Assembly (NCBI RefSeq): GCF_002157855.1
Contig: NZ_CP020880.1
Coordinates: forward strand, 2,604,001-2,668,000
DNA from: Sutcliffiella horikoshii
GTDB lineage: Bacteria > Bacillota > Bacilli > Bacillales > Bacillaceae_I
DNA: 64,000 nucleotides
Direction: 5' to 3'
Of the stretch, positions 1 to 64,000 are shown one piece after another. Under the pieces are notes generated by a model, which saw only the letters and a list, made by a program, of their open reading frames with translations, did not search any database and had not been told where the DNA came from. Position 1 is the first letter of the stretch, and every line of letters begins with the position of its first letter. The translations under genes were made by a program, and so were the position numbers.

Positions 1-60
1 TTTTTAAAACCCCTCCTTTTTCAATAATCCCGCCCTTTAACAGAACAACAATTACATTGT
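1..60 (-). promoter_or_regulatory. 5' leader and RBS of a gene beyond the left edge
   Basis: Read on the minus strand, this edge carries a strong GGAGGGG ribosome binding site (positions 10-16) with no start codon between it and the window edge. A minus-strand gene therefore probably starts just outside. Nothing else is recognisable in 60-257, and nothing in 307-446. Confidence 0.4.
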
Positions 61-257
61 ATCTGGTTATATTTTAACATAAAATTCCACTAAACCTTTA
101 TCAAAAATTTTATTCAATTCACCTAATAAATATCTGAATTTGCAACACAAAATATTGGTGTATTTGTCTTCATAAAATGGCACATTCTCTTGTTGCAAAT
201 TGGGATACAAATTAATCTACAAATCCCCCTTATATTTGACTGAAAAACCTTTGATAT

Positions 258-306
258 AAAAAAATCACCTACTAAATTGGCTTCCAATTTGATAGGTGAT
301 TTTTTG
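258..306. terminator. Bidirectional rho-independent terminator
   Basis: A long perfect hairpin: AAAAAATCACCTA pairs with TAGGTGATTTTTT, and an inner stem AAATTGG/CCAATTT closes a CTT loop. It has A and T tracts on both sides, so it can end transcription from either direction. It lies downstream of the coiled-coil gene at 447-800. Confidence 0.75.
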
Positions 307-446
307 CTTTTTCTATATTTGCGATAGGCAACGGAACCCTTTACATTATTAAATGCTTTTTTTATGGGTAATTGTATTTAAGGAAATTTACATTCTAGTG
401 GCGTAGAAATTAGGGGATTGAATCATAAGTATTTCTCGAGGAGACT

Positions 447-800
447 TTAAACTTCTGTGTTTTTTTCTAACCTATTAACCCTAAATTCCAATTTGGCGTT
501 TTTCTCAATAAGAAGATCTGTATCAAATTTAAATGAATCCAGTCTTTCGTTTGTGGCGTTGAGTCGTAAATCAATCTTTTTCATATCACGACGGTATTCA
601 TCTTTATAATCTTTGAACTCAGATTTTAACGTATCAACATCGCTCTTTAATATACTAACATCATTCTTTAATGTACTAACATCGCTCTTTAATATACTAA
701 CATCACTCTTTAATGTACTAACATCACTCTTTAACTGGCTTATGTCTACCTTCATCTCATTGATTCCTTGCAGAATTTGTTTTAACAGTTCATTTTCCAC
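447..800 (-). CDS. Heptad-repeat coiled-coil protein
   Basis: A 117-residue soluble protein with no recognised catalytic domain. Residues 15-65 are a run of 7-residue units of the type LKSDVST/LKSDVSI, and the C-terminal half is charged and helical, so a continuous parallel coiled coil is expected. The start is GTG, placed by a very strong AAAGGGAGGTGA site six bases upstream. The DNA of the repeat region is a 21-bp direct repeat (about five copies near 628-740), so the rod length can change by slippage in whole heptads. Short tail-fibre-like or adhesin-like coiled-coil proteins look like this, but no function can be assigned. Confidence 0.75.
   Translation of the reverse strand: MENELLKQILQGINEMKVDISQLKSDVSTLKSDVSILKSDVSTLKNDVSILKSDVDTLKSEFKDYKDEYRRDMKKIDLRLNATNERLDSFKFDTDLLIEKNAKLEFRVNRLEKNTEV
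628..740. repeat. 21-bp in-frame direct repeat
   Basis: About five copies of a 21-bp unit with core ACATCRCTCTTTAATRT lie inside the coiled-coil gene. Alternate copies are more alike, giving a 42-bp higher-order period. Each unit encodes exactly one heptad. Confidence 0.8.
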
Positions 801-989
801 TTTAGCTCACCTCCCTTTTCGTTATTATAGCATGACTATAAGATATCATGTACAAATCTTAAATGTTTTATAGGTAAAAAGACTCAGTAATAACTTTTAG
901 AATAATACAAGATCAAGTTAACATAGTGTTTTATAAGGAGATGTTCTTTCCCAATCTTTATACAAGCTTCAACCAAGGGGCTGATTGCT

Positions 990-1169
990 TTGTACAAGAA
1001 TAAACATAAACAATTAATCATATTTTTAGGTATTTTCTTAATGCTATTTCTTGTTGTTAATTTTGTCCGTCACGTACGGATTTATGTTGTTTATAGTTCG
1101 GGGGTAGGTCCATTCATTTTGGGAGGATTAATTATTTTGGCAATAGTTGTTCTATACGTTAGAAGGTAA
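990..1169 (+). CDS. Small two-helix membrane protein
   Basis: An open frame of 59 codons starting at TTG. AAGGGG lies nine bases upstream. The product begins with a short lysine-rich segment, then has a hydrophobic helix (about residues 8-23), a short polar turn with HVR, and a second hydrophobic helix rich in glycine, isoleucine and leucine, ending in RR. This is a plausible double-spanning membrane peptide. It is followed directly by a terminator, which supports an independent gene. No family is recognised; the TTG start and small size keep confidence moderate. Confidence 0.5.
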   Translation: MYKNKHKQLIIFLGIFLMLFLVVNFVRHVRIYVVYSSGVGPFILGGLIILAIVVLYVRR

Positions 1170-1183
1170 AGATATTGTTCAAA

Positions 1184-1222
1184 TAAAAAAACAGGAAGGA
1201 TAACGATTCCCTCCTGTTCATT
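1184..1222. terminator. Rho-independent terminator between convergent genes
   Basis: AACAGGA pairs with TCCTGTT, extended inward by GG/CC with one mismatch, with an A tract on the left. It ends the scoB operon on the minus strand and can serve the small plus-strand gene. Confidence 0.6.
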
Positions 1223-1235
1223 TATACACTATAAT

Positions 1236-1898
1236 CTAAAAAGCTTCTAGTTTCACATGCTCATCCACAATCAACGTCGGCTCCGTCGTGTTCTGGATAT
1301 CTTCCACTGTAAAGCCGCTTGCAACTTCCACAAGCTTTAAGCCCTGTTCGGTTACATCCATTACCGCCCGGTCTGTGATGATTCTGTCCACCACACCTTT
1401 ACCGGTCAAAGGCAATGTGCATTCCTTCAATATCTTTGCTTCTCCAGCTTTATTGACGTGATCCATAATGACGATGATACGTTCAGCCCCGTGCACAAGG
1501 TCCATTGCGCCCCCCATGCCTTTGATCATTTTGCCTGGGATCATCCAGTTGGCAAGGTCACCGTTCTCACTAACTTCCATGCCACCTAAAATTGCGATAT
1601 TTACATGACCGCCACGAATCATCGCGAATGATTCAGCGCTGTCAAAGTAGGCTGCTCCAGGGATAGCCGTTACGGTCTCTTTTCCAGCATTAATTAGGTC
1701 TGCATCCACATTCTCTTTTGTCGGGTATGGCCCGATACCTAAAAGGCCGTTTTCTGATTGCAGAACTACCTGTTTGTTATCGGATATGTAATTCGCCACA
1801 AGAGTGGGCATTCCGATTCCAAGGTTCACATAGTAGCCGTTCTCAATTTCTTTTTCTGCTCTTTTTGCTATTTTTTCGCGGTTATTTATAGTTGTCAT
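1236..1898 (-). CDS. scoB: 3-oxoacid CoA-transferase subunit B
   Basis: Beta subunit of the family I CoA-transferase that moves CoA between succinyl-CoA (or another acyl-CoA) and acetoacetate. The 220-residue length is normal for the family. The catalytic glutamate is Glu49 in [10 protein letters not shown], and the GGH and GGMEVS stretches are typical. It is the third gene of a minus-strand operon thiolase - subunit A - subunit B. With the thiolase it would activate acetoacetate and split it to two acetyl-CoA. The donor acyl-CoA cannot be read from sequence; YodR-type enzymes with other substrates are an alternative. Confidence 0.93.
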
Positions 1899-1916
1899 CG
1901 TTTGTTCCCCTCCTTG

Positions 1917-2606
1917 CTAGTCTCTTGTGGTAACACGTTCGATTTTCTTTTCTTGCTGACCTACGATTAGTCGTTGAACATAGATGCTTGGTGTCTGAAT
2001 CAGGTTTGGATCCAAGTCACCGATCTCTACAAGATCTTCCACTTCCGCAATGGTCACTTTACCAGCTGCAGCAATCATTGGGTTAAAATTTCGAGCCGTT
2101 TTGTTGTAAATGAGGTTCCCCATTTTATCGGCCTTGGTTGCTCTCACTAAACTGAAATCCGCACTGTAAGCTTCTTCAAGCAAGTATTCTTTTCCGTTAA
2201 ATTCACGGACTTCCTTGCCTTCCGCAATTGGTGTCCCTACTCCCGCTGGTGTATAAAATGCAGGGATTCCTGCTCCGCCTGCTCTGATTTTCTCCGCAAG
2301 CGTACCTTGTGGTGTTAGCTCTACTTCAAGCTCACCAGATAAAACCTGACGCTCAAATTCTTTATTTTCTCCAACATAAGAACCAATCATTTTCTTGATT
2401 TGTTTGTTTTTCAGTAGAAGCCCAAGCCCCCATTCATCTACACCACAGTTATTGGAGATGACCGTTAAATCTTTTACCCCTGTTTCCACAAGTGCAAGAA
2501 TTAAGTTTTCCGGTATGCCGCACAATCCGAATCCGCCGACCATAATCGTTGCACCATCATGAATGTCTTTTACCGCTTCTGTAAAGGATGTATAAATTGG
2601 TTTCAT
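1917..2606 (-). CDS. scoA: 3-oxoacid CoA-transferase subunit A
   Basis: Alpha subunit partner of the following CoA-transferase gene; 229 residues. The N-terminal [12 protein letters not shown] glycine-rich segment, SNNCG and the [13 protein letters not shown] stretch mark the family. The ATG at 2606 is chosen because AGAGGTG lies just upstream and homologues begin with MKPIYTSF-like sequence; a longer frame extends into the thiolase gene but lacks this signal. It is 18 bases from scoB and 20 bases from the thiolase stop, so the three are co-transcribed. Confidence 0.93.
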
Positions 2607-2626
2607 CTTAAGTTGCACCTCTCTCT

Positions 2627-3811
2627 TTATATGTTTTCTACAATTGTAGCGACACCTTGGCCGCCGCCAATACATAATGTTGCAAGTCCTTTTTTCACTT
2701 CACGGCGCTTCATTTCATGGATAAGTGTCACTAAAATTCTAGTTCCACTGGCACCGATCGGGTGGCCTAATGCTATGGCACCTCCATTGACATTTAACTT
2801 TTCAGGATTGAACTGCAATTCTTTACCCACAGCAAGAGCTTGAGCTGCAAAAGCTTCGTTTGCTTCTACAAGGTCCATTTCTTCCATGGACTGGCCGCCT
2901 TTTTCCATTGCTTTTTTCACAGCAGTGACAGGACCGATTCCCATGATACTTGGGTCTACTCCACTGCTTGCGTTGGCAACGATTCTTACAAGCGGTTTGA
3001 TACCAAGCTCTTCCGCCTTTTCCTTGCTCATTACCACTACCGCCGCAGCTCCGTCATTAATCCCAGACGCGTTTCCAGCTGTAACAGAACCATCCTTTTT
3101 AAAAGCAGGACGTAATCCGCCAAGCTTTTCTGCTGTGGTTCCTTTTCTAGGATATTCGTCTGTATCTATCGTCAGAATTTCTTTTTTCTTTTTCACTTCT
3201 ACTGGTACGATTTCGTCTTTGAACTTGCCGTCTTCGATTGCTTGGACTGCTTTCTGTTGGCTGTTTGCAGCAAATTCATCCTGTTCTTCTCGAGTTAATT
3301 CATATTTCGTGCAGAGGTTCTCAGCTGTCACTCCCATATGGTAATCGTTGAAGGCGCAAGTCAAACCATCCGCCACCATAGTGTCGACTAACTTCTGATC
3401 GCCCATTTTGAAACCGTCACGAGCACCTTTTAATAAGTAAGGAGCCTGAGACATATTTTCCATTCCACCGGCAACGACAATATCTGCATCCCCAGCTAGG
3501 ATTGCTTGTGTGGCAAGGTGAACTGCTTTCAGCCCTGATCCACAAACTTTATTAATGGTCATGGAGGACACTTCTTGTGGTAGTCCTGCTGCCATCGCTG
3601 CTTGTCTTGCAGGATTCTGGCCAAGACCTGCCTGCAGTACATTCCCCATGATTACTTCATCTACACTATCTGGTGCAAGCCCGGCTTGTGCGAGCGCTTC
3701 TTTAATTACCACTGACCCTAACTGTGGAGCGGAAACATCTTTAAATGCCCCACCAAAACTTCCAATCGCTGTTCTGACAGCGCTTACAATAACTACTTCT
3801 TTATTCGACAT
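2627..3811 (-). CDS. Acetyl-CoA C-acetyltransferase (thiolase)
   Basis: Degradative-type thiolase of 394 residues. The nucleophile is Cys90 in [11 protein letters not shown]; the C-terminal catalytic elements GHPIGASG and CIGGGQG are intact. It interconverts acetoacetyl-CoA plus CoA and two acetyl-CoA. The ATG at 3811 follows GAGAGGAGAGG; an upstream in-frame ATG at 3850 has no comparable site. First gene of the thiolase-scoA-scoB operon, divergent from HMG-CoA lyase, which releases acetoacetate. Together the four genes form an acetoacetate-consuming branch of the kind used in leucine breakdown. Confidence 0.95.
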
Positions 3812-3958
3812 AATTTCCTCTCCTCTCGACTGATTAATTTCTAGATTCATGTCGAAAATCCTTCTTTTTTTATAAAATTTCTATTATTCTTGCTTTTAGC
3901 ACCCTCTATTCCATAAAATTAAAGATGGGAGAAATTATTCGTGAAGGGGGAAACAACG

Positions 3959-4879
3959 ATGAACTTGCCATCTAAAGCAACCATTATCGAAGTAGGTCCG
4001 CGTGATGGATTACAAAATTTGAAAACTTTTGTACCGACGGATGCGAAAATCGATTTTATTACAGAATTGAAGAAAGCGGGAATTCCAGAGATGGAGCTAA
4101 CATCCTTTGTCTCTCCAAGGTGGGTACCACAAATGTCAGACGCCGCTACTATCATTGAAAGTTGCAATGATAGTGAGACTAGAAATTTTGTGTTAGTACC
4201 AAACCAAAAAGGCATTGAGAGATTAAGAAGCACCTCTTGTAAAAATGCCGCTGTGTTCGTTGGGGTAAGTGATACTTTTAATAAGAAAAACATCAATAAA
4301 ACCACCAAGGAAAGCTTGGTGGAATTGGAACCTTTAGTAAGGGAATTAAAAGAAGAGGGGTACTTTGTGCGTGCTTGTATTTCCACTTCGTTTTATTGTC
4401 CGTATGAGGGGAAAGTAGCAATGGAGGATGTTGTTTCATTATGTAAGCGCTTTGTTGCTTTTGGTGTGGATGAGTTGAGTGTTGCTGATACAATCGGATT
4501 GGCGAATCCTAAGGAATCCTTTCAACTTTTCTCTGTTTTAAAAGAGGAATTAGATGACGTAATGTTAACAGCCCATTTCCATAACACCCGCGGTATGGCT
4601 CTGGCAAATATTTTTGCAGCCCTTCAAGCAGGTGTGGATCGATTTGACACGTCAGCAGGCGGACTTGGTGGATGTCCGTTTGCACCGGGCGCATCCGGAA
4701 ATGTTGCAACAGAAGACGTCGTCTATATGCTAGAACAAATGGGCATTGAAACAGGAATCAACTTGAAGCGTGTTGTAAGAGCATTAGAGAACCTCCTACC
4801 ACATTTAGATAAGCAATATGAAAGCCAATATTATAAACTTGTACAATCGAATGGAACTGCTGTCCCTCCTGGTGTATAA
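3959..4879 (+). CDS. Hydroxymethylglutaryl-CoA lyase
   Basis: A 306-residue TIM-barrel lyase of the HMGL/DRE-TIM family that cleaves HMG-CoA to acetyl-CoA and acetoacetate. The divalent-metal and catalytic segments are present: GPRDGLQN near the N-terminus, AHFHNTRGMA, and the HMG-CoA lyase signature GGLGGCPFAPGASGN with its cysteine. ATG 3959 is chosen over an in-frame GTG at 3941 because AAGGGGG sits eight bases before it. It is divergent from the thiolase/CoA-transferase operon, so its acetoacetate product feeds that operon. It resembles B. subtilis YngG. Confidence 0.95.
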   Translation: MNLPSKATIIEVGPRDGLQNLKTFVPTDAKIDFITELKKAGIPEMELTSFVSPRWVPQMSDAATIIESCNDSETRNFVLVPNQKGIERLRSTSCKNAAVFVGVSDTFNKKNINKTTKESLVELEPLVRELKEEGYFVRACISTSFYCPYEGKVAMEDVVSLCKRFVAFGVDELSVADTIGLANPKESFQLFSVLKEELDDVMLTAHFHNTRGMALANIFAALQAGVDRFDTSAGGLGGCPFAPGASGNVATEDVVYMLEQMGIETGINLKRVVRALENLLPHLDKQYESQYYKLVQSNGTAVPPGV

Positions 4880-4934
4880 ATTCCCGCTTCCTTACTCACA
4901 TTAAATAGGGAGAATAAGGAAGGGAGAGACCTAT

Positions 4935-5069
4935 ATGTCCAAGCATAATAACCATAATGGTCCAAGCCAAAAGGGTCAGCCTAACGCTGAGAGCGCGAAG
5001 CAAGTTGTTTCTGCTGAAGAAGTGGAACACGCGAGCCATCCGACAAAGCGCCAGAATTCGGAGCAATAA
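4935..5069 (+). CDS. Small hydrophilic protein, 44 residues
   Basis: An open frame of 44 codons with an AAGGGAGAGA site before the ATG and a strong terminator 17 bases after the stop. The product is fully hydrophilic and rich in Gln, Asn, His, Ser and Lys, without a membrane segment or signal peptide. Size and composition resemble minor small acid-soluble spore proteins of Bacillus, but I cannot match it to a named Ssp family. Confidence 0.6.
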   Translation: MSKHNNHNGPSQKGQPNAESAKQVVSAEEVEHASHPTKRQNSEQ

Positions 5070-5085
5070 AATAGTCTCTTTGATG

Positions 5086-5115
5086 GAAACTGCAGTAGTG
5101 CAGTTTCTTTCTTTT
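5086..5115 (+). terminator. Rho-independent terminator
   Basis: A perfect 9-bp stem GAAACTGCA/TGCAGTTTC with a GTAG loop, followed by TTTCTTTTT. It ends the small gene before it. Confidence 0.85.
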
Positions 5116-5118
5116 TGG

Positions 5119-5586
5119 CCTATGAGTCCTGATAACTCCGAAACATGCAAACATTGTGCTCATTGAACTCCTATGAAACCCGGTAACTCCGAAATCACGT
5201 CAACATTGTCCTCGTTTACCTCCTATGGAACCCAGCACCTCTGAAATCACGTCAACATTGTCCTCGTTGAACTCCTATGAAACCCGGTAACCCCGAAATC
5301 ACGTCAACATTGTCCTCGTTGAACTCCTATGAAACCCGGTAACCCTGAAATCACGTCAACATTGTCCTCGTTGAACTCCTATAAAACCCGGTAACCCCGA
5401 AATCACGTCAACATTGTCCTCGTTGAACTCCTATGAAACCCGGTAACCCTGAAATCACGTCAACATTGTCCTCGTTGAACTCCTATGAAACCCGGTAACC
5501 CCGAAATCACGTCAACATTGTCCTCGTTGACCTCCTATAAAACCCGGTAACCCCGAAATCACGTCAACATTGTCCTCGTTCCTATC
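5119..5586. repeat. Tandem array of nine 52-bp units
   Basis: Nine head-to-tail copies of a 52-bp unit. The unit opens CCTATGAAACCCGGTAAC and contains CGAAATCACGTCAACATTG and TCCTCGTTGAACT. Inner copies differ at only one to three bases; the first is the most diverged and the last runs into the next gene's 3' end. Because 52 is not a multiple of three, no frame reads through it. There are no unique spacers, so it is not CRISPR. It fills the gap between convergent genes. Confidence 0.93.
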
Positions 5587-5588
5587 TA

Positions 5589-5915
5589 TCAACTCCTAGG
5601 TGCAAATAACATGACACCCACACCAATCAAGCAAATCGCCGCTCCAACCCAATCATAAAAATCTGGTGTCTTTCTATCGACGCCCCATCCCCACAGTACG
5701 GAAAGAATAATGAACACTCCCCCATAAGCAGCATATACCCTACCAAAAGAAGGGAAACTTTGAAACGTGGCTAAGACACCATATAGCGCCAAGGCAATTC
5801 CACCAGCTAATCCCAAGTATGCAGACTTCCCTTCTCTTAGCCACAGCCATATCAAATATCCCCCACCAATTTCCGCTATTCCAGCCACGATAAAAAGTGC
5901 AAACGCATGAACCAA
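5589..5915 (-). CDS. UPF0060 (YnfA-like) membrane protein
   Basis: About 108 residues with four predicted membrane helices. The diagnostic segments [29 protein letters not shown] and a late YDWVGAA are those of the UPF0060/YnfA family, related to small multidrug-resistance transporters. Substrate unknown. The TTG at 5915 is preferred because AAGGGAG lies eight bases upstream; a GTG at 5924 would directly abut that site. Its stop is at the edge of the 52-bp array. Confidence 0.88.
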
Positions 5916-6060
5916 AAAAAACACTCCCTTATATTAATTTCAATTCTACCAACCACAACTTCAAATAAGGTCTAAAACAAAGTATCCAAACATATTTTGT
6001 AAAAAGTGTTATAAGAGCGAGCTCCTATAACCCATTCTAAATGAAACAGGTGAGATCTCT

Positions 6061-6276
6061 ATGTATTTCGTTTATTTTATGGAAAACAAGAACGTTGTAT
6101 TAAGTCAGTACCGCAAAGAGTTCCCAAATGTGGATGAGGAATTAAGGATAAAGGGAAGAAAAGGGAAAGTCTTAAGTGTGACTCATGTTGATGATCGTCA
6201 CATTAATGTTCACGTGGCCTTAGAGAAAGTAGTTAAAAAAGGATTTGTGGACTTATCGAAAAAGAAGAAGAAATAG
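6061..6276 (+). CDS. Small basic protein, possibly KOW/DUF2187-like
   Basis: A 71-residue basic protein ending in a lysine tail. The centre (GRKGKVLSVTHVDDRHINVHV) has the glycine-lysine turn followed by a beta strand seen in KOW-like and DUF2187 (YkvS-like) proteins, a tentative match. AGGTGA precedes the ATG and a terminator follows, so it is a single-gene unit. A nucleic-acid-binding role is only a guess. Confidence 0.7.
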   Translation: MYFVYFMENKNVVLSQYRKEFPNVDEELRIKGRKGKVLSVTHVDDRHINVHVALEKVVKKGFVDLSKKKKK

Positions 6277-6288
6277 GTTCTAAGTATG

Positions 6289-6316
6289 GAGGTTCTAAAT
6301 AGAAGAACCTCTTTTT
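6289..6316 (+). terminator. Rho-independent terminator
   Basis: GAGGTTCT and AGAACCTC form the stem, with a seven-base loop and TTTTT after it. It ends the small gene at 6061-6276. Confidence 0.85.
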
Positions 6317-6318
6317 GA

Positions 6319-6418
6319 TTCTATTTGATCGAACATCTTACCAACATGGTAAATTGTCTAATAGAAAAGTTCTATTTGACCGAAGCACCTTCCAAACTTA
6401 CCAAACTGTCTAATAGAA
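6319..6418. repeat. Two diverged copies of a 51-bp unit
   Basis: Two adjacent units start at 6319 and 6370, each opening TTCTATTTGAYCGAA and closing TCTAATAGAA. The ends of a unit are inverted (TTCTATT/AATAGAA). It lies between convergent genes. Confidence 0.7.
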
Positions 6419-6432
6419 CCTCTCTTCCTACC

Positions 6433-7335
6433 TCATATCCTTATACCAACGAGGAATTCTCTCCCTAAAATCATCATGACCCTCATCACATCCATCGCAT
6501 AGCGGGACAATAGTTCATACTGCTCGTCTCCCATTTTCTTACCCCACACGAATGATGAAACTACATGCATAGCACTATAAAGAGCAAATAGCTTCCAAAA
6601 TTCCTCACTTATTTTTTCTCCAGCATTATAGCCATCAATGGCACCAATGGAAAAAGGAACACTTACTTTTATACCGAAAAAGCCGAGTTTTTGTAAGTCA
6701 TGTATGGGATCTCCCCAGTCCATCCTCTGAAAATCAATAAACCCATTGAATTCCTTCCCCTTTACAATAAGGTTGCATGGGTGAAAATCATCATGCTGGA
6801 ATCTGTTAGGACGGCCTTCCATCAAGTACTCATTAGATTTTATATAATTGATAACTTTACTTATAACTCCAGTGTCTAAATCTTCTAGTAACTTTAATTC
6901 CTCTATGTATCTGTCACTTTTTCTTTTCTTATGTATGTTCCATGGTTCGGTTGCTTTAGGAGCAGCATACTCGTGTAATTTTTTCAGCTCATTCCCCGCC
7001 TGAAACCCAACAAGATACTGCTCCCTCTCTGTCAAATTCCTTAGCGCCTCTTCCCCATCCTTGCCTGGCAGATATGTTAATACCATATAAGCCAATCCTA
7101 AGGTTTCCTGTTCACCAAATTCGATTGCTTCTGGCACAAAATCCGAAAGTAAGTATAACTTATTAATTGTTTCAAATTCTCTCCTTCTTTGATTTGTATC
7201 TTCAATCGGAAAAAGACGGATAAGGTACTTTTCATCAATTACAAACTTCTGATCGTTGGAAAAACCTTTGGTTAGCTGTTGTATATTATTCGCTTCTCTC
7301 ATGTATGGAAGTTCTTGCTCCATAATATTAACCAA
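6433..7335 (-). CDS. Aminoglycoside phosphotransferase-family kinase
   Basis: A 300-residue APH/choline-kinase fold protein. The Brenner catalytic motif is HDDFHPCNLIV and the metal-binding motif is IDFQRMDWGDP; an N-terminal lobe with KYLIRLFP supplies nucleotide binding. It likely phosphorylates a small molecule, but whether an antibiotic or a metabolite is not visible; many chromosomal Bacillus copies are of unknown substrate. The TTG at 7335 has AGGGGGA nine bases before it; an ATG four codons later is the alternative. Monocistronic. Confidence 0.85.
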   Translation of the reverse strand: MVNIMEQELPYMREANNIQQLTKGFSNDQKFVIDEKYLIRLFPIEDTNQRRREFETINKLYLLSDFVPEAIEFGEQETLGLAYMVLTYLPGKDGEEALRNLTEREQYLVGFQAGNELKKLHEYAAPKATEPWNIHKKRKSDRYIEELKLLEDLDTGVISKVINYIKSNEYLMEGRPNRFQHDDFHPCNLIVKGKEFNGFIDFQRMDWGDPIHDLQKLGFFGIKVSVPFSIGAIDGYNAGEKISEEFWKLFALYSAMHVVSSFVWGKKMGDEQYELLSRYAMDVMRVMMILGREFLVGIRI

Positions 7336-7408
7336 TTAACCACATCCCCCTTTATTACTTATGAACATTATATTATCCCTCATAACTTTATATAGGTCCA
7401 TGAGATTT

Positions 7409-7615
7409 TTAAAAAATTGTCACTACAACGAGGACAACAATTAAAATAATAATGAAAGCTCCTGTAACCTTCCAACTCACAGCTCCTACAAGGTCAACCA
7501 GGCTACCGACCATCCCCCGAGTCAAACCGTCGTTAAATGCTCCACCAGGATTCTTTTTCCACTCCTTTTGTCTCAATTTCCCCCTACTTCTCTCAGCACA
7601 TCCCTTTTCTCCCAC
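7409..7615 (-). CDS. DUF6366-family membrane-anchored small protein
   Basis: A 68-residue protein. A basic N-terminal half with RGKLRQKEWKKNPGGAFNDG is followed by GSLVDLVGAVSWKVTG and one C-terminal hydrophobic helix of about 17 residues. This pattern matches the DUF6366 family of Bacillus as I recall it; function unknown. GTG start with a G-rich site about eight bases before it. Confidence 0.65.
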   Translation of the reverse strand: MGEKGCAERSRGKLRQKEWKKNPGGAFNDGLTRGMVGSLVDLVGAVSWKVTGAFIIILIVVLVVVTIF

Positions 7616-7658
7616 TTAGAACCCCCCCCTATAATATCCACTAATTCTTTCTTATTTA

Positions 7659-7667
7659 TGTTATAAT
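7659..7667 (+). promoter_or_regulatory. Extended -10 promoter for the 29-residue peptide gene
   Basis: TGTTATAAT is a perfect TATAAT with the TGn extension, which makes up for a poor -35. Transcription would start near 7674, leaving about 40 bases of leader before the peptide start. Confidence 0.55.
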
Positions 7668-7715
7668 TAAGCGAAAGTTCTGAACTTAAGTCCAAATAAA
7701 CGAGGTGTTTAAACA

Positions 7716-7805
7716 TTGGCTGCTCTACTTACATTGCTAGGCGACATTTTCGCTGCTATTGCTACTTCTTTTACACGCAACAAGAAAAAGAAGGAGAAAG
7801 AATAA
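7716..7805 (+). CDS. Predicted 29-residue amphipathic or membrane peptide
   Basis: A 29-codon frame with TTG start, GAGGTG eight bases upstream and an extended -10 promoter. The product has a hydrophobic helix (AALLTLLGDIFAAIATSF) and a strongly basic tail (RNKKKKEKE). This is the architecture of small membrane peptides, including type I toxins, but no antitoxin RNA was identified. It is convergent with the 183-residue gene at 7812, only seven bases apart. Confidence 0.5.
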   Translation: MAALLTLLGDIFAAIATSFTRNKKKKEKE

Positions 7806-7811
7806 TTCCTC

Positions 7812-8363
7812 TTATTTTTCCTTCCACTCTACTTCCCGCTCCAACTCTTTAATCGTCTTTAAATGATCCTTCTCGCTCACTATTTTATAATAATCATCAA
7901 TATACTCTTTTCCTACTATTATTTGAACGTTGCCTGTTTCCATTACATTATCCTTTTGGTTAGATACCAAAATATTAAGAACATAATCTGATCCACCACG
8001 TTCCTTGTTAATATCCCGTTTTAAGTCAAGACCTGACAAGTCTTGCAATATCTCTTGAATCGTCTCCTCTTCTTCAATCAGAACTCTTTCCTTAAATGAA
8101 TAGGTACTTCCCTCAAATTCAAGCTTCCTAATTTCCAAACTCCGTATCTCACTATCTTCATGGACATCATTAAGCACCGCAGCATCAGATGTTGTGGAAA
8201 TTATTTGATCATACAGATAGTACCCTCCTAAAAGTACTACCAATACTACAGATATTGGTCCGAGCCGGCTTTTGCGAAGTAGTAGTTTAACAGCTCCGAC
8301 AAGTAATACTCCAAAAACAATTAAACTGATAAGAAACTTTAAGGTAAGAACACTGTCAACCAT
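7812..8363 (-). CDS. Hypothetical membrane-anchored protein
   Basis: A 183-residue protein with two N-terminal hydrophobic helices (about residues 8-28 and 36-52) and a hydrophilic C-terminal domain of about 130 residues rich in Glu and Lys, probably outside the membrane. No family recognised. The ATG follows a GGGGAG site. Single-gene unit. Confidence 0.75.
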   Translation of the reverse strand: MVDSVLTLKFLISLIVFGVLLVGAVKLLLRKSRLGPISVVLVVLLGGYYLYDQIISTTSDAAVLNDVHEDSEIRSLEIRKLEFEGSTYSFKERVLIEEEETIQEILQDLSGLDLKRDINKERGGSDYVLNILVSNQKDNVMETGNVQIIVGKEYIDDYYKIVSEKDHLKTIKELEREVEWKEK

Positions 8364-8514
8364 CCAAACTCCCCTTTATATTTCATTTTCTATTAATCTA
8401 TAACAATTTTAACATAAAATTACATATATTTTCTCAACACTATTTTTCTGATATTGCCTTCTGGATTTTATGCGGGTAAAATAAAATCTAATTAACTTAA
8501 CAAGGAAAGTGATC

Positions 8515-8850
8515 ATGGTGGGAAGACTTCTATATATAATAATAGCTATCTTATTTCTTTCCTTTCCTTCTTTGGCGTATGGAGAAGTTGCACATTCTTT
8601 TCCATTATCCAAGGATACGATATCAACGTATAGTGACATGCAAATTGAACCGGCTGTACAGACTCCTAGTTCAAATGGCTGGCAAAAAAAGAAGAAGGAC
8701 ATTACGAATGAATCAATACCTTCATTTTCAATAGACGTTCATCATTTTCCAAACGAGCATTACATCAGAAAAGATATTTTCGTAAAACCCCACCTTTTTC
8801 TTACACCATACTTTTACCAAGGTGGCTATCTCTCCTTTAAAGTGATTTAG
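8515..8850 (+). CDS. Small secreted protein of unknown function
   Basis: A 111-residue protein with an N-terminal signal peptide: Arg near the start, hydrophobic core LLYIIIAILFLSF, and likely cleavage after AYG. The mature part is polar with aromatic patches and no known domain. ATG 8515 is chosen because AAGGAAAGTGA lies just before it; an in-frame GTG at 8509 overlaps that site. Followed by another small gene in the same direction. Confidence 0.7.
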   Translation: MVGRLLYIIIAILFLSFPSLAYGEVAHSFPLSKDTISTYSDMQIEPAVQTPSSNGWQKKKKDITNESIPSFSIDVHHFPNEHYIRKDIFVKPHLFLTPYFYQGGYLSFKVI

Positions 8851-8887
8851 ATACGTATTAGATACTAAATCACAGAGAAGAGGAAAG

Positions 8888-9073
8888 ATGATGAATCAAA
8901 AAACGGAGTTTCAAAAATCCATGGAAACTTATGCGTTTTTAATTGCAATAACAGGTTTCTTTCTTACATCAATCGTAGTTGCAGCGTTGGTAACCGACCA
9001 AGATATATTTTCAATGTTACCGAGATTTTCTTGGGATATGATAAATACTTGGGACGAAATATTTAATAGGTAA
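8888..9073 (+). CDS. Small single-pass membrane protein
   Basis: 61 residues: polar N-terminus, one hydrophobic helix (YAFLIAITGFFLTSIVVAAL) and a tryptophan-containing polar tail. AGAGGAAAG precedes two consecutive ATG codons, and the second (8891) has slightly better spacing. It lies 37 bases after the secreted protein gene and is followed by a terminator, so the two may be one transcript. No family recognised. Confidence 0.65.
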   Translation: MMNQKTEFQKSMETYAFLIAITGFFLTSIVVAALVTDQDIFSMLPRFSWDMINTWDEIFNR

Positions 9074-9081
9074 AATAATAA

Positions 9082-9128
9082 AGTCGACTTGATAAGGGAT
9101 ATACTCCCAAAACAAGTCGACTATTTTT
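9082..9128. terminator. Rho-independent terminator
   Basis: A perfect 10-bp stem AGTCGACTTG/CAAGTCGACT with a 21-base loop, then ATTTTT. Placed between convergent genes. Confidence 0.8.
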
Positions 9129-9131
9129 AAT

Positions 9132-9503
9132 CTATCTATGTTGATCAATTAAGATAGGGTTCCCATCTGGATCTTCTATTGTAAGGCTTGCCGGTCCCTT
9201 AGTTGATTCATTTGCTTCTGTCAGGATCTTAATTCCTTTCTCTTTAAGGGTCTTTTGAAGGACTCTGACATCTGTAAATTCATCCAAGCTCTCTGCATTT
9301 TGATTCCATCCTGGATTAAATGTTAAAATATTTTTCTCAAACATCCCTTGGAAAAGCCCAATAACACAACTTTCATTTTTCATAATCAACCAATTATGGC
9401 TGATTTCCCCTCCCAACACTTCAAAACCGAGACACTCATAGAATTCTTTTGATTTGTGGATGTCTTTTACTGTTAAACTGATTGAAAACGCACCTAGTTT
9501 CAT
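9132..9503 (-). CDS. VOC-family (glyoxalase-fold) protein
   Basis: 123 residues, one glyoxalase/bleomycin-resistance module: [22 protein letters not shown] at the start and [13 protein letters not shown] at the end. ATG 9503 is chosen because GGGGGAGGAA lies directly upstream. Likely a metal-dependent small-molecule enzyme or binding protein; substrate unknown. Confidence 0.88.
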
Positions 9504-9637
9504 CGTTCCTCCCCCTGGATAGGAATTACCTAACCGTAATAAAGTTTGCTCCCTCTTATTATAGCAACAACTTAGAAAGAGAAAGTAGAGAATTTTCATT
9601 CTACTTATTTTATAATAATCTTTAGGGGGAGATAAAA

Positions 9638-10174
9638 ATGAATTTTACATATGAAGAAGTACCTATTGATAGATTAGAAATGTGCAAAGAAATTTGTAAT
9701 GAGTTAATGGTATACCAGAAATCATTGGCGTATATTACACCTGAACGTTTCGATAACATGACATATGAAACCAGATTAATTCCCTCTGTAGAAAAAGCTC
9801 AGCATAATTATTTGGTGGTAGTGAAAAATGAGGATGAAGTTATTGGCTATGTTTACTCAAACATTTCTCCAAAAGAGGTCTATTCGTCTGAATTTGCTAC
9901 TTTTTTTGACATGGAGTCCGTTGAGAAAACGCACGTTGGATGCTTGTCTCAATTCTACATCAAGGATAAATATCGCCAATACGGAATTGGTTCAAAGCTG
10001 TTTTCCATGTCAATGGATTGGCTTAAAACTTTCAATGAAGTAGAAGATTATTTTATCTTTGTTTCAAATGGGAACGAGCAGGCACTGGAGTTTTATAAAC
10101 GCAAAGGTTTTTTTGTAAGTCATGAGATTTTAGAGGGGTTTATAATGGTATTAAGAAACAGGAGTAGCAACTAA
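9638..10174 (+). CDS. GNAT-family N-acetyltransferase
   Basis: 178 residues. The acetyl-CoA binding motif is in the middle-to-end portion ([12 protein letters not shown]), followed by [13 protein letters not shown], which is motif B of the GNAT fold. It transfers an acetyl group to an unknown amine. AGGGGGAG precedes the ATG. Single gene between two VOC genes on the other strand. Confidence 0.9.
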
Positions 10175-10180
10175 TAATGG

Positions 10181-10579
10181 CTACTCCTGTTCCTTCAAGT
10201 TCTTCTGATCTACATTAAATTCAATTAAATTATTGGAGGGATCCATACAAAAGATTTGTGCAAAACCGCTTTTGCTATGAGGTTTTTGCACTATTTCAAT
10301 ACCTTTACCTTTTAAAAATTCCACCGTTTGATAATAATCATCTACTCTGATGGCAAAATGACCATCTCTACTGTCAATTTTATTTTCACTTCTCAAGGTT
10401 TCCGCTTCTTTATTTTGAATTAAATGAAGCTGAGAATTCCCTACTTGATACCAAGCACCAGGAAAATCAAAGTCTGGTCTTTTTAACTCAGAAAAACCAA
10501 GAAGTGCCCCGTAAAAATATTTTGCCTCTTCAATGTCATCCACCGCAAGGCTCACATGATGCAAGTCTGATATTTTCAT
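10181..10579 (-). CDS. VOC-family (glyoxalase-fold) protein
   Basis: 132 residues. The first metal ligand position is in LHHVSLAVDD, a second His is in DGHFAIRVDD, and the terminal DPSNNLIEFN holds the family's glutamate. The layout resembles lactoylglutathione lyase-like and dioxygenase-like single modules. Substrate unknown. Distinct in sequence from the VOC gene at 9132. Confidence 0.88.
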   Translation of the reverse strand: MKISDLHHVSLAVDDIEEAKYFYGALLGFSELKRPDFDFPGAWYQVGNSQLHLIQNKEAETLRSENKIDSRDGHFAIRVDDYYQTVEFLKGKGIEIVQKPHSKSGFAQIFCMDPSNNLIEFNVDQKNLKEQE

Positions 10580-10627
10580 TTTTTGTACACGCCCTTTCTA
10601 AAAATAATAATGCTAGTATATCACTAA

Positions 10628-11353
10628 TTACTTTTTACCTAACGAAAAACCTTCAAATACCCTACCACCATGCAGATCCAAAATATTCTCCACAATATGT
10701 ATAACTCTTCTCTTATCATTGGTTGTATAAAATAAGTCAAAAGCTTCCGTAAAGGCCACTGCATATTCTTCATCATATTCTGCAAGAGAGCGAAAAACCC
10801 ATTTGGAAGAGCCGATCCACCTATTGTTAGTTCTTAAAACAAATTCTGCTGCAAGTTCAGCCAGTTTCCCCGCAACAAATATTCCTTCGGATCGATTCGT
10901 TGTGCCAATAAAGTCATCTAGCACATCGGTGAGAAAATATTGTTTCAACTTAATTGTTGCCTTGTCCCATTTTTCTGGACCAGCAATTAAAAGCGTTTCT
11001 GCCTCCTGTTTTATCCCATCTAAAATCCCCTTGTCCTTTAGAACGATTCCCTCTGAAATCATTCTCGGCAAACATGGACGTGCCCTTTCACAATCGCTTT
11101 TGAAAAAGGCTTGATAGGAGTCTAGGTTATGACAGAATAATTCAATCGGCCATCCTAGCTCGACGAAGGATTCTCTGTATGAAGCTGATAACTTTTTATC
11201 AAAGACCACGATATCCAAGTCTGACGTGGCGCTTTCCTGACCTCGCACCACACTGCCAGCAAGTATGGCGCCTTCACACTCAGGAAAATGTCTTTCAATG
11301 ATTTTCTTTGCAGCTTTCGTTGCAGGTAACCTATGTAGATGATCTACGTTCAT
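10628..11353 (-). CDS. Nucleotidyltransferase-domain protein
   Basis: 241 residues. The N-terminal polymerase-beta-like motif is GSVVRGQESATSDLDIVV (GS followed by the DxD metal-binding pair); the rest is helical. Related proteins include MNT-type and aminoglycoside nucleotidyltransferase-like enzymes that transfer NMP to small molecules or proteins. No partner HEPN gene is adjacent. Substrate unknown. Confidence 0.85.
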   Translation of the reverse strand: MNVDHLHRLPATKAAKKIIERHFPECEGAILAGSVVRGQESATSDLDIVVFDKKLSASYRESFVELGWPIELFCHNLDSYQAFFKSDCERARPCLPRMISEGIVLKDKGILDGIKQEAETLLIAGPEKWDKATIKLKQYFLTDVLDDFIGTTNRSEGIFVAGKLAELAAEFVLRTNNRWIGSSKWVFRSLAEYDEEYAVAFTEAFDLFYTTNDKRRVIHIVENILDLHGGRVFEGFSLGKK

Positions 11354-11497
11354 CCTTTAAACACCTCTCTTCTCAAAAGCATATCATATAAAAACAATTT
11401 TTTAGATAAATTCCCTCCATCTTCCGCCCTCCCATTTCCCTTCTGGCTAATCCAAATGATAAACTATGGGATATATATCCTTTTTGGAGGTTTTAAG

Positions 11498-12424
11498 GTG
11501 AGACAGCTAAAGCGCATTTTAATTGTTATGGGCATTTTACTTTCCTATATTCTGTTTGTAGGTATTTTCTTCACCAATAAAGTTATGTACATTCGTAAAA
11601 AGACAAACGAGGAAATCCTGGAACGGGAGAAATTGCTCGGCCACTTTAAGGAAGATGTTTATTTGAAGTTACCTAAACGAGAACTTACCATCCCTTCCCC
11701 ACTTGGATACAATATTTATGGGGAAATGTTTGATGTACCGGGGTCCACCCGTTATATGATTTTCAGTCATGGTGTCACACAGAACACCCTTAATTCCATT
11801 AAATACATGAATATCTTCCTTGAACGAGGATGGAATGTCGTTTTATATGATCATCGCAGACATGGGAAATCCGGAGGAAAGACAACAAGCTATGGTTTTT
11901 ATGAAAAGCATGATTTAAAAGCGATCGTAGACTGGGTTCGCGAACACGCTGGTAGTGAAGCAACTATTGGGATTCATGGGGAATCCATGGGTGCTGCGAC
12001 GTTGCTGATGTATGCAGGTGGAATTGAAGATGGTGCTGACTTTTATATCGCTGATTGTCCGTTTTCAGATCTTGAGGAGCAACTAACCTATCGTTTAAAA
12101 GCAGATTTCAAAATTCCTAAACAGCTTGTCATGCCGATTGCTAATACTTTTTTACGCATAAGAGATAAGTACTCCATTCGAGATGTTTCACCAATTAATG
12201 TTATTGAAAACATCGAGAATCCAGTCTTATTTATCCATAGTGAACCGGACGACTTTATTCCAATAATGATGACTCAGCAACTTTTTGAAAAGAAAAAAGG
12301 AAAAAAACAGTTGTATGTCGCTAGAAACGGAATGCATGCGATGAGCTACACTGAAAATCGCGAGGAATATGAAAAGGCGATTGATGAGTTTTTGGATGAG
12401 ATTGGTTTTGGCAAGACCGAGTAA
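11498..12424 (+). CDS. Membrane-anchored alpha/beta hydrolase (YqkD-like)
   Basis: 308 residues with one N-terminal hydrophobic helix and an alpha/beta hydrolase domain. Catalytic elements: nucleophile elbow HGESMGA, acid in EPDDFIP and His in NGMHAMSY; the oxyanion region is FSHGVTQN. Length and features match B. subtilis YqkD. GTG 11498 is chosen because GGAGG sits seven bases before it and homologues begin at the anchor helix. Probable esterase acting near the membrane surface. Confidence 0.9.
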   Translation: MRQLKRILIVMGILLSYILFVGIFFTNKVMYIRKKTNEEILEREKLLGHFKEDVYLKLPKRELTIPSPLGYNIYGEMFDVPGSTRYMIFSHGVTQNTLNSIKYMNIFLERGWNVVLYDHRRHGKSGGKTTSYGFYEKHDLKAIVDWVREHAGSEATIGIHGESMGAATLLMYAGGIEDGADFYIADCPFSDLEEQLTYRLKADFKIPKQLVMPIANTFLRIRDKYSIRDVSPINVIENIENPVLFIHSEPDDFIPIMMTQQLFEKKKGKKQLYVARNGMHAMSYTENREEYEKAIDEFLDEIGFGKTE

Positions 12425-12431
12425 TTTCTAG

Positions 12432-12465
12432 GGAGCAACCATAAGAGTGGTTGTTCCTTTTTTTT
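12432..12465 (+). terminator. Rho-independent terminator
   Basis: GGAGCAACCA/TGGTTGTTCC forms a 10-bp stem (one G-U) with a six-base loop and eight T residues. Confidence 0.85.
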
Positions 12466-12531
12466 GTTTAGAATAATTTCCTTATTTAAATTGAATCATA
12501 ATGATAGGACAGTTTCGAAGGAGTGAAAGGA

Positions 12532-12954
12532 ATGGATGAGCAAATCAAGGAATTGAACGCCTTTTTGGAGGGCGAGTTCATGGGCATTCATGCATATGAA
12601 CATTATATAAAAAACACACAGGATGAAGCGATTAAAAAAGATTTGCAAACAATCCAACAGAACCATAAGATGCATGCTATTTTTGTAGCAGAAAGAATTC
12701 AAAACCTTGGTGGCGAGGCTGTCGATGATGTTGGCCTGGTCGGGGCTTTTCAGGAGAGAGTTCAACAGGTAAAAGGCTACCCGAAGGATTCTCGTGCCAT
12801 TATTGAAGGTGCTATCCATGGTGAGGAATTCGGGTCAGATATGATGGCAGAGTTTGTGAAGGGTGACCTGGACTTGGAGAGTAGAAATATGGTTCAGTCC
12901 ATATTGAAGGAGCATCAGCAGCATATTGAATTATTGAGAAAACATTTGAAATAA
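12532..12954 (+). CDS. DUF2383-family ferritin-like four-helix protein
   Basis: 140 residues of almost entirely helical sequence. Family-type elements are HAYEHYI, a His-rich NHKMHAIFVAERIQNLGGEA and IIEGAIHGEEFG, ending EHQQHIELLRKHL. These are the Glu/His-bearing helices of DUF2383 (PA2169-like ferritin-fold) proteins. Metal binding is suggested by the conserved His/Glu, but the role is unknown. ATG 12532 follows AAGGAG; an in-frame GTG overlaps that site. Own terminator. Confidence 0.85.
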   Translation: MDEQIKELNAFLEGEFMGIHAYEHYIKNTQDEAIKKDLQTIQQNHKMHAIFVAERIQNLGGEAVDDVGLVGAFQERVQQVKGYPKDSRAIIEGAIHGEEFGSDMMAEFVKGDLDLESRNMVQSILKEHQQHIELLRKHLK

Positions 12955-12963
12955 GAAATGAAT

Positions 12964-12996
12964 GAGGACGGTGCAGTTGCCACTGTCCTCTCTTTT
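12964..12996 (+). terminator. Rho-independent terminator
   Basis: GAGGACGGTG pairs with CACTGTCCTC (one G-U), seven-base loop, followed by TCTTTT. Confidence 0.75.
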
Positions 12997-12998
12997 GT

Positions 12999-13277
12999 TC
13001 AGGTGAAAGATCCAACATTCATGAAAGCTACTATAGCCAAAAGACCCAATAGGTGAATAATCAACCCGGCCACACTGCACACTAGACCCGCTACTGAAAT
13101 TCCGTGCCCTTTTTCCCCAGTAAGAACTATTTCTTTTTTAGCTACAAAGTAACACACAAGCCCTATAATGGCAAAGATGCTTCCTATTAAAGGCAATAAA
13201 ATCGACACAATACCAAACACCAAAGATATGATAGCTTTAGTATTTGTTTGTTCAGTCCCTACTTCCCGCTCGTACAT
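12999..13277 (-). CDS. DUF4190-like small membrane protein
   Basis: 92 residues: a short polar N-terminus (TNTKAIISLVFGIVSILLP), two pairs of hydrophobic helices and a KGHGISVAGLVCSVAGLI segment. This is the DUF4190 pattern. GAGGGGGAG precedes the ATG. Function unknown. Confidence 0.8.
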   Translation of the reverse strand: MYEREVGTEQTNTKAIISLVFGIVSILLPLIGSIFAIIGLVCYFVAKKEIVLTGEKGHGISVAGLVCSVAGLIIHLLGLLAIVAFMNVGSFT

Positions 13278-13393
13278 ATTTCTCCCCCTCTATATTTTGC
13301 ATATACTTCCATATCTATTACTAAATTTTACTACCTTCCTTTCATATTTACTACTATAATAAAAGAAATATAAACATGAAGGAGTAAATAAGC

Positions 13394-14164
13394 ATGCTTG
13401 AATATTTCAACGTAACAATCACCCCATTTCAATCAGAGCGACGAGTAAGCGTTCTCTTACCAAAAGGGTATGAAACCTCGGACAAGCATTATCCTGTTTT
13501 GTATATGCACGATGGACAAAACCTCTTTATCGATAGCGAAGCAAGCTTTGGGGTCAGCTGGGGGATTAAGGACTATTTAGAACAGCAGTCAGATCTTGAA
13601 ATTATTGTGGTCGGCATTGATTGTAACCATGAAGGATTTGAGCGTTTTAACGAATATGCACCATGGGAAAATAAAGAGCTTGGACAAAGGCTTTTTAACG
13701 ATGAAAAACTTACAGGCGGTAAAGGGAAAGAATATATTGATTATCTAACCTTTGAATTAAAACCTTTAATTGATGAGAAATACCGTACACTTCCGAAAGA
13801 AACTGCAATGGCCGGCAGTTCCATGGGCGGACTAATTTCTACTTATGCAGCATGTAAATATCCTCATATATACAAACGAATTGCATCCTTGTCTTCTGCC
13901 TATTGGATTAATCAACATGAAATAGAAGCATACATACAAGAAAGTGATTTAAGTGAAGTTGAACGATTTTATTTGGATGTCGGCACAAAGGAAGATACCT
14001 CCTTTATCAACCATCAAATTTATATAGATTCTAGTCAAAAAGTGTATGATTTATTAGTGGAGAAAATCGAGAATGTGCGCTTTGATATAGTGGAAGAGGC
14101 AGTGCATAACGAAGCTGCATGGCGCAAGAGGCTTCCAGTTATGTTTGATTTTTTATATAAATAA
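13394..14164 (+). CDS. Alpha/beta hydrolase, putative esterase (Fes/YbbA-like)
   Basis: 256 residues of the esterase-D/enterochelin-esterase-like type. The nucleophile elbow is AGSSMGG, an oxyanion strand is PVLYMHDGQNLF, and the C-terminal His is in EAVHNEAAW. Relatives include B. subtilis YbbA, a siderophore trilactone hydrolase, but no siderophore genes are nearby, so a general carboxylesterase role is equally likely. AAGGAG precedes the ATG. Cytoplasmic, single gene. Confidence 0.88.
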   Translation: MLEYFNVTITPFQSERRVSVLLPKGYETSDKHYPVLYMHDGQNLFIDSEASFGVSWGIKDYLEQQSDLEIIVVGIDCNHEGFERFNEYAPWENKELGQRLFNDEKLTGGKGKEYIDYLTFELKPLIDEKYRTLPKETAMAGSSMGGLISTYAACKYPHIYKRIASLSSAYWINQHEIEAYIQESDLSEVERFYLDVGTKEDTSFINHQIYIDSSQKVYDLLVEKIENVRFDIVEEAVHNEAAWRKRLPVMFDFLYK

Positions 14165-14203
14165 TGGAAAAGGACTCACCCCCGAGTGAGTCCTTTCCAT
14201 TTT
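14164..14203. terminator. Bidirectional rho-independent terminator
   Basis: ATGGAAAAGGACTCAC pairs with GTGAGTCCTTTCCAT (one unpaired base) around a short C-rich loop, between convergent genes. Confidence 0.85.
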
Positions 14204-14209
14204 CAAACC

Positions 14210-14836
14210 TTAAAACGTTTCATATGTTACAACTTCATCGAGCGGGAAGCGCAATGTTCCATGTGCTTCAGCGGCCGCTTTACCAACAGAGATTAACATA
14301 ATAGGCACATAACGCTCAGGGATGTTAAATTCTTTTCTGAATGCTACTTTATCAAATCCGCCCATTGGCACTGTGTCATAGCCTTTATCTTTGGCTGCAA
14401 GCATCAATTGCATGGATGCTAGTGAAGCGTTCATAACCGCTTCATCACGGGCAAATTGGTCATTTGTATATGCGCCGTGGATTTGGTTCGTTAATATTTC
14501 TTTTACCTCAGGAGTCATGAATCCTTTGTTCACCACTTCCCCATACACTCTTTCCGCATTATGGTTTGCTTCAAGATCACCTAACACTGCAATAGTTACA
14601 GAGCTATCCACTACTTGCTGTTGGTTATAGGCAATTGGTAAAAGCTTTTCTTTCTGACTATCTGATTGAATCACAAGGAACTTCCAATGCTGCAAGTTCC
14701 ATGAAGATGGTGCAGTAATGGTTGCCTCTAAAATTTCTTGAAGGTCTTTTTGCGGCATATCATATTGTGTATATTTACGTACTGAATGACGTTCTTTCAT
14801 TGTTTCGATTGCTGATTTAGTAGTTGTGTTATTCAT
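14210..14836 (-). CDS. Nitroreductase-family oxidoreductase (YodC-like)
   Basis: 208 residues, FMN-dependent NAD(P)H nitroreductase fold. FMN-binding segments are ERHSVRKY and TAPSSWNLQHWKF near the N-terminus and KGYDTVPMGGF later. It is close in length and motifs to B. subtilis YodC, which is induced by quinones and diamide. It would reduce nitro or quinone compounds. An inverted repeat resembling MhqR operators overlaps its probable promoter, consistent with electrophile control. Confidence 0.92.
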   Translation of the reverse strand: MNNTTTKSAIETMKERHSVRKYTQYDMPQKDLQEILEATITAPSSWNLQHWKFLVIQSDSQKEKLLPIAYNQQQVVDSSVTIAVLGDLEANHNAERVYGEVVNKGFMTPEVKEILTNQIHGAYTNDQFARDEAVMNASLASMQLMLAAKDKGYDTVPMGGFDKVAFRKEFNIPERYVPIMLISVGKAAAEAHGTLRFPLDEVVTYETF

Positions 14837-14879
14837 GAAGAAATCTCTCCTTCTTCTTGTTGATATTGATTACTTTTTA

Positions 14880-14927
14880 TTTTTAACACAGTAATATCTC
14901 AATGTCAAAATGTATGCATTCGAGATA
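14880..14927 (-). promoter_or_regulatory. Candidate promoter with MhqR-like operator
   Basis: On the minus strand TTGACA (14903-14908) and TAAAAA (14880-14885) lie 17 bases apart. An imperfect inverted repeat, TATCTCAATG (14895-14904) and CATTCGAGATA (14917-14927), overlaps the -35. The right arm matches the half-site of the B. subtilis MhqR box (ATCTCGAATTCGAGAT type). The spacing between arms is larger than in that box, so the assignment is tentative. Confidence 0.4.
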
Positions 14928-14999
14928 ACTGGAAGTTTCAGCTACCATTAGCAAGTATTGGAATGACTCCAATCATTAAGTATTTTCCCCGTTTAATAA

Positions 15000-15031
15000 A
15001 AAAACTCCATTCCAATAATAGAGAATGGAGT
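15000..15031 (-). terminator. Rho-independent terminator
   Basis: ACTCCATTC pairs with GAATGGAGT; on the minus strand a run of T follows the stem. It ends the YqcI-cupin gene. Confidence 0.75.
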
Positions 15032-15037
15032 TAACAA

Positions 15038-16114
15038 TTATTTTAATACTGCAATGACATATAAACACCCATCTATTCCTGATAATGATCCGTGTACTGT
15101 TTCTTTTGGTAAGTAAATCCTGTCCCCTTCCTGACAAGTAATAAGTTCTCCTCCTACTTCCATAGAGATACTCCCCTTAAGGATATGTAGGACTTCATTT
15201 GTTGGGTGCGTATGATTGGGATGGGCTTTAAACGGTTCATCCTTCTGTACTTCCACATATCCTGTTCCGTTGAGTGGTAACAGCTCCAAGGTTACTTTTT
15301 CAAGGCTGCCTCCTACCCCTCTTTCTACGCGAAATTCTTTAAAATCTGATGGGAATGCATAAGTGACCCCTGACGTATTGTTTTTCTCTTTCTCCAACGA
15401 CGCGTGAAACGGGCATTTTGATGTTTCTAAGTTATTATCATCCATTAAGAAATACTGCCTCCATTCTCTTGTTTCAGTTTTACCATACCAGTTAAGCGAA
15501 GGATGTGGTGAAACACGGTCATATACTTCTAAGCGGTCCCTGACCGTCTTTTGAAACAGCTTTCCGAGGTGGGTGTCACCGCTTATGCCGTCAAACACCC
15601 ATCTCGGCTGGAAAGTTATCATAAACGTTGTCGCTTTCCTGCTTGCTCGTTTTTCATGTACAGGAGTGTTGCAAACAACAAATATTGGTTCATCATGAAA
15701 GGAGAATTCCCATAGATAATGATCTGGATCTGCAGGAATCTCTTCCGGCCAATCCTTTTCATCTAATTGATGGAGGCGTTGAAGGATATTCCAAAATTGT
15801 TTTTCATACTGTTCAAAGGTTTTTTTCTCTTCCGGCTTAAAGAATGCAACAAACGATGTATTCTTCCCGAGTTCCCTCGCTTCTTCTAGATATAATTTTA
15901 ATGCTTCTGCCAAGTCCTCCATCGCATTTTCGCTTGTTGGACTTTCAATAAAAGCAAACCGGAGTGAGCCCTGCTTGAACCCTTCTACACCAAATACACA
16001 TGGAAACGGCCGGGTTTCAGATAACATATCTTTTGAGAATGAAGAGAAAACTTGTCTCCCCCATGGAGGAACATTTTTTAATGAATAAAGTGCTTCCAGA
16101 TCCAATTGCTGCAT
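15038..16114 (-). CDS. YqcI/YcgG domain fused to a C-terminal cupin
   Basis: 358 residues with two parts. Residues 1 to about 235 match the YqcI/YcgG family (FPCVFGVEGFKQGSLRFAF near residue 40, later ATTFMITFQPRWVFD). Residues about 265-358 form a cupin with both motifs (HPNHTHPTNEVLHILKG and EGDRIYLPKETVHG), giving three metal-ligand His plus Glu. YqcI/YcgG proteins are usually about 240-255 residues without the cupin. Function unknown. An oxygenase-like or metal-sensing role is possible. ATG preceded by AAAGGGGGAG. Confidence 0.85.
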   Translation of the reverse strand: MQQLDLEALYSLKNVPPWGRQVFSSFSKDMLSETRPFPCVFGVEGFKQGSLRFAFIESPTSENAMEDLAEALKLYLEEARELGKNTSFVAFFKPEEKKTFEQYEKQFWNILQRLHQLDEKDWPEEIPADPDHYLWEFSFHDEPIFVVCNTPVHEKRASRKATTFMITFQPRWVFDGISGDTHLGKLFQKTVRDRLEVYDRVSPHPSLNWYGKTETREWRQYFLMDDNNLETSKCPFHASLEKEKNNTSGVTYAFPSDFKEFRVERGVGGSLEKVTLELLPLNGTGYVEVQKDEPFKAHPNHTHPTNEVLHILKGSISMEVGGELITCQEGDRIYLPKETVHGSLSGIDGCLYVIAVLK

Positions 16115-16242
16115 CCATTCTCCCCCTTTAGCTAAGCAAAGTACTAATTATAAATACGAACAAATCTCTCCATCTATGCATGAAATTGCTTTTCTTCAAC
16201 ATATAAATTTATGGACAAGTCTTGTTGTAAGGAGTAATTAAC

Positions 16243-16872
16243 ATGGAAATAATATGGACCATCCTGCACTTTATGGTACTTGGTATTAGCTTGGCTGCTC
16301 CGGTTGGGCCAATAAATTTAGAGATGATCAAACGTGGAATTTCATCAGGTTTTTTTGCTTCCTGGCTAGTGGGATTAGGTGGTATGACTGCTGATATTAT
16401 ATTTTTATTGATTATCTTAATTGGCTTGGCACCTTATCTCCAAATCGAATGGGTGGAATTATGTATGTATGGAATTGGCGGCGGGTTATTGCTATACCTC
16501 GGTATCACCACTATCTATGGGTCATTCCCCAAAAGGAAGATTCTAGAACTTGGACAACCTATTCAGAGGAATTCATTCCTTGTCGGCTTTAGTATCGCTG
16601 CGTTTAATCCCATTAATTTTGTTTTCTGGTTTGGAATTTTCGGTTCTTCCATTCAATCTCTTTCTGAAAAAAGCTGGATCATTGCTTTGGTCGGTTGCCT
16701 CTCCTTGTTACTTGGAATCTTCCTTTGGAACTTAAATATTGCCTTTACGGTACACTTTGCACGTGCTTTTATCAAAGAAAAAATTCTTAAAGCAGTTAAT
16801 CTTGCGGCAGGGATATTTTTAACCGTTTCCGCTTTTCCATTTTTGTCAAAGTTTCTGAACCTGATTTTATAA
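16243..16872 (+). CDS. LysE-family translocator
   Basis: 209 residues with about six membrane helices. The family signature GISLAAPVGPINLEMIKRG lies in the first helix and AAFNPINFVFWFG starts the fourth. LysE/RhtB proteins export amino acids or related small metabolites by proton antiport; the substrate cannot be read. AAGGAG precedes the ATG. Confidence 0.93.
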   Translation: MEIIWTILHFMVLGISLAAPVGPINLEMIKRGISSGFFASWLVGLGGMTADIIFLLIILIGLAPYLQIEWVELCMYGIGGGLLLYLGITTIYGSFPKRKILELGQPIQRNSFLVGFSIAAFNPINFVFWFGIFGSSIQSLSEKSWIIALVGCLSLLLGIFLWNLNIAFTVHFARAFIKEKILKAVNLAAGIFLTVSAFPFLSKFLNLIL

Positions 16873-16889
16873 AAATAGTAATGTTGGGT

Positions 16890-17100
16890 CATTTGAGTGA
16901 AGAATTGGTTTTTGGGATCTCTGTGGATTTGGATTTACGGCGGATTATTGGGAGATGCGGTATTTCATGCATATGTTTGAGGGGTTCGACCGTTTGGAGG
17001 AGACCTTCTACATTTTTGGGCTTTTGTTTTACTCTTTTGTGCTGACCTTCTGCATTTCCCAGACTACTTTCTACATTTCCCAATTCAACTTCCACAATTA
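16890..17100. repeat. Low-complexity intergenic repeats around ACCTTCTACATTT
   Basis: Three diverged copies of a block with core ACYTTCTRCATTTCCC, spaced 42 and 21 bases, sit between convergent genes. An open frame on the minus strand here (16889-17095) encodes only repetitive polar sequence and lacks a convincing start, so I treat it as non-coding. Confidence 0.45.
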
Positions 17101-17113
17101 AAGCATTTCACCG

Positions 17114-17155
17114 CAAAAAAACACTCCCTGCCTTAAAATCTTAGCATGAGAGTGT
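17114..17155 (-). terminator. Rho-independent terminator
   Basis: ACACTC (17121) pairs with GAGTGT (17150) across a long loop, with seven T on the minus strand after the stem. Ends the DinB-like gene. Confidence 0.6.
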
Positions 17156-17170
17156 GCAGTAACTTAACAA

Positions 17171-17716
17171 TTATTTTGAATCTTTATGACGTTTCATATA
17201 ACTAAGTATTAACTTGATTTGCCCTCGGTGATTCAATTCATCCTCAAAGACATGGAACCAACGAAAGTAATTGTTAGCCAGGTGCTCAGGTCCAAACGGG
17301 AACTCTTCATCCAACCAATTATCTTCTTTTTGCTTTAATTGGAATTTTGTCATCTCTCGGACTTTACTCAGTTTTTCTAGATAGAATGATGCAGCATTAC
17401 CTTCGGATTCTTTAAAAGCACTATCACCCAAAGTCAAGCCAGCCCTAAGCTTCTTCATCTCTTGCTCTGTAGGGTCTCTTTCTTCAAAGGTAAGTATTTG
17501 ATAAACTTCTTCTACACATGCGATATGTAATAATAAACTACCTATAGAATTTCCTTGTCCATTAATCCTGTAGTCTAATTCTTCCACAGACAAGTTCTGA
17601 GTGGCATATATCGTAGTCCCTCTAGCATACTCCATCATGGCTAAAAGCCGACCAACCTCAGGTGTATAACCTTCAGTGGGTTCCAATATAAACGTTTTAT
17701 CCCCTAAAGTCGTCAA
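17171..17716 (-). CDS. DinB/DUF664-like four-helix protein
   Basis: 181 residues, mostly helical. RLLAMMEYARGTTIYATQNL, a first metal-ligand His in SLLLHIACVEEVYQ and the final HVFEDELNHRGQIKL match DinB-like bundles, where three His bind a metal. Likely a metal-dependent transferase of the bacillithiol or mycothiol S-transferase-like superfamily; substrate unknown. TTG 17716 is chosen since GAGGAGGGAG lies just upstream; a longer frame to 17791 would read into a dispersed intergenic repeat. Confidence 0.8.
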   Translation of the reverse strand: MTTLGDKTFILEPTEGYTPEVGRLLAMMEYARGTTIYATQNLSVEELDYRINGQGNSIGSLLLHIACVEEVYQILTFEERDPTEQEMKKLRAGLTLGDSAFKESEGNAASFYLEKLSKVREMTKFQLKQKEDNWLDEEFPFGPEHLANNYFRWFHVFEDELNHRGQIKLILSYMKRHKDSK

Positions 17717-17734
17717 GTTTGCTCCCTCCTCCTC

Positions 17735-17878
17735 ATTACTGTCCAAACCAGACCACTTACTGTCGAAACTGCACCAAATACTGTCCAACAATTAAAAATA
17801 CAATCCAAATCGTTCACTTTACTGTCCAAAAACTAGTAAATACATGCGAACCGACAAAAAGCGACATATATCCCAACT
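17735..17878. repeat. Dispersed TTTACTGTCC element, copy 1
   Basis: Contains several TACTGTCSAA blocks; the best unit (17818-17877) runs TTTACTGTCCAAA, then AAATACATGCGAACCGACA and ends ATCCCAAC. Aligned units occur at 43502-43560 and 58050-58106. It lies just upstream of the DinB-like gene. Confidence 0.65.
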
Positions 17879-17889
17879 AAATTTACGTT

Positions 17890-18234
17890 CTATATACTCT
17901 CGATATATGCGTTTTCCATAAACAGAATTTGAACTTCTGGAAGATCACACATTTTAAAAGCCACTGAGTATCTGCGTTCCAATCCCTCTTTAAATTCACC
18001 ATACAGTTCCTCTGATATGGAAGACTGCCAGGCAAAACGGTAATGTATTATCATGTCATGTTCCAATTTTTCCAAAGGATTCAACGCCATTCCCATTTTC
18101 GTTGTACTTGCATTTGATTGTGCTGCTAAATTAAGTAAGAATACTTCCAGAATCTTAACTTCCCTTTCATTTAAATCATGATTAATCATTTTTACTGTTA
18201 CATCTACCATTGCAATACTAATAGCGAATTCCAC
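17890..18234 (-). CDS. Hypothetical protein, 114 residues
   Basis: A mainly helical soluble protein with no recognised domain. The start is unsure: GTG 18234 has only a weak AAG-rich upstream region, and an in-frame ATG lies eight codons later. It stands alone between the dispersed repeat and a GNAT gene, and base composition is like its neighbours. Confidence 0.5.
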   Translation of the reverse strand: MEFAISIAMVDVTVKMINHDLNEREVKILEVFLLNLAAQSNASTTKMGMALNPLEKLEHDMIIHYRFAWQSSISEELYGEFKEGLERRYSVAFKMCDLPEVQILFMENAYIESI

Positions 18235-18308
18235 CTTACTACTTAAAATTTTGTTGCTATAATTAATTCGCTAAGCCACTTAACAATTCCTTCCTATTTT
18301 TCTATAAT

Positions 18309-18764
18309 TTATAATTTCATTTTCATAAAAACACAATTAGGATCTTCTTCGTAATCAGCAAACGGCTCACAATAATCAAATCCAAAACTTTTATATAGTT
18401 TCTGCGCAGGAAAAAATGCTTCCATTGAACCCGTTTCAAGATACAGTTCCTGATAGCCACGTTCTTTACACGCTTGAATAATGGATTGAAGGATCAAGGC
18501 CCCTATACCTTTTCTTAAATGAGAAGATGAGGTCCTCATGGATTTCACCTCACCACTCTTAGAATCCAACTCCTTAATCGCCCCACAACCAACAACCTCT
18601 TCCCCATCCCACACACTCCAAAAAGTAACATCCGGTTTTCGCAAAGCATCAAGGTCTAAATAATGGTTGCTTTCTGGCGGAGAAAGCAGATTTAAATTTC
18701 TCATGTGATCCTCTACAAACGTTATGACGGCTGGATGTGTAACATCATCAATCTTGATTTTCAT
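18309..18764 (-). CDS. GNAT-family N-acetyltransferase (YsnE-like)
   Basis: 151 residues. The acetyl-CoA loop is SHLRKGIGALIL, followed by YLETGSMEAFFPAQKLYKSFGF, which is the motif B region. The overall pattern resembles B. subtilis YsnE-type acetyltransferases. AAAGGAGCG precedes the ATG. Substrate unknown. Confidence 0.9.
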   Translation of the reverse strand: MKIKIDDVTHPAVITFVEDHMRNLNLLSPPESNHYLDLDALRKPDVTFWSVWDGEEVVGCGAIKELDSKSGEVKSMRTSSSHLRKGIGALILQSIIQACKERGYQELYLETGSMEAFFPAQKLYKSFGFDYCEPFADYEEDPNCVFMKMKL

Positions 18765-18849
18765 TTTTTATCGCTCCTTTATAATTACAGAATGGTTCAT
18801 TCTTGATTAAAATCTCATTTTAGCATTAAATTCCAATTTCAAACCACAA

Positions 18850-18873
18850 AAAAATGAACCCAAAAAGGATTCA
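18850..18873 (-). terminator. Rho-independent terminator
   Basis: On the minus strand TGAATCC/GGGTTCA (one G-U) flank a T-rich loop and seven T follow. Ends the yjdM gene. Confidence 0.6.
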
Positions 18874-18875
18874 CC

Positions 18876-19211
18876 TTACACTTTTTTAACAAACTCCGTC
18901 TTTAGCTGCATAGCACCAAATCCATCGATTTTACAATCAATGTCATGATCCCCATCAACCAGACGAATATTTTTCACCTTTGTTCCCTGTTTCACAACGG
19001 AAGAACTACCTTTTACTTTTAAGTCCTTTATCACTGTCACCGTATCCCCATCAATAAGGATATTACCATTTGAATCTTTGTACACTTTCTCTTCTTCTAC
19101 TTTCTCAGTACCTGGCGTCCATTCGTAAGCACATTCCGGACAGACAAGTAGGTTTCCATCTTCATATGTATATTCAGAATTACATTTTGGACAGTTTGGT
19201 AGTGCAGACAT
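18876..19211 (-). CDS. yjdM: PhnA/YjdM-family zinc-ribbon protein
   Basis: 111 residues. N-terminal zinc ribbon with two CPxC pairs ([10 protein letters not shown] and CPECAYEW), followed by the PhnA domain with [18 protein letters not shown] and [15 protein letters not shown]. The name PhnA comes from the phosphonate locus of E. coli, but the protein's function is not established. GGAGGAA precedes the ATG. Confidence 0.93.
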
Positions 19212-19353
19212 TTATCGGGTTCCTCCATTTAAACTCTAGTTTTTATCCTTTTTAGCATAGCATAGTTTTTTCTTAAACTTAATTATACATTTTTTTCCTC
19301 TATTGCTAATTTAAATGATATAATTCTTTAAAATTCATTTCCGGGGTGAAACC

Positions 19354-19974
19354 ATGATAAACCAGAAATCAGAAGTCAAAGTGTTCCCTACTAATTTAAT
19401 GAAACAAAAAGAAACCACTACTAAACTTGCCATCATTCTTCCTGGAGCCGGCTATACGTCTCAAGGTCCTTTGTTGCATTTTTCTTCAGGACATTATTTC
19501 AAACAGGAACATGATGTCCTTCAGGTCAATTACCGATTTAGCGAAGCAGAACTTAACCCTTTTGATACAGATGGGTTTTCTGCTAATGTTTTACATACCT
19601 TGGAAGAAACCCTGAAAGAAACAGCTTATGACCAATGTTTTATTGTTGCAAAATCAATAGGGACCATTGCATTGGCAAATCTATTAAAACACCCAACCTT
19701 CCATAATGCTTCTGCAATTTGGCTGACTCCACTGCTGCACCGGGATGATGTGTATCAGGCTATGTTACAATATGAAAATAACTCTTTCTGTATTATTGGA
19801 GATAAGGATTTTTGCTATCGTGAAGAACGATTTGCAAACCTAAAATCTAATCCATCTTTAAAAACATTACTTATTCCAAATGGTGATCATAGTCTTGAAA
19901 ATAAAGAGGATGTGCTAGGTTCTATTGATATGCTTAAGAATGTTATAGACGGCGTTATCCAATTTTCAAACTAA
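19354..19974 (+). CDS. Small alpha/beta hydrolase
   Basis: 206 residues. Elements of an alpha/beta hydrolase are visible: oxyanion loop LPGAGYTSQGP, nucleophile in VAKSIGT, acid in GDKDFCY and His in NGDHSLE. It lacks a cap domain, like dienelactone-hydrolase-type proteins. Substrate unknown; cytoplasmic. CGGGGTGA precedes the ATG and a strong terminator follows. Confidence 0.85.
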   Translation: MINQKSEVKVFPTNLMKQKETTTKLAIILPGAGYTSQGPLLHFSSGHYFKQEHDVLQVNYRFSEAELNPFDTDGFSANVLHTLEETLKETAYDQCFIVAKSIGTIALANLLKHPTFHNASAIWLTPLLHRDDVYQAMLQYENNSFCIIGDKDFCYREERFANLKSNPSLKTLLIPNGDHSLENKEDVLGSIDMLKNVIDGVIQFSN

Positions 19975-19981
19975 ACACATT

Positions 19982-20013
19982 ACAGTACAAGGCGCTTCTT
20001 GTACTGTTTTTTT
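19982..20013 (+). terminator. Rho-independent terminator
   Basis: A perfect 10-bp stem ACAGTACAAG/CTTGTACTGT with a six-base loop and seven T. Confidence 0.9.
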
Positions 20014-20022
20014 GATGTATTT

Positions 20023-20063
20023 TGTAAAGTATCATTGACACTATGTTAATAATACTTTACATT
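20023..20063 (+). promoter_or_regulatory. Promoter with inverted-repeat operator before the XRE gene
   Basis: TTGACA (20035-20040) and TACATT (20058-20063) are 17 bases apart. A perfect 10-bp inverted repeat, TGTAAAGTAT (20023-20032) and ATACTTTACA (20052-20061), brackets the -35 and overlaps the -10. This is an expected place for autorepression by the XRE protein encoded next. Confidence 0.6.
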
Positions 20064-20096
20064 AAGTATATTAAAGTTAACACAAAGGAGAACCAT

Positions 20097-20312
20097 ATGC
20101 TGTGTAATCGGGTGAAGGAATTAAGGGCTAGACACGGCTTTTCTCAATCTGATTTGGGTAGCTTGGTCGGCGTAACTAGGCAAACAATCGGTTTTATTGA
20201 AAAAGGAGAATTTTCGCCGTCCATCGCTTTGTCTTTAAGGCTTGCCAAGCATTTGAAAGTAAAAGTGGATGAGTTATTTTGGTTAGAAGGAGAGGATGAG
20301 GAAAATGAATAA
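20097..20312 (+). CDS. XRE-family transcriptional regulator
   Basis: A 71-residue protein that is little more than one helix-turn-helix: RVKELRARHGFSQSDLGSLVGVTRQTIGFIEKGEFSPSIALSLRLAKHL, ending in VDELFWLEGE, typical of the short YozG/YgzD-like group. AAGGAG precedes the ATG. Its 3' end overlaps the membrane-protein gene by 17 bases, so the two are translationally linked. It probably represses this pair through the inverted repeat in its promoter. Confidence 0.92.
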   Translation: MLCNRVKELRARHGFSQSDLGSLVGVTRQTIGFIEKGEFSPSIALSLRLAKHLKVKVDELFWLEGEDEENE

Positions 20313-21057
20313 AGATTTACGGATTCAGCTTCCACTATGGACAATCGCATTTTGTATTCTTTTGATGCCATTGACATTTAGTCTGGTCCAGTTAATTGAT
20401 TTAATGATACATAATTTTGATGCCTTTTTCGTTGTAAACGGCACAGGAACCTCCTTAAATTGGGGGCTAATGTCCATTCAACTCTTTATGGTTAGTATCT
20501 TGTTACTTCTCTCTTTCAATATTTTATTTTATCGTAGATATAGAAAACATAATAAGGAGAATCCTAGTGAAAAATTGTACTTCTTTGTTTTTTATCAACC
20601 TGGTGAGATCCTTGAAGATGATGAAATGCTTCAACAAGTATCGAAAAATGCAACAAAAAAGGTATACATACTTTTTGCAAATGCACTTCCGATACTTGCC
20701 TTTCTGATGGTTATCCCTCTTCACCGATCTGTATTCATTATGGCGATCTTGCTTGTTATTATCTTTCAGAACCTTCTTTTTTACAATGAAATCAATCAAT
20801 ACTACTCTGGCAATTATACATTCGGCAATAAAGGTAAAAAGACAGATCAAGAACTCTCGAAAGTGAATAAAAGAGTTGTTCGAGGGATTGCGATTGTATG
20901 TCTCATCCTTGCAGTACTTACTGTTGGAAGGCTTGCTCAAATCCATTATCATGCACAAAGTATACCTTCTGAGATGGAAGCATGTATGGAAGAAGGGGGA
21001 ACTGCCGTTATAGAAAAAAGCAGTTTATGGAGTCTAACAAAATTCACATGCGAATAG
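20296..21057 (+). CDS. Multi-pass membrane protein paired with the XRE regulator
   Basis: 253 residues with about five hydrophobic helices (near residues 12-36, 58-79, 121-140, 143-162 and 196-214) and a short C-terminal extracellular or luminal tail with two Cys. No family recognised. Either ATG 20296 or ATG 20305 may be used; the AAGGAGAGG site fits both loosely. Short XRE regulators are often paired with such a membrane protein, but the function of these pairs is not established. Confidence 0.75.
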   Translation: MRKMNKDLRIQLPLWTIAFCILLMPLTFSLVQLIDLMIHNFDAFFVVNGTGTSLNWGLMSIQLFMVSILLLLSFNILFYRRYRKHNKENPSEKLYFFVFYQPGEILEDDEMLQQVSKNATKKVYILFANALPILAFLMVIPLHRSVFIMAILLVIIFQNLLFYNEINQYYSGNYTFGNKGKKTDQELSKVNKRVVRGIAIVCLILAVLTVGRLAQIHYHAQSIPSEMEACMEEGGTAVIEKSSLWSLTKFTCE

Positions 21058-21084
21058 GCATTGCTACCCGCAATGCCTTATTTT
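21057..21084 (+). terminator. Rho-independent terminator
   Basis: GGCATTG pairs with CAATGCC (seven-base loop), followed by TTATTTTC. It slightly overlaps the 3' end of the convergent gene. Confidence 0.7.
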
Positions 21085-21773
21085 CTTTCCAATATATTTT
21101 TGATTTGATCCGTATACATTCTATCTAAACTTTCCGTTGTGTAATGGAAATTGTCCATGCTTGATTCTTTAGTAATCCCCATATCTACTAGGCGTGCATC
21201 AAGTTTATTCAGAACAAAAGTTGGATGATCATTCTCTTCATCATACCCGCTGGCTTCATCATTCAAATCTATTATTTTCCCATTCATTAACTGGATTTTG
21301 TAATAGAAATCACCTCTATTGTGTGTAAAAGGAAAATAATATCTATTACCACGAACGCCAGCCTCTATTTTAACAATGTCCTTAAAGTCATACTCCTCGC
21401 CTTGAGGATGCAGGAATGAATGGTCAATGATTTTCTCCTCCGTTACCACAGTGACTGAGGTAAAGATAATATAGAAGCCTATAATGTTAAGTATAATAAA
21501 AGCTGTCCATATATTTTTTCGCTTTTTGGTGGCTGAAACCTTCCCCCTATTTTTCTTAAAGAAAAAATAAAAGAATACTAGAAATAAATAAAAGACTATA
21601 ACAATAATAAATCTAGAGTATGGATATTTGAACACCCATAACACATAGTCATTAGGTACAAACAATGTGTATTGAAGGTATCCTATTAATAAAAATATGA
21701 AAAAACTTAAAATAAGAACCAATATAGATCCTAATATGTAAACTAAAACTCGACCTGCTACTTGCAATATCAT
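21078..21773 (-). CDS. Hypothetical membrane protein
   Basis: 231 residues with three N-terminal hydrophobic helices (about 10-35, 50-72 and 88-108) and a polar C-terminal domain of about 115 residues. No family recognised. GGGGGA abuts the ATG at 21773; a TTG two codons later would be better spaced, so the true start may be 21767. It is the first of three membrane-protein genes on this strand with unrelated sequences. Confidence 0.7.
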   Translation of the reverse strand: MILQVAGRVLVYILGSILVLILSFFIFLLIGYLQYTLFVPNDYVLWVFKYPYSRFIIVIVFYLFLVFFYFFFKKNRGKVSATKKRKNIWTAFIILNIIGFYIIFTSVTVVTEEKIIDHSFLHPQGEEYDFKDIVKIEAGVRGNRYYFPFTHNRGDFYYKIQLMNGKIIDLNDEASGYDEENDHPTFVLNKLDARLVDMGITKESSMDNFHYTTESLDRMYTDQIKNILERK

Positions 21774-21798
21774 TCCCCCATTCTAAAAAAATAAATAA

Positions 21799-22191
21799 TC
21801 AACCAATAAAGGAATCAATAAAATTAGCAAACCCCTGAATCCCCCTATGAAACTGAAAAGATCCTGCCACAATAATACATGACATTCCAATTCCGCTGAT
21901 TAACCCCGTAAAGGATCGAAGGAAATTGTTACTCACCCTCCACCCTCGTAACTGTGTATATCCATCCACTACCATTGGAACGTTTAAAAGAACACCTATT
22001 ACTAACAATCTCAAAAATGAGACGTCTGCTGCTAGCCATAGTAAGGGAACTACAGTAAGGTAACCCAGCAATATGGACATACATCTGTAGCACATAGGGA
22101 ATTGTCTGCCCCCTATGACAAGTGAACGATCTTTTCTTTTATGGCAGGGAAAGAAACGCAAAGTGATAACTGCATGAATGTATTCATTCAT
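21799..22191 (-). CDS. DUF2085-family membrane protein
   Basis: 130 residues. FFPCHKRKDRSLVIGGRQFPMCYRCMSILLGY, with its CH and CYRC pair, and VDGYTQLRGWRVSNN are the conserved elements of DUF2085; three hydrophobic helices follow. The Cys/His set suggests metal binding, but the role is unknown. It lies 12 bases downstream of the following small gene, so both are likely co-transcribed. Confidence 0.88.
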   Translation of the reverse strand: MNEYIHAVITLRFFPCHKRKDRSLVIGGRQFPMCYRCMSILLGYLTVVPLLWLAADVSFLRLLVIGVLLNVPMVVDGYTQLRGWRVSNNFLRSFTGLISGIGMSCIIVAGSFQFHRGIQGFANFIDSFIG

Positions 22192-22203
22192 TTTTCATTC
22201 CCC

Positions 22204-22488
22204 TTAACTAAATGGATTGCAGTCACAGTCTGTGCAATCCAATCCACTTGATTTCCCTGAAGACCTAGGAAGTGGAATATCACAATAGAGACAGTCCCAA
22301 ACCCCACCACTTTTCTTTTTCTTATCTCGTCTTTTCATATAATAATGAATGCTCGCAAACAGTCCGATTATACTTAGTACAAGAAAAATGATACTAGCAA
22401 TCAGCTCTCCTGTTGAACTGGCTACAACAATGCCATAAATACTACCAATTGTAGTAATGCTTAATAAAGCCCATAAAATAAAAATCAT
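22204..22488 (-). CDS. Small membrane protein with Cys-rich tail
   Basis: 94 residues: two hydrophobic helices, a KRRDKKKK basic patch, then a C-terminal tail with two CxxC-like pairs (DCLYCDIP and DCTDCDCNP), likely a metal site. ATG 22488 is chosen because AGAGGG lies six bases before it. Upstream in the same operon as the DUF2085 gene. No named family. Confidence 0.7.
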   Translation of the reverse strand: MIFILWALLSITTIGSIYGIVVASSTGELIASIIFLVLSIIGLFASIHYYMKRRDKKKKSGGVWDCLYCDIPLPRSSGKSSGLDCTDCDCNPFS

Positions 22489-22712
22489 CTGCAACCCTCT
22501 TTTTGTTTTTAGTTGAACTCCACTCCATACAATTCTTTCCTCATCCTGAAAATCCTGCTTCTATTTGTCGAATATGTATCTTTTTTCCTATTATTTTAGT
22601 TCGTACTCCAAGTCCTTCCGCTCATTTTTCGAAAATCTATTCTGAAAGCGTTCCCTTTTCAGATAGAATAGATGGGGAGATATCTCCTAATTTATTCAAA
22701 AGGAGTGTTGAA

Positions 22713-24194
22713 ATGAGAAGGTTGGTGATTTTATTGTTAGTAGCTTTGCTAGTTGTACCAATATCCGTAAATGCCGGGACCATTGGTGGGAAAGACAATC
22801 CTGGTGGTGTGCCAGGTCAGTGGTATGTAGGTGATACACCAAGTAATGTCGATCCAAACAAACCGGTTCTTGTATTTGTTCACGGAATTAACAGCTCATC
22901 AAAGACTTGGTGGGAAAACAATAATATGTATCAAACAGCCTTGAATAACGGATATGAAACGGCGTTCATCGATGTTCATCCCGATAAGAATATGTGGGAC
23001 AATGGTGCCATCATCAATAGTCGGATCCGTGATATATCCGATCATTTCAACCAAAAGAAGATAGTGATAGTTGCGCATAGCAAAGGCGGCATTGATGCTC
23101 AAAACGCCCTTGTTCACTATGGAGCGCATCCTTATGTTTCTAACCTCATCACTCTGTCCACCCCGCATTACGGCTCACAGCTAGCAGACCTTGCTTACAG
23201 TGGCTGGGCAAGCTGGCTTGCAAGTATTCTTGGAAGTAAAAATGATGCAACCTACTCGCTTCAGACCGGTTATATGAACAGTTACCGACCTCAAATGGAT
23301 AATCACGCTAATAGAAATAGAAATAAAATTTATACCCTGGCAGGAACTAGTTGGGGCGGTTTCGGATCTGCTCTTTACTGGGGTGGATTATACTTAAGTT
23401 CTTATGGTTCTAATGATGGTGCGGTTACCGTCAATAACTCCCGTTTAACCTATAGTACACAAGTTAGAGTAAGCAACTGGAACCATACCACAGTCCGTGA
23501 AGGCGGTACCTTCCAATACTTCCGTCCTTACTTAACAACTACTCAAACAGCCGGTTTCGCACTTGGCGAGGCAGCTGCAACCGTCGAACCAATGGAACAG
23601 GAGCCAATCAACATCAGTGCGCTTCACCGTGGCGGACAGTTCCAGAAAGATGTGAAACAAACCTTTACAGTGGAAGAAAATGTACAAAAAATTGACCTAG
23701 ACTGGCTGAGCGACAAGCAGACGAAAGATATTGAGGTGATTAGTCCGTCTGGAAAGGTGTATACGAACTTTGTCCATTCCATCAATCAGGAAATTTTCAA
23801 AGGCGGACACCATCACTCTTTCCAAATCGCCTCCCCACAACAAGGACAATGGACCGTAAAAGCTAAGAAAGATAAAGCAGCCTACTTGATGACGGTTGGC
23901 TTCCATACTGACCTTAATGAGGAAGTTGTGTTAGAAGATGCTACATTTGAATTAAAAAACAAAGGCCAAAAAGTGAAAAATATGAATGTAGATGTCAAAA
24001 TCAATAAAGATGGAAAGACTAAAGCAAACTTTGGCATGAAAGTTGCTAATAAAGGAAAGGTAGACGTGGACTTCAAAGAGGAAGGTGTTTACACTATCAC
24101 GCTTGATGTGAAAGGTACCACAAAAGACGGAAATCCATTTGAACGAACAATCGTGAAATCGGTTTATGTAGATAAGAACGGGAATAGATATTGA
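22713..24194 (+). CDS. Secreted lipase/esterase-like alpha/beta hydrolase
   Basis: 493 residues. Signal peptide (MRRL, then a hydrophobic run, likely cut near VNA). The catalytic domain has VLVFVHGINSSS as oxyanion loop, VAHSKGG as nucleophile elbow and LITLSTPHYGS; this is the PGAP1/lipase-class type. From about residue 305 the protein is beta-rich with NISALHRGGQFQKDVKQTF and VISPSGKVYTNF, likely a binding or pre-peptidase-like sandwich, ending in a second Ig-like stretch. AAAGGAGTG precedes the ATG. Probably an exported lipase; substrate not shown. Confidence 0.88.
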   Translation: MRRLVILLLVALLVVPISVNAGTIGGKDNPGGVPGQWYVGDTPSNVDPNKPVLVFVHGINSSSKTWWENNNMYQTALNNGYETAFIDVHPDKNMWDNGAIINSRIRDISDHFNQKKIVIVAHSKGGIDAQNALVHYGAHPYVSNLITLSTPHYGSQLADLAYSGWASWLASILGSKNDATYSLQTGYMNSYRPQMDNHANRNRNKIYTLAGTSWGGFGSALYWGGLYLSSYGSNDGAVTVNNSRLTYSTQVRVSNWNHTTVREGGTFQYFRPYLTTTQTAGFALGEAAATVEPMEQEPINISALHRGGQFQKDVKQTFTVEENVQKIDLDWLSDKQTKDIEVISPSGKVYTNFVHSINQEIFKGGHHHSFQIASPQQGQWTVKAKKDKAAYLMTVGFHTDLNEEVVLEDATFELKNKGQKVKNMNVDVKINKDGKTKANFGMKVANKGKVDVDFKEEGVYTITLDVKGTTKDGNPFERTIVKSVYVDKNGNRY

Positions 24195-24198
24195 TATG

Positions 24199-24236
24199 AA
24201 GAAAGTGCTCTTCCATTTTGGGAGGGCACTTTTCCA
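24199..24236 (+). terminator. Rho-independent terminator
   Basis: AAAGTGCTCTTCC pairs with GGGAGGGCACTTT through some G-U pairs, followed by TTCC. Between convergent genes. Confidence 0.65.
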
Positions 24237-24237
24237 T

Positions 24238-24702
24238 TCAGTCTATTTGCACTTTTTTAAAATAATGGATGGCCGCGAAGCAAAAAAGCACGGCCCCAAC
24301 CAGTACTAGTGAAAACATAAAAATTTTCGCACCAGACGTCGGTGATCCGGATATTAAACCCGCTCCAATAAATAAAAGTACCCCCAATAGACTTGCAAAC
24401 ATGTTTCGTTTTGTTCTAGACTTCAGAAATTTATTACCTAATGCGAAAACGATATAAATAAAACTACTCATCATGATGATTGGAAAAATCGGCTTGAATT
24501 TAATGGAATATACAAAATAGTCCAGCTGAGATATATTGCCTCTATCCACTTCTCCACTATGTAACCATGAAGTAATGACTGCTGAGTGTTTCCATTCAAA
24601 ACTATTATCTACCAATTCGCTCCCTTCATACCATGAAGCGAAAGTTGCAATGATGAAAAACATGATAGCTAAACCGAATGGAATTATTTTTTTATAACTC
24701 AT
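24238..24702 (-). CDS. DUF4306 (YjdJ-like) membrane protein
   Basis: 154 residues with four hydrophobic helices. The stretch FASWYEGSELVDNSFEWKHSA after the first helix resembles the DUF4306 family (B. subtilis YjdJ). Function unknown. Single gene, convergent with the lipase gene. Confidence 0.72.
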   Translation of the reverse strand: MSYKKIIPFGLAIMFFIIATFASWYEGSELVDNSFEWKHSAVITSWLHSGEVDRGNISQLDYFVYSIKFKPIFPIIMMSSFIYIVFALGNKFLKSRTKRNMFASLLGVLLFIGAGLISGSPTSGAKIFMFSLVLVGAVLFCFAAIHYFKKVQID

Positions 24703-24826
24703 TCAATCTCCTCCTCTAAAAAAAATTCTCTATTAAAATAACGAAACAAATAAGAAAAAAGTTTTAATCGACCTGTTTAATTACTTTTGTGATAGGGAAC
24801 TACTACAACATTGAGGAGGTTCACCT

Positions 24827-25546
24827 ATGAAGAATACAATCATCTATGCTGCCGCCTTAATCCTGGCTGCTCTTATCGGAGCAGGTTTTTATAGTGGCTA
24901 TCAGGAAAATACAGAAACCAATGAAAATGACAATCCGCCTAAGAACATGGTCACACTAGGTGATTCTTTGACATATGGAGTCGGTGATAATTCTGGTGAA
25001 GGATATGTAGAAAATTTAGAGAAACTGATTCAGGATGAAAAAAGCGCAAATGTAAGAGTGAAAAATTACGGTATCCCTGGACAAAAATCAGACGGTGTCG
25101 TAAAGCAAGTAAAGCTTACCAACATTCAAAAGGACATCCGCAACGCTGATTATATTATTCTCTTTATTGGCACCAATGATCTCATTCAAAGCAATGGCGG
25201 TGACTTAAAAGGAATCAATGAAGAAAAAATTAAAGAAGGCGCTGTGGAATACGAGAAGAATATAGAAGAAATTCTTAAGACTGTTCGTCAAGAAAACAAA
25301 GACGTTCCAATATTATTTCTCGGGCTATACAATTCCTATCCTGATTCAGCTGAACATGAAAATATCATTGTCGAGTGGAATGAAAATAGCCAGAAGATGG
25401 TCGATGAATTTAATCGAATTAAATTTATTTCCACCAATGATCTTTTTAAGGAAAAGTCAAAGGAGTATTTCAGTGATTCCTTGCATCCTAATGAAAAAGG
25501 ATATGATTTGATTACAAAAAAGATTATTGATGAATATGATTTTTAG
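24827..25546 (+). CDS. SGNH/GDSL hydrolase, membrane anchored
   Basis: 239 residues: N-terminal hydrophobic helix, then an SGNH esterase domain with block I TLGDSLTYGVG, block III LFIGTNDLI and block V DSLHPNEKGYD carrying the catalytic Asp-His pair. Similar in layout to B. subtilis YpmR. Probably an extracytoplasmic esterase or acetylhydrolase. GAGGAGGT precedes the ATG. Confidence 0.92.
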   Translation: MKNTIIYAAALILAALIGAGFYSGYQENTETNENDNPPKNMVTLGDSLTYGVGDNSGEGYVENLEKLIQDEKSANVRVKNYGIPGQKSDGVVKQVKLTNIQKDIRNADYIILFIGTNDLIQSNGGDLKGINEEKIKEGAVEYEKNIEEILKTVRQENKDVPILFLGLYNSYPDSAEHENIIVEWNENSQKMVDEFNRIKFISTNDLFKEKSKEYFSDSLHPNEKGYDLITKKIIDEYDF

Positions 25547-25551
25547 GATTG

Positions 25552-25582
25552 AAAACGCTCAGGATTGAGCGTTTTTCTTTAT
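25552..25582 (+). terminator. Rho-independent terminator
   Basis: AAACGCTCA/TGAGCGTTT with a four-base loop and a T run. Confidence 0.85.
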
Positions 25583-25594
25583 TGTTACGTTTTG

Positions 25595-26359
25595 CTATTC
25601 TTTATGATTCAATTCAAAGTGTTCTTCCTGCAACTTAACAAGGGAAATATTTTCGTTAAGTTCCTTTATCTTTAATACCAAACTCTCCACCCCAAATATC
25701 TCCGTAAAGGTATGGCTTCCAACCAGTAGATTTATACCTGCAAACTTAGCATATTGAATGGTATATAAACTTGCCTCTCCCGTTATATATGTATCGCAGC
25801 CCTGATCTAAGGCAAATTTTATATGATCAGTTGAATGGCCAGCACCTGTCAGTACTCCTACTTTCTTTACCTTGTTCCCATGGTTTTTCCACGCTCTTAC
25901 AGGCTCGTCCAATTCAACTTTCATTTTATCGACAAGGGCCTCAAAACTTTTACTTTCTTTAAACTCACCGACACCAGGTATGCTTAAGTTTATGTATTCA
26001 GAAAAACGTATGATGTTTTCTATACCAATTTTATTCATCAATGATGTGCACGTACCAAATTCAATATAATCCAATGGACCATGTATCCAGAAATGACTAA
26101 TGTTATATTCTTTTAACCTCTTAATACATTCATCTTTTAATCCATAAATAAAATCCCATGCGTCATGGTGAGTTATGATTAAATCAACCTTTGCCGTTCT
26201 GGCCTGTTCAATCACTTCGATTGAAAGGTTGGTTGAATATCCAATTGTCTTTATTAGGGAATTGGAAGTGTTGGTAAATCCGTAATCGTCATCAAATTCC
26301 TCCAATAACTCTCTAGGAAAAAGCTCATGGATCATAGTTTCAAATTTTGTGATGTCCAT
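25595..26359 (-). CDS. Nif3-like dinuclear metal centre protein
   Basis: 254 residues, NIF3 family. Metal ligands are visible in DLIITHHDAW, a central VGVLTGAGHS and a C-terminal VGSHTFTEIFG. Family members form toroidal hexamers with a two-metal site. Their biochemical role is unsettled (GTP cyclohydrolase I type 2 annotation is common but weak). ATG 26359 follows GGAGGG with seven-base spacing. It is shorter than the YqfO-type Nif3 proteins, which carry an inserted PII-like domain. Confidence 0.85.
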   Translation of the reverse strand: MDITKFETMIHELFPRELLEEFDDDYGFTNTSNSLIKTIGYSTNLSIEVIEQARTAKVDLIITHHDAWDFIYGLKDECIKRLKEYNISHFWIHGPLDYIEFGTCTSLMNKIGIENIIRFSEYINLSIPGVGEFKESKSFEALVDKMKVELDEPVRAWKNHGNKVKKVGVLTGAGHSTDHIKFALDQGCDTYITGEASLYTIQYAKFAGINLLVGSHTFTEIFGVESLVLKIKELNENISLVKLQEEHFELNHKE

Positions 26360-26437
26360 AAAATACCCTCCTGCATATACCAATTATTTCAAAACAAAAT
26401 CATTAACTCAATACTATTTTTAAAATAAGCCTAAACA

Positions 26438-26470
26438 ATTAAGACCCTATCTTTATCAATAGAGTCTACT
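26438..26470 (-). terminator. Weak rho-independent terminator
   Basis: AGACCCTAT pairs with ATAGAGTCT with one mismatch; only a broken T run follows on the minus strand. It lies directly after the stop of the C1q-like gene. Confidence 0.4.
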
Positions 26471-26476
26471 ACTTTA

Positions 26477-26926
26477 TTAATAAAACTTAGATGCCTCAAA
26501 TCTTGTGCTGAAGGATGGCTGTGTCGTGGAGTTCAAATTGATTCTTCCTGGAACCGTACTGGTTAGGTATACTTCCACAATGTCATCCGCTTCTAAAAAC
26601 AGCACGGTTGATACTTGTACTGCATTAGAAAAGGCAAACTCGTCCCAGTAGTCATTATCTGCTGACACACTTGTCCCGTTCACACGTATTTCTAGACGGA
26701 CCCTATAAGGATTTTCGTTAGACGTTGCCAAAAAGGTTACGATGCTTGATACATAGTAAACCCCGTCTTGTTGCGGAACAAAAGTGGAAGAATTAGGGTT
26801 GTAAATATCCCCAAAATCAAACTGTTCATCTTGAAATAGAACCTTATAGAAAGTGTCTGCTTCTATTACCTCTTGAGGCTCTGTATTAATCGCACGAAAA
26901 GCTTGAGCAAATTCATCATTTCGCAT
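26477..26926 (-). CDS. C1q/TNF-like jelly-roll protein
   Basis: 149 residues. From residue 25 it is beta-rich: FQDEQFDFGDIYNPNSSTFVPQQDGVYYVSS is the characteristic first half of bacterial C1q-like modules, followed by LEIRVNGTSV and FLEADDIVEVYL. Such modules trimerise and occur at the tips of spore-surface fibres (BclA type), but here there is no collagen-like region. ATG 26926 is preceded by AGGAGGTGAT. Surface role inferred only. Confidence 0.75.
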   Translation of the reverse strand: MRNDEFAQAFRAINTEPQEVIEADTFYKVLFQDEQFDFGDIYNPNSSTFVPQQDGVYYVSSIVTFLATSNENPYRVRLEIRVNGTSVSADNDYWDEFAFSNAVQVSTVLFLEADDIVEVYLTSTVPGRINLNSTTQPSFSTRFEASKFY

Positions 26927-27005
26927 AATTCCAATCACCTCCTGCTCCCTATTATTCTATGAAAATTTCACTAGATTGCTTGGGTAAACTGGTCTTTATC
27001 TATAT

Positions 27006-27050
27006 ACAAAAAGCAGGATTCATTCGTTAAAGAATTGATCCTGCTTTTTC
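27006..27050. terminator. Rho-independent terminator of the Bce-type operon
   Basis: AAAAAGCAGGAT pairs with ATCCTGCTTTTT around a 15-base loop; good T runs on both strands. It ends the minus-strand ATPase/permease transcript. Confidence 0.85.
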
Positions 27051-27063
27051 ATTCTCATTATAT

Positions 27064-29046
27064 TTAAATTTTCAATTCACTTAACATCTTTTTCCTCGAA
27101 TAAAAGTAATATACTGTTTGTATCAAAAGATAAACTCCAGAGATGCTGAAAAAATGCACAAGGAATTGAGGATTCTCCAAGATCCCACCTACATCTTGAG
27201 CAAAGGAAAAAATATAAACAAATGCCAAGCTGCATCCGAGTAGCGGAGCAAAGAAGAACAGTACACTCATTTCTTTTGAAACAAGCTTCTGAATCTCTCT
27301 TCTCGTGATTCCAATTTTAAAGAGCTTTTTATACTTGGCCTTCTCCTCTTCCATGTTGGAGAAGATGTTAAGGTACAATAGGATGAAGGAGCCGAAGAAG
27401 AACAAGATACTGATGAAAGTGGTGACAAAGAACATGATTTTCGAAGAGCTTCTAATTTGATTGTAATCTACTACTTTGGATACTGGCTTCAGTATCTGTT
27501 TTGCTTCTTCCACATCATAAACCTCTCGCACACTTTCTAACGGAGGGGTCGACTCGTTAATCTCCTCCAACCTACTTTCCAAGTCTTCTGCAACTTCTTG
27601 AGTTAATTTCCAGTCGGCAAAGTTTAAAAGATTCATCCTAACCTTATCTCCAATTAAATCCTTTCTTAACTGCTGAAACACCGTATCATTGACAACCAAT
27701 ATGGAATAAGGTGTGTATCGATGAAAGTTTAACTGCTTATCAATAATAGTTTTTTTAAGAGAATATTTAAACTGGCTATCTCCATCTTTAATATCAAGGC
27801 CGTTCTCATATATACTATCTCCGGAAGTAGTTTTCGGATCCATATTAATCCAATCAATAAATTGCTCCTTATTTAGCACCTCATTGGTTCCCATAATTTT
27901 ATTAAAATCAGATACCTGCATAAAGGTATGAACATGATATGCATCATCCATGTATGAATCATCCTGATAGTAAATGTACATTTCCACTGTGTCATATTTT
28001 TTGACCGGATTTTCAGGCTTATTCACTACTTCATATAACTCTTCTTTGGAGAGTTTATTCTTAGTTACTGTTTCCACATATGCTATATCATATGGATGAT
28101 CATCCATCACCTGCTGCTCTCCCAAGGAATTGATAATCAATATGGTCGTACTGTAAAAGATGGTCACCATACTCATGATCGTCACAAGTAGCATGATGGC
28201 TGTTAGTTGTTTAAATTTATATTCCAGACTGCTTAAAGTAAGTAGCTCGTTATAATAATAAGGTTTATGTTTCCTCGCTAATTTCATAAAGAAACTCATC
28301 CCTTGAGACAACGTTACATAAAGACCCATTAGTATGCCCAATGTACTCATCAGAAGGTATCCACCAGCATCTTGAGCCATAGACGGTATGGAAAAAGTAC
28401 AATATAGCAAGACGGCACTGCCTGTCACCATGAATACTCCAAGCAAACCAAACACGGGACTCCGGTGCTTGATAGCGTCTACTACTCTGTCACTTTTCAG
28501 ATTCTGGGATACCGTTTTAGTCAATGTTAAATAAATTGTGATGAGAATTGAAATGAGAATTATACATAGGTAAGCACCTATTGAATAGGTGAACATTTCT
28601 TGCGAAAGATTAAATGGAATATCGCCTAACCCAGTCATGTGTATGAAAAGCAAGAACATCAATCTTGAAAACACCAAACCTGTTATGATACCTGTAAGGA
28701 TTGAAGTAAAAGCAATTATTACGTTTTCTATTATCAAAAGCTTAGCTATATCTCTCTTTGCCATCCCCAGTGTCATTAGGAGTCCGAATTCTTTTTTCCT
28801 TCTCCTTGTAAATATGCGATGTGCATAAGTGATAAAGAAAACGGTAAAGAAAACTAGAGCTACTCCTGGTATAGAGAGAACATCTTTAATGCTCTCACTC
28901 TCTTTGACAGCCACCACCGAATTATTGAAATAGATCGTGCTATACATAAAGAAAAAGAACACAGCAAAGGCGTTGCATAGAAAATAAAATAGATATTTAC
29001 TCTTGTTTCCTTTCGCCATTTTCCAAACCAGTTGATTAAATGTCAT
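27064..29046 (-). CDS. Bce-type ABC transporter permease (FtsX domain)
   Basis: 660 residues with ten predicted helices in the BceB layout: one N-terminal helix, three helices (FtsX domain 1), two helices, one helix, a large extracellular domain of about 200 residues (about 310-520), then three C-terminal helices. BceB-like permeases both remove peptide antibiotics from their lipid targets and signal to a partner kinase. ATG 29046 follows GGAGGAAGGAG and overlaps the ATPase gene by 11 bases. Partner of the kinase/regulator pair upstream. Confidence 0.93.
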   Translation of the reverse strand: MTFNQLVWKMAKGNKSKYLFYFLCNAFAVFFFFMYSTIYFNNSVVAVKESESIKDVLSIPGVALVFFTVFFITYAHRIFTRRRKKEFGLLMTLGMAKRDIAKLLIIENVIIAFTSILTGIITGLVFSRLMFLLFIHMTGLGDIPFNLSQEMFTYSIGAYLCIILISILITIYLTLTKTVSQNLKSDRVVDAIKHRSPVFGLLGVFMVTGSAVLLYCTFSIPSMAQDAGGYLLMSTLGILMGLYVTLSQGMSFFMKLARKHKPYYYNELLTLSSLEYKFKQLTAIMLLVTIMSMVTIFYSTTILIINSLGEQQVMDDHPYDIAYVETVTKNKLSKEELYEVVNKPENPVKKYDTVEMYIYYQDDSYMDDAYHVHTFMQVSDFNKIMGTNEVLNKEQFIDWINMDPKTTSGDSIYENGLDIKDGDSQFKYSLKKTIIDKQLNFHRYTPYSILVVNDTVFQQLRKDLIGDKVRMNLLNFADWKLTQEVAEDLESRLEEINESTPPLESVREVYDVEEAKQILKPVSKVVDYNQIRSSSKIMFFVTTFISILFFFGSFILLYLNIFSNMEEEKAKYKKLFKIGITRREIQKLVSKEMSVLFFFAPLLGCSLAFVYIFSFAQDVGGILENPQFLVHFFSISGVYLLIQTVYYFYSRKKMLSELKI

Positions 29047-29806
29047 GGCTCCTTCCTCCCAATAGGGCAAGATTGTCCATGATCTGATTTAAGAACTCTT
29101 TTCGATCCCCTTTTCTGACAATATAAGAATCTATCTTTCCATCTTTAATAAATACAACTTTCCGGCAATAACTGGCAGCGAATACATCATGTGTGACTAC
29201 CACGACGGTCGTGGAGAGTTCTTTCACAATTTTTTCAAAGCATTCCATGATGACTGTGGATGATTTGGAATCCAGGTTGCCGGTCGGCTCATCCGCGAAA
29301 ATAATGGTAGGATCGTTCACTAGTGCTCTTCCCACTGCCGTCCTTTGTTGCTGACCCCCTGAAATAGCAAAGGGATAGTTGTTCAGTATATTTTCAATGC
29401 CAAACAGCTCTGACAGTTCCTTTACCTTTCCCTCCATTTCTGCCACTGATTTCTTTTCCAACACCATCGGAACAAGCATGTTTTCCTTTACTGTCAGACT
29501 GTCTAGCAAATTGAATTCTTGGAAAACAAAGCCGAGCTGTTTTCTTCTGAAAAGGGCTAATTCATCCCCATTCATTTCACCAATTTCTTTTCCTGCTATA
29601 TACACTTCTCCAGATGTCGGGGCGTCTATTCCACTCATCATATGAAGCAGGGTCGTTTTGCCGCTTCCCGACGGACCCATGATGGCAATGAATTCACCCT
29701 GACTTATGGAAAGGTTTACGCCATCAATGGCAGTTGTCGCTCCATCTGAACCCGCATCTCCATATATTTTTACTAATTTACTGGTCTCTAAGATTGTAAC
29801 CCCCAT
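29036..29806 (-). CDS. Bce-type ABC transporter ATP-binding protein
   Basis: 256 residues. Walker A GPSGSGKTT, Q-loop in VFQEFNLLDS, signature ISGGQQQRTAVGRAL, Walker B IIFADEPTGNLDS and H-loop VVVTHD are intact. The MacB/BceA type is clear from the GGQQQR signature and the FtsX partner. AGGAGGATT precedes the ATG. It energises the permease with which it overlaps. Substrate is probably a cell-wall-active peptide such as bacitracin or a lantibiotic (inference from family). Confidence 0.95.
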   Translation of the reverse strand: MGVTILETSKLVKIYGDAGSDGATTAIDGVNLSISQGEFIAIMGPSGSGKTTLLHMMSGIDAPTSGEVYIAGKEIGEMNGDELALFRRKQLGFVFQEFNLLDSLTVKENMLVPMVLEKKSVAEMEGKVKELSELFGIENILNNYPFAISGGQQQRTAVGRALVNDPTIIFADEPTGNLDSKSSTVIMECFEKIVKELSTTVVVVTHDVFAASYCRKVVFIKDGKIDSYIVRKGDRKEFLNQIMDNLALLGGRSHDI

Positions 29807-29849
29807 ATTAAATCCTCCTAAATCAAATTAGAATGTAAGTTAATTCCTT

Positions 29850-29878
29850 TCTATATCTAGATTTTACTGAGGTATCAA
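29850..29878 (-). promoter_or_regulatory. Promoter of the Bce-type ABC operon
   Basis: On the minus strand TTGATA (29878-29873) and TATAGA (29855-29850) are exactly 17 bases apart, about 45 bases before the ATPase start. It gives the transporter its own transcript separate from the regulator/kinase pair. Confidence 0.6.
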
Positions 29879-29900
29879 AACTTCTACCATGGAACAATAC

Positions 29901-29930
29901 GAAAAATACCTTACACTTTTGTAAGGTATT
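29901..29930 (-). terminator. Terminator and possible BceR-type operator
   Basis: AATACCTTACA/TGTAAGGTATT is a perfect 11-bp stem around a four-base loop, with T on the minus strand after it. It spans the kinase stop codon and would end the regulator/kinase message. Its core TTACA-CTTT-TGTAA also matches the TnACA-N4-TGTAA operator described for BceR-like regulators, and its centre lies about 40 bases upstream of the -35 of the transporter promoter. Both roles are possible. Confidence 0.6.
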
Positions 29931-30912
29931 GAATCGTGACAGATGTTCCTTTGGAAACTTCCGACTCTATCGTAATTCGGTGGTTCAATCGGTCTGCAAT
30001 TCTCTTGCAAAGGTATAGCCCAATACCCGATGAGTTCTGAAAGTCTCTGCCATTTTCTCCAGTGAAAAATGCCTCAAATACTCTTTCTAAATCATAGGGA
30101 TGGATGCCGACACCTTCATCTGTAATAGAGAGAATCGTAACCTCTTCTTCTTGTTTTATATGAAATCTTATCTTTTTGCTTCCATCTTTTCCACTAGAAT
30201 ATTTAATGGCGTTGGAAATGATTTGATCAAGCATTGTCTCATTCCATTTCTGATCCGTTATGATGAAAGCCGATTCTTCCTCACTGTCTAAAACAGGGAA
30301 AGCAGCTTGATAGATAAACTCACTCTTTCGGTTGTTTATCAATTTCCGTAATGATGAGATAAGGTCCATTGATTTTATTTCCAAATCATTTTCAAAACTG
30401 TCCATTCTAATCATCGTCAATCCTTGCTCAATGGCTGTATGAAGTCGTTTATTTTCCTGTTGTAACTTTTGGATAGGTTCTCGATCACCTTGTAATTTCT
30501 TCTCGTTCTGGATAATTAAATCCATGACAGATACTGGGGTCTTCAGGTGGTGCATCCAGTGGGATAAGAAATAGAGCCTTTCCTTATTCCTTTCGTTCTG
30601 CTCATTCTTTTCCCTAGAATGGTCATGGTTTAGTTTCTTTATCCACTTATAAAAAGCCCTTTGTTCTTCGCTATATAACTTTATTTCAGCATGTTCATTT
30701 TCAATCGCTCCATTTACTTGATAATAGCGGTATCCATCAATGAAAAGGTAAACAAATATAAGAAATATCCCCACGGAAAAAGGATACAGGATCTCTGTGT
30801 TGGAAGGCTCACTGAGATGAAAAAAGGTGATGACAGAAACTATATTAACAAGATAGAAAGATATTAACAGGGCCCTGTCTTTTAAAAAATTCTTTAGTAT
30901 TCTCTTATTCAT
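29911..30912 (-). CDS. Bce-type intramembrane-sensing histidine kinase
   Basis: 333 residues. Two N-terminal helices (about 12-32 and 38-58) separated by only a few residues, so there is no extracellular sensor; this is the BceS group, which takes its signal from the BceAB transporter. The phosphorylated His is in HWMHHLKTPVSV; ATP-binding boxes are ISNAIKYSSG, ITDEGVGIHP and SSGIGLYLCKR. Its start overlaps the response regulator by eight bases. Its stop lies in a terminator hairpin. Confidence 0.94.
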   Translation of the reverse strand: MNKRILKNFLKDRALLISFYLVNIVSVITFFHLSEPSNTEILYPFSVGIFLIFVYLFIDGYRYYQVNGAIENEHAEIKLYSEEQRAFYKWIKKLNHDHSREKNEQNERNKERLYFLSHWMHHLKTPVSVMDLIIQNEKKLQGDREPIQKLQQENKRLHTAIEQGLTMIRMDSFENDLEIKSMDLISSLRKLINNRKSEFIYQAAFPVLDSEEESAFIITDQKWNETMLDQIISNAIKYSSGKDGSKKIRFHIKQEEEVTILSITDEGVGIHPYDLERVFEAFFTGENGRDFQNSSGIGLYLCKRIADRLNHRITIESEVSKGTSVTIQYLTKV

Positions 30913-31612
30913 TCGTTTTGCCTAACCGAGTCGGAACACTCAGCATATAGCCAACGCCTCTTTTACTTGTAATGACATTGGGCAGCCCAAGAGAAGAAAG
31001 CTTTTGTTTGATTCGCGTCATATTAACCGTCAATGTGTTGTCTTCAACAAAGGTTAACGAGTCCCACACTGCTTCTATCAGTGTTTCTCTTGGAATATAG
31101 GTTTCATGATGTTCCAACAGCTTTTTCAATAAGATGTATTCATTTTTGCTTAGCTCTTGCCTCTGCCCTTCAAATTGGACGGCAAGAGTCTGACTATCTA
31201 GTTTCAAGCCATCAATAAATAATTCGCCTGAATCAGTCGCTGCGTATTCTCCGTACACCCGTCTTATCGTCGCCTTTACTTTGGTATGTAGTAATTCAAA
31301 TGTAAAGGGCTTTGTTATGTAATCGTCTGCTCCAAGCTCCATCGCCATAATTTGATCCATCTCGGTACTTCTTGCGGAAATGATAATAATAGGGACCGTC
31401 GATTGCTGACGGATGCTCCTGCATAAGAAATAGCCGTCGTAGTATGGTAGATTGATGTCTAATAAAACCAGGTCCGGCTGTACTTTCGCAAAGCTTTCCA
31501 TGATATGCTGGAAGTCTGTCGGCTTATGTATTTTGTAGCCATACCTCTCTAAATGTTCTCCTATAAGCTCACTTAACTGCCTATCATCTTCAATAAGCAT
31601 GATCTTGTGCAT
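30905..31612 (-). CDS. OmpR-family response regulator (BceR-like)
   Basis: 235 residues. The receiver domain has IEDD at the N-terminus, the phospho-acceptor Asp in VLLDINLPYYDGY, ISAR and the KPF lysine. The C-terminal winged helix includes LSKNEYILLKKLLEHHET and VGYMLSVP. AAAGGGGA precedes the ATG. It pairs with the following kinase and most likely activates the adjacent transporter operon in response to flux of peptide antibiotic. Confidence 0.95.
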   Translation of the reverse strand: MHKIMLIEDDRQLSELIGEHLERYGYKIHKPTDFQHIMESFAKVQPDLVLLDINLPYYDGYFLCRSIRQQSTVPIIIISARSTEMDQIMAMELGADDYITKPFTFELLHTKVKATIRRVYGEYAATDSGELFIDGLKLDSQTLAVQFEGQRQELSKNEYILLKKLLEHHETYIPRETLIEAVWDSLTFVEDNTLTVNMTRIKQKLSSLGLPNVITSKRGVGYMLSVPTRLGKTNE

Positions 31613-31712
31613 ATTTCAAAATCCCCTTTAATTTTGCAGTAGCTATTTTATGTATATTTTACCATAGAAATTATTATCGGCTCGTTTTAATAAGAATCTA
31701 CAATTCTTTCCA

Positions 31713-31772
31713 TTGGGAAAATGAATGCTTTTTTCTATTATAATCCTAGTCTTTTATTCTGAATTTTCCCAA
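31713..31772 (+). promoter_or_regulatory. Inverted repeat centred on a TATAAT before the protease
   Basis: TTGGGAAAAT (31713-31722) and ATTTTCCCAA (31763-31772) are perfect inverted arms. Their centre falls on a TATAAT at 31739-31744. There is no good -35 at 17 bases. The arrangement suggests a regulator site or looped operator for the protease gene. Confidence 0.4.
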
Positions 31773-31833
31773 TATAAATTCTTTCTTTAATATGCTAAAT
31801 TATTCTTGTGTTACCAATTGAGAGGAGATGAGC

Positions 31834-33771
31834 ATGAGGATGAAGAAAAAGAATCCATCAAAGAAAGTATTTTTATCCGTTTTATCAGCAGCAACTATTC
31901 TATCTACTGTTGCGCTAAGCAGTCCATCAACAGGGGGAGCTAGCAGCTTTGAACTAGATTTTAAGGGAGTCAGCAAGATAACAGAGATGAAGTCGGTTTC
32001 CAAAAACGGCAAAACTGGGGAAGCTTCTTTTCTAGCAGAAACAGAAAATGTAAAAATTCCTAAAGGACTTCAAAAGAAGCTTGAAGTGGTGCCGAAAGAT
32101 AATAGTCTATATATTGTTCAATTTGATGGCCCTATTTTAGAAGAAACGAAAAAAGAGTTGGAGTCCACCGGGGCAACTATTGTAGATTACATACCAGACT
32201 ATGCTTACATTGTGGAATACAAAGGTGATGTTGCAAAAGCCACAAACGGGATTGCTCATTTAGAATCCGTAGAGCCATATCTGCCGCTTTATAAGGTAGA
32301 TCCTCTACTATTCACTAAAGGTGCTTCTGCGCTAGTAAAAGCTGTGGCACTTGACGCAAAACAAAACAATAAAGAAATCAGCTTTAAAGGGATAGACGAA
32401 ATTGTCGAATATGCTGCCAACAATAATGTTCTTTACATCTCCCCTAAACCGGAATATAAAGTGATGAATGATGTGGCTAGAGGAATCGTAAAAGCCGATG
32501 TAGCGCAGAGCAGCTACGGATTATATGGACAAGGGCAAACAGTCGCTGTAGCAGACACAGGCCTTGATACTGGACGCAACGACAGCTCCATGCACGAAGC
32601 TTTCCGTGGAAAAATCACCGCTTTATATGCATTAGGTAGATCCAATAATTCCAACGACCCGAATGGTCACGGAACGCACGTTGCCGGATCTGTTCTTGGA
32701 AACGGAACAAGCAATAAAGGAATGGCACCGCAAGCAAATCTAGTATTCCAGTCCATCATGGATAGCAGCGGCGGATTAGGCGGCCTTCCATCCAACCTGA
32801 GTACATTGTTCAGCCAAGCTTATACTGCTGGAGCCCGGATCCACACTAACTCATGGGGGGCTGCGGTAAATGGCGCTTATACGACAGATTCCAGAAATGT
32901 CGATGACTATGTTCGTAAAAATGACATGGCAGTTCTTTTTGCAGCTGGAAATGAAGGACCAAACAGCGGGACTATCAGTGCACCGGGAACTGCGAAAAAC
33001 GCAATTACAGTCGGTGCAACAGAAAATTATCGTCCTAGCTTTGGATCTTATGCAGACAATATCAACCATGTTGCACAATTCTCTTCCCGAGGGCCCACTC
33101 GTGACGGTCGTATCAAGCCGGACGTAATGGCACCAGGAACATTTATCTTATCAGCACGTTCTTCCCTTGCACCGGATTCTTCCTTCTGGGCAAACCATGA
33201 CAGCAAATATGCCTACATGGGCGGAACTTCCATGGCAACACCGATTGTTGCTGGAAACGTGGCACAATTACGCGAACACTTTATCAAAAACAGAGGCATC
33301 ACACCTAAGCCGTCCTTATTGAAGGCAGCTTTGATCGCTGGAGCAACTGATGTTGGATTAGGCTTCCCGAACGGTAACCAAGGTTGGGGACGTGTCACAC
33401 TGGACAAGTCTTTAAACACAGCATTTGTGAATGAGACAAGCTCCCTGTCTACAAGCCAAAAGGCAACGTATTCCTTCACAGCAACTGCAGGCAAGCCACT
33501 TAAAATCTCTCTAGTATGGTCTGATGCTCCTGCAAGCACATCTGCTTCTATAACGCTGGTAAATGACCTTGACTTGGTGATTACTGCACCAGATGGAACA
33601 CAGTATGTAGGAAATGATTTTACGGCTCCTTACAATAATAATTGGGACGGCCGTAATAACGTGGAAAATGTATTCGTGAATGCTCCACAGAGTGGGACAT
33701 ATACAGTAGAGGTTCAAGCATACAATGTACCTCAAGGACCACAGGCGTTTTCATTGGCAATTGTGAACTAA
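31834..33771 (+). CDS. KP-43-like oxidatively stable alkaline serine protease
   Basis: 645-residue prepro-subtilase (S8). A signal peptide of about 35 residues is followed by a long propeptide. The mature enzyme probably starts at Asn212 (NDVARGIVKADV), giving 434 residues. The catalytic triad is Asp241, His279 and Ser466 (30, 68 and 255 of the mature enzyme), in VADTGLD, NGHGTHVAGS and GGTSMATP. A C-terminal beta-barrel domain begins after about residue 530. Sequence and numbering fit KP-43 of Bacillus sp. KSM-KP43 almost throughout. Secreted protein degradation. ATG 31834 is best spaced from AGAGGAG; ATGs at 31828 and 31840 are alternatives. Confidence 0.96.
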   Translation: MRMKKKNPSKKVFLSVLSAATILSTVALSSPSTGGASSFELDFKGVSKITEMKSVSKNGKTGEASFLAETENVKIPKGLQKKLEVVPKDNSLYIVQFDGPILEETKKELESTGATIVDYIPDYAYIVEYKGDVAKATNGIAHLESVEPYLPLYKVDPLLFTKGASALVKAVALDAKQNNKEISFKGIDEIVEYAANNNVLYISPKPEYKVMNDVARGIVKADVAQSSYGLYGQGQTVAVADTGLDTGRNDSSMHEAFRGKITALYALGRSNNSNDPNGHGTHVAGSVLGNGTSNKGMAPQANLVFQSIMDSSGGLGGLPSNLSTLFSQAYTAGARIHTNSWGAAVNGAYTTDSRNVDDYVRKNDMAVLFAAGNEGPNSGTISAPGTAKNAITVGATENYRPSFGSYADNINHVAQFSSRGPTRDGRIKPDVMAPGTFILSARSSLAPDSSFWANHDSKYAYMGGTSMATPIVAGNVAQLREHFIKNRGITPKPSLLKAALIAGATDVGLGFPNGNQGWGRVTLDKSLNTAFVNETSSLSTSQKATYSFTATAGKPLKISLVWSDAPASTSASITLVNDLDLVITAPDGTQYVGNDFTAPYNNNWDGRNNVENVFVNAPQSGTYTVEVQAYNVPQGPQAFSLAIVN

Positions 33772-33791
33772 ATTTGATTGTTGGGATAGAC

Positions 33792-33840
33792 CACTGTGAT
33801 CGGGAGTGAGAAGGCTTTCGGTTGCGGTGGTTTTTTATTT
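33792..33840 (+). terminator. Rho-independent terminator
   Basis: ACCACTG pairs with CGGTGGT at the base of a long hairpin, followed by TTTTTT. Ends the protease gene. Confidence 0.65.
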
Positions 33841-33867
33841 GGTTTATCTTTCATAACACAATGCCAC

Positions 33868-33938
33868 AAAATAAAAAAGCACCTGGAGCATGCCGACTCA
33901 TATGAAAAGAGCCGTCACTCCCAGATGCTTTCATTCAC
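33868..33938 (-). terminator. Long hairpin terminator
   Basis: On the minus strand AAAGCATCTGG pairs with CCAGGTGCTTT, with further interrupted pairing inside and TTTTTT after it. Ends the small lipoprotein gene. Confidence 0.7.
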
Positions 33939-33943
33939 TCAAC

Positions 33944-34090
33944 CTATTCTTCGTTTGTTTCACCAGTATTCGTTTCATTTTGTTCCATATTCGTTTCGTT
34001 GTTGTTCATTTCTTCATTCTCAGCGGCGCATCCAGTTGCAAGAGCTAATAATAAAACGGAAGATGATAAAGCCAATAACATTTTTTTCAT
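33944..34090 (-). CDS. Small lipoprotein, 48 residues
   Basis: A 48-codon frame with AAGGAGGAAG before the ATG and its own terminator. The product has a lipoprotein signal peptide (MKKMLLALSS, lipobox LATGC with Cys21), then only about 27 residues rich in Glu, Asn and Thr (NNNETNMEQNETNTGE). It would be a very short, acidic, surface-tethered peptide. Comparable tiny lipoproteins are common in Bacillus and of unknown role. Confidence 0.75.
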   Translation of the reverse strand: MKKMLLALSSSVLLLALATGCAAENEEMNNNETNMEQNETNTGETNEE

Positions 34091-34232
34091 GATTGAACTT
34101 CCTCCTTGAGCTATGCTTGTTTTAGTGGACTACAAGCTTAATCTTACAAGAAATCTGAACAAAAGATAGCTATTTTACCAATAATTCACAACATTTAAAC
34201 ATTGTTTACGTACGCTTTACATCCCCTAAATA

Positions 34233-36164
34233 TCAGTCGTCTGACTCCTCTAAGATCACCTCATCCACATGATGTTTCTTCATTTTATTTCGAAGTTTGC
34301 GATTTTCTTTGGATTCAAACACAACGTCCATATCATAATCTTCCGTATATAAATCCTCCGCTTTGATATAAAGGGAGAGCCGTTTATGGTTAAAAGTTTC
34401 TAGGCTCCCTTTTACCATTACTTGCACATCCCCTTTCTCATCAGCCGGTTTATAGACGATACCAAACTCACCGATAGATGGGATCTTTACATTGTCCCCC
34501 TTTTTGAAAGTGATTTCATGTTTTGTTTTTTCTTTTTCTGGATGCTTCATTTTTCTCACATACTTTTGATTCATCGCTAGTTGCCTGTCTAGCTCATGTC
34601 TTGGTCTATCCGATTTATCGCTGTAATCTTTCGTTTCTTTATACGTTATCTGGTGCGCCCGCTCTATCAACTTGGGGTGCATGCCTAGACGCAATGCAAT
34701 GGCAAACGCTTGACTGTCCCCTCCTTTTCCAACGATAAGTCGATATGTCGGTTTAAGCGTCTCCACATTAAATTCCATCGATCCGTTACAGAAACCTTTC
34801 TGTTCATTCGCAAACTCCTTGATTTCACTATAGTGAGTGGTGGCCAACATTGTCGTTCCCTTGTTATACAATTCTTCTAAAATAGAAGTTGCAAGCCCCA
34901 TCCCCTCTGCCGGGTCTGTTCCGGAACCAAGTTCATCAAGCAGCACCAATGTCTGAGGTGTAGACTCTGCCAAAATTCCAATAATGTTTTTCACTCTGGA
35001 AGAAAAGGTACTTAACGACTGTTCAATACTTTGCCCGTCCCCGATATCCACCAATACCTTATGGAAAATTGCTATCTCGCTTCCTTTTTCTGCTGGGATA
35101 TGCATGCCACATTGGGCCATCAAAGTCAAAAGTCCCACCGTTTTAATCGTCACTGTTTTTCCACCGGTATTGGGACCTGTAATAACGAGCGCATCATAAT
35201 CCTCACCGATGACCAAGTTTAAAGGTACTGCATTTTTCCCTAGTAACGGATGTCTCGCGCCTTCCAATCGAATTACATGGTGTTCATTTATTTGTGGAGA
35301 GGTGCCATTCATCAATAAGCTGTGCTTTGCCTTTGCAAAAATCACATCATAGCTGACCATTAAATCCATCGCCAATTTGATTTCTTTTTCATGCTCTTGG
35401 ACTAATCCAGTCAGCGCAAAAAGGATTTGCTCTTCCTCTGCCTCTTCTTGAAACTTCAGCATACTGATGGAATCCTGGATGATGCTTATTTCTTCTGGCT
35501 CCATGTACACAGTGGATCCGGAAGCAGAAACATCTAGAACCGAGCCCTTTATATTGTTTTTGTATTCTTTTTTGACCGGAATGACATACCTACCGTTTCT
35601 GGTACTTACCAGGTTTTCTTGTAGATACTTACTGTATTTGGTGGACTTGACAAGCTGCTCGATACGGTTCTTAATACGTTCCTCCAAGGTAGCTATCTGC
35701 TTTCTTACTTTCAGCAGCTCCTTGCTCGCGTAATCGTCCACTCTTCCATTTCGAATGCAGCGAATTATCTCTTCTGCTACATGAGAAAGCTCTGTAACAG
35801 AGTAGATGTAGCTTGTGATGACAGGTGCAACATATTCCTTGTCTTTCATAAAACGTTTGAGCTTTTCAATGGTATCCAAGAAATCATGTAGACCCATCAG
35901 CTGATCTGGCCTGAATGCAATTCCCTTGTGCAGATTTTTTAGAATGTACTCAATTCCGTGAAGACCGTGAATGGGTACGCTTGAACTAATGGCAAGTATC
36001 TTCTTTCCTTCTGTTACCTCGTTTAACCATGCTTCAATCTGTCTTTTATTTACGGATGGTCCCAATGTCAAAACAGCGTTTTTACCCGGCTCTGATAGTG
36101 CAAAAGATGCCACGTCTTTCTTTAAATCTGTAAATTGTAAAGCTTTCATTGTTTCGTTATTCAT
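34233..36164 (-). CDS. MutS2-like DNA mismatch/recombination ATPase lacking Smr
   Basis: 643 residues. The MutS core and ATPase are complete: Walker A VITGPNTGGKTVT, Walker B TLVLLDELGSGTDPAEG, and TTHYSEIKEFA. Standard MutS2 proteins are near 785 residues and end in an Smr nuclease domain; here the protein ends about 30 residues after a KOW-like segment (FKKGDNVKIPSIGEFGIVY), so the Smr domain is absent. It is probably a paralogue of a full-length MutS2 elsewhere. AGGAGGAAAAA precedes the ATG. A structured RNA with terminator lies upstream. Confidence 0.9.
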   Translation of the reverse strand: MNNETMKALQFTDLKKDVASFALSEPGKNAVLTLGPSVNKRQIEAWLNEVTEGKKILAISSSVPIHGLHGIEYILKNLHKGIAFRPDQLMGLHDFLDTIEKLKRFMKDKEYVAPVITSYIYSVTELSHVAEEIIRCIRNGRVDDYASKELLKVRKQIATLEERIKNRIEQLVKSTKYSKYLQENLVSTRNGRYVIPVKKEYKNNIKGSVLDVSASGSTVYMEPEEISIIQDSISMLKFQEEAEEEQILFALTGLVQEHEKEIKLAMDLMVSYDVIFAKAKHSLLMNGTSPQINEHHVIRLEGARHPLLGKNAVPLNLVIGEDYDALVITGPNTGGKTVTIKTVGLLTLMAQCGMHIPAEKGSEIAIFHKVLVDIGDGQSIEQSLSTFSSRVKNIIGILAESTPQTLVLLDELGSGTDPAEGMGLATSILEELYNKGTTMLATTHYSEIKEFANEQKGFCNGSMEFNVETLKPTYRLIVGKGGDSQAFAIALRLGMHPKLIERAHQITYKETKDYSDKSDRPRHELDRQLAMNQKYVRKMKHPEKEKTKHEITFKKGDNVKIPSIGEFGIVYKPADEKGDVQVMVKGSLETFNHKRLSLYIKAEDLYTEDYDMDVVFESKENRKLRNKMKKHHVDEVILEESDD

Positions 36165-36263
36165 CGTTTTTCCTCCTAGTAATTAGTAAGCAGTTTGGGG
36201 ATGTAGCCACTAAAACCGTGCGAGGAAATGATAAGAGCAGGGCCATAATAATTTTTTACATAT

Positions 36264-36300
36264 AAAAAAACACAAAGAACAACACTCGTCCTTTGCGTTT
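36264..36300 (-). terminator. Terminator after the structured RNA
   Basis: On the minus strand AACGCAAAGGAC pairs with GTTCTTTGTGTT (some G-U) around a seven-base loop, followed by seven T. It lies about 100 bases before the MutS2-like start, so it either ends a separate RNA or attenuates that gene. Confidence 0.75.
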
Positions 36301-36537
36301 TGAATGGTAGTTTTAAAATTGAAAGCACGATAAGTAGAAAAATACCTATACTCATGCTGTAACTATCATTTTATGGAGCAGGCGCAAACCCGTGTTCTTA
36401 ACATTTCGCTATGAGAAAAAAAGCGTACTCAAACAGAGCTCGACATTGGTCGAACTTTTTCCTCATATCGCACGTATTTGATTACGTTTAGTTAAGAACT
36501 ACCTTTTCCATAAAACAAACTCCTTCTGTTTGAAGAT
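36264..36537 (-). ncRNA. Structured RNA: orphan ncRNA or attenuator leader
   Basis: A folded core (36369-36515) with nested helices: TTTTATGGA/TCCATAAAA outside, GTTCTTAAC/GTTAAGAAC next, then a near-continuous 16-bp helix (36407-36423 with 36455-36470), plus hairpins ACGTA/TACGT and TCGAC/GTCGA. A sigma-A-like promoter lies just upstream on the minus strand and an intrinsic terminator follows, giving a transcript of about 270 bases. No long reading frame was noted in the gap. I do not recognise it as 6S, SRP, RNase P, tmRNA or a common riboswitch. Confidence 0.6.
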
Positions 36538-36543
36538 ACTTCC

Positions 36544-36572
36544 ATTATAATGGATGCGCTTTTGAAAGTCAC
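36544..36572 (-). promoter_or_regulatory. Promoter of the structured RNA
   Basis: On the minus strand GTGACT (36572-36567) and a perfect TATAAT (36549-36544) are 17 bases apart. Start near 36537. Confidence 0.6.
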
Positions 36573-36577
36573 GCCTA

Positions 36578-37246
36578 TTATTGTATGTTATTCCGTTTAT
36601 TAATAATTAGTTTCTTTGTTTTCTCATTAACATAGGCATAGAGGATATCCTTCACATCGATTTGCCGGACTGTTAAATGGTCTAGCAGCCACTCCTTAGA
36701 TCTGTCCAGCAGCTTTAGATTCTTTTCTTGAATTTTCCCATCAATGATAACTGAGATTGGAAGTCCCTCATCATCAATAGATATTTCCAGATGCTGTACT
36801 GTCACAGGGGTGTTTTCCGGCTTTGGAATGATGCTTATCTCCCCAATCGGTTCTAAAATGGCATAGTCAATGTCAGAGATTTTCGGGTACCCTTTACTTC
36901 TTAGTATGGAAAGCAGTTGTGCGATGGAAACCATTGATTTTTCCATATTATCTTCAACAATTTGACCATGCTTGATGAGGATGGTCGGTTCTCCCAAAAA
37001 GAACCGGTTGCCCCATTGCCAAAGGGTCAGTTTTGAGAATATTATATGTATCGTAACGAGTACAGCGAGAGCACCGAGCGTTGGTAGATATTTAGTACTG
37101 ATTAGCGGTTCTGATGCTACCGTCCCCACAATAATAATAGCCACTAGGTCATACGGAGTCATCTGTACGATAGTAGATTTCCCCATCAATCTCATAATGG
37201 CAATTGTAATTATGTATATGGTCAATATTTTCAGGATTAAAATCAT
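36578..37246 (-). CDS. DUF421 (YetF-like) membrane protein
   Basis: 222 residues. Three N-terminal helices with MGKSTIVQMTPYDLVAIIIVGTVASEPL, followed by the cytoplasmic YetF domain (GEPTILIKHGQIVEDNMEKSMVS and LRSKGYPKISDIDYAILEPIGEIS). YetF/YdfS-type proteins occur in several copies in Bacillus, some in the spore germination membrane; function unknown. GAGGAG precedes the ATG. The stop is close to the promoter of the structured RNA. Confidence 0.93.
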   Translation of the reverse strand: MILILKILTIYIITIAIMRLMGKSTIVQMTPYDLVAIIIVGTVASEPLISTKYLPTLGALAVLVTIHIIFSKLTLWQWGNRFFLGEPTILIKHGQIVEDNMEKSMVSIAQLLSILRSKGYPKISDIDYAILEPIGEISIIPKPENTPVTVQHLEISIDDEGLPISVIIDGKIQEKNLKLLDRSKEWLLDHLTVRQIDVKDILYAYVNEKTKKLIINKRNNIQ

Positions 37247-37309
37247 GGTTAACTCCTCATATCTCTTTTCGAAATATGATGTCCTGATTTATTGATAATA
37301 TCCTGAGAT

Positions 37310-37774
37310 TTAGTTATTAACTATTAGATGCTCGGTGGTTTCAGGTAGTTCTTTTAACGCCTTCTTTAAAAACTCGGGGTATAAAACTACATCTTCTAGC
37401 TCAGTGATTGGTACCCATTCATAAACCAACCTTTCCCCTTCCACCCCATGAAACGGTCCATTGGGAAGAGCTTGTTTATCTTCAGTTGAAACAAGATAGT
37501 AAAAGCCTATTTCATGAACTTTCTTCTCACGGTATTCAAAGAAATTTTCTACAATCCAAACCAGCCTTCTAATTTCAACGGATAAATCCAGTTCTTCTTT
37601 AAATTCGCGTTGCAGGCTGAGGGGGGATGCTTCGTTCATCTCCACTCTTCCACCCGGCAGCGACCAGATTTTGTCCTCGCTTGCTCTGTGAAGGAGGATA
37701 CGGCCGTCCTGAATCCAAACTCCAGCTACTCTGTAATTGAAAACAGCTTTTTCTGTATGGAAAACTACATCCAC
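37310..37774 (-). CDS. Nudix hydrolase
   Basis: About 154 residues. The Nudix box is GGRVEMNEASPLSLQREFKEEL, with the REF(K)EE core; WSLPGG lies just before it. It hydrolyses a nucleoside-diphosphate-linked substrate that cannot be told from sequence. The GTG at 37774 has AAAGGAGG eight bases upstream; an earlier in-frame GTG overlaps that site. It begins one base after the stop of the membrane-protein gene, so it is the last gene of a four- or five-gene run. Confidence 0.9.
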   Translation of the reverse strand: MDVVFHTEKAVFNYRVAGVWIQDGRILLHRASEDKIWSLPGGRVEMNEASPLSLQREFKEELDLSVEIRRLVWIVENFFEYREKKVHEIGFYYLVSTEDKQALPNGPFHGVEGERLVYEWVPITELEDVVLYPEFLKKALKELPETTEHLIVNN

Positions 37775-37775
37775 T

Positions 37776-38225
37776 TTATTCACCTCCTTTGAGATCGTTT
37801 ATTATGGTTGCAATTTGTTCAGTCAGTGTTACTTGGCTGCTAATAATCCAAACCAAAAATGCGATTAAAACAATTGAATAGAATGTTACGTACCTTTTCC
37901 AGTTTTTTTCAGGTCTAAATGGCTTATAAGCGTTTTTGAATAACAACAAAAAAAATACCAAGCAAAATACATATGTCACATTCCAATAAGCATTTGCTTT
38001 TGATATCAGCTCGATTGCTTGTATTGCTTCATTGGTGGGAGTGTTTATTACTTGATCCTTTATTATGTATCCTTTTTCAATGGTTAGATCCCCATTTTCA
38101 TGATATTGATACGAATATCCTGTTAAATTGAAGTTGGTCACCGTAGTAAATAGTATGAGGCTAAGGGTACTTAGTATATAAAAAATAAAAATATGTTTGA
38201 TTTTAATTTTTGAAATGAGTATCAC
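37776..38225 (-). CDS. Hypothetical membrane protein
   Basis: 149 residues with three hydrophobic helices (about 10-28, 80-97 and 110-130) and a polar loop after the first helix rich in Asn, Thr and Glu. No family recognised. Its start overlaps the upstream GNAT gene by 23 bases and its stop is coupled to the Nudix start, which argues for co-translation. Confidence 0.7.
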   Translation of the reverse strand: MILISKIKIKHIFIFYILSTLSLILFTTVTNFNLTGYSYQYHENGDLTIEKGYIIKDQVINTPTNEAIQAIELISKANAYWNVTYVFCLVFFLLLFKNAYKPFRPEKNWKRYVTFYSIVLIAFLVWIISSQVTLTEQIATIINDLKGGE

Positions 38226-38703
38226 TCCAAGCTTCTAATGACTTCACAAATACAACCCGGTCCTGCCCAATCCCGTCATAGTTCTGATGTATCGGAATGC
38301 CTTCTATAACCATGTCCCCATCCGTCATGGTAAAACCCATTCTAGTATGGAACTTAATAGAGGTGGCATTCACAGGCGAGGTTACACAACTCACTTCTGT
38401 ACAGCCTTTTTCCTTAACTGCCTGAAAAAAATGTTCATAAAGTGTTCTTCCGATATTTTCCTTACGTGCCTTAGGGTTCACACCCACAAAATGTATGTAT
38501 GCTTGGTGTAGATTGGATGGAGAAATAAAGCCTATAACAAACCCGATGGTCTCTTCGTTTTCTTCTATAATAAAACTCGTGTCTTTAAAATGATGAATGA
38601 ATAATCGTGGCAGCATGTCGACCATATCCCGCCCGCCCCACCATGTGTTAAGGTTAGTGGATATGCGGAGAAAGTCTTCGTCTTGTATGTTTCTTATTTT
38701 CAT
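38203..38703 (-). CDS. GNAT-family N-acetyltransferase
   Basis: 166 residues. IHFVGVNPKARKENIGRTLYEHFFQ carries the acetyl-CoA motif and NATSIKFHTRMGF the next strand. Overlaps both neighbours by a few bases in the run adenylyltransferase-like - GNAT - membrane protein - Nudix. Substrate unknown. Confidence 0.9.
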   Translation of the reverse strand: MKIRNIQDEDFLRISTNLNTWWGGRDMVDMLPRLFIHHFKDTSFIIEENEETIGFVIGFISPSNLHQAYIHFVGVNPKARKENIGRTLYEHFFQAVKEKGCTEVSCVTSPVNATSIKFHTRMGFTMTDGDMVIEGIPIHQNYDGIGQDRVVFVKSLEAWSDTHFKN

Positions 38704-39461
38704 ATGATTGACCTCTCTATCTCACCTTGTATGTAATCTCTAACACTTTTTAGCTCTTCATTCTGAAATGCTCCTATTCTATTGCCTTGATAGCTCTCAA
38801 CCACTTTCCGGATGGTCTCTTTGTACTCTTGTGGAAAAGAAGTAAGCCCATATTCTCCCGCTTCTAGTTTGGAGGAAATGATTCCCTCTTTTACGTACCA
38901 ATACACTCTTATCAAATTCAACACACAATATACCGGGTCCGCCTCTACGTTTTTTAAACAATCCTGATAATCTGCGAGGATTGAAGATAAATAGTGAGTG
39001 CTTGGAATGACAGGAAAAACATCATCTATCATAGGACCTTCCCAGCATATGCCTCTATGATTGAGTATACTGAGATGAGCTGCCAGATCAGGGTCCACTT
39101 TATGCTCAACGTTAATTGCCTCGTATTGACCTGTTAACAACTCTGTTTCAAAGACTTGTCTCCATCCTTCACTATAGTGGAATTCATAGGGACTTGGATG
39201 GGTCCAGTTTTTAAGTTGATCTTGTGTTAAAAAGCTGATTTCAATAGGATATGGGTAGTTAGAATTGGCAAGCAGGAATTTTGCTAGTTCGCATTGCGTA
39301 GGGATGTCTAGCGAATTTTTCACAATTACCAATAGGTCTACATCACTTTGATCAGGATTAAAGCCACCCATTGCCAATGAACCATGGATGTAAATGCCGA
39401 CAAAATTCTCGTCTGTTATGGCTTTGATAGTATTGGTTAATTTGTTAAAGTAGCTTTCCAT
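38700..39461 (-). CDS. Aminoglycoside adenylyltransferase-like (AadA/ANT(9)) protein
   Basis: 253 residues. The N-terminal nucleotidyltransferase motif is YIHGSLAMGGFNPDQSDVDLLVIV (GS and DxD); the C-terminal helical DUF4111-type domain includes YCVLNLIRVYWYVKEG. Length and order match spectinomycin-type adenylyltransferases. ATG 39461 begins four bases after the signal peptidase stop with no strong site of its own, suggesting translational coupling; a TTG at 39482 is an alternative. Resistance cannot be claimed from sequence. Confidence 0.85.
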   Translation of the reverse strand: MESYFNKLTNTIKAITDENFVGIYIHGSLAMGGFNPDQSDVDLLVIVKNSLDIPTQCELAKFLLANSNYPYPIEISFLTQDQLKNWTHPSPYEFHYSEGWRQVFETELLTGQYEAINVEHKVDPDLAAHLSILNHRGICWEGPMIDDVFPVIPSTHYLSSILADYQDCLKNVEADPVYCVLNLIRVYWYVKEGIISSKLEAGEYGLTSFPQEYKETIRKVVESYQGNRIGAFQNEELKSVRDYIQGEIERSII

Positions 39462-39465
39462 ATTC

Positions 39466-40086
39466 TTATTCAACTGTATCAACCCGATTAAATGGGAAAT
39501 ATCTTAGAACCACTTTTCCCATCACGTTTTCTTTCGGTATAGAGCCTATCTCACGGCTGTCTCTGCTTTCATTCCGGTTATCCCCCATCACAAAAACATG
39601 ACCCTTTGGAACTGTCACTTCTTCAAATGGAAACAGCATTTCTTCTTGTAGATACTCTTCTACCAACGCCTCCCCATTCCTATAAACGGTTCCTCCCCGA
39701 TATTCCAACTTGTCGCCCTCTACACCAATCACTCGCTTGATCCAGTAATTGTTTCCCTGAGTTTCGTCCAGCAACGCGTTTACTAATGGACTCTCCTTGA
39801 AATTATCTGTTAGACTTCTTTCGCGCTCCACCCGACTATCAATGACAACAATATCATTGTACTTTGGGTCGATTCCCACCATGTACCCGCTTTTGAAGAT
39901 TAACACTTTATCACCATCATCTTTACTGGTCCAGATATCCTCTCCATCCAACGTCGGTTCCATGGAGCTCCCTTTAACGGTAAATGGCTGCACAACCAAT
40001 GCACTAACAAGAAAAGCGAAAAAGAGGCCGATTACGCATGCCTTCCCCCAACTAAACAATTCTTTTTTAAATTTTTCTGTTTTCAT
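39466..40086 (-). CDS. lepB: Signal peptidase I
   Basis: 206-residue type I signal peptidase with one N-terminal anchor helix. The Ser/Lys dyad is Ser41 in GSSMEPTL and Lys117 in YWIKRVIG; the C-terminal box GDNRNESRDSREIG is intact. It is longer than the 184-residue SipS because of extra residues between the Ser and Lys boxes (about 55-75 and 85-112). It removes signal peptides outside the membrane. AGGGTGA precedes the ATG. First gene of the run to 37310. Confidence 0.95.
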   Translation of the reverse strand: MKTEKFKKELFSWGKACVIGLFFAFLVSALVVQPFTVKGSSMEPTLDGEDIWTSKDDGDKVLIFKSGYMVGIDPKYNDIVVIDSRVERERSLTDNFKESPLVNALLDETQGNNYWIKRVIGVEGDKLEYRGGTVYRNGEALVEEYLQEEMLFPFEEVTVPKGHVFVMGDNRNESRDSREIGSIPKENVMGKVVLRYFPFNRVDTVE

Positions 40087-40170
40087 ATGTATCACCCTAA
40101 CAAGCTATTTTGGTTTGTTCCTGTCCCAATAATACGATATGGAAGGGGAAAAGGTTCCATTTTCCAATGA

Positions 40171-40398
40171 TTACTTCACTACTTTTTCACCTATTACATT
40201 TTTCAACTCTTCAAAACTACTAATCACCAGATCCGCTTGTGCCAGCTCTTCTTCCTGCGCAAAATCAAACCTGGATCTAATTGCCGTCAATCCATTTCCT
40301 TTTGCCGCATTTATATCTGACAGTCGGTCCCCTACAACCGCACCATGATGAATAGAGTACTTCTTCACGATTTCCCCCACAAGTTCTGTCTTATCCAA
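40171..40398 (-). pseudogene. C-terminal remnant of a HAD-family hydrolase
   Basis: Only the last part of a HAD phosphatase remains: HHGAVVGDRLSDINAAKGNGL is motif IV with both Asp, followed by ADLVISSFEEL. Motif I (DxD) and the core of the protein are missing. The same frame runs back a short way into the 3' end of the cupin gene and meets a TGA, and no start with a ribosome binding site exists. Most likely a decayed fragment. Confidence 0.6.
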
Positions 40399-40415
40399 GG
40401 ATTCAATTTGGTTGT

Positions 40416-40769
40416 CTATTTTTCTTGAAGAAGGGAGGTATCGATTGTTTCAGATTCAACTACCAACGCAAGCATCCCGCTCTCGCTTCCTGATTCATGC
40501 CATTCACCCTCCTCCCACATGACTCCTTCTCCACTTTTTATAGGGGTTTTTTCTCTGTCTGTTCCAGTTACCCACCCATCTCCTTGGACTACAATGAACA
40601 ACTGCTGTACGGTTGCCTGATGATATCCCACTACACCGCCAGCATCCAATTGAATAAATCCGATACTATTCTCCTGCTTGTTTCTACAAACTTTTATAAA
40701 ATGGGCACCCTGTGAATCGTATTGTTTTATCGGGAAACCTATTTCTTTATCAAACCGAAAAAATTTCAT
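40416..40769 (-). CDS. Cupin-domain protein
   Basis: 117 residues, one small cupin barrel: GFIQLDAGGVVGYHQATVQQLFIVVQGDG (motif 1) and SGEGVMWEEGEWHESG (motif 2). The His/Glu set for one metal ion is largely present. Function unknown. It overlaps in another frame the start of the HAD remnant. Confidence 0.85.
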   Translation of the reverse strand: MKFFRFDKEIGFPIKQYDSQGAHFIKVCRNKQENSIGFIQLDAGGVVGYHQATVQQLFIVVQGDGWVTGTDREKTPIKSGEGVMWEEGEWHESGSESGMLALVVESETIDTSLLQEK

Positions 40770-40786
40770 TGCTTACTCCTTTCATA

Positions 40787-41572
40787 TTACACATTTTTAA
40801 ACAAAGCACCTTGCCTTCTTGCCAGTCGCTCCATCACATTGACCAATATGAGGGCAATGATGAAATACGCCGCACCTACCATTAACTCATTTAACAAGAG
40901 CGGACGTATTGCGTTATTTTCCAACTGATAAATAGACCGAATTGCTTCTATGCTATTAGTAAGAGGCAGTACTCTTGCCACGGCTTCCATCGGTCCAGGA
41001 AGTAGACTGACAGAAAAGTTCACTCCACAGAAAACCTGAAACGAAGCAATCATGAAATTCAAAAACAGGTTTACATTTGAGAACAATAAACTGACACATG
41101 CAAAAAGCAGTGAAAAGCTCAAAAGAGAGAACATGGTTACCACAAATAGAAGTAGCAAATAACCAAACTGCTCCACCGGAAGTTCAATTCCAAACAAAAG
41201 TCTCGCGATGATAAGCCCTACTATCAAAACAAACAATCCATCCAGTAATGGAACTATTGCTTTTCTTGAGATGATGACAAATGTTGAAGTTGGGGAGGCA
41301 ATATTCAACTCCAATGTCCCATATTGCCTCTCCCCTCTGAACATGGACATAAAATTAATCATCATCGTCCGGCCGGTATAAAAAACAACGTTACCAAGTA
41401 CAACATAAGACAAATAATCAGGACCCGCAATCGCACTGACCAGTGTCGCAAAAAACAAATAATGCATGAAAGGATCTAAAATCCTAAAGAGAATAAACAA
41501 TCTCAGTGTTTGAAACGAATAGAGAGCTTTATAAGATAGATAAGTAAAACCGAATTTGTTTAGCAGTATCAT
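40787..41572 (-). CDS. ABC-2 type transporter permease
   Basis: 261 residues with six helices. FRGERQYGTLELNIASPTS and PLTNSIEAIRSIYQLE are ABC-2 permease landmarks. It starts one base after the stop of a second permease gene, and both follow an ATPase gene, making a heteromeric exporter. Substrate unknown (drug, lipid or peptide). Confidence 0.88.
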   Translation of the reverse strand: MILLNKFGFTYLSYKALYSFQTLRLFILFRILDPFMHYLFFATLVSAIAGPDYLSYVVLGNVVFYTGRTMMINFMSMFRGERQYGTLELNIASPTSTFVIISRKAIVPLLDGLFVLIVGLIIARLLFGIELPVEQFGYLLLLFVVTMFSLLSFSLLFACVSLLFSNVNLFLNFMIASFQVFCGVNFSVSLLPGPMEAVARVLPLTNSIEAIRSIYQLENNAIRPLLLNELMVGAAYFIIALILVNVMERLARRQGALFKNV

Positions 41573-42337
41573 CTATATCGCCCCCAGACTGCCATGATTT
41601 CTTAACACCATTTCCATTCGTTTGATGATGAGAACAGAAAGGAGAAAATACACAACACTTATCAGTAATGCAATTCCCATGGTCGTAAACATTTGCGGTG
41701 ACAAGGCAAGGGTTTCGTATACCCCCTGAATGCCCCACGTCATAGGAATTACGAAAGCAATGGCCCTAAAAACCCATGGCAAACTGTCGACTGGCACAAA
41801 CACGCCACAAATTAAAAGGACCGGGATCAAGATTAAATTCTGATAATCAAATACATTTTGAAACGCAACAAATACGATGGCAAGTATCATGCCAACGACA
41901 CTCAGGGAAAACAACAATACTAGTACCGAAAGAAAAAAGAGCCCATAATCCTGAATCCCAACTGGCAATTGAAAAATGAATCTTGCGTATACGAAACTTA
42001 GAATCATGGACAAAAGAGCGATAAATGCATTACTAATCGCCTTTGTTAGAATCACTTGGAATAAGGATACAGGGGCTGCAATTAAAAGCTTCAGCGTGTC
42101 GCTCCATTTTTGAGCAATCAACGCCGAACCAGAAGAGTAAAGTACATAGCTCCACATACTAATTAAAGCAGACGCCACCACAAACTTTTCCACATTCACG
42201 CCACCGCGCATCTGCTGCAGGAAATAGACAATTGCCAAGAACATCAACGGTTGGAAAAACAGTAAGAACTGATACATTTTGTTTTGAAAATTAGTAAAAT
42301 ATTTGAGCTCTCTTACTAATAAGAAGAAAAAATTCAT
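41573..42337 (-). CDS. ABC-2 type transporter permease
   Basis: 254 residues with six helices. WSDTLKLLIAAPVSLFQVILTKA and PVLLICGVFVPVDSLPWVFRAIAFVIPMTWGI are typical of ABC-2 permeases. ATG 42337 is used since GGGGTGA lies upstream and the ATPase stop is five bases before it. Partner of the next permease and of the ATPase. Confidence 0.88.
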   Translation of the reverse strand: MNFFFLLVRELKYFTNFQNKMYQFLLFFQPLMFLAIVYFLQQMRGGVNVEKFVVASALISMWSYVLYSSGSALIAQKWSDTLKLLIAAPVSLFQVILTKAISNAFIALLSMILSFVYARFIFQLPVGIQDYGLFFLSVLVLLFSLSVVGMILAIVFVAFQNVFDYQNLILIPVLLICGVFVPVDSLPWVFRAIAFVIPMTWGIQGVYETLALSPQMFTTMGIALLISVVYFLLSVLIIKRMEMVLRNHGSLGAI

Positions 42338-42341
42338 GGCG

Positions 42342-43292
42342 TCACCCCACATCCTTCATGTGGTGAACATACGCATCTTCTAACGATATCTCACGTCGTT
42401 CAAGCTTAATGACATCGCCATACTTTGCGAGATATTCTTTCAATTGATCCAAACGGGCTTCTTCCTCTTCCACCTGAAACATAACAGAGTAATAAGGTGC
42501 TTTAATTTCTGTCACTTCTACCTGTTGTAGGAACTTATCCTCTTTTAGTTTGTCAGTATCATAGACTTGCATCGTAGCTTCAAACAACTTTAGATGGTTG
42601 CAACTCTCTTTTATATGTGTCGGTTCCCCAATCATACTGATTTCTCCATTTTTAATAAAAGCAATTCGATCACACAGCTCATCCGCTTCCTGCATGTAGT
42701 GCGTCGTTAAAATGATGGTAATACCTTTTTGGGCAAGTTCTTTCACAATATCGCGGAGAAGTCTTGCTCCAATTGGATCGAGTCCGATTGTCGGTTCATC
42801 AAGGAAGATGATTTTCGGATCATTGATCAAGCATCGTGCAATATGTAGTCGTTGTACCATTCCTTTAGAATATGTATGTATCTTCTGGTTTGTTGCATCT
42901 GTTAACCCTACTAATTCAAGTAACTGGGAAATCTGTTGGGATTGATCTTTGTTAGGGATCTTATATAAGGTGCAAAAATAGTGCATATACTCTTTTGCTG
43001 TAAGTCGCCCGTAAACTCCCCGCTCTCCTCCGTAGACAAAATTAATTTTGTCTCTAATTTCACTGCTTTCTTTTACCACATCGTACCCGAGTACTTTGAC
43101 GCTTCCTGTTGATGGTAAAAGCAACGTTGTCAAAATTTTTATCGTGGTGGTTTTTCCTGCTCCATTCGGTCCAAGAAGTCCAAATACTTCTCCTTCCCTG
43201 ACCTCGAAGTTCACTTGATTAAGTGCCGTCTTTTTTTCACCCTTCATTTTGTATATTCTTGACAAACTCTCAACCTCAATTACATTTTTCAT
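42342..43292 (-). CDS. ABC transporter ATP-binding protein (DrrA/CcmA type)
   Basis: 316 residues. Walker A LLGPNGAGKTTT, signature YSKGMVQRLHIARCL, Walker B KIIFLDEPTIGLDP and H-loop ILTTHYMQEADELCD are complete. The extra 90 residues at the C-terminus are the usual tail of drug-exporter ATPases. First gene of the three-gene ABC-2 exporter operon. A dispersed repeat lies upstream of it. Confidence 0.94.
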   Translation of the reverse strand: MKNVIEVESLSRIYKMKGEKKTALNQVNFEVREGEVFGLLGPNGAGKTTTIKILTTLLLPSTGSVKVLGYDVVKESSEIRDKINFVYGGERGVYGRLTAKEYMHYFCTLYKIPNKDQSQQISQLLELVGLTDATNQKIHTYSKGMVQRLHIARCLINDPKIIFLDEPTIGLDPIGARLLRDIVKELAQKGITIILTTHYMQEADELCDRIAFIKNGEISMIGEPTHIKESCNHLKLFEATMQVYDTDKLKEDKFLQQVEVTEIKAPYYSVMFQVEEEEARLDQLKEYLAKYGDVIKLERREISLEDAYVHHMKDVG

Positions 43293-43415
43293 ATTTTTGG
43301 CCCCATTCTGAAAATTATAACTCTGATTATAGAGAAGATTGGGTGAGGTGTAAATAATTGGTTCTATTTTCTCCGGGAAAATAGGATTTTTCTATCATTT
43401 TTTTCCACCAAGATT

Positions 43416-43560
43416 ACTTACTGTCGAAAACTCACTGTTTACTGTCGGTTTGGAGTGAAATACGGTCCGAATCTATTGAAATACAAGCCAAAGTCCTCTA
43501 CTTACTATCCAAACTTTATGCAATACAAGCCAAACGACATATAACAACAATATTCAGCAC
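43416..43560. repeat. Dispersed TTTACTGTCC element, copy 2
   Basis: In the 338-base gap upstream of the ABC exporter operon. Contains TTACTGTCGAAA, TTTACTGTCGG and the best unit at 43502-43560 (TTACTATCCAAACT, then CAATACAAGCCAAACGACA). Same orientation as the copies at 17735 and 58009. Nothing else is visible in this gap except a terminator. Confidence 0.65.
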
Positions 43561-43575
43561 ATATGGTAATCCCAG

Positions 43576-43613
43576 CACAAAAAAGCCGAAGAACAAAGTT
43601 CTCCGACTTTTCT
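43576..43613 (-). terminator. Rho-independent terminator
   Basis: On the minus strand AAAGTCGGAGAAC pairs with GTTCTTCGGCTTT around a three-base loop, then six T. Ends the YqkB/YqkC pair. Confidence 0.85.
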
Positions 43614-43630
43614 GCATAACTGTACCGAAT

Positions 43631-43879
43631 TCAGCCTAACACATCCGTAATCCCGTCCATATTTTCCGAGATCCATTCAACAGCAACATCCAAGTTCTCA
43701 AACTCCTGAACCTCAAATGTTACTTCATCCTGAAGCAGCCAAACATCTTTATCTTCATGATTAATGCCACCAATCGACCAGTGCAACAAGCTGTATGGGT
43801 GATTATGATTTAAAAATGAAGCCCAAGTTTTCGATTGGGCCACATTTTTCAATGAGTTGATTTTGCCCCCATTGCTCAT
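43631..43879 (-). CDS. DUF2552 (YqkC-like) protein
   Basis: 82 residues. The conserved block [20 protein letters not shown], then [16 protein letters not shown], agrees with my recollection of the B. subtilis YqkC family (DUF2552). ATG 43879 is chosen: GGAGGGAG precedes it and it overlaps the stop of the YqkB-like gene as ATGA, a sign of translational coupling. An earlier ATG at 43936 would overlap by 61 bases. Function unknown. Confidence 0.8.
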
Positions 43880-44211
43880 TTCGCTCCCTCCACTACCAAT
43901 AAACTCATTCGTGGATTTAAAATTTGGCTTGGACATTTCAACATATAGCAGTTAGCACTTTCCACAAAATCAACTGTCATGTCTTCATCAAAAAAGAGAA
44001 GCTTTGATTTTTCCATTAATAATGGTCCTATGTTTGTTTCTAGCTCCACATCGTCATCGTCTTTTTCCGGTGTGATCCATAGTGCGGAAACTCCGCTGAC
44101 GACGCATCCACATCCATCTGTATCATATTTTAGCTTTAACCATTTTCCTTCTTGGTTTTCAAGCTTTGCTTTTACTCTTTCTGTTGCTTTCTCTGTGAAC
44201 GTTACTTTCAC
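43876..44211 (-). CDS. HesB/IscA-like (YqkB) iron-sulphur biosynthesis protein
   Basis: 111 residues of the HesB-like domain fold. The N-terminal [14 protein letters not shown] helix and [19 protein letters not shown] are recognisable, with Cys at the tight GCGC turn and another in the C-terminal [10 protein letters not shown]. Related to B. subtilis YqkB, a degenerate A-type carrier-like protein. GTG start with TTTTGGAGG about nine bases upstream. Coupled to the YqkC-like gene. Confidence 0.85.
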
Positions 44212-44378
44212 GTTTCATGCCTCCAAAATGTTTCATTGTTAGCCTGATTGTACCATATATTGCTCATTAGTATAACTAGAAGGCATTAGGAAAGGATGGT
44301 AGTGGATAAGTTCTTGTTGTCAAAATGGATAATTGTAGGTACGATACTAATATCTTTATTAGAAGGAGGAGATTACCA

Positions 44379-44591
44379 ATGTCAAAAGTAACAATTAAAG
44401 TGATGGATAACGGAGGGTTCCGTGTAACAGGTGATGTAGAGTTAGTTGATGCAGAGGGAAACAAGTTTGAGGACAAGCCGGCGTTTACTTTGTGCCGTTG
44501 CGGCCTATCTAAAAAGCTTCCTTATTGTGATGCTTCACATAAAGGCAATTTCGAGTCCTGTGTGCGGGCTGCCCAAGTACTGAACGACTAA
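44379..44591 (+). CDS. CDGSH iron-sulphur domain protein
   Basis: 70 residues. The 2Fe-2S binding motif is CRCGLSKKLPYCDASHKG, with three Cys and one His as ligands (CxC...C...H) and Ala where CDGSH has Gly. A short N-terminal beta stretch precedes it. Redox or cluster-transfer role assumed from the family. ATG 44379 follows AAGGAGGAGA. Confidence 0.92.
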   Translation: MSKVTIKVMDNGGFRVTGDVELVDAEGNKFEDKPAFTLCRCGLSKKLPYCDASHKGNFESCVRAAQVLND

Positions 44592-44619
44592 ATTGGTGCA
44601 GCCGTAACCAGTAAAGCTT

Positions 44620-44646
44620 GGAGGGGAAATCATTTTCCCCTCCTTT
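44620..44646. terminator. Bidirectional terminator
   Basis: GGAGGGGAAA/TTTTCCCCTCC stem with a TCA loop between the CDGSH gene and the convergent MATE gene. The last gene of the metal-transport operon ends here. Confidence 0.8.
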
Positions 44647-44648
44647 CA

Positions 44649-45983
44649 TTATGAATAATGGAGTCGCTGGAGTTTTGGAAGGTAAAGGAACAAAAAAATA
44701 GAACGTCCCAGACTGAATACAACAAAAGCAAGCCAGATACCCTGGTTTTCAAACATAGGTACCAATAACCATATGACTAATAAAAATAGAAGTAGTGCAA
44801 GAAAAATAGAGTTTCTAATAGACTTGGCGTCTGTCACCCCTGAAAATATCCCTTCTAGTTGCAAACCCCAAAAGCCCACAAAAGGGAATATCACCATCCA
44901 CACCAAGTTGTCAATTGCCATATCTCTTACCGTAGCTATATTTGTAAACAATCCGACAATACTATCTCCAAATAGCAACATGAGGACAGCCAGTGTAACA
45001 GCAGTTCCTAACCCCCATACTGCAGACAAATTTACAGCTCTATTAAATAGGAATAAATCTTTGCTTCCTAACGCCCTTCCCGTCAAAATACTGGATGCAT
45101 TTGCAAATCCACCAATTAAATAAGCCATTATATAATGAATTTGTAGCAAAATGGAATTGGCAGCAAGTGTCACCTCTCCCATACCGGCACCCTTGGATGT
45201 AAAAATCCCGGTCATAATCAACAAACATATCGTTCTTAAAAAGAGGTCTCTATTTACTTTTACCATCTTCAACAAAGGTTCTGGATCTAGGATCTCTCGA
45301 AGCTTCACACTAAGGAACCCCACTGTGTTATGTTTGGCAATGATAAATCCACCAAAGAGAACAGCACTTATTTCAGAGATAAGTGTCGCATAGCCTACAC
45401 CGGCTACCCCTAGTTCAAACACTAATACAAAAACAATACTTAGGACTATGTTCATTAGATTCATAATCAATTGGGTTGCAAGTGATAGCTGTACTTTTCC
45501 CATTCCGATTAACCACCCAATAAACACATAGCTCATTAAGATAAACGGGGCACCCCAAACGCGAATGGAAAAATAGGTGGAGGCAAAGGAAGATACCGCA
45601 TCGCTCCCTCCTATTACATTTAATGCAATATGTAAAATCGGCTTTTGAAAAATGATAAAAAGCAAGCCAAAAATCATTGCGATAATTATCGGCCTTAGTA
45701 AGGTTAATTTGGTTTCATTAATATTATGTGAACCTTGTGCCTGTGCAGTAAAGCCGCTTGTACTTACTCTTAAAAATCCAAGTAGCCAGTACATTGTATT
45801 GAAAATGACAGCACCAATTGCCACTCCACCTATGGAAGATGGATCAGGCAGACTCCCAACAACCGCAGTATCGACCGCTCCGATTAGCGGCGTGGTAATT
45901 CCAGCAATAATGAGGGGAAATGCCAGTCCCACATACTGCTTGTTACTAAAGGATACTTTCTCTTTAGATACTACTATATTCAT
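44649..45983 (-). CDS. MATE-family efflux transporter (DinF-like)
   Basis: 444 residues with 12 helices. The start KQYVGLAFPLIIAGITTPLIGAVDTAVVGSL is the MATE/DinF first-helix motif, and the second half repeats it (VNRDLFLRTICLL). Sodium- or proton-driven export. It is the last gene of a seven-gene operon, 21 bases after the ABC ATPase. In that setting it may export the metallophore or a toxic metal complex (inference); drug efflux is the generic alternative. Confidence 0.92.
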   Translation of the reverse strand: MNIVVSKEKVSFSNKQYVGLAFPLIIAGITTPLIGAVDTAVVGSLPDPSSIGGVAIGAVIFNTMYWLLGFLRVSTSGFTAQAQGSHNINETKLTLLRPIIIAMIFGLLFIIFQKPILHIALNVIGGSDAVSSFASTYFSIRVWGAPFILMSYVFIGWLIGMGKVQLSLATQLIMNLMNIVLSIVFVLVFELGVAGVGYATLISEISAVLFGGFIIAKHNTVGFLSVKLREILDPEPLLKMVKVNRDLFLRTICLLIMTGIFTSKGAGMGEVTLAANSILLQIHYIMAYLIGGFANASSILTGRALGSKDLFLFNRAVNLSAVWGLGTAVTLAVLMLLFGDSIVGLFTNIATVRDMAIDNLVWMVIFPFVGFWGLQLEGIFSGVTDAKSIRNSIFLALLLFLLVIWLLVPMFENQGIWLAFVVFSLGRSIFLFLYLPKLQRLHYS

Positions 45984-46004
45984 ACTTTCTTTTCCTTTCT
46001 GTCC

Positions 46005-46775
46005 TTAAAACGAAGCTGCCTTAATCAGCGCCTTCGTATATGGATGTCGATCTTCATGGTAAAGTTCTTCCAACGGGAACCAATCCACCACTAGCCCATC
46101 TTTTAAGACAATTATCTGGTTGCATAAGAAGGTGACAGCTCTTATGTCGTGCGAAATGAAAAGTATCGTCATTTCTGTTTTTTCTTGAAGACCTTTTAGT
46201 AACTGCAGAATCTGCTTTTGAACGGTAACATCAAGGCTTGCCGTAGGTTCATCACAAATTAAAAGGCCTGGTTCTAGACTTAGTGCTCTGGCAATACTGA
46301 CACGTTGCTTTTGCCCTCCACTCAATTCGACTGGAAAACGCTCCAACATATGCGCGTCTAAACCAACCATTTTAAGAAGAGCCTTCGCTAAGTCTTTGCG
46401 GGATGCCTCTTCTCTATTTAGAAAAGAGGGCTGAACCTCCTTGAAATTATCTAATGGTTCCAAAACACTTTTCCATATTGGAAGTTTGGGATTAAGCGTG
46501 CTGTTAGCATCCTGGAAAACCATCTGGACTTGTCTTCGGTACTCCCGCAATGCCTCTTTCTTTTTTGGCACGATTTGATTCCCTTCAAATGCTATGTAAC
46601 CTTCCTTATAAGGTTGAAGACCTAACAGTACCTTCGCAAGCGTACTCTTACCACTACCGCTTTCTCCTACAATCCCCACACACTCCCCTTTGTTTACAGC
46701 AAGCGACACATTGTCCAGAGCTTTAACTCCTTTGGAATAATGAATTGAAAGGTTCTCTACGATTAATTGACTCAT
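46005..46775 (-). CDS. Opp/Nik-type ABC transporter ATPase 2
   Basis: 256 residues. Walker A GESGSGKSTLAK, signature ELSGGQKQRVSIARAL, Walker B LLICDEPTASLDVT and H-loop LFISHDI are complete. The OppF/NikE class is indicated by the GxVGESGSGKST form and NPKLPIWKSVLEPL. Overlaps the other ATPase by four bases. Together they power the permease pair of the predicted metallophore importer. Confidence 0.93.
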   Translation of the reverse strand: MSQLIVENLSIHYSKGVKALDNVSLAVNKGECVGIVGESGSGKSTLAKVLLGLQPYKEGYIAFEGNQIVPKKKEALREYRRQVQMVFQDANSTLNPKLPIWKSVLEPLDNFKEVQPSFLNREEASRKDLAKALLKMVGLDAHMLERFPVELSGGQKQRVSIARALSLEPGLLICDEPTASLDVTVQKQILQLLKGLQEKTEMTILFISHDIRAVTFLCNQIIVLKDGLVVDWFPLEELYHEDRHPYTKALIKAASF

Positions 46776-47599
46776 ATAAAAATCACCTTCTCTCTAGTTG
46801 GCTGAACCCCGCTTCCTTCTCCTGGTAGAGCCAATACACAACCGCATAATTTTTTCGTAAACGGGTGCTGGTGATTACAGCGAATCACTTCAGGAGTTCC
46901 ACTTTCTACAATCTCACCTTGTTCCATCACATATATCCTGTCCGTCCGCTTGTAAGCCTGGGTAAGATCATGTGTGATCAGGAGAACAGCACACCCCGTC
47001 TCTTTTCTCATTTTTTCAATATAATCCAATACCTTTTCCCCGCTCATGACATCAAGGGCAGTGGTAACTTCATCGCAAATAAGTAACGAGGGTTTCAACG
47101 CAAGGGACATGGCTATAGCAGCCCTTTGCACCTGTCCTCCACTTAATTGAAAAGAGTAACTTTTATAGACTCTTTCCGCCTCTAGTCCCATTTCGGCAAG
47201 TACATCTAAAGTTACAGCTTTTGCTTCTTTTTTTGATAGAGGACTATGCGCCCGAATGGTTTCAACCATTTGCTTTCCTACACGGATAAAAGGGGTGAAA
47301 CTCCCTCTGTAGTCTTGAAAAATAATACCAATTTCCTTCCCAAGAAGCTTACGGTGCTCCTGGCGGGACAGACTTAATAGATTTCTATTTCCATAGAGTA
47401 TCTTTCCTTTTGCATTCATTTGTCCTGGAAGCAGGTTCAAAATCGCTCTAGCTGTCATACTTTTTCCACAACCACTTTCGCCTATCAATCCAATCATTTC
47501 CCCACTAGCGACCTGGAGATTTAATCTACTGATGATTGCTTTTGACTCTTTGTTTTTTTTTACAACTAAGTCTTCAATAGTAAGCAAAGGTTCACTCAT
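46772..47599 (-). CDS. Opp/Nik-type ABC transporter ATPase 1
   Basis: 275 residues, OppD/NikD class. Walker A GESGCGKSMTAR, signature QLSGGQVQRAAIAMSL, Walker B LLICDEVTTALDV (Val in place of Pro after Glu) and the C-terminal HQHPFTKKL element found in OppD/DppD proteins. Overlaps the permease gene by four bases and the second ATPase by four bases. Confidence 0.93.
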   Translation of the reverse strand: MSEPLLTIEDLVVKKNKESKAIISRLNLQVASGEMIGLIGESGCGKSMTARAILNLLPGQMNAKGKILYGNRNLLSLSRQEHRKLLGKEIGIIFQDYRGSFTPFIRVGKQMVETIRAHSPLSKKEAKAVTLDVLAEMGLEAERVYKSYSFQLSGGQVQRAAIAMSLALKPSLLICDEVTTALDVMSGEKVLDYIEKMRKETGCAVLLITHDLTQAYKRTDRIYVMEQGEIVESGTPEVIRCNHQHPFTKKLCGCVLALPGEGSGVQPTREKVIFI

Positions 47600-48450
47600 C
47601 GATTATCACTGCCCTTTCTAATGTCAAAATGATCTTTTAATCCATCTCCCAATAAATTGCATGTTAAGACAGTTATCATGATGGCAAGACCAGGATAAAT
47701 CATTAGGGATGGTACTGCTTGAAAATATCCTCGCCCTTCATTCAACATGGCTCCCCATTCGGGAATAGGCGGTTGTGCTCCTAGTCCGATGTAGGATAAG
47801 GCAGAAATCATGAGTATCACCTTACCTACATCAATGGCTGCCATCGCAATGATTTCCGGCAGTACTTGTGGCAAAAGGTGCATGCGAATGGTTTTCCATG
47901 TACTTGAGTGGGAAATCTTAGATACAAGGATATACTCTTTTTCCTTTTCTGCCATAACTAGACTTCGGACCACTCTCGCATACATGATCCACCTGACTAA
48001 AATGATAGCGAGCACAATATTGGACAGATTCGGACCCAATATGCCGGCAATGGCTATCGCCAGGATAAAATCGGGAAATGCCAAAATACCATCTATCATT
48101 CTCATAAAAACTGCATCTACTTTTCCTCCTATGTAACCTGAGATAAGACCGATTGGAACGCCTATTACAATTGCAAGGAATATCGCAAGTAATCCAAGTC
48201 CGATGGTTAACTTGGCTCCATACAAAATTCTTGAAAAGACATCTCTGCCCAATTGATCTGTCCCAAGCCAATGGAGGGATGAAGCCTCTTTTAGCCTATT
48301 TCCCATATCTATTTGGAAGGGATCATGGGGAGCCATTGCACTTCCAAACAAAATGACACCAGCGAGAAGGCCTGCAAAAATGGAACCAATTACTAGATTA
48401 GGATTGCGAAGAAGACTATTATTTTTCCATTTTATCGTCATGCTTTCCAT
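47596..48450 (-). CDS. Opp/Nik-type ABC permease 2
   Basis: 284 residues, six helices, OppC/NikC class: N-terminal DPFQIDMGNRLKEASSLHWLGTDQLGRDVFSR and the EAA-type loop ALSYIGLGAQPPIPEWGAML near the C-terminus. Its ATG overlaps the previous stop (TAATG). Membrane half of the transporter together with the preceding permease. Confidence 0.94.
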   Translation of the reverse strand: MESMTIKWKNNSLLRNPNLVIGSIFAGLLAGVILFGSAMAPHDPFQIDMGNRLKEASSLHWLGTDQLGRDVFSRILYGAKLTIGLGLLAIFLAIVIGVPIGLISGYIGGKVDAVFMRMIDGILAFPDFILAIAIAGILGPNLSNIVLAIILVRWIMYARVVRSLVMAEKEKEYILVSKISHSSTWKTIRMHLLPQVLPEIIAMAAIDVGKVILMISALSYIGLGAQPPIPEWGAMLNEGRGYFQAVPSLMIYPGLAIMITVLTCNLLGDGLKDHFDIRKGSDNR

Positions 48451-49400
48451 TAACTTATCTCCCTTCCATGCCTAATCTGTGGATCGATGAGCAAATAGAG
48501 CAAATCTACAATTAAATTGGTCATGACCACTAGGACACCTACCACCATAATGTATCCTTGAATTAACGGATAATCTCGTTGCATCACTGCTTGTACAATC
48601 ATTTCTCCCATACCCGGCCAGGAGAATAGTATCTCAATTACGGTGATCCCTCCGAGAAGACTGCCAATACTCAACCCAAACATTGTCACAAGCGGAATGA
48701 GGCTTCCGCGCAAAGCATGAAATAAAAGGATCCTTCCCCTTCCTAATCCCCGGGCATAAGCTGATTCAATATATGTACTTTGCAAGGTAGAAACGAGTCT
48801 TTCCCTCAGTAATTTTATATATAAAGGCGCCATGGCGATCCCCAGAGTGATAGAAGGCAGGACAAAGTGGGCAAGTGTCCCTTTTCCCATAACAGGCAGC
48901 AAGTTCCATTTTAATGAAAAAAAGTAGATGAGTAGTAACCCAAGCCAAAAGCTAGGAATGGACGCACCGAGTATAGCAAACCATCTGCTGATATAATCTG
49001 GCCACTTCCCTTCATATACTGCCCCTATTACACCAAGTGGAACGGCTATAACGAATAGAGCAATCACCCCTCCTACGGATAAGGCAACGGTCGCTGGAAG
49101 TTTATCCAAAATGATTTCCAAAACTGGCCGTTTAGAGATAATAGATTCTCCTAAATCCAATTGTGCTACATTCCATAGCCATTGAACATATTGAACTAAA
49201 ATCGGCTTATCAAATCCATATTCCTCCATGACCCTTTCCTTATCCTCTGTGGTGGATATAACATCATCCACTTTCAATAATGCCCTGACCGGATCTCCTG
49301 GGGTTATTTTCATCAGGATAAATGTTGCGAAGGAAAGTATCAAAACTATAATTATCAATTGAAACAATCTTGAGCTGATAATAGAAACAGCCTGTCGCAT
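48450..49400 (-). CDS. Opp/Nik-type ABC permease 1
   Basis: 316 residues, six helices, OppB/NikB class: FILMKITPGDPVRALLKVDDV early and YIESAYARGLGRGRILLFHALRGSLIPLVT as the cytoplasmic coupling loop. ATG 49400 is chosen since GGTGG lies just before it. Follows the binding-protein gene after a gap of 64 bases. Confidence 0.93.
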   Translation of the reverse strand: MRQAVSIISSRLFQLIIIVLILSFATFILMKITPGDPVRALLKVDDVISTTEDKERVMEEYGFDKPILVQYVQWLWNVAQLDLGESIISKRPVLEIILDKLPATVALSVGGVIALFVIAVPLGVIGAVYEGKWPDYISRWFAILGASIPSFWLGLLLIYFFSLKWNLLPVMGKGTLAHFVLPSITLGIAMAPLYIKLLRERLVSTLQSTYIESAYARGLGRGRILLFHALRGSLIPLVTMFGLSIGSLLGGITVIEILFSWPGMGEMIVQAVMQRDYPLIQGYIMVVGVLVVMTNLIVDLLYLLIDPQIRHGREIS

Positions 49401-49464
49401 TTTTCCACCCACTTCTATTCATGAAGAAAAGTGAAAGCATCCAGGATACTTTCACTTCATCCAT

Positions 49465-50997
49465 TTATTTTACATCCATCTTGTTTGTTATAAGGTAATA
49501 TTCCTCTGATCCGGGCTCCCAATCTTTCACTCTATCATTTACTCCTACGATAATGTGCGGGTGCAAGATGAAGGAATGAGGAACCTCCTTCCGAATGACA
49601 TTTACCGCTTTCTTCTGTAGCTCCATCCTCTTTTCCGGATCTGCTGTGGTGTTTAGTTGTTGAGTTAGTTTATTTAATTCGGGAATATTAATTTGGCCAG
49701 GATTCAACGCCCCATCCGGTAGATAAGCAACATTAAGGAAATAACCGCCATCCCCACGAGGAGCTGTCAGGTTAGAGTATGTCACCATATCCCATTCATC
49801 TTGCTGTTCCCATAAATAACTATCAATGTTTTCAATGGTGACGATTTCTATATTCACCCCGACAGATGCAGCTTCACCCTGTAGGTACTGAGCAAGCAAA
49901 GGAAGCTCAGGTCTTCCTGGATACGTCGCAAGTTTAAGAGTAAGCACCTCACCGTCTCTTTCCATCTTGCCGTCCGCGTTCTTTTTATAGCCTGCCTCTT
50001 TCAATAGCTCTTCTGCCTTTTCAGGGTCATAACTTGTTGGTTCCGTTTCACTCGCAAAGGCAAAGTTAGGATTAAATGGGCCTGCCGCCTCTGTTGCGTG
50101 ACCATTCATTATTTCCTCCACTGCCACTGGACGGTTCACCAATAGGTCCAATGCTTTTCTCACATCCACATCCTGCAATGCAGGATTAGCATTGTTATAG
50201 AGTAGAAAGTGAACACGAAGACTTGGTACCGACTCAACCCTTAGTTTGTTGTTGCTTTCAATTGGCTCTAGCGACTCGGGAGGAAGATGATAGGCAATAT
50301 CTGCTTCACCTGATTGAAGAGCAAGCGCCCTAACATTTCCATCTGAATTAAATTTGATTTTCACTTGATCCAATTTTGCTACTCCGTCCCAATAATCCTC
50401 ATATCTTTCTAAGTTCACTTCCGTTTCTGAGGTGAAACTTGTGACCTTAAACGGACCAGTCGCTACCGGTTGCTCCCCCATGTTTTCAGCATCCGCTTTA
50501 ACGATGGAGGTATTTGTATGTACCAACTCTGAAAGAAAGGCCGGATATTCCTCTGTGTTGACGAACGTTATCTCCTGTCCGTCCGCTTCCATGGACTCGA
50601 TTTTCAAACTAGATGAAATTGCTTCATTCGTTTCCAGCACCCTTTCAAAGGAAGCTTTTACCGCTTCTCCATCCACTGGTGACCCATCATGGAAGGTGAC
50701 ACCTTCCCGAATCTTAAATGTCCAAGTTTTTTCATCTTTTTTCTCCCATGCTTCTGCCAGCCAAGGTTGAATTTCCAGGTTTTCGTCAATTCTAACCAAT
50801 GTTTCTGCCACTCCAGCACGGACCCCCATCCAATCCTGATGCGGATCCATTGTTTTAGAAGCAAAACTGAATAGCATCGTTACAGACTTATCAGTGGATT
50901 CTTTTGATATTTCCTTTTCATTTCCACTACTGCAACCTGAAATAATTAATAACATGACGATAAAAATGGAAAATACCCATGATTTTTTTGATTTCAT
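49465..50997 (-). CDS. NikA/CntA-type ABC substrate-binding lipoprotein
   Basis: 510 residues. Signal peptide with lipobox (LLIISGCSSGN, Cys22), then an SBP_bac_5 fold: TMDPHQDWMGVRAGVAETLVRIDENLEIQPWLAEAWEK and TWTFKIREGVTFHDGSPV are the N-terminal lobe landmarks. Best matches by eye are nickel- and opine-type metal-complex binders (NikA, CntA), not DppA. Anchored outside the membrane, it delivers ligand to the permease pair. Upstream Zur-type operators suggest a zinc complex as the ligand (inference). 14 bases after the EamA gene. Confidence 0.9.
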   Translation of the reverse strand: MKSKKSWVFSIFIVMLLIISGCSSGNEKEISKESTDKSVTMLFSFASKTMDPHQDWMGVRAGVAETLVRIDENLEIQPWLAEAWEKKDEKTWTFKIREGVTFHDGSPVDGEAVKASFERVLETNEAISSSLKIESMEADGQEITFVNTEEYPAFLSELVHTNTSIVKADAENMGEQPVATGPFKVTSFTSETEVNLERYEDYWDGVAKLDQVKIKFNSDGNVRALALQSGEADIAYHLPPESLEPIESNNKLRVESVPSLRVHFLLYNNANPALQDVDVRKALDLLVNRPVAVEEIMNGHATEAAGPFNPNFAFASETEPTSYDPEKAEELLKEAGYKKNADGKMERDGEVLTLKLATYPGRPELPLLAQYLQGEAASVGVNIEIVTIENIDSYLWEQQDEWDMVTYSNLTAPRGDGGYFLNVAYLPDGALNPGQINIPELNKLTQQLNTTADPEKRMELQKKAVNVIRKEVPHSFILHPHIIVGVNDRVKDWEPGSEEYYLITNKMDVK

Positions 50998-51011
50998 ATT
51001 TTTCTCTCCTT

Positions 51012-51887
51012 TTACCTATTCAGCCTAACAAGGCTCGGTTTGATTTTAGCTTCAGGCATTTTCTGTTTGGAAAGCGCAATAGATGCGCCAATGATTAATG
51101 CACCGCCAACAAATGAGAGGACTCCTAAAGTCTCTCCCCAAAAAACAAATCCCCACATTACATTAAAGAAAATTCCTATGTATCGAACGACCTCCACTAC
51201 CATGATATTTTCATGTGTAAATGCACTCGTTAACACTAACTGTCCTATCAGTGACACCACTCCGATACAGAGTAGGTAGAACCATCCAAGAGGCGTCGGC
51301 CACACAAACTCATTCCACATTAGAGGGAGAGAAACAAGTGTACCTGATGCCAGAAAATAAAAAACAATCTCATATTTATGATGTCTTGTGCTTAAATACC
51401 GAATCGAGGTGGCTGCACATGCCGCTAAAAAAGCGCTAAGAACACCGACCAGTGCATAAACCGTGTACGAATTATAACTAAACGGGTTTATCAAAAGAAT
51501 CGCGCCCACAATGAACAGAGGAAACAACATAACCATATTCCTGTTCATTTTCTCTTTTAGAAAATAGCCGGAAAGCATGATGGCAAAGAAGGGCGATAAA
51601 TGCGCGAGAATGCTTGCATCCCCAAGTGGTATGTGAGCAATGGTAAAAAAATAAGCCACCAGATAAAGGGATCCAAGGGCTCCCCGTAACACTAGCATCG
51701 GAACACCTTTTTTAGAAAACGACACTTTTTCTTTTCGCATAAGGAGAAAAATAAGAAAAGCTCCAATAATGCTACGAAAAAATACTATTTCAGACACTGG
51801 AATGGTTTCACTTGCAGCTTTTACAAAAACATTCATGATGCTAAATGTTAATGATGATGTAACGGCAAGTAGGATCCCTTTGTTCAA
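51012..51887 (-). CDS. EamA/DMT-family transporter
   Basis: 291 residues, ten helices made of two EamA repeats (SIMNVFVKAASETIPVSEIVFFRS and the second half starting near residue 145). First gene of the operon. In Pseudomonas an EamA protein (CntI) exports the opine metallophore pseudopaline, so a matching role is plausible here, but no CntL/CntM biosynthetic genes lie in the window. TTG start with AGGAGGGG six bases upstream. Confidence 0.92.
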   Translation of the reverse strand: MNKGILLAVTSSLTFSIMNVFVKAASETIPVSEIVFFRSIIGAFLIFLLMRKEKVSFSKKGVPMLVLRGALGSLYLVAYFFTIAHIPLGDASILAHLSPFFAIMLSGYFLKEKMNRNMVMLFPLFIVGAILLINPFSYNSYTVYALVGVLSAFLAACAATSIRYLSTRHHKYEIVFYFLASGTLVSLPLMWNEFVWPTPLGWFYLLCIGVVSLIGQLVLTSAFTHENIMVVEVVRYIGIFFNVMWGFVFWGETLGVLSFVGGALIIGASIALSKQKMPEAKIKPSLVRLNR

Positions 51888-51923
51888 TACTTCCCCTCCT
51901 ATATATGCCCTACAACAACCATT

Positions 51924-51944
51924 AAAATAGAATGATTACGATTT
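51924..51944 (-). promoter_or_regulatory. Zur-type operator, proximal
   Basis: On the plus strand AATGATTACGATTT, which matches the central and right half of the Bacillus Zur box (AAATCGTAAT-N-ATTACGATTT) perfectly; the left half is poor. It lies about 40 bases before the EamA start, inside the leader. Confidence 0.55.
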
Positions 51945-51987
51945 AAACGCCGTGCTTATTTTGAGCCTATTCGAAAATTCCCTGAAT

Positions 51988-52008
51988 AAAGCGTAATGAT
52001 TACTATTT
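51988..52008 (-). promoter_or_regulatory. Zur-type operator, distal
   Basis: On the plus strand AAAGCGTAATGATTACTATTT aligns with the 21-bp Bacillus Zur box at 18 of 20 defined positions, including the whole palindromic core CGTAATGATTAC. It sits just downstream of the predicted transcription start, where bound repressor would block the polymerase. Confidence 0.72.
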
Positions 52009-52017
52009 GCAAATTTC

Positions 52018-52046
52018 ACTATACACCTCCCTTTTTAAACCGTCAA
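52018..52046 (-). promoter_or_regulatory. Sigma-A promoter of the metal-transport operon
   Basis: On the minus strand TTGACG (52046-52041) and TATAGT (52023-52018) are exactly 17 bases apart. The start would fall near 52011, leaving a leader of about 125 bases containing both Zur-type boxes. Confidence 0.65.
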
Positions 52047-52079
52047 TAACAAATTTAAACTACACGTCTTGTTGCATAA

Positions 52080-52122
52080 TAAAAAACCTTGAAAGACTAA
52101 ACATCCTCAAGGTTTTTATTTG
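52080..52122 (-). terminator. Rho-independent terminator
   Basis: AAAAACCTTGA/TCAAGGTTTTT stem; T run on the minus strand. Ends the HAD gene and separates it from the transport operon. Confidence 0.85.
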
Positions 52123-52130
52123 ATTTACGT

Positions 52131-52748
52131 CTAAAATATTGTTTGAAGATCACGTAGTGAATGAATGATATAATCGTATTCTTCCACTTCTCCAAATCCA
52201 TAACTAGCATAGACAAAAGGAATACCCGCTACTTCCGCCGCTTGCTGATCTCCAAGCGTATCCCCCACATAAACAGGGCTTTTAAGTTGATTGCGCTCTA
52301 TGATTAATTTTATATTTTCACCTTTTGAAAGTCCTGTTCTACCTGGATTCTCATAGTCCAGAAAATGTGTCTCCAATTGATGGTATTTATAAAAAGCCTC
52401 TATGTATCCTTCTTGGCAATTACTCACAATAAAAAGCTTGTATTTTTGAGATAAGCTCTCTAACACTTCTTCTAATTGTTCGTAGAGTTGACCGCCTTTT
52501 TGCTCTAGAAGCACTCTCTCCGCTTCACAACATTTGTTCGACAATTGAGTACGATACTTTTCTTCTATATCTGGAAAGAGAATCTTTTCTATTTCATGCA
52601 TTTGCAACCCCATGGTAGCTTTGAAATCCTCCCTTGTTAACTCTTTCTCGATCTTATCATCATTATTCAGAATCTCATTCCAAGCCACCAGTACTGTTTC
52701 GCTTGAATCCCATAACGTACCGTCTAAATCAAAAATAATGCTGTCCAT
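52131..52748 (-). CDS. HAD-superfamily hydrolase (phosphatase-like)
   Basis: 205 residues. Motif I is IIFDLDGTLWDSS, motif II IVSNCQEGY, motif III the Lys in GLSKGENI, motif IV VYVGDTLGDQQAAEVAGI. The helical cap lies between motifs I and II, as in phosphoglycolate phosphatases. It removes phosphate from an unknown small molecule. Complete, unlike the HAD remnant at 40171. Confidence 0.93.
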   Translation of the reverse strand: MDSIIFDLDGTLWDSSETVLVAWNEILNNDDKIEKELTREDFKATMGLQMHEIEKILFPDIEEKYRTQLSNKCCEAERVLLEQKGGQLYEQLEEVLESLSQKYKLFIVSNCQEGYIEAFYKYHQLETHFLDYENPGRTGLSKGENIKLIIERNQLKSPVYVGDTLGDQQAAEVAGIPFVYASYGFGEVEEYDYIIHSLRDLQTIF

Positions 52749-52869
52749 TTGTCACCCTCCTTTGTTTTATTATTACTATTTTTCTATTGTATCGTATCTT
52801 TACATTTTTCTGCGAATAACAGTATCCTTCTTCCAATTTTATCGCCTGTAAAGAAGAGGTGGTTATTAA

Positions 52870-53106
52870 ATGAAACACATTTATATAACATTGTTGCCGA
52901 TTTTATTCTTCATTTCCGCTTGCAGTTTCGGTGAAGATGTAAGTGCTCCAGCCTTGCCTGATGTTAGTTCTCCAGTCATGTCTGCAGATTTTTGAATTTA
53001 GCCTTACATATGGTACCTATGGCAAACGGAGAACTTTATACATAAATTAGTCGCAGCAAAGAAGGTCTATCGGGAGCTACCTGACTCTAACGGCTGGTAT
53101 GAATAA
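52870..53106 (+). pseudogene. Small lipoprotein gene broken by two in-frame stops
   Basis: GAGGTGG precedes an ATG opening a lipoprotein signal (MKHIYITLLPILFFISAC). The frame stops at TGA 52993 and again at TAG 52999, yet the same frame stays open for another 34 codons (WYLWQTENFIHKLVAAKKVY and more) to a TAA at 53104. The stops stand where Trp codons would fit the Trp-rich downstream part, so TGG to TGA/TAG changes are likely. A truncated 41-residue lipoprotein (52870-52995) could still be made. Confidence 0.55.
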
Positions 53107-53138
53107 TAACTAAATCTTTCAGAGTAGCGGTGGCCTCA

Positions 53139-53175
53139 TCAAAAGCTTAGGATCCTTGTTATCCTAAGCTTTTGA
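53139..53175. terminator. Bidirectional terminator
   Basis: A perfect 15-bp stem TCAAAAGCTTAGGAT/ATCCTAAGCTTTTGA with a seven-base loop, between the broken lipoprotein gene and the convergent radical SAM gene. Confidence 0.85.
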
Positions 53176-53180
53176 CTCTA

Positions 53181-54008
53181 CTATACTTTGGGTGGAAAGA
53201 AGCCATCCGGACTCTGGATAACTTGTTCTTCAGGAAATACCGTTCGCATTACCTCAAAAACCTCCTGTTGCACATTTCCTTCCACCCACTTCGCCTTTTC
53301 TTCCGTTTCATATTTCTCATATACACCTAACCGGGCCGTCCGCTTGCCTCCACTTCCGTCCCCTGTAAAATCATCCACACATACCCTGTCCACTATCCCT
53401 TTTAGTTTTAACGCAAATTCTTCGGAAAACGGCAAGGCTGGTGCAATAGCCACTTGGGTTGGAATTCCCTCTTTATGCAATATTTTTAATGCTTTAAGTC
53501 TTGCAGGTATCGGTGGAGCTGAGGGTGAAAACCTTTTGCGTACCTCTTCTAGATCGGTTTCTATTGTGATGCTTACCATCACGCGGTCTCCCAATTTCTT
53601 TAGAATGTCGATGTCTCTTGTCACAAGTGGGCTTCTTGTTTGAACAAAAAGAAAGTCAGGTGGCTCTTCTGCCATTACTTCTAATTGTGTTCGGGTAACT
53701 TCTTCCTTGTGTTCCACCGGTTGATAAGGATCGGTACTGGATGACATGAAAATGCTGATGGGCTGCTCTTTTTTCCTTAAAAGTCTCATTTCTTTGGCGA
53801 GCTTTTCTTTTACATCCTTTTTCACATCCACCCATGTGCCCCATTCCTGTTTGCGGAACAAACCAACCGGGCTTTGTCTCACATAACAATAGGAACAACC
53901 AAAAGCGCAGCCGATATAAGGGTTGAGGGTGTGGGTATAGCCTTTTAGAAACCCACTCGCTTTCGTCAAAAGTTTTTGTGGGGTCTTTTCCGTCACTTCC
54001 ACTCTCAT
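53181..54008 (-). CDS. Radical SAM protein, SPL/Rv2578c-like
   Basis: 275 residues. The 4Fe-4S cluster ligands are Cys34, Cys38 and Cys41 (CAFGCSYC); the HTLNPYIGC lead-in and MSSSTDPYQPVE are typical of the Rv2578c-type radical SAM family that resembles spore photoproduct lyase. TRSPLVTRDIDIL and SITIETD are barrel strands. Substrate unknown. ATG 54008 follows GGAAGGAGGG. Confidence 0.9.
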   Translation of the reverse strand: MRVEVTEKTPQKLLTKASGFLKGYTHTLNPYIGCAFGCSYCYVRQSPVGLFRKQEWGTWVDVKKDVKEKLAKEMRLLRKKEQPISIFMSSSTDPYQPVEHKEEVTRTQLEVMAEEPPDFLFVQTRSPLVTRDIDILKKLGDRVMVSITIETDLEEVRKRFSPSAPPIPARLKALKILHKEGIPTQVAIAPALPFSEEFALKLKGIVDRVCVDDFTGDGSGGKRTARLGVYEKYETEEKAKWVEGNVQQEVFEVMRTVFPEEQVIQSPDGFFPPKV

Positions 54009-54108
54009 CCTTTTTCTCCCTCCTTCCATAATATCAATATTTTTCTCTTGTTGTTTCCATCATTTTCTTTATACTTAAAGTATTACAATACAAAAGGGGT
54101 AGATACAT

Positions 54109-54348
54109 ATGGTACTTACAGTTTTAAAACCTATTTTTGCCGAATCTGCAAGCAATCTAGTGAATACAATCAGTTCTTATTCCGGGACAGTTCTATTTAA
54201 AAAGGAGCATTGGGTGGTTGATGCCAAAAGTTTGCTTGGTGTCTTGGCACTTGCCCTTCAGCCAGGCCAGGAAGTAGAAGTTACTTCTGATGAAGGCGAA
54301 GAAGTATTTGAGGCGATTTTGGCTCTTGGGTACTTTGAAAAGAAATAA
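54109..54348 (+). CDS. HPr-like protein lacking the phosphorylatable histidine
   Basis: 79 residues with the HPr fold. Aligned to HPr, the site-1 segment GxHARPA is PIFAESA, so His15 is Phe10 and Arg17 is Glu12; it cannot act as a PTS phosphocarrier. The regulatory region is kept: DAKSLLGVLAL has Ser41 where HPr and Crh have Ser46, the HPrK/P target. This is a more degenerate version of the Crh pattern. AAAGGGG precedes the ATG and a terminator follows. A regulatory role is inferred. Confidence 0.85.
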   Translation: MVLTVLKPIFAESASNLVNTISSYSGTVLFKKEHWVVDAKSLLGVLALALQPGQEVEVTSDEGEEVFEAILALGYFEKK

Positions 54349-54351
54349 TAA

Positions 54352-54392
54352 TGGAGCATCCTTCCTCATTCATTGGGAAGGATGTTTTTGTT
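54352..54392 (+). terminator. Rho-independent terminator
   Basis: CATCCTTCC/GGAAGGATG stem with a T run after it. Confidence 0.8.
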
Positions 54393-54450
54393 TGGCTGTT
54401 TTCTTTTTCTAAAATAAATGTTGTTATTGGTTATTTTTACCGTTCCTTTT

Positions 54451-54562
54451 CGCTGCAGTCACTCGCTTTCCGCGGGGCGGTGCTTGAGCCTCCTCACTTC
54501 GTTGCGGGGTCTCAAGTCTACCGCTACCTCCCGCCGGAGTCGAGTGCCTTCCGCTTCAATCC
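54451..54562. repeat. Bacillaceae-type dispersed imperfect palindrome
   Basis: A GC-rich island in AT-rich DNA: CACTCGCTTTCCGCGGGGCGG, GAGCCTCCTC, GCGGGGTCTCAAG and GAGTCGAGTGCCTTCCGC. Nested inverted arms CACTCG/CGAGTG and CTTGAG/CTCAAG fold it into a long imperfect hairpin. I recall near-identical intergenic elements in many Bacillaceae genomes. Origin and role unknown; it is REP-like in character. Confidence 0.7.
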
Positions 54563-54619
54563 ACTCATCTGTATTAAGTTTCTTGAAAGCAACAAGCTTT
54601 GTGAAAACAGCCTTATTTA

Positions 54620-54943
54620 TCAGGAAATATCCAAAATATCCTCTACACATAAACAGCCCGCTTCGCCGAATTTATCCACCACATGCAAGCGCCTCTGATA
54701 GGCATCGAGATGATGCACCGCTCCTACAAACAGATGGTATCTTCTTTTTTCATAATAGGTAATGGTTACTTCCTTACCCGTTTCCATCGCTTCGCAAAAC
54801 AGATCATTCATTTCTTCTAGCCGTTGTTCATCAATCTCGGGCTTGGTTTGGTATAAATCCTCTTTGGTCCAATCGCGCAGCATTTTCACATGCTCCGGCA
54901 GCATCATGGACGTCCATTTAATGGTTCCGCGATCTCGTATCAT
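54620..54943 (-). CDS. YolD-like (YqjX-type) protein
   Basis: 107 residues: DRGTIKWTSMMLPEHVKMLRDW opening and IDEQRLEEMNDLF are YolD-family landmarks. These proteins are regularly linked to Y-family polymerases of the UvrX type and are thought to assist them. It lies 42 bases downstream of uvrX and belongs to its SOS operon. GAAAGGATG precedes the ATG. Confidence 0.9.
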   Translation of the reverse strand: MIRDRGTIKWTSMMLPEHVKMLRDWTKEDLYQTKPEIDEQRLEEMNDLFCEAMETGKEVTITYYEKRRYHLFVGAVHHLDAYQRRLHVVDKFGEAGCLCVEDILDIS

Positions 54944-54985
54944 CTTTAAACATCCTTTCTCACGTTTCTAGCTATAGCAAATCCT

Positions 54986-56242
54986 CTACGCTTTATGCCC
55001 ACCAACCAACCTGCTTCGGTGCACCGCAGTTCCGGCATTTGTATAGGATACAGCCCGCAATAGCGCATTGGTTCCGTATTTTCCGCGGATGGTGTCCATT
55101 ACATAGCCTAGGTCGCGTTTTTTTGGCTGTTCGAGTTCAAACAAGTTTAGTTGCATTTCACTGTCATCCACAATGTTAGAGAGCGAGATCGCAATCTTTC
55201 GGACGGTTTTTGGTTCATAATTTTCCTCAAACAACTCAAGGCAAGTACGGTATAAGTCCATGGTGACGTTGCTTGCTCGTTCCATTGTTCGAGAGCGATA
55301 GAATCCTCCGCCAAGTTCATCGCGGCTGTAGCCAATTCCAAGACTGATGGTACGGCCGGCTTTTCGATGATGCCGCGTTCTCCTGGCGACTTCCTCACAG
55401 ATTTCTAAGATGACTTGTTTGACTTCTTTCGGGTCTGTATAGTCGCGCATTAAAATCTGACTTTTGCCAAAGCTGATCTGCCCCTGAATAATGGGAGCGC
55501 CAAGCTCTGATAGATCAATCCCCCAGGCATGATAGTACAACTGATTTCCCATCACACCAAACTTTTTCTCCAGCAGCTCGAGGGGGTAATTTGCGAGCTG
55601 TCCAACATTGAAAATCCCCATTCGATTTAAGGTTTTTTGTACTCTGGATCCAATTCCCCACATTTCACTGAGAGGGGAAAGCGGCCAAAGCTTTGTTTTC
55701 ACATCGTCATAAGTCCACTCGGCTATGCCCTTCTTTTTTGCTTCAAGATCTAGGCATAGTTTTGACATGAGCATATTCGGGCCAATTCCGATGGCGCATG
55801 GAAGCTGAAATTCCCGCTCCATGTCCTCTTTGATTTTTTCAGCAATCGTGGTGGCATCTCCCCAAAGCGCTTCTACCCCGTCGACTTGCAAGAAGCTTTC
55901 ATCGACACTATAGGTATGGATGGCATCCTTTGGGACATATCGGTTGAAGAGTCTCGTAATTTCTGTGGAGATGCGCAGATATGTTGCCATCTTGGGGTTT
56001 ACAATATGGATGCGTTTGTCGTTTGGAATCTCAAACCGGCGGGAACCTGTCTTGATACCAAATTCCTTTTTCAACATGGGAGAGGCTGCAAGCACCACGC
56101 TCCCCTGTCGCTCTGTATCCCCAACCACCGCCAAATAGCAAGTGAGCGGATCGAGTCCCATCATCACTGCAGAGCAGCTTGCATAAAAGCTTTTCATATC
56201 TACACATAAAATCTTGTTGTTTGGCATCTTGCTGTAATCCAT
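54986..56242 (-). CDS. uvrX: Y-family DNA polymerase UvrX-like
   Basis: 418 residues. Metal-binding Asp of the palm is in ILCVDMKSFYASC and the second acidic pair in TYSVDESFLQVDG; the helix-hairpin-helix (LSEMWGIGSRVQKTLNRMGI) and little finger follow. It lacks the C-terminal clamp-binding motif in an obvious form. Translesion synthesis after DNA damage. Two LexA-type boxes lie upstream. ATG 56242 fits AAGG best; a GTG two codons earlier is possible. Matches B. subtilis YqjW, next to YolD-like and YqzH genes as there. Confidence 0.93.
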   Translation of the reverse strand: MDYSKMPNNKILCVDMKSFYASCSAVMMGLDPLTCYLAVVGDTERQGSVVLAASPMLKKEFGIKTGSRRFEIPNDKRIHIVNPKMATYLRISTEITRLFNRYVPKDAIHTYSVDESFLQVDGVEALWGDATTIAEKIKEDMEREFQLPCAIGIGPNMLMSKLCLDLEAKKKGIAEWTYDDVKTKLWPLSPLSEMWGIGSRVQKTLNRMGIFNVGQLANYPLELLEKKFGVMGNQLYYHAWGIDLSELGAPIIQGQISFGKSQILMRDYTDPKEVKQVILEICEEVARRTRHHRKAGRTISLGIGYSRDELGGGFYRSRTMERASNVTMDLYRTCLELFEENYEPKTVRKIAISLSNIVDDSEMQLNLFELEQPKKRDLGYVMDTIRGKYGTNALLRAVSYTNAGTAVHRSRLVGGHKA

Positions 56243-56270
56243 GCCCACGAACCTTCACACCTCACTAAAC

Positions 56271-56284
56271 AGAAAGTATGTTCG
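56271..56284. promoter_or_regulatory. LexA-type box, proximal to uvrX
   Basis: AGAAAGTATGTTCG: one arm GTTCG is perfect and the other weak, against the Bacillus consensus CGAAC-N4-GTTCG. It lies about 30 bases before uvrX. Confidence 0.45.
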
Positions 56285-56311
56285 CATTAGTAGTATATAC
56301 CCAATAATAAG

Positions 56312-56325
56312 CGAATATACGTTCG
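56312..56325. promoter_or_regulatory. LexA-type box between uvrX and yqzH
   Basis: CGAATATACGTTCG differs from CGAAC-N4-GTTCG at a single base. It lies between the divergent uvrX and yqzH genes and could repress both. Confidence 0.7.
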
Positions 56326-56425
56326 GTTTCAATGGTAAATTCCACTACATATTTCGACAAATACCTTTTTCAAGCTCTTGTTAAGTGGGCAAAACCCTTA
56401 TAATAAAGGAAATGAGGTGAACGAA

Positions 56426-56623
56426 ATGGAAAGAAATTTAGTGAAAAAAATGATTCGAAATTGTTTTATTCAATATCAGCATGACGTTGAATCTGTTCCG
56501 CTTAATGAGGAAGAGTACGAAAAAATGGCAGAGGAAGTGAGCAGAGCGGTTGCCGAAGATGCCGATCTAGAAGTGTTTGATGCGGTCAATGATGTAGTGT
56601 ATGAATTTTTGAGTAAATGGTAA
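56426..56623 (+). CDS. yqzH: YqzH-family protein
   Basis: 65 residues: LVKKMIRNCFIQYQHD, PLNEEEYEKMAEEV and DVVYEFLSKW, agreeing with the small helical YqzH family that sits beside uvrX in B. subtilis. Divergent from uvrX with a shared LexA-type box, so probably SOS-induced. ATG 56426 follows GAGGTGA. Function unknown. Confidence 0.82.
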   Translation: MERNLVKKMIRNCFIQYQHDVESVPLNEEEYEKMAEEVSRAVAEDADLEVFDAVNDVVYEFLSKW

Positions 56624-56703
56624 GAGACATAGCAAAATAATTCATAAATCCGACGTAATTACACAAGATAAAAGAAGAGTTCATCTAGAAAAGGAGCGAC
56701 ATC

Positions 56704-57219
56704 ATGAAGAAAAAGCCTGTGCTTGTATTATGGATAATGGTATTCATCTCCATTCTGACACTCCCTTTTCTTGGGTGGAAGCACTTTAAACGTTTTTTGC
56801 CGGGAACATTATTTATGTCTATATTAATTGCATTAGAGAGCATTGTGGCGGAAAAGTATAAATGGTGGGCTATCTATAAAAAAATCCCGCCCTATTTTGT
56901 AAATGAATTTGCATTTATAGTAGGACCGTTCTTTGCCGGTTCCCTTTGGATCTTACGTCTTACATATGGGAGGTTCTACTTGTACTTCCTATTGAATGCA
57001 ATTGTAGATGCAATATTTGTATATCCCGTATACGTATTTTTTAAAAAAATAGGGGTATTCGAAATGAAAAAAATGAACCGCCATCAACTATATGGACTAT
57101 TTTTAATAAAATCCTTATTGATGTACGGATTCCAAGCTATGTGGGAGAAGTACATCTCTAAGAATTCAGCCAAAGAACCTAAACGAAAAAAACCTTACTC
57201 CATTGCCTCTGCAGAGTGA
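56704..57219 (+). CDS. Hypothetical four-helix membrane protein (CBO0543-like)
   Basis: 171 residues with four or five hydrophobic helices; KYKWWAIYKKIPPY between helices 2 and 3 is reminiscent of CBO0543-type membrane proteins, a weak match. AAAAGGAG precedes the ATG. Its 3' end overlaps the convergent ankyrin gene by 25 bases, so the two messages are antisense at their ends. Confidence 0.72.
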   Translation: MKKKPVLVLWIMVFISILTLPFLGWKHFKRFLPGTLFMSILIALESIVAEKYKWWAIYKKIPPYFVNEFAFIVGPFFAGSLWILRLTYGRFYLYFLLNAIVDAIFVYPVYVFFKKIGVFEMKKMNRHQLYGLFLIKSLLMYGFQAMWEKYISKNSAKEPKRKKPYSIASAE

Positions 57220-57953
57220 GCACCATTATTACGTAGCCACTCAATTAGTTTCACATCCGTGTTATTACGAACTGCAGCATCAAGTGGAGTAAGATGATCA
57301 TAACCGATCCAATTGAGATCCGCTCCTTGGCTGAAAAGGTATTCTGCCGCCATCAGATGACCACCATAGCATGCTAGCCAAAAGGCTTGAGTAGTTTCGA
57401 ATGCGGAAGGACACTGATCACCTTCATAGTACGCTTTCACTTCATCAAGCATCCCCAGTCCCGCTGCATTCCAGAGCTTAGCCTGTGCTCCATTCTCTAC
57501 TAGCAAGCGGGCTGCATCCCATTGCCCAAATGCTACCGCATCATCTAATGGGGTTCCTTCTGCGATTACTGCACCTGTGGCATTTATGTCCGCCCCAGCA
57601 TCAAGAAGCTCCTGGATCACTTCCACATCATTACTGCTCGCAGCCCAATGAAGAGGTGTTTCCGTGTGATGACCAGTAAACCTAGCATCCACTTCTGCTC
57701 CCGCCTCCACTAGTGTTCGGACAACCGTTGCTCCGTTCGGAAAGTGTCCAGGCCAGTCGGTCGCCACATGAAGCAATGTGCGGGACACTCCAAACGCGTC
57801 AGATATTTTATCATGATAGCCTTTGGCGATAATTCTTGCCGTGGCAAGGTCAGGATGAGCGGCAAGTAAACGCTCAAGAACTGGAATATCACCTGTTTGT
57901 ATTGCTTTAATGACCTCGATACCTAAATTTTCGTCTTCTAAGATAAAATTCAT
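57195..57953 (-). CDS. Ankyrin-repeat protein
   Basis: 252 residues with about five ankyrin units, clearest in TPLHWAASSNDVEVIQELLDAGADINA and TPLDDAVAFGQWDAARLLVENGA. Soluble, without a signal peptide; a protein-binding scaffold of unknown partner. ATG 57953 follows TGGAGG; a longer frame to 58046 would read into the dispersed repeat. Single gene. Confidence 0.9.
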   Translation of the reverse strand: MNFILEDENLGIEVIKAIQTGDIPVLERLLAAHPDLATARIIAKGYHDKISDAFGVSRTLLHVATDWPGHFPNGATVVRTLVEAGAEVDARFTGHHTETPLHWAASSNDVEVIQELLDAGADINATGAVIAEGTPLDDAVAFGQWDAARLLVENGAQAKLWNAAGLGMLDEVKAYYEGDQCPSAFETTQAFWLACYGGHLMAAEYLFSQGADLNWIGYDHLTPLDAAVRNNTDVKLIEWLRNNGAHSAEAME

Positions 57954-58008
57954 AGTACTTTGCCTCCATTTCATGTCTAGGATTACAAGAAAGTCACGTT
58001 GGATGATA

Positions 58009-58107
58009 CTTACTGTCGGAAATGTCAAAATACAAGCCGAACTCACCTATTTACTGTCCAAACTCAAGGCAATACACGCCAACCGACAAACTTCGTCAAA
58101 TCCCAAC
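58009..58107. repeat. Dispersed TTTACTGTCC element, copy 3
   Basis: TTACTGTCGGAAAT begins one partial unit and the best unit (58050-58106) runs TTTACTGTCCAAACT, CAATACACGCCAACCGACA and ends ATCCCAAC. Just upstream of the ankyrin gene, in the same orientation relative to the downstream gene as copies 1 and 2. Confidence 0.65.
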
Positions 58108-58147
58108 AAACCACCCTCGCTAAGGAAACTAGGAAACTCTCAATGAA

Positions 58148-58184
58148 CAAAAAAACGCCTTGCACCAATCACACAAGACGTCTC
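58148..58184 (-). terminator. Rho-independent terminator
   Basis: On the minus strand ACGTCTTGTG pairs with TGCAAGGCGT (one G-U and a bulge), then seven T. Ends the lipoprotein gene. Confidence 0.7.
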
Positions 58185-58195
58185 ATAAAAGGATA

Positions 58196-58792
58196 TTATC
58201 CCTCTTTCACTTCCACCTCAATATCAACCGGCTCGCTGTCATCCAACAGGTTCTTTAAAGTTACCTTATACGATTGCTCCCCCTGCTCCGTCACTTCCTC
58301 GACGTGCCACGGATACCCGGCTTCCACTTCTTCTAACGCCTTGGCAATAGCCTTTTGTTCGAGTTCATCCTGCCCTTCATCTACCACCACTTTTATGGCA
58401 CCAGACTGGGCTGGAAAGGATTCTGCAACTATGCCAGAGTTCCAGACAATTACTTTCATACCCGCCATAAGATCAGCTGCTTCCAACGGCTCCCCTGCAG
58501 AGTTTTCGACCTTTGTGCTCTCTTCAAGCGTGTACATAGTTGCCGAAGTGCCAGAGCCGCCACTGCTTGGGTGTTGACCTGTCACTAAAATACGGGTTTG
58601 CCCTTCATCAGAAACCGAAACGATATAACCTGTCAGATCTTCAACTGCCTGATCATCAACATCCACCGGTTCTTCATTTGGTGCTTCCTCATTAGAACCT
58701 GAACTGCTGTTGTTGTCGTTGCCACCAGCTGTTCCACAACCGAATAAAAGAAGGAAACATGCCAGCAATGACATGAATTTTACTGTTTTCAT
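58196..58792 (-). CDS. Lipoprotein of unknown function (DUF3221-like)
   Basis: 198 residues. Lipobox LLLFGCGTA (Cys19), then a low-complexity Asn/Ser/Glu linker to about residue 50, then a beta-rich domain starting LTGYIVSVSDEGQTRILVTG that resembles DUF3221/OB-type domains, and a C-terminal YPWHVEEVTEQGEQSYKV piece. Surface anchored; role unknown. The family assignment is weak. Confidence 0.75.
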   Translation of the reverse strand: MKTVKFMSLLACFLLLFGCGTAGGNDNNSSSGSNEEAPNEEPVDVDDQAVEDLTGYIVSVSDEGQTRILVTGQHPSSGGSGTSATMYTLEESTKVENSAGEPLEAADLMAGMKVIVWNSGIVAESFPAQSGAIKVVVDEGQDELEQKAIAKALEEVEAGYPWHVEEVTEQGEQSYKVTLKNLLDDSEPVDIEVEVKEG

Positions 58793-58901
58793 CCTTTTCT
58801 CACCTCTTGCTCTATTGGACGAAAGAAGGATGGAAAGGTTACAAGCTTTATAATAGAGCTGGATGTTATTTTTAAGAAACTAAGCGGTAACAAGAGCCTA
58901 A

Positions 58902-59693
58902 CTATTTTTGTCGAAAAGCCTTGCCGCCGAATTTTTCCACCACTCCTGGAAACACCTGATACATTTTGCTGGCCATGTTCATCCAGCCTGGAAGATTAAT
59001 TTCCCGGGTACGAGTGAACATCGCATCCGCTATCCGTTTGGCAACATAATCAGGCTCAAGCATCCACTTATCCACTTTCTGCTTATAGCTACCAGATGAA
59101 TCTGCAATATCAAAAAACTCCGTTCTGATTGGACCTGGATTAACAGATGTTACAACAATATTCGTATCATAAAGCTCCATTCGCATGCTATTGGTGAAAC
59201 CGAGAACAGCATGCTTCGTTGCTGCGTACACACTCGACTTCGGAGTCGCAATTTTCCCAGCCTGTGAAGCAATATTGATGATATGTCCCTGATTTTGCTC
59301 GAGCATGGACGGCAAGACCATCTTCGTACAGGCAATTAATCCATACACATTGACCTCAAACATCCCACTCATGTCATCAAGGGAAAGATCTGCAATATCA
59401 TCAAACTTTCCGTAGCCAGCGTTGTTTACCAACACATCCACAGCAGGAATCTCGGTCATTACTTGTTTGAAAGTATGTTCGATATCTGCCTGTTTACGAA
59501 CATCCAATTGATAAAAAGGCGCTTCTATCTGATGATTCATCTTTATCTGAGCAGCTACCTGTTCCAACTTATCCAAGGATCGTGCCATGAGTACCGGTGT
59601 TGCTCCCCGCTTGGCAACCTCAAGAGCAAGTGCTTTCCCAATCCCACCTGAAGCTCCAGTAATAACGATATATTTACCTTGAAGACTAGCCAT
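58902..59693 (-). CDS. SDR-family oxidoreductase (YqjQ-like)
   Basis: 263 residues, classical short-chain dehydrogenase: TGASGGIGKALA for NAD(P), NNAGYG, catalytic Ser in IINIASQAG and YAATKHA (Tyr-Lys). The context matches B. subtilis yqjO(proI)-yqjP-yqjQ. Three bases separate it from the upstream metallo-hydrolase gene, so both form one operon. Substrate unknown. Confidence 0.93.
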   Translation of the reverse strand: MASLQGKYIVITGASGGIGKALALEVAKRGATPVLMARSLDKLEQVAAQIKMNHQIEAPFYQLDVRKQADIEHTFKQVMTEIPAVDVLVNNAGYGKFDDIADLSLDDMSGMFEVNVYGLIACTKMVLPSMLEQNQGHIINIASQAGKIATPKSSVYAATKHAVLGFTNSMRMELYDTNIVVTSVNPGPIRTEFFDIADSSGSYKQKVDKWMLEPDYVAKRIADAMFTRTREINLPGWMNMASKMYQVFPGVVEKFGGKAFRQK

Positions 59694-59696
59694 CGC

Positions 59697-60674
59697 TTAC
59701 TTCCCTCCTGCTGTATATGTATAGGGCTTGGATGTTGCATCTTCTACAATCAAGCCCTTATCAAGAAGATAATCAATCTGGCCGATTGTTTCAGAAAGTG
59801 TTAGTAAAAGTTGTTTTTCATAGACAGATTTAAAAAGGAACTGACAGATCTCATAGGCAGTGGCTGGCTGATTTTTGAGGTAGTTTAAAACCTTGTTTGC
59901 TCGTTTATCCTGCTGCTTTAATCGGGTCTCTAATAATACTGGGACATTTTTAACAATATCCCCATGTCCTGGAAGCACCCGTTTTATCGGTAAACGTTTC
60001 ATTTTTTCAATAGAGTGAATGTATTCAAGCATCGCTTTCTTCCGTTCCGCTTCATCCACATAAGGGGGCTCCACCAACGGATTAGGGGAGATATCCGCTA
60101 AAATTAAATCTCCACCGATTAATGTTCCACTCGTCTCATCAAAAAGAACAAGATGGCTGCTTGCATGCCCCGGCGTTTCCATGATGCGCCAATTTGCCAA
60201 ACCGTCCAGGCGGTCCCCTTCTCCAACAAAAGAAGTGAGCCCCCTTTGGCATGCAAAACGTAATGGCTTGTCAATGGCATCCAATACAGGATAAAAGCGT
60301 TCCTCCACTCCCATTCGCTCAAATAGCTCTTTATAGTATGCTTCATGAGTGGAAAAGTAACGTTGGTCCTGCGTCATCCAAGGGTGTGCACGTTTATGCC
60401 CATATACTGGTATATTAGCAGGAAAATAATCCAATAAACCAACATGATCTGGATGATGATGTGTCACTACCACTTGATCAATGTCTAATACCTTCAGTCC
60501 ATGACTGCTCAACTCGCGCTGAAAAACTTCCCAAGCTTCCATTGTTTTCACACCAGCGTCCACCAGTGTCACTTTATCGGTAATGATAATGTATGTATGT
60601 ACGTCCCCAACCGCAAACGGAGTCGGGATTGTAATTTGTTTAATCTCTTGCTTACAAGAAATGTCGTTCATCAT
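59697..60674 (-). CDS. MBL-fold metallo-hydrolase (YqjP-like)
   Basis: 325 residues. Metal-binding motif THHHPDHVG, then ETPGHASSH, GGDLIL and LPGHGDIV complete the metallo-beta-lactamase set; a C-terminal winged-helix-like segment (YEICQFLF) follows. Equivalent to B. subtilis YqjP. Two adjacent ATG codons start it. It lies divergently from proC, with the T-box in between on the other strand. Confidence 0.92.
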   Translation of the reverse strand: MMNDISCKQEIKQITIPTPFAVGDVHTYIIITDKVTLVDAGVKTMEAWEVFQRELSSHGLKVLDIDQVVVTHHHPDHVGLLDYFPANIPVYGHKRAHPWMTQDQRYFSTHEAYYKELFERMGVEERFYPVLDAIDKPLRFACQRGLTSFVGEGDRLDGLANWRIMETPGHASSHLVLFDETSGTLIGGDLILADISPNPLVEPPYVDEAERKKAMLEYIHSIEKMKRLPIKRVLPGHGDIVKNVPVLLETRLKQQDKRANKVLNYLKNQPATAYEICQFLFKSVYEKQLLLTLSETIGQIDYLLDKGLIVEDATSKPYTYTAGGK

Positions 60675-60969
60675 AATCCCCTTTTAATTCGTTTTAGTAT
60701 ATATATAAGTGATGTACAAAATTATAACGAAATAATAGAACCAAAACAGCCATTGAATAACCATTCAATTATAGAATGCACTAAATAAGGGAAAAAAGAA
60801 AGGGGTATTCCTGAATAACTATTAAAATTTCCCAGTTCATTTTTTTGAAATAACGTCCACGACTGTGTAGGAATTTTGAAGCAGCTTTCTCCAAATAAAT
60901 TAAACAATCGTGACAAATATCCCCTTGACTTTCCATCCCTTCCGATGGATAATGTATAAAATTACAAAT

Positions 60970-61201
60970 GATAACGTGACGAACGGGACCAGTAAAATGC
61001 TGCAAGATGAAAAGAGATGGAGGTTCACCGGCTGAAAGACCTCCTCATCCCCTGCACTTTTGAACCTACCCAGGAACAATCAGGCAAACCTGATCGTCCT
61101 CCCACGATACGGGAATCAAAGCTGGGTTCAACTAACCAATTAAGGTGGTACCGCGGATAAGACCTATCCGTCCTTTTATACAGGACAGATAGGTCTTTTT
61201 T
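60970..61201 (+). promoter_or_regulatory. Proline-type T-box riboswitch
   Basis: The T-box sequence AAGGTGGTACCGCGG is at 61142-61156, followed by a terminator stem (ACCTATCCGTCC with AGGACAGATAGGT, 61161-61194) and a T run. Upstream, Stem I (about 60975-61075) ends in a GGAGG.../...CCTCC apical arm and then has TGAACCTACC; the CCT at 61065-61067 fits a proline specifier. Uncharged tRNA-Pro would favour antitermination into proC. Confidence 0.92.
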
Positions 61202-61225
61202 CTATTTTAAAGGAGCGTGTTAATT

Positions 61226-62065
61226 ATGAAGATAGCATTTATTGGTGCCGGTTCCATGGCTGAAGCGATTATCGCCGGACTGTTAAAACAGGGAATCTGT
61301 GCAAAAGAGGATATAACAGTGACAAATAAACAGGATCAACAACGTCTCGAAAGCCTTAAAGATAAATATGGCGTAACCATTATGGAAAATAAAGAAGCCG
61401 CTGTAAAAGGAGCAAATGTGATTTTCTTGGCCATGAAGCCTAAGGACGCTAAAGACGGAATTCAAGCAATCAAATCCTATGTAACAAAAGAGCAGCTTAT
61501 TGTTTCCGTACTGGCAGGCATCTCGACTGACGTCATTCAAGACCTTTTTGAACAAGAATTGCGTGTCATCCGCTCCATGCCAAATACATCAGCGGCCATT
61601 GGTTTATCTGCAACTGCCATTGCAAAAGGCTCCTTAGCTACTGAAAGCGACTTGACCCTAGTACAATCGTTGTTCTCCGCAATCGGTCTATGCACCATTG
61701 TAGAGGAAGACCAACTTCATGCTGTAACAGGCGTTTCCGGAAGCGGTCCTGCTTATATCTATTACATTGCAGAAGCGATGGAAAAAGCAGCATTGGCTCA
61801 AGGACTTGATACAGAAGTCGCAAAAAAACTTGTCAGCCAGACGTTATTAGGTGCAGCTCACATGCTGCAAGAGACAGACAAAGATGCAGAAGTCTTAAGA
61901 AGAGAAGTAACAAGTCCAGGCGGGACAACACAGCGAGGGATTTCTGTCCTAGACGATTGGAAAGTTTCTGAAGCCTTTGAGAACTGTATCAAGGGGGCGA
62001 CAGAACGTTCACGTGAAATGGGCGAAGAGTTGGCGGAGAAACTGAGGGAAATGGCATCAAATTGA
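61226..62065 (+). CDS. proC: Pyrroline-5-carboxylate reductase
   Basis: 279 residues. N-terminal nucleotide-binding IAFIGAGSMAEAIIAGL; C-terminal signature HAVTGVSGSGPAYIYYIAEAM and VTSPGGTTQRGISVL. Final step of proline synthesis, NAD(P)H-dependent reduction of P5C. The proline T-box in its leader fits B. subtilis proI. ATG 61226 follows AAAGGAGCG. Cytoplasmic decamer in the family. Confidence 0.97.
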   Translation: MKIAFIGAGSMAEAIIAGLLKQGICAKEDITVTNKQDQQRLESLKDKYGVTIMENKEAAVKGANVIFLAMKPKDAKDGIQAIKSYVTKEQLIVSVLAGISTDVIQDLFEQELRVIRSMPNTSAAIGLSATAIAKGSLATESDLTLVQSLFSAIGLCTIVEEDQLHAVTGVSGSGPAYIYYIAEAMEKAALAQGLDTEVAKKLVSQTLLGAAHMLQETDKDAEVLRREVTSPGGTTQRGISVLDDWKVSEAFENCIKGATERSREMGEELAEKLREMASN

Positions 62066-62079
62066 CCCTCAACCCCACA

Positions 62080-62119
62080 AAAAAACAGCACTTGGAAGAG
62101 GGTTTACTTCCAAGTGCTG
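62080..62119. terminator. Rho-independent terminator
   Basis: A perfect 12-bp stem AGCACTTGGAAG/CTTCCAAGTGCT; seven T follow on the minus strand. Shared by convergent genes, best for the minus one. Confidence 0.8.
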
Positions 62120-62125
62120 ATAAAC

Positions 62126-62794
62126 TTAATCTAAAACTTCGACTTCAAACATCATATCCTCATATTCATCCATACTTACAAGAATTTCGTTTACAATCAA
62201 TTGCAACTTCTCAGTTGATAATTCACTTTTCCTATACTTCCTCACCTCGGCACTTAATTTCTTCTGCCACTCTTCTTTCATCACTTCATCATAGTAGCTG
62301 TAGAAAGAGAGATATAAAGGAAGGCCTTTGGGCCGCTCTTCACTTATCGCATCAGCAAATTTCACAGCCATGCTCTGTAGCGCTTCAACCTCATATTCTT
62401 TAGATGTGTGCTGCAAGTTAAATCTTATCGATTCATGGTCTTTTGTTTTAAAACGAAACTCCTCCCTAATGAACAAAGGGTCATTACTGAAGACGACCAG
62501 GTCATCATCCGTTGTCAAGAGCCAAGCATCCTTTTCACCAACATCCTTGACCTCACCCTCACCTGTAATAATGAGGTCATTGCTCATCACACTAAATGAA
62601 TCATAAGAATTATGAAGAGCAAAGATTGACATAATTGCAACTACACCAAGTCCTAATGAAATCAATCGCTCCAACCACTTCTTCTCAATCTTTTTCGTTA
62701 AGAAAGTGTGAAGTGAATTTAATAAAAAAAGAACAATGAGTAATGTTGCAAGATTAAATACCACCTGCGCCCACCCTGGCAAAATAAAAGTCAA
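62126..62794 (-). CDS. Hypothetical membrane-anchored protein
   Basis: 222 residues: two N-terminal helices (about 10-30 and 43-62), then a large polar domain with acidic and Lys-rich helices. No family recognised. TTG start with a six-G ribosome binding site about eight bases before it. It has its own terminator. Confidence 0.7.
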   Translation of the reverse strand: MTFILPGWAQVVFNLATLLIVLFLLNSLHTFLTKKIEKKWLERLISLGLGVVAIMSIFALHNSYDSFSVMSNDLIITGEGEVKDVGEKDAWLLTTDDDLVVFSNDPLFIREEFRFKTKDHESIRFNLQHTSKEYEVEALQSMAVKFADAISEERPKGLPLYLSFYSYYDEVMKEEWQKKLSAEVRKYRKSELSTEKLQLIVNEILVSMDEYEDMMFEVEVLD

Positions 62795-62819
62795 ATTTTC
62801 AGCCCCCCATTACCAAAAC

Positions 62820-63362
62820 TCATCCCCTATAAGGACTACCTAATTCATTGATACCAGTTACATTTGATACACGCCCTATATTTAAACTATCCTCTAAAAT
62901 GGCTTGATAGACGATATTGTAGTTACTATAGTAGGTTGGTATATCGCTAGGTTCAATAAAAATTCTTTCAAATGATTCATACTCTGCCCTAAAACTATGA
63001 AGCTTCTTGATATCCATTCTATAAAAAACCTGATATTCCACTTTAGGATAAAGACTCTCTTCGCTCCAGTGTGGATTATTATGATGATCGACCACGATGG
63101 AACCGAGCAAGCGGCAATCTCCTTCCACATACCCCTCCTCCATTGCTTCCCTTTGAAAACACATCTCTGGAGTTTCATTGAGTTCAATATGCCCACCGGG
63201 AAAATCCCATCCTCTATCTCTGAGGTTGACCAGCATCAACTTACCCTGATAAAAGCAATAACCGTGAGTGCTGGTAATTAAATCTCTTGGCGGAAGTTGA
63301 GATTGCTTTTCCCAGGTTAATTGGACGATTGCATCGCCCCAAGTTACTTGTGTAGATGTCAT
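62820..63362 (-). CDS. Nudix hydrolase
   Basis: About 180 residues. WDFPGGHIELNETPEMCFQREAMEEG is the Nudix box with GG, REAMEEG in place. Lacks other domains. Substrate unknown. ATG 63362 is chosen from AGGAG ten bases before it; TTG and ATG at 63371 and 63368 also lie in frame. Distinct from the Nudix gene at 37310. Confidence 0.9.
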   Translation of the reverse strand: MTSTQVTWGDAIVQLTWEKQSQLPPRDLITSTHGYCFYQGKLMLVNLRDRGWDFPGGHIELNETPEMCFQREAMEEGYVEGDCRLLGSIVVDHHNNPHWSEESLYPKVEYQVFYRMDIKKLHSFRAEYESFERIFIEPSDIPTYYSNYNIVYQAILEDSLNIGRVSNVTGINELGSPYRG

Positions 63363-63432
63363 GCGCATCAAACTCCTGTCAAATAAGCTACATTAATTTT
63401 AACATAATTAACCAATTAATAATGACTTTTCA

Positions 63433-63461
63433 TCCAAAAAAGCAGTTATCTTCGGGTAACT
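63433..63461 (-). terminator. Possible terminator
   Basis: CAGTTA/TAACTG hairpin with a short loop; six T follow on the minus strand. It lies left of the 52-bp array, far from the nearest upstream minus-strand gene, so its use is unclear. Confidence 0.45.
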
Positions 63462-63552
63462 GTCAAGACGGGATTAAGCTCTCAGATGCTTTGAAATAAT
63501 GGCTGGTGCTTTCCTTAGTGCTTAATCTCTGACTGATTTAATGAAATTCATT

Positions 63553-63780
63553 GTCACCAAGGTCTTCATACCGGCGATGAGGACTTCTCTACTCCTTTTT
63601 CCTCGTCACTCACGTCTTCATCACGTATATGAGAACCTCTCTTCTCCTTTTTTCTCGTCACTCACGTCTTCATCACGTCCATGAGAACCTCTCTTCTCCT
63701 TTTTTCTCGTCACTCATGTCTTCATCACGTACACGAGAACCTCTCTTCTCCTTTTTCCTCGTCACTCACGTCTTCATCAC
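63553..63780. repeat. Tandem array of 52-bp units
   Basis: Units start at 63579, 63631, 63683 and 63735, each exactly 52 bases apart, with a partial unit before and a 46-base last one. The unit opens GAGAACCTCTCTTCTCC and contains TCGTCACTCACGTCTTCATC. Not related in sequence to the array at 5119, but the period is the same. The rest of 63363-63859 has no gene I can support. Open frames here are repeat artefacts. Confidence 0.92.
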
Positions 63781-63810
63781 AACCCCAAACAACTATTTCA
63801 CAATCCCTAA

Positions 63811-63855
63811 ACAAAAAAGCCTGTCTAGAAAGACTACGCTCTCCAAACAGGCTTA
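63811..63855 (-). terminator. Rho-independent terminator
   Basis: AAGCCTGT pairs with ACAGGCTT across a 22-base loop, with six T on the minus strand. Ends the partial peptidase gene. Confidence 0.7.
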
Positions 63856-63859
63856 CAAA

Positions 63860-64000
63860 CTATAAATTCTTCACAAAATCAGCCAATATCGGTGGAAACT
63901 CCTCAAAAGAAAACTTAACATTCAATCTCTCTGTCCATTGATGAGGATCCTTCCCCACAGGCCCCAAGTTGAACACAGGCATCTGCAATGCTTCCATCTC
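63860..64000 (-). CDS. M20-family peptidase, RocB-like (3' end only)
   Basis: The last 46 codons of a minus-strand gene cut by the window edge. The peptide reads MPVFNLGPVGKDPHQWTERL, then FSFEEFPPILADFV. The GPxGKDxHxxTER segment is the C-terminal catalytic-domain end of M20 peptidases, and the form resembles arginine-utilisation RocB-type proteins. A terminator follows the stop. The family call is good, the subtype tentative. Confidence 0.7.
   Translation of the reverse strand, partial: EMEALQMPVFNLGPVGKDPHQWTERLNVKFSFEEFPPILADFVKNL

Follow-up and report, generated by a model that had tools for sequence, protein, structure and literature searches.

The Opp5A/Opp2 system of staphylococci is a nickel importer, and its binding protein SaNikA binds nickel together with free histidine. 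The staphylopine importer CntABCDF of Staphylococcus aureus is described as an ABC system of the Opp/NikA superfamily that takes up a zinc-chelate and responds to zinc and Zur (PMC5666155). In Pseudomonas aeruginosa, the Zur-controlled zinc operon comprises CntI, an EamA (DMT) protein reported to export pseudopaline; losing it impairs growth, except where pseudopaline is no longer synthesized either (PMC5719457). A survey of opine zincophores, described as starting from CntM, delineated in bacilli a network cluster 5 in which an EamA exporter accompanies an SBP_bac_5-type ABC importer (Morey and Kehl-Fie 2020, PMC7438024). Given that starting point, transport-only systems devoid of synthases would be invisible to such a survey. 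Among the open-licence papers that the literature searches listed, no title or abstract opening describes an EamA-NikA-MATE operon that is Zur-controlled and has no synthase.

The operon presented here lies in a 64 kb stretch of the Sutcliffiella horikoshii genome (the window, i.e. the whole stretch analysed). It is closest to cluster 5, as assigned from the description of that cluster (bacilli, EamA, Opp-type; PMC7438024): the exporter and importer types are the same, and CntLM-bearing relatives display the same family of substrate-binding protein (SBP) and Zur boxes. It differs in that neither CntL nor CntM was found in the genome and in that the operon adds a MATE gene. With CntABCDF it shares the superfamily, but its SBP is not of the CntA type (see below), no CntL or CntM accompanies it and no MFS exporter occurs in the operon. 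Kinship with the staphylococcal nickel system (SaNikA, PDB 4ofj/4xkn) shows in an SBP and two permeases that score above the cut-offs of the Opp5A, Opp2B and Opp2C models; unlike that system, however, the operon is Zur-boxed, it is linked to CntLM in relatives and no convincing nickel enzyme was found among the two searched. With CntI it shares the EamA (DMT) family and the setting of a Zur-type zinc operon, but no opine synthase was found here.

Operon layout and Zur boxes

Seven intact genes, all on the minus strand, extend from 51887 to 44649 downstream of a promoter bearing a Zur box. The first encodes an EamA (DMT) transporter (51012..51887, TTG start; PF00892, 105 bits) and the second an SBP lipoprotein of the Opp5A/NikA family (49465..50997). 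They are followed by two ABC permeases, of Opp2B type (48450..49412; NF045470, 414 bits, cut-off 350) and Opp2C type (47596..48450; NF045474, 363.5 bits, cut-off 300), and by two ABC ATPases (46772..47599, with CntF, CntD and NikD as top matches, each below cut-off, and 46005..46775, with NikE as top match, also below cut-off). A MATE transporter comes last (44649..45983; PF01554, 107 bits; TIGR00797, 228 bits, cut-off 147). Intergenic gaps measure 14, 52 and 21 bp, the remaining junctions overlap by 1-4 bp, and dN/dS values of 0.05-0.19 indicate purifying selection on each of the seven. ABC importer and efflux proteins share one cluster, as expected of a Cnt-type zincophore system. A 10-bp hairpin directly 3' of the MATE gene (44620..44643) was rejected as terminator of the operon because its T-run is found on the plus strand side only.

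A promoter-like element (52018..52046, minus strand) consists of a -35 TTGACG (52046-52041) and a -10 TATAGT (52023-52018) separated by 17 nt. It matches at 10 of 12 positions, but one such element was found against 1.2 expected by chance, so that it carries little weight alone. The main Zur box, AAATAGTAATCATTACGCTTT (51988..52008, minus strand), begins 9 bp after the -10 hexamer and displays two mismatches to the 21-base Bacillus Zur consensus, which was compared with the sites present in this genome. At a distance of 64 bp, the leader contains a second box, AAATCGTAATCATTCTATTTT (51924..51944, minus strand), whose left half is perfect but which has four mismatches in the 15-mer; the argument for it is comparative, a similar place and spacing being seen in relatives. 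The first-pass annotation had proposed this same arrangement: its gene order and its near-perfect box at the start site are confirmed by coordinates, family assignments and conservation, its half-perfect leader box is present and such pairs recur among relatives, and its 17-spaced promoter is there at a frequency no higher than chance.

At up to three mismatches, the 15-mer motif was not significantly enriched in the window (3 found against 3.27 expected), and at three mismatches it gave 217 matches in the whole genome against 372 for the reversed control. The 21-mer consensus, allowing up to three mismatches, was far more selective, with six sites in the 4.3 Mb genome and none for the reversed control. 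The five other sites lie at zinc-starvation genes (ZnuA, two CobW-type GTPases, an alternative S14 and an ArsP-type permease), and the operon's promoter box matches them as would a member of a Bacillus Zur regulon. Three Fur-family genes were recorded, one of which scored above cut-off as Fur. Another adjoins a metal-type ABC permease and ATPase and was taken, by context and exclusion, as the presumed Zur. No model names it Zur; among NCBIfam models it scores highest with PerR, at 79 bits against a cut-off of 180. The Zur-type control suggested in the first-pass annotation is thus supported by the motif itself, and its regulator gene is a candidate by context.

The box is kept in relatives. 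It was present at no more than two mismatches in 33 of the 41 loci of relatives (0.25 expected), and six of the eight remaining loci have one at three mismatches. This set excludes copies of genomes already included (L045, L046, L047, L050, L052, L056 and L110), doubles of L042 and L043 (L051 and L098) and L114, where EamA has no adjacent SBP. L100 and L101, in which CntL-CntM-EamA occurs with no adjacent ABC genes, were retained. A later set of 31 loci, from which L154 was omitted as a copy of L048, gave boxes in 9/10 and 15/17 operons with permeases (24/27 together; 0.07 and 0.12 expected, respectively) and in none of the four SBP genes without permeases. L175, a permease-bearing operon of this later set, lacks a box even at three mismatches. 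Within and between the two sets, no pair of SBP genes reaches 97% identity over 800 bases. Most members of the window's SBP branch display paired boxes 62-70 bp apart, and zinc-starvation genes adjoin the locus in 13/71 cases (a raw count with no null for comparison).

Binding protein and opine synthases

The SBP scored 768 bits with the Opp5A/NikA model NF045468 (cut-off 600), in contrast to 158 bits with the CntA model NF047575 (cut-off 800) and 205 bits with the NikA model TIGR02294 (cut-off 393). CntA membership is ruled out on these scores, and the CntA label of the first-pass annotation has to be abandoned, while its Zur-zincophore reading of the operon appears largely right. The nearest PDB structures are 3t66 (1e-129), which we take to come from A. 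halodurans, and SaNikA 4ofj (5e-81), with which the SBP has the motif PRGDxGYFxN in common. The predicted structure, based on an 11-row alignment, reached a mean pLDDT of 65.4 and a pTM of 0.61, values too low for comparing ligand pockets.

Searches for CntM (PF10100) and CntL (PF03059, at E up to 1) gave no match in the genome, although the same CntL model detects the CntL of L055. Opine synthesis genes, already reported as missing at the operon, are therefore not detected elsewhere in the genome either. Nor was a hidden synthase seen at the other Zur sites, all five of which belong to ordinary zinc-starvation genes.

EamA, SBP and CntM were each searched in 299 genomes of the same order (taken to be Bacillales). 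The SBP occurred in 62, of which 44 lack CntM; at an SBP identity of at least 63%, CntM is missing from 21 of 25 genomes. Transport-only systems thus outnumber producers. CntM itself was counted in 25 genomes, a figure that includes G095, with a match in two pieces, and omits five weak matches below cut-off, of which those in G199 and G285 belong to genomes with the SBP. The EamA-linked type of CntM was found in 15 genomes, all of which carry this SBP and this EamA, and CntL-CntM-EamA-SBP-ABC are contiguous in 13 of them. SBPs of the window's own branch (73-75% identical) are paired with CntLM in L055/L110 (Pseudalkalibacillus hwajinpoensis), L109 and L113. This association argues that the Opp5A/NikA-type SBP family probably serves as a zincophore receptor, and it bears out the zincophore connection made in the first-pass annotation. 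By family name the SBP does fall among nickel binders, a placement that the annotation had regarded as adverse to its reading, but the name itself is doubtful here since 24 of 27 later operons are Zur-boxed and every genome with EamA-linked CntM has this SBP.

Efflux genes and origin of the chelator

An EamA ortholog was found in 25 of the 299 genomes and the SBP accompanies it in all 25. Operon contents were compared on 60 of 70 rows, the other ten having no permeases or covering too little of the locus; the near relatives L059/L060 and L054/L057 each count as a row of their own, and L153 and L157 were counted as devoid of MATE and EamA since only short open frames were found. Among the 47 full operons without CntM, MATE occurs in 37 and, by this count, is missing from ten, and EamA occurs in nine. 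This scarcity, together with an EamA cut short in L157, indicates that EamA is not essential to the module.

The window's EamA is 76-80% identical to that of four CntM-less relatives (whose SBPs are 71-74% identical), but only 56-57% identical to the CntLM-type EamA at equal SBP distance. In the EamA tree, rows with and without CntM were separated by a single change, and 11 CntM-less rows formed a clade with support of 100/99; the splitting branch itself is weakly supported (59/83), recurs in 64% of the bootstrap trees and takes in L114, a very long row. Five changes in CntM presence are needed in the SBP tree, where the CntM-bearing SBPs of the window's branch form their own sub-branch. Window-type and CntLM-type EamA thus represent separate lineages, and their cargo may differ. 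The view of the operon as a CntLM cluster that simply lost its synthases does not fit cleanly, the window-type EamA being a separate long-branch lineage.

Our preferred reading, to which we assign a probability of about 0.6 as a whole, is a Zur-repressed operon for a zinc-chelate, in which EamA and MATE would mediate efflux of a chelator that is not a self-made opine and likely contains histidine. Its core, Zur-controlled uptake of a zinc-chelate, is highly probable in its own right. At low zinc, Zur would come off both boxes, the one at the start site and the one in the leader, allowing expression of the seven genes. Zinc complexed with a small organic chelator would then enter through the Opp5A/NikA-type lipoprotein and the ABC importer, and EamA and MATE would return the metal-free chelator outside or export chelator already present in the cell. 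EamA may accordingly be a ligand exporter, and MATE may export or recycle the ligand. As neither CntL nor CntM is detectable, the chelator should not be a self-made opine of the staphylopine or pseudopaline type. A compound containing histidine is most likely, either an opine that neighbours make and that is recycled or a common metabolite.

Two versions of this chelator's origin were weighed. It is possible, if doubtful, that the operon scavenges zinc-loaded opines of other bacteria, EamA and MATE expelling the stripped opine and so preventing internal chelation. The many SBP genomes without CntM and the work of the same SBP branch alongside CntLM favour this, as does the poor growth reported for a cntI mutant still making pseudopaline (PMC5719457). 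Purifying selection on EamA in a non-producer nevertheless requires a recycling assumption, and the separate sub-branch of CntM-bearing SBPs suggests that the ligand may differ.

Rather unlikely, in our estimate, is a shuttle in which EamA and MATE export an ordinary metabolite, for instance L-histidine, whose zinc complex the SBP retrieves with no need for a dedicated synthase. Exporters and importer do lie behind one Zur-boxed promoter in CntM-less genomes, and SaNikA, a family relative, binds nickel with free histidine. The window's EamA is also nearer to CntM-less relatives than to the CntLM type, and free histidine has been mentioned as a possible nickelophore (PMC5719457). On the other side, the locus shows no gene specific to histidine and the substrates of EamA and MATE are putative. 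Free histidine is, moreover, a weaker chelator than the opines. A bolder and rather improbable generalization would be that a large branch of the "nickel" NikA-type transporters of Bacillaceae and kin are synthase-free, Zur-controlled zinc-chelate shuttles, with EamA and/or MATE exporting an L-histidine-like metabolite, and that in opine clusters CntLM serve to improve the histidine-based ligand of an otherwise identical shuttle. If the preferred reading of a zinc-chelate operon holds, many "nickel transporter" annotations would designate zinc-chelate receptors, and either bacteria would commonly share zincophores or metabolite shuttles free of a synthase would be common.

The transported metal

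Import of nickel, with the Zur box reflecting cross-regulation only, would agree with the nickel names carried by NF045468, Opp2B and Opp2C and by the nearest solved structures. Urease-alpha matches above the family cut-off also occur in 13 of 16 Sutcliffiella genomes, although most are weak and partial, as in the window genome (23.8 bits). A strong, near-full-profile match is restricted to one of the 16 (G002, 194.6 bits), in contrast to the SBP, which is present in 12. The window genome yielded no NiFe hydrogenase and no convincing urease, and Zur boxes and zinc-gene neighbours occur at the loci; nickel import is thus very unlikely. Together, the Zur sites and the outcome for the two nickel enzymes searched point to zinc as the probable metal. 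That a peptide importer and two drug-type exporters came to lie behind a Zur box by chance is barely credible, for the ABC genes do belong to the Opp superfamily but the SBP scores far below the cut-offs of the Dpp/Opp peptide-binding models and the box and the clustering with CntLM are conserved in relatives.

Elsewhere in the genome, a Zur-boxed FAD oxidoreductase lies beside the ArsP-type permease and may be a tailoring enzyme.

Operon organization and predicted Zur sites in the genome

All seven operon genes that the first-pass annotation had described (EamA, SBP, two permeases, two ATPases and MATE; minus strand, 51887 to 44649) are present and intact, with intergenic gaps of at most 52 bp. 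Their products display the Pfam domains EamA, SBP_bac_5, BPD_transp_1 (both permeases), ABC ATPase (twice) and MatE. Purifying selection was observed on every one of them (dN/dS 0.05-0.19, window versus four relatives), so that there is no sign of a relic among them in this lineage. The hexamers of the proposed promoter are there, but their match on its own is no better than chance. The flanking genes, a HAD hydrolase upstream (52131-52748) and a HesB-like Fe-S biosynthesis protein with a DUF2552 protein downstream (43631-44211), have no visible link to zinc.

The predicted main Zur box (51988-52008) was recovered with 2 mismatches to the 21-mer AAATCGTAATNATTACGATTT. Across the whole genome (4,295,882 bases) this pattern gave six sites at up to 3 mismatches and its reversed version none; the 15-mer pattern at 3 mismatches did not discriminate genome-wide. 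The five other 21-mer sites adjoin standard zinc-starvation genes: four lie before a ZnuA-like binding protein gene, two CobW GTPase genes (the second ZagA-like) and the alternative ribosomal protein S14 gene, and the remaining one separates an ArsP-type permease gene from an FAD oxidoreductase gene in divergent orientation. In the latter region (L030:6937-8152, i.e. G000:C1:3417936-3419151), the box has 2 mismatches, the permease is paired with a DUF1980 gene, and the oxidoreductase, a weak Lys/Orn monooxygenase match, is a putative Zur-linked flavoenzyme.

Three Fur-family genes were found in this genome. One, near a xerD-like gene, exceeds the Fur cut-off; another is nearest to the PerR model, below its cut-off. 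The third (136 residues), downstream of ABC permease and ATPase genes that match zinc-type models best, though not above their cut-offs, was assigned as the presumed Zur by context and exclusion.

Zur boxes and neighbour genes point to zinc as the metal; zinc-starvation genes adjoin 13 of 71 loci, a raw count without null expectation. No NiFe hydrogenase was found in the window genome. Among 16 Sutcliffiella genomes, urease-alpha matches exceeded the family cut-off of 23 bits in 13, mostly weakly and partially, and only one was strong (G002, 194.6 bits). The match of the window genome (23.8 bits, 595-residue frame) was read as another amidohydrolase rather than as urease.

Box conservation among relatives

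Comparison with named relatives places the window genome in Sutcliffiella, the window SBP being 93% identical to one in S. horikoshii. The SBP occurs in 12 of the 16 genomes of this genus. In 41 loci, the search for boxes covered the 320 bp preceding EamA, SBP or CntL and the first 60 bp of these genes, with expectations from dinucleotide shuffles: 33 loci displayed one at up to 2 mismatches (expected 0.25) and 39 at up to 3 (expected 2.55). In a later set of loci, where the 620 bp preceding SBP were scanned, a box was present in 9/10 cases on the window's SBP branch (expected 0.07) and in 15/17 of the more distant SBPs with permeases (expected 0.12). None was found in these 620 bp for four SBP genes without adjacent permeases (L169, L176, L182 and L183, all from genus g45), which belong to the same family and occupy a different gene context.

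In the window, 64 bp separate the two boxes. Pairs spaced by 60-69 bp numbered 25 in the first 41 loci (expected 0.25, up to 4 mismatches per box). Per locus, a spacing of 62-70 bp was displayed by 20/23 members of the window's branch versus 1/18 others; in that exception (L043), an EamA of the window type precedes a more distant SBP. The later set gave 7/10 versus 0/17. All these box counts ignore kinship: promoters of relatives have a common origin and do not represent independent events. Some more distant operons (L173, L174, L178, L179, L180 and L181) display pairs 25-28 bp apart upstream of SBP instead.

Relationship to opine zincophore clusters

The first-pass annotation had noted no opine synthesis genes alongside the operon; genome-wide searches found neither CntL nor CntM in the window genome. 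Relatives link the module to such clusters. In Pseudalkalibacillus hwajinpoensis (L055), CntL-like (PF03059, 4.7e-13; NF033601, 134 bits, below the cut-off of 350), CntM-like (PF10100, 446 bits; NF033600, 345 bits, below the cut-off of 675) and EamA genes (56% identical to the window's) precede the same importer type, and two genomes (L109, L113) have a single run that combines the window's seven genes with CntL and CntM. Morey and Kehl-Fie (PMC7438024) describe clusters of bacilli in which EamA accompanies an Opp-type importer, so that this kind is already known.

Among 299 genomes of the order, SBP occurred in 62, CntM over cut-off in 25 and both in 18 (Fisher p 8e-9); the EamA ortholog occurred in 25, all with SBP. 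CntM scores formed two groups, one at 425-510 bits (15 genomes, 15/15 with SBP and EamA) and one above 600 bits (9 genomes, SBP in 3, EamA in 0), with G095, matched in two pieces, outside both. A contiguous CntL-CntM-EamA-SBP-ABC run was found in 13/15 genomes of the former; in G244 and G286, SBP lies elsewhere in the genome. Two other Sutcliffiella carry a separate zincophore-type cluster behind a 1-mismatch Zur box (L116:11160-19376 in G005; L117:1754-9973 in G014), made up of CntL, CntM (>700 bits), an ABC importer of CntA-like type and, where CntK would be expected, a 277-residue gene.

CntM was absent from 44 of the 62 SBP genomes, and from 21/25 where SBP was at least 63% identical to the window's. 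Complete operons with CntM had EamA in 13/13 cases, a figure favoured by their collection through an EamA search, and MATE in 2/13, versus 9/47 and 37/47 in those without (MATE versus CntM, p 5e-5, 60 operons). A genome-wide CntM search, however, added no further genome with the EamA-linked type. The usual partner is therefore MATE without synthase and EamA with it; the window has both. Its EamA is 76-80% identical to those of four CntM-less relatives and 56-57% to those of CntLM clusters, at equal SBP distance (71-75%). In the EamA tree, those from CntM-less operons (11 rows) formed a group on a long branch (support 100/99). EamA is dispensable to the module, since several Sutcliffiella lack it beside SBP and L157 retains only a 98-residue frame.

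Importer identity and proposed function

The CntA identity suggested for SBP did not hold (158 bits, cut-off 800), nor did the protein reach the NikA cut-off of TIGR02294 (205 bits versus 393). It passed the Opp5A/NikA model (768 bits, cut-off 600), and both permeases exceeded the Opp2B and Opp2C cut-offs. The nearest solved structures are 3t66 and SaNikA; segment TAPRGDGGYFLNVA aligned to TIPRGDTGYFFNQA of SaNikA. PRGD was conserved in 41/41 family members compared and absent from the two CntA-like proteins of G005 and G014.

The operon is best read as a Zur-repressed zinc-chelate shuttle, the importer being assigned by family and the exporters by family and analogy with CntI. Zur would repress the operon, the ABC importer would take up the zinc-chelate, and EamA and MATE would act as exporters. 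According to PMC5719457, CntI loss traps pseudopaline inside the cell and harms growth. Candidate ligands would be a foreign or recycled opine, or a metabolite such as histidine; the same paper gives L-histidine as a component of pseudopaline and names free histidine as a possible nickelophore, and histidine in both ligand types would be consistent with a single receptor family accepting the two. No similar system appeared in searches of open-licence papers. What would be new here is a zincophore transport half behind a Zur box, without synthase and with MATE, in a nickel-labelled family.

By sequence, 3t66, solved as 'nickel-binding', may itself be a zinc-chelate receptor. SBPs with its DPHV..YxPxRAGITET and PRGDAGYYLN segments also occur behind Zur boxes (L059:8027-14896, L044:1-4512), and in L059 a CobW gene lies upstream.
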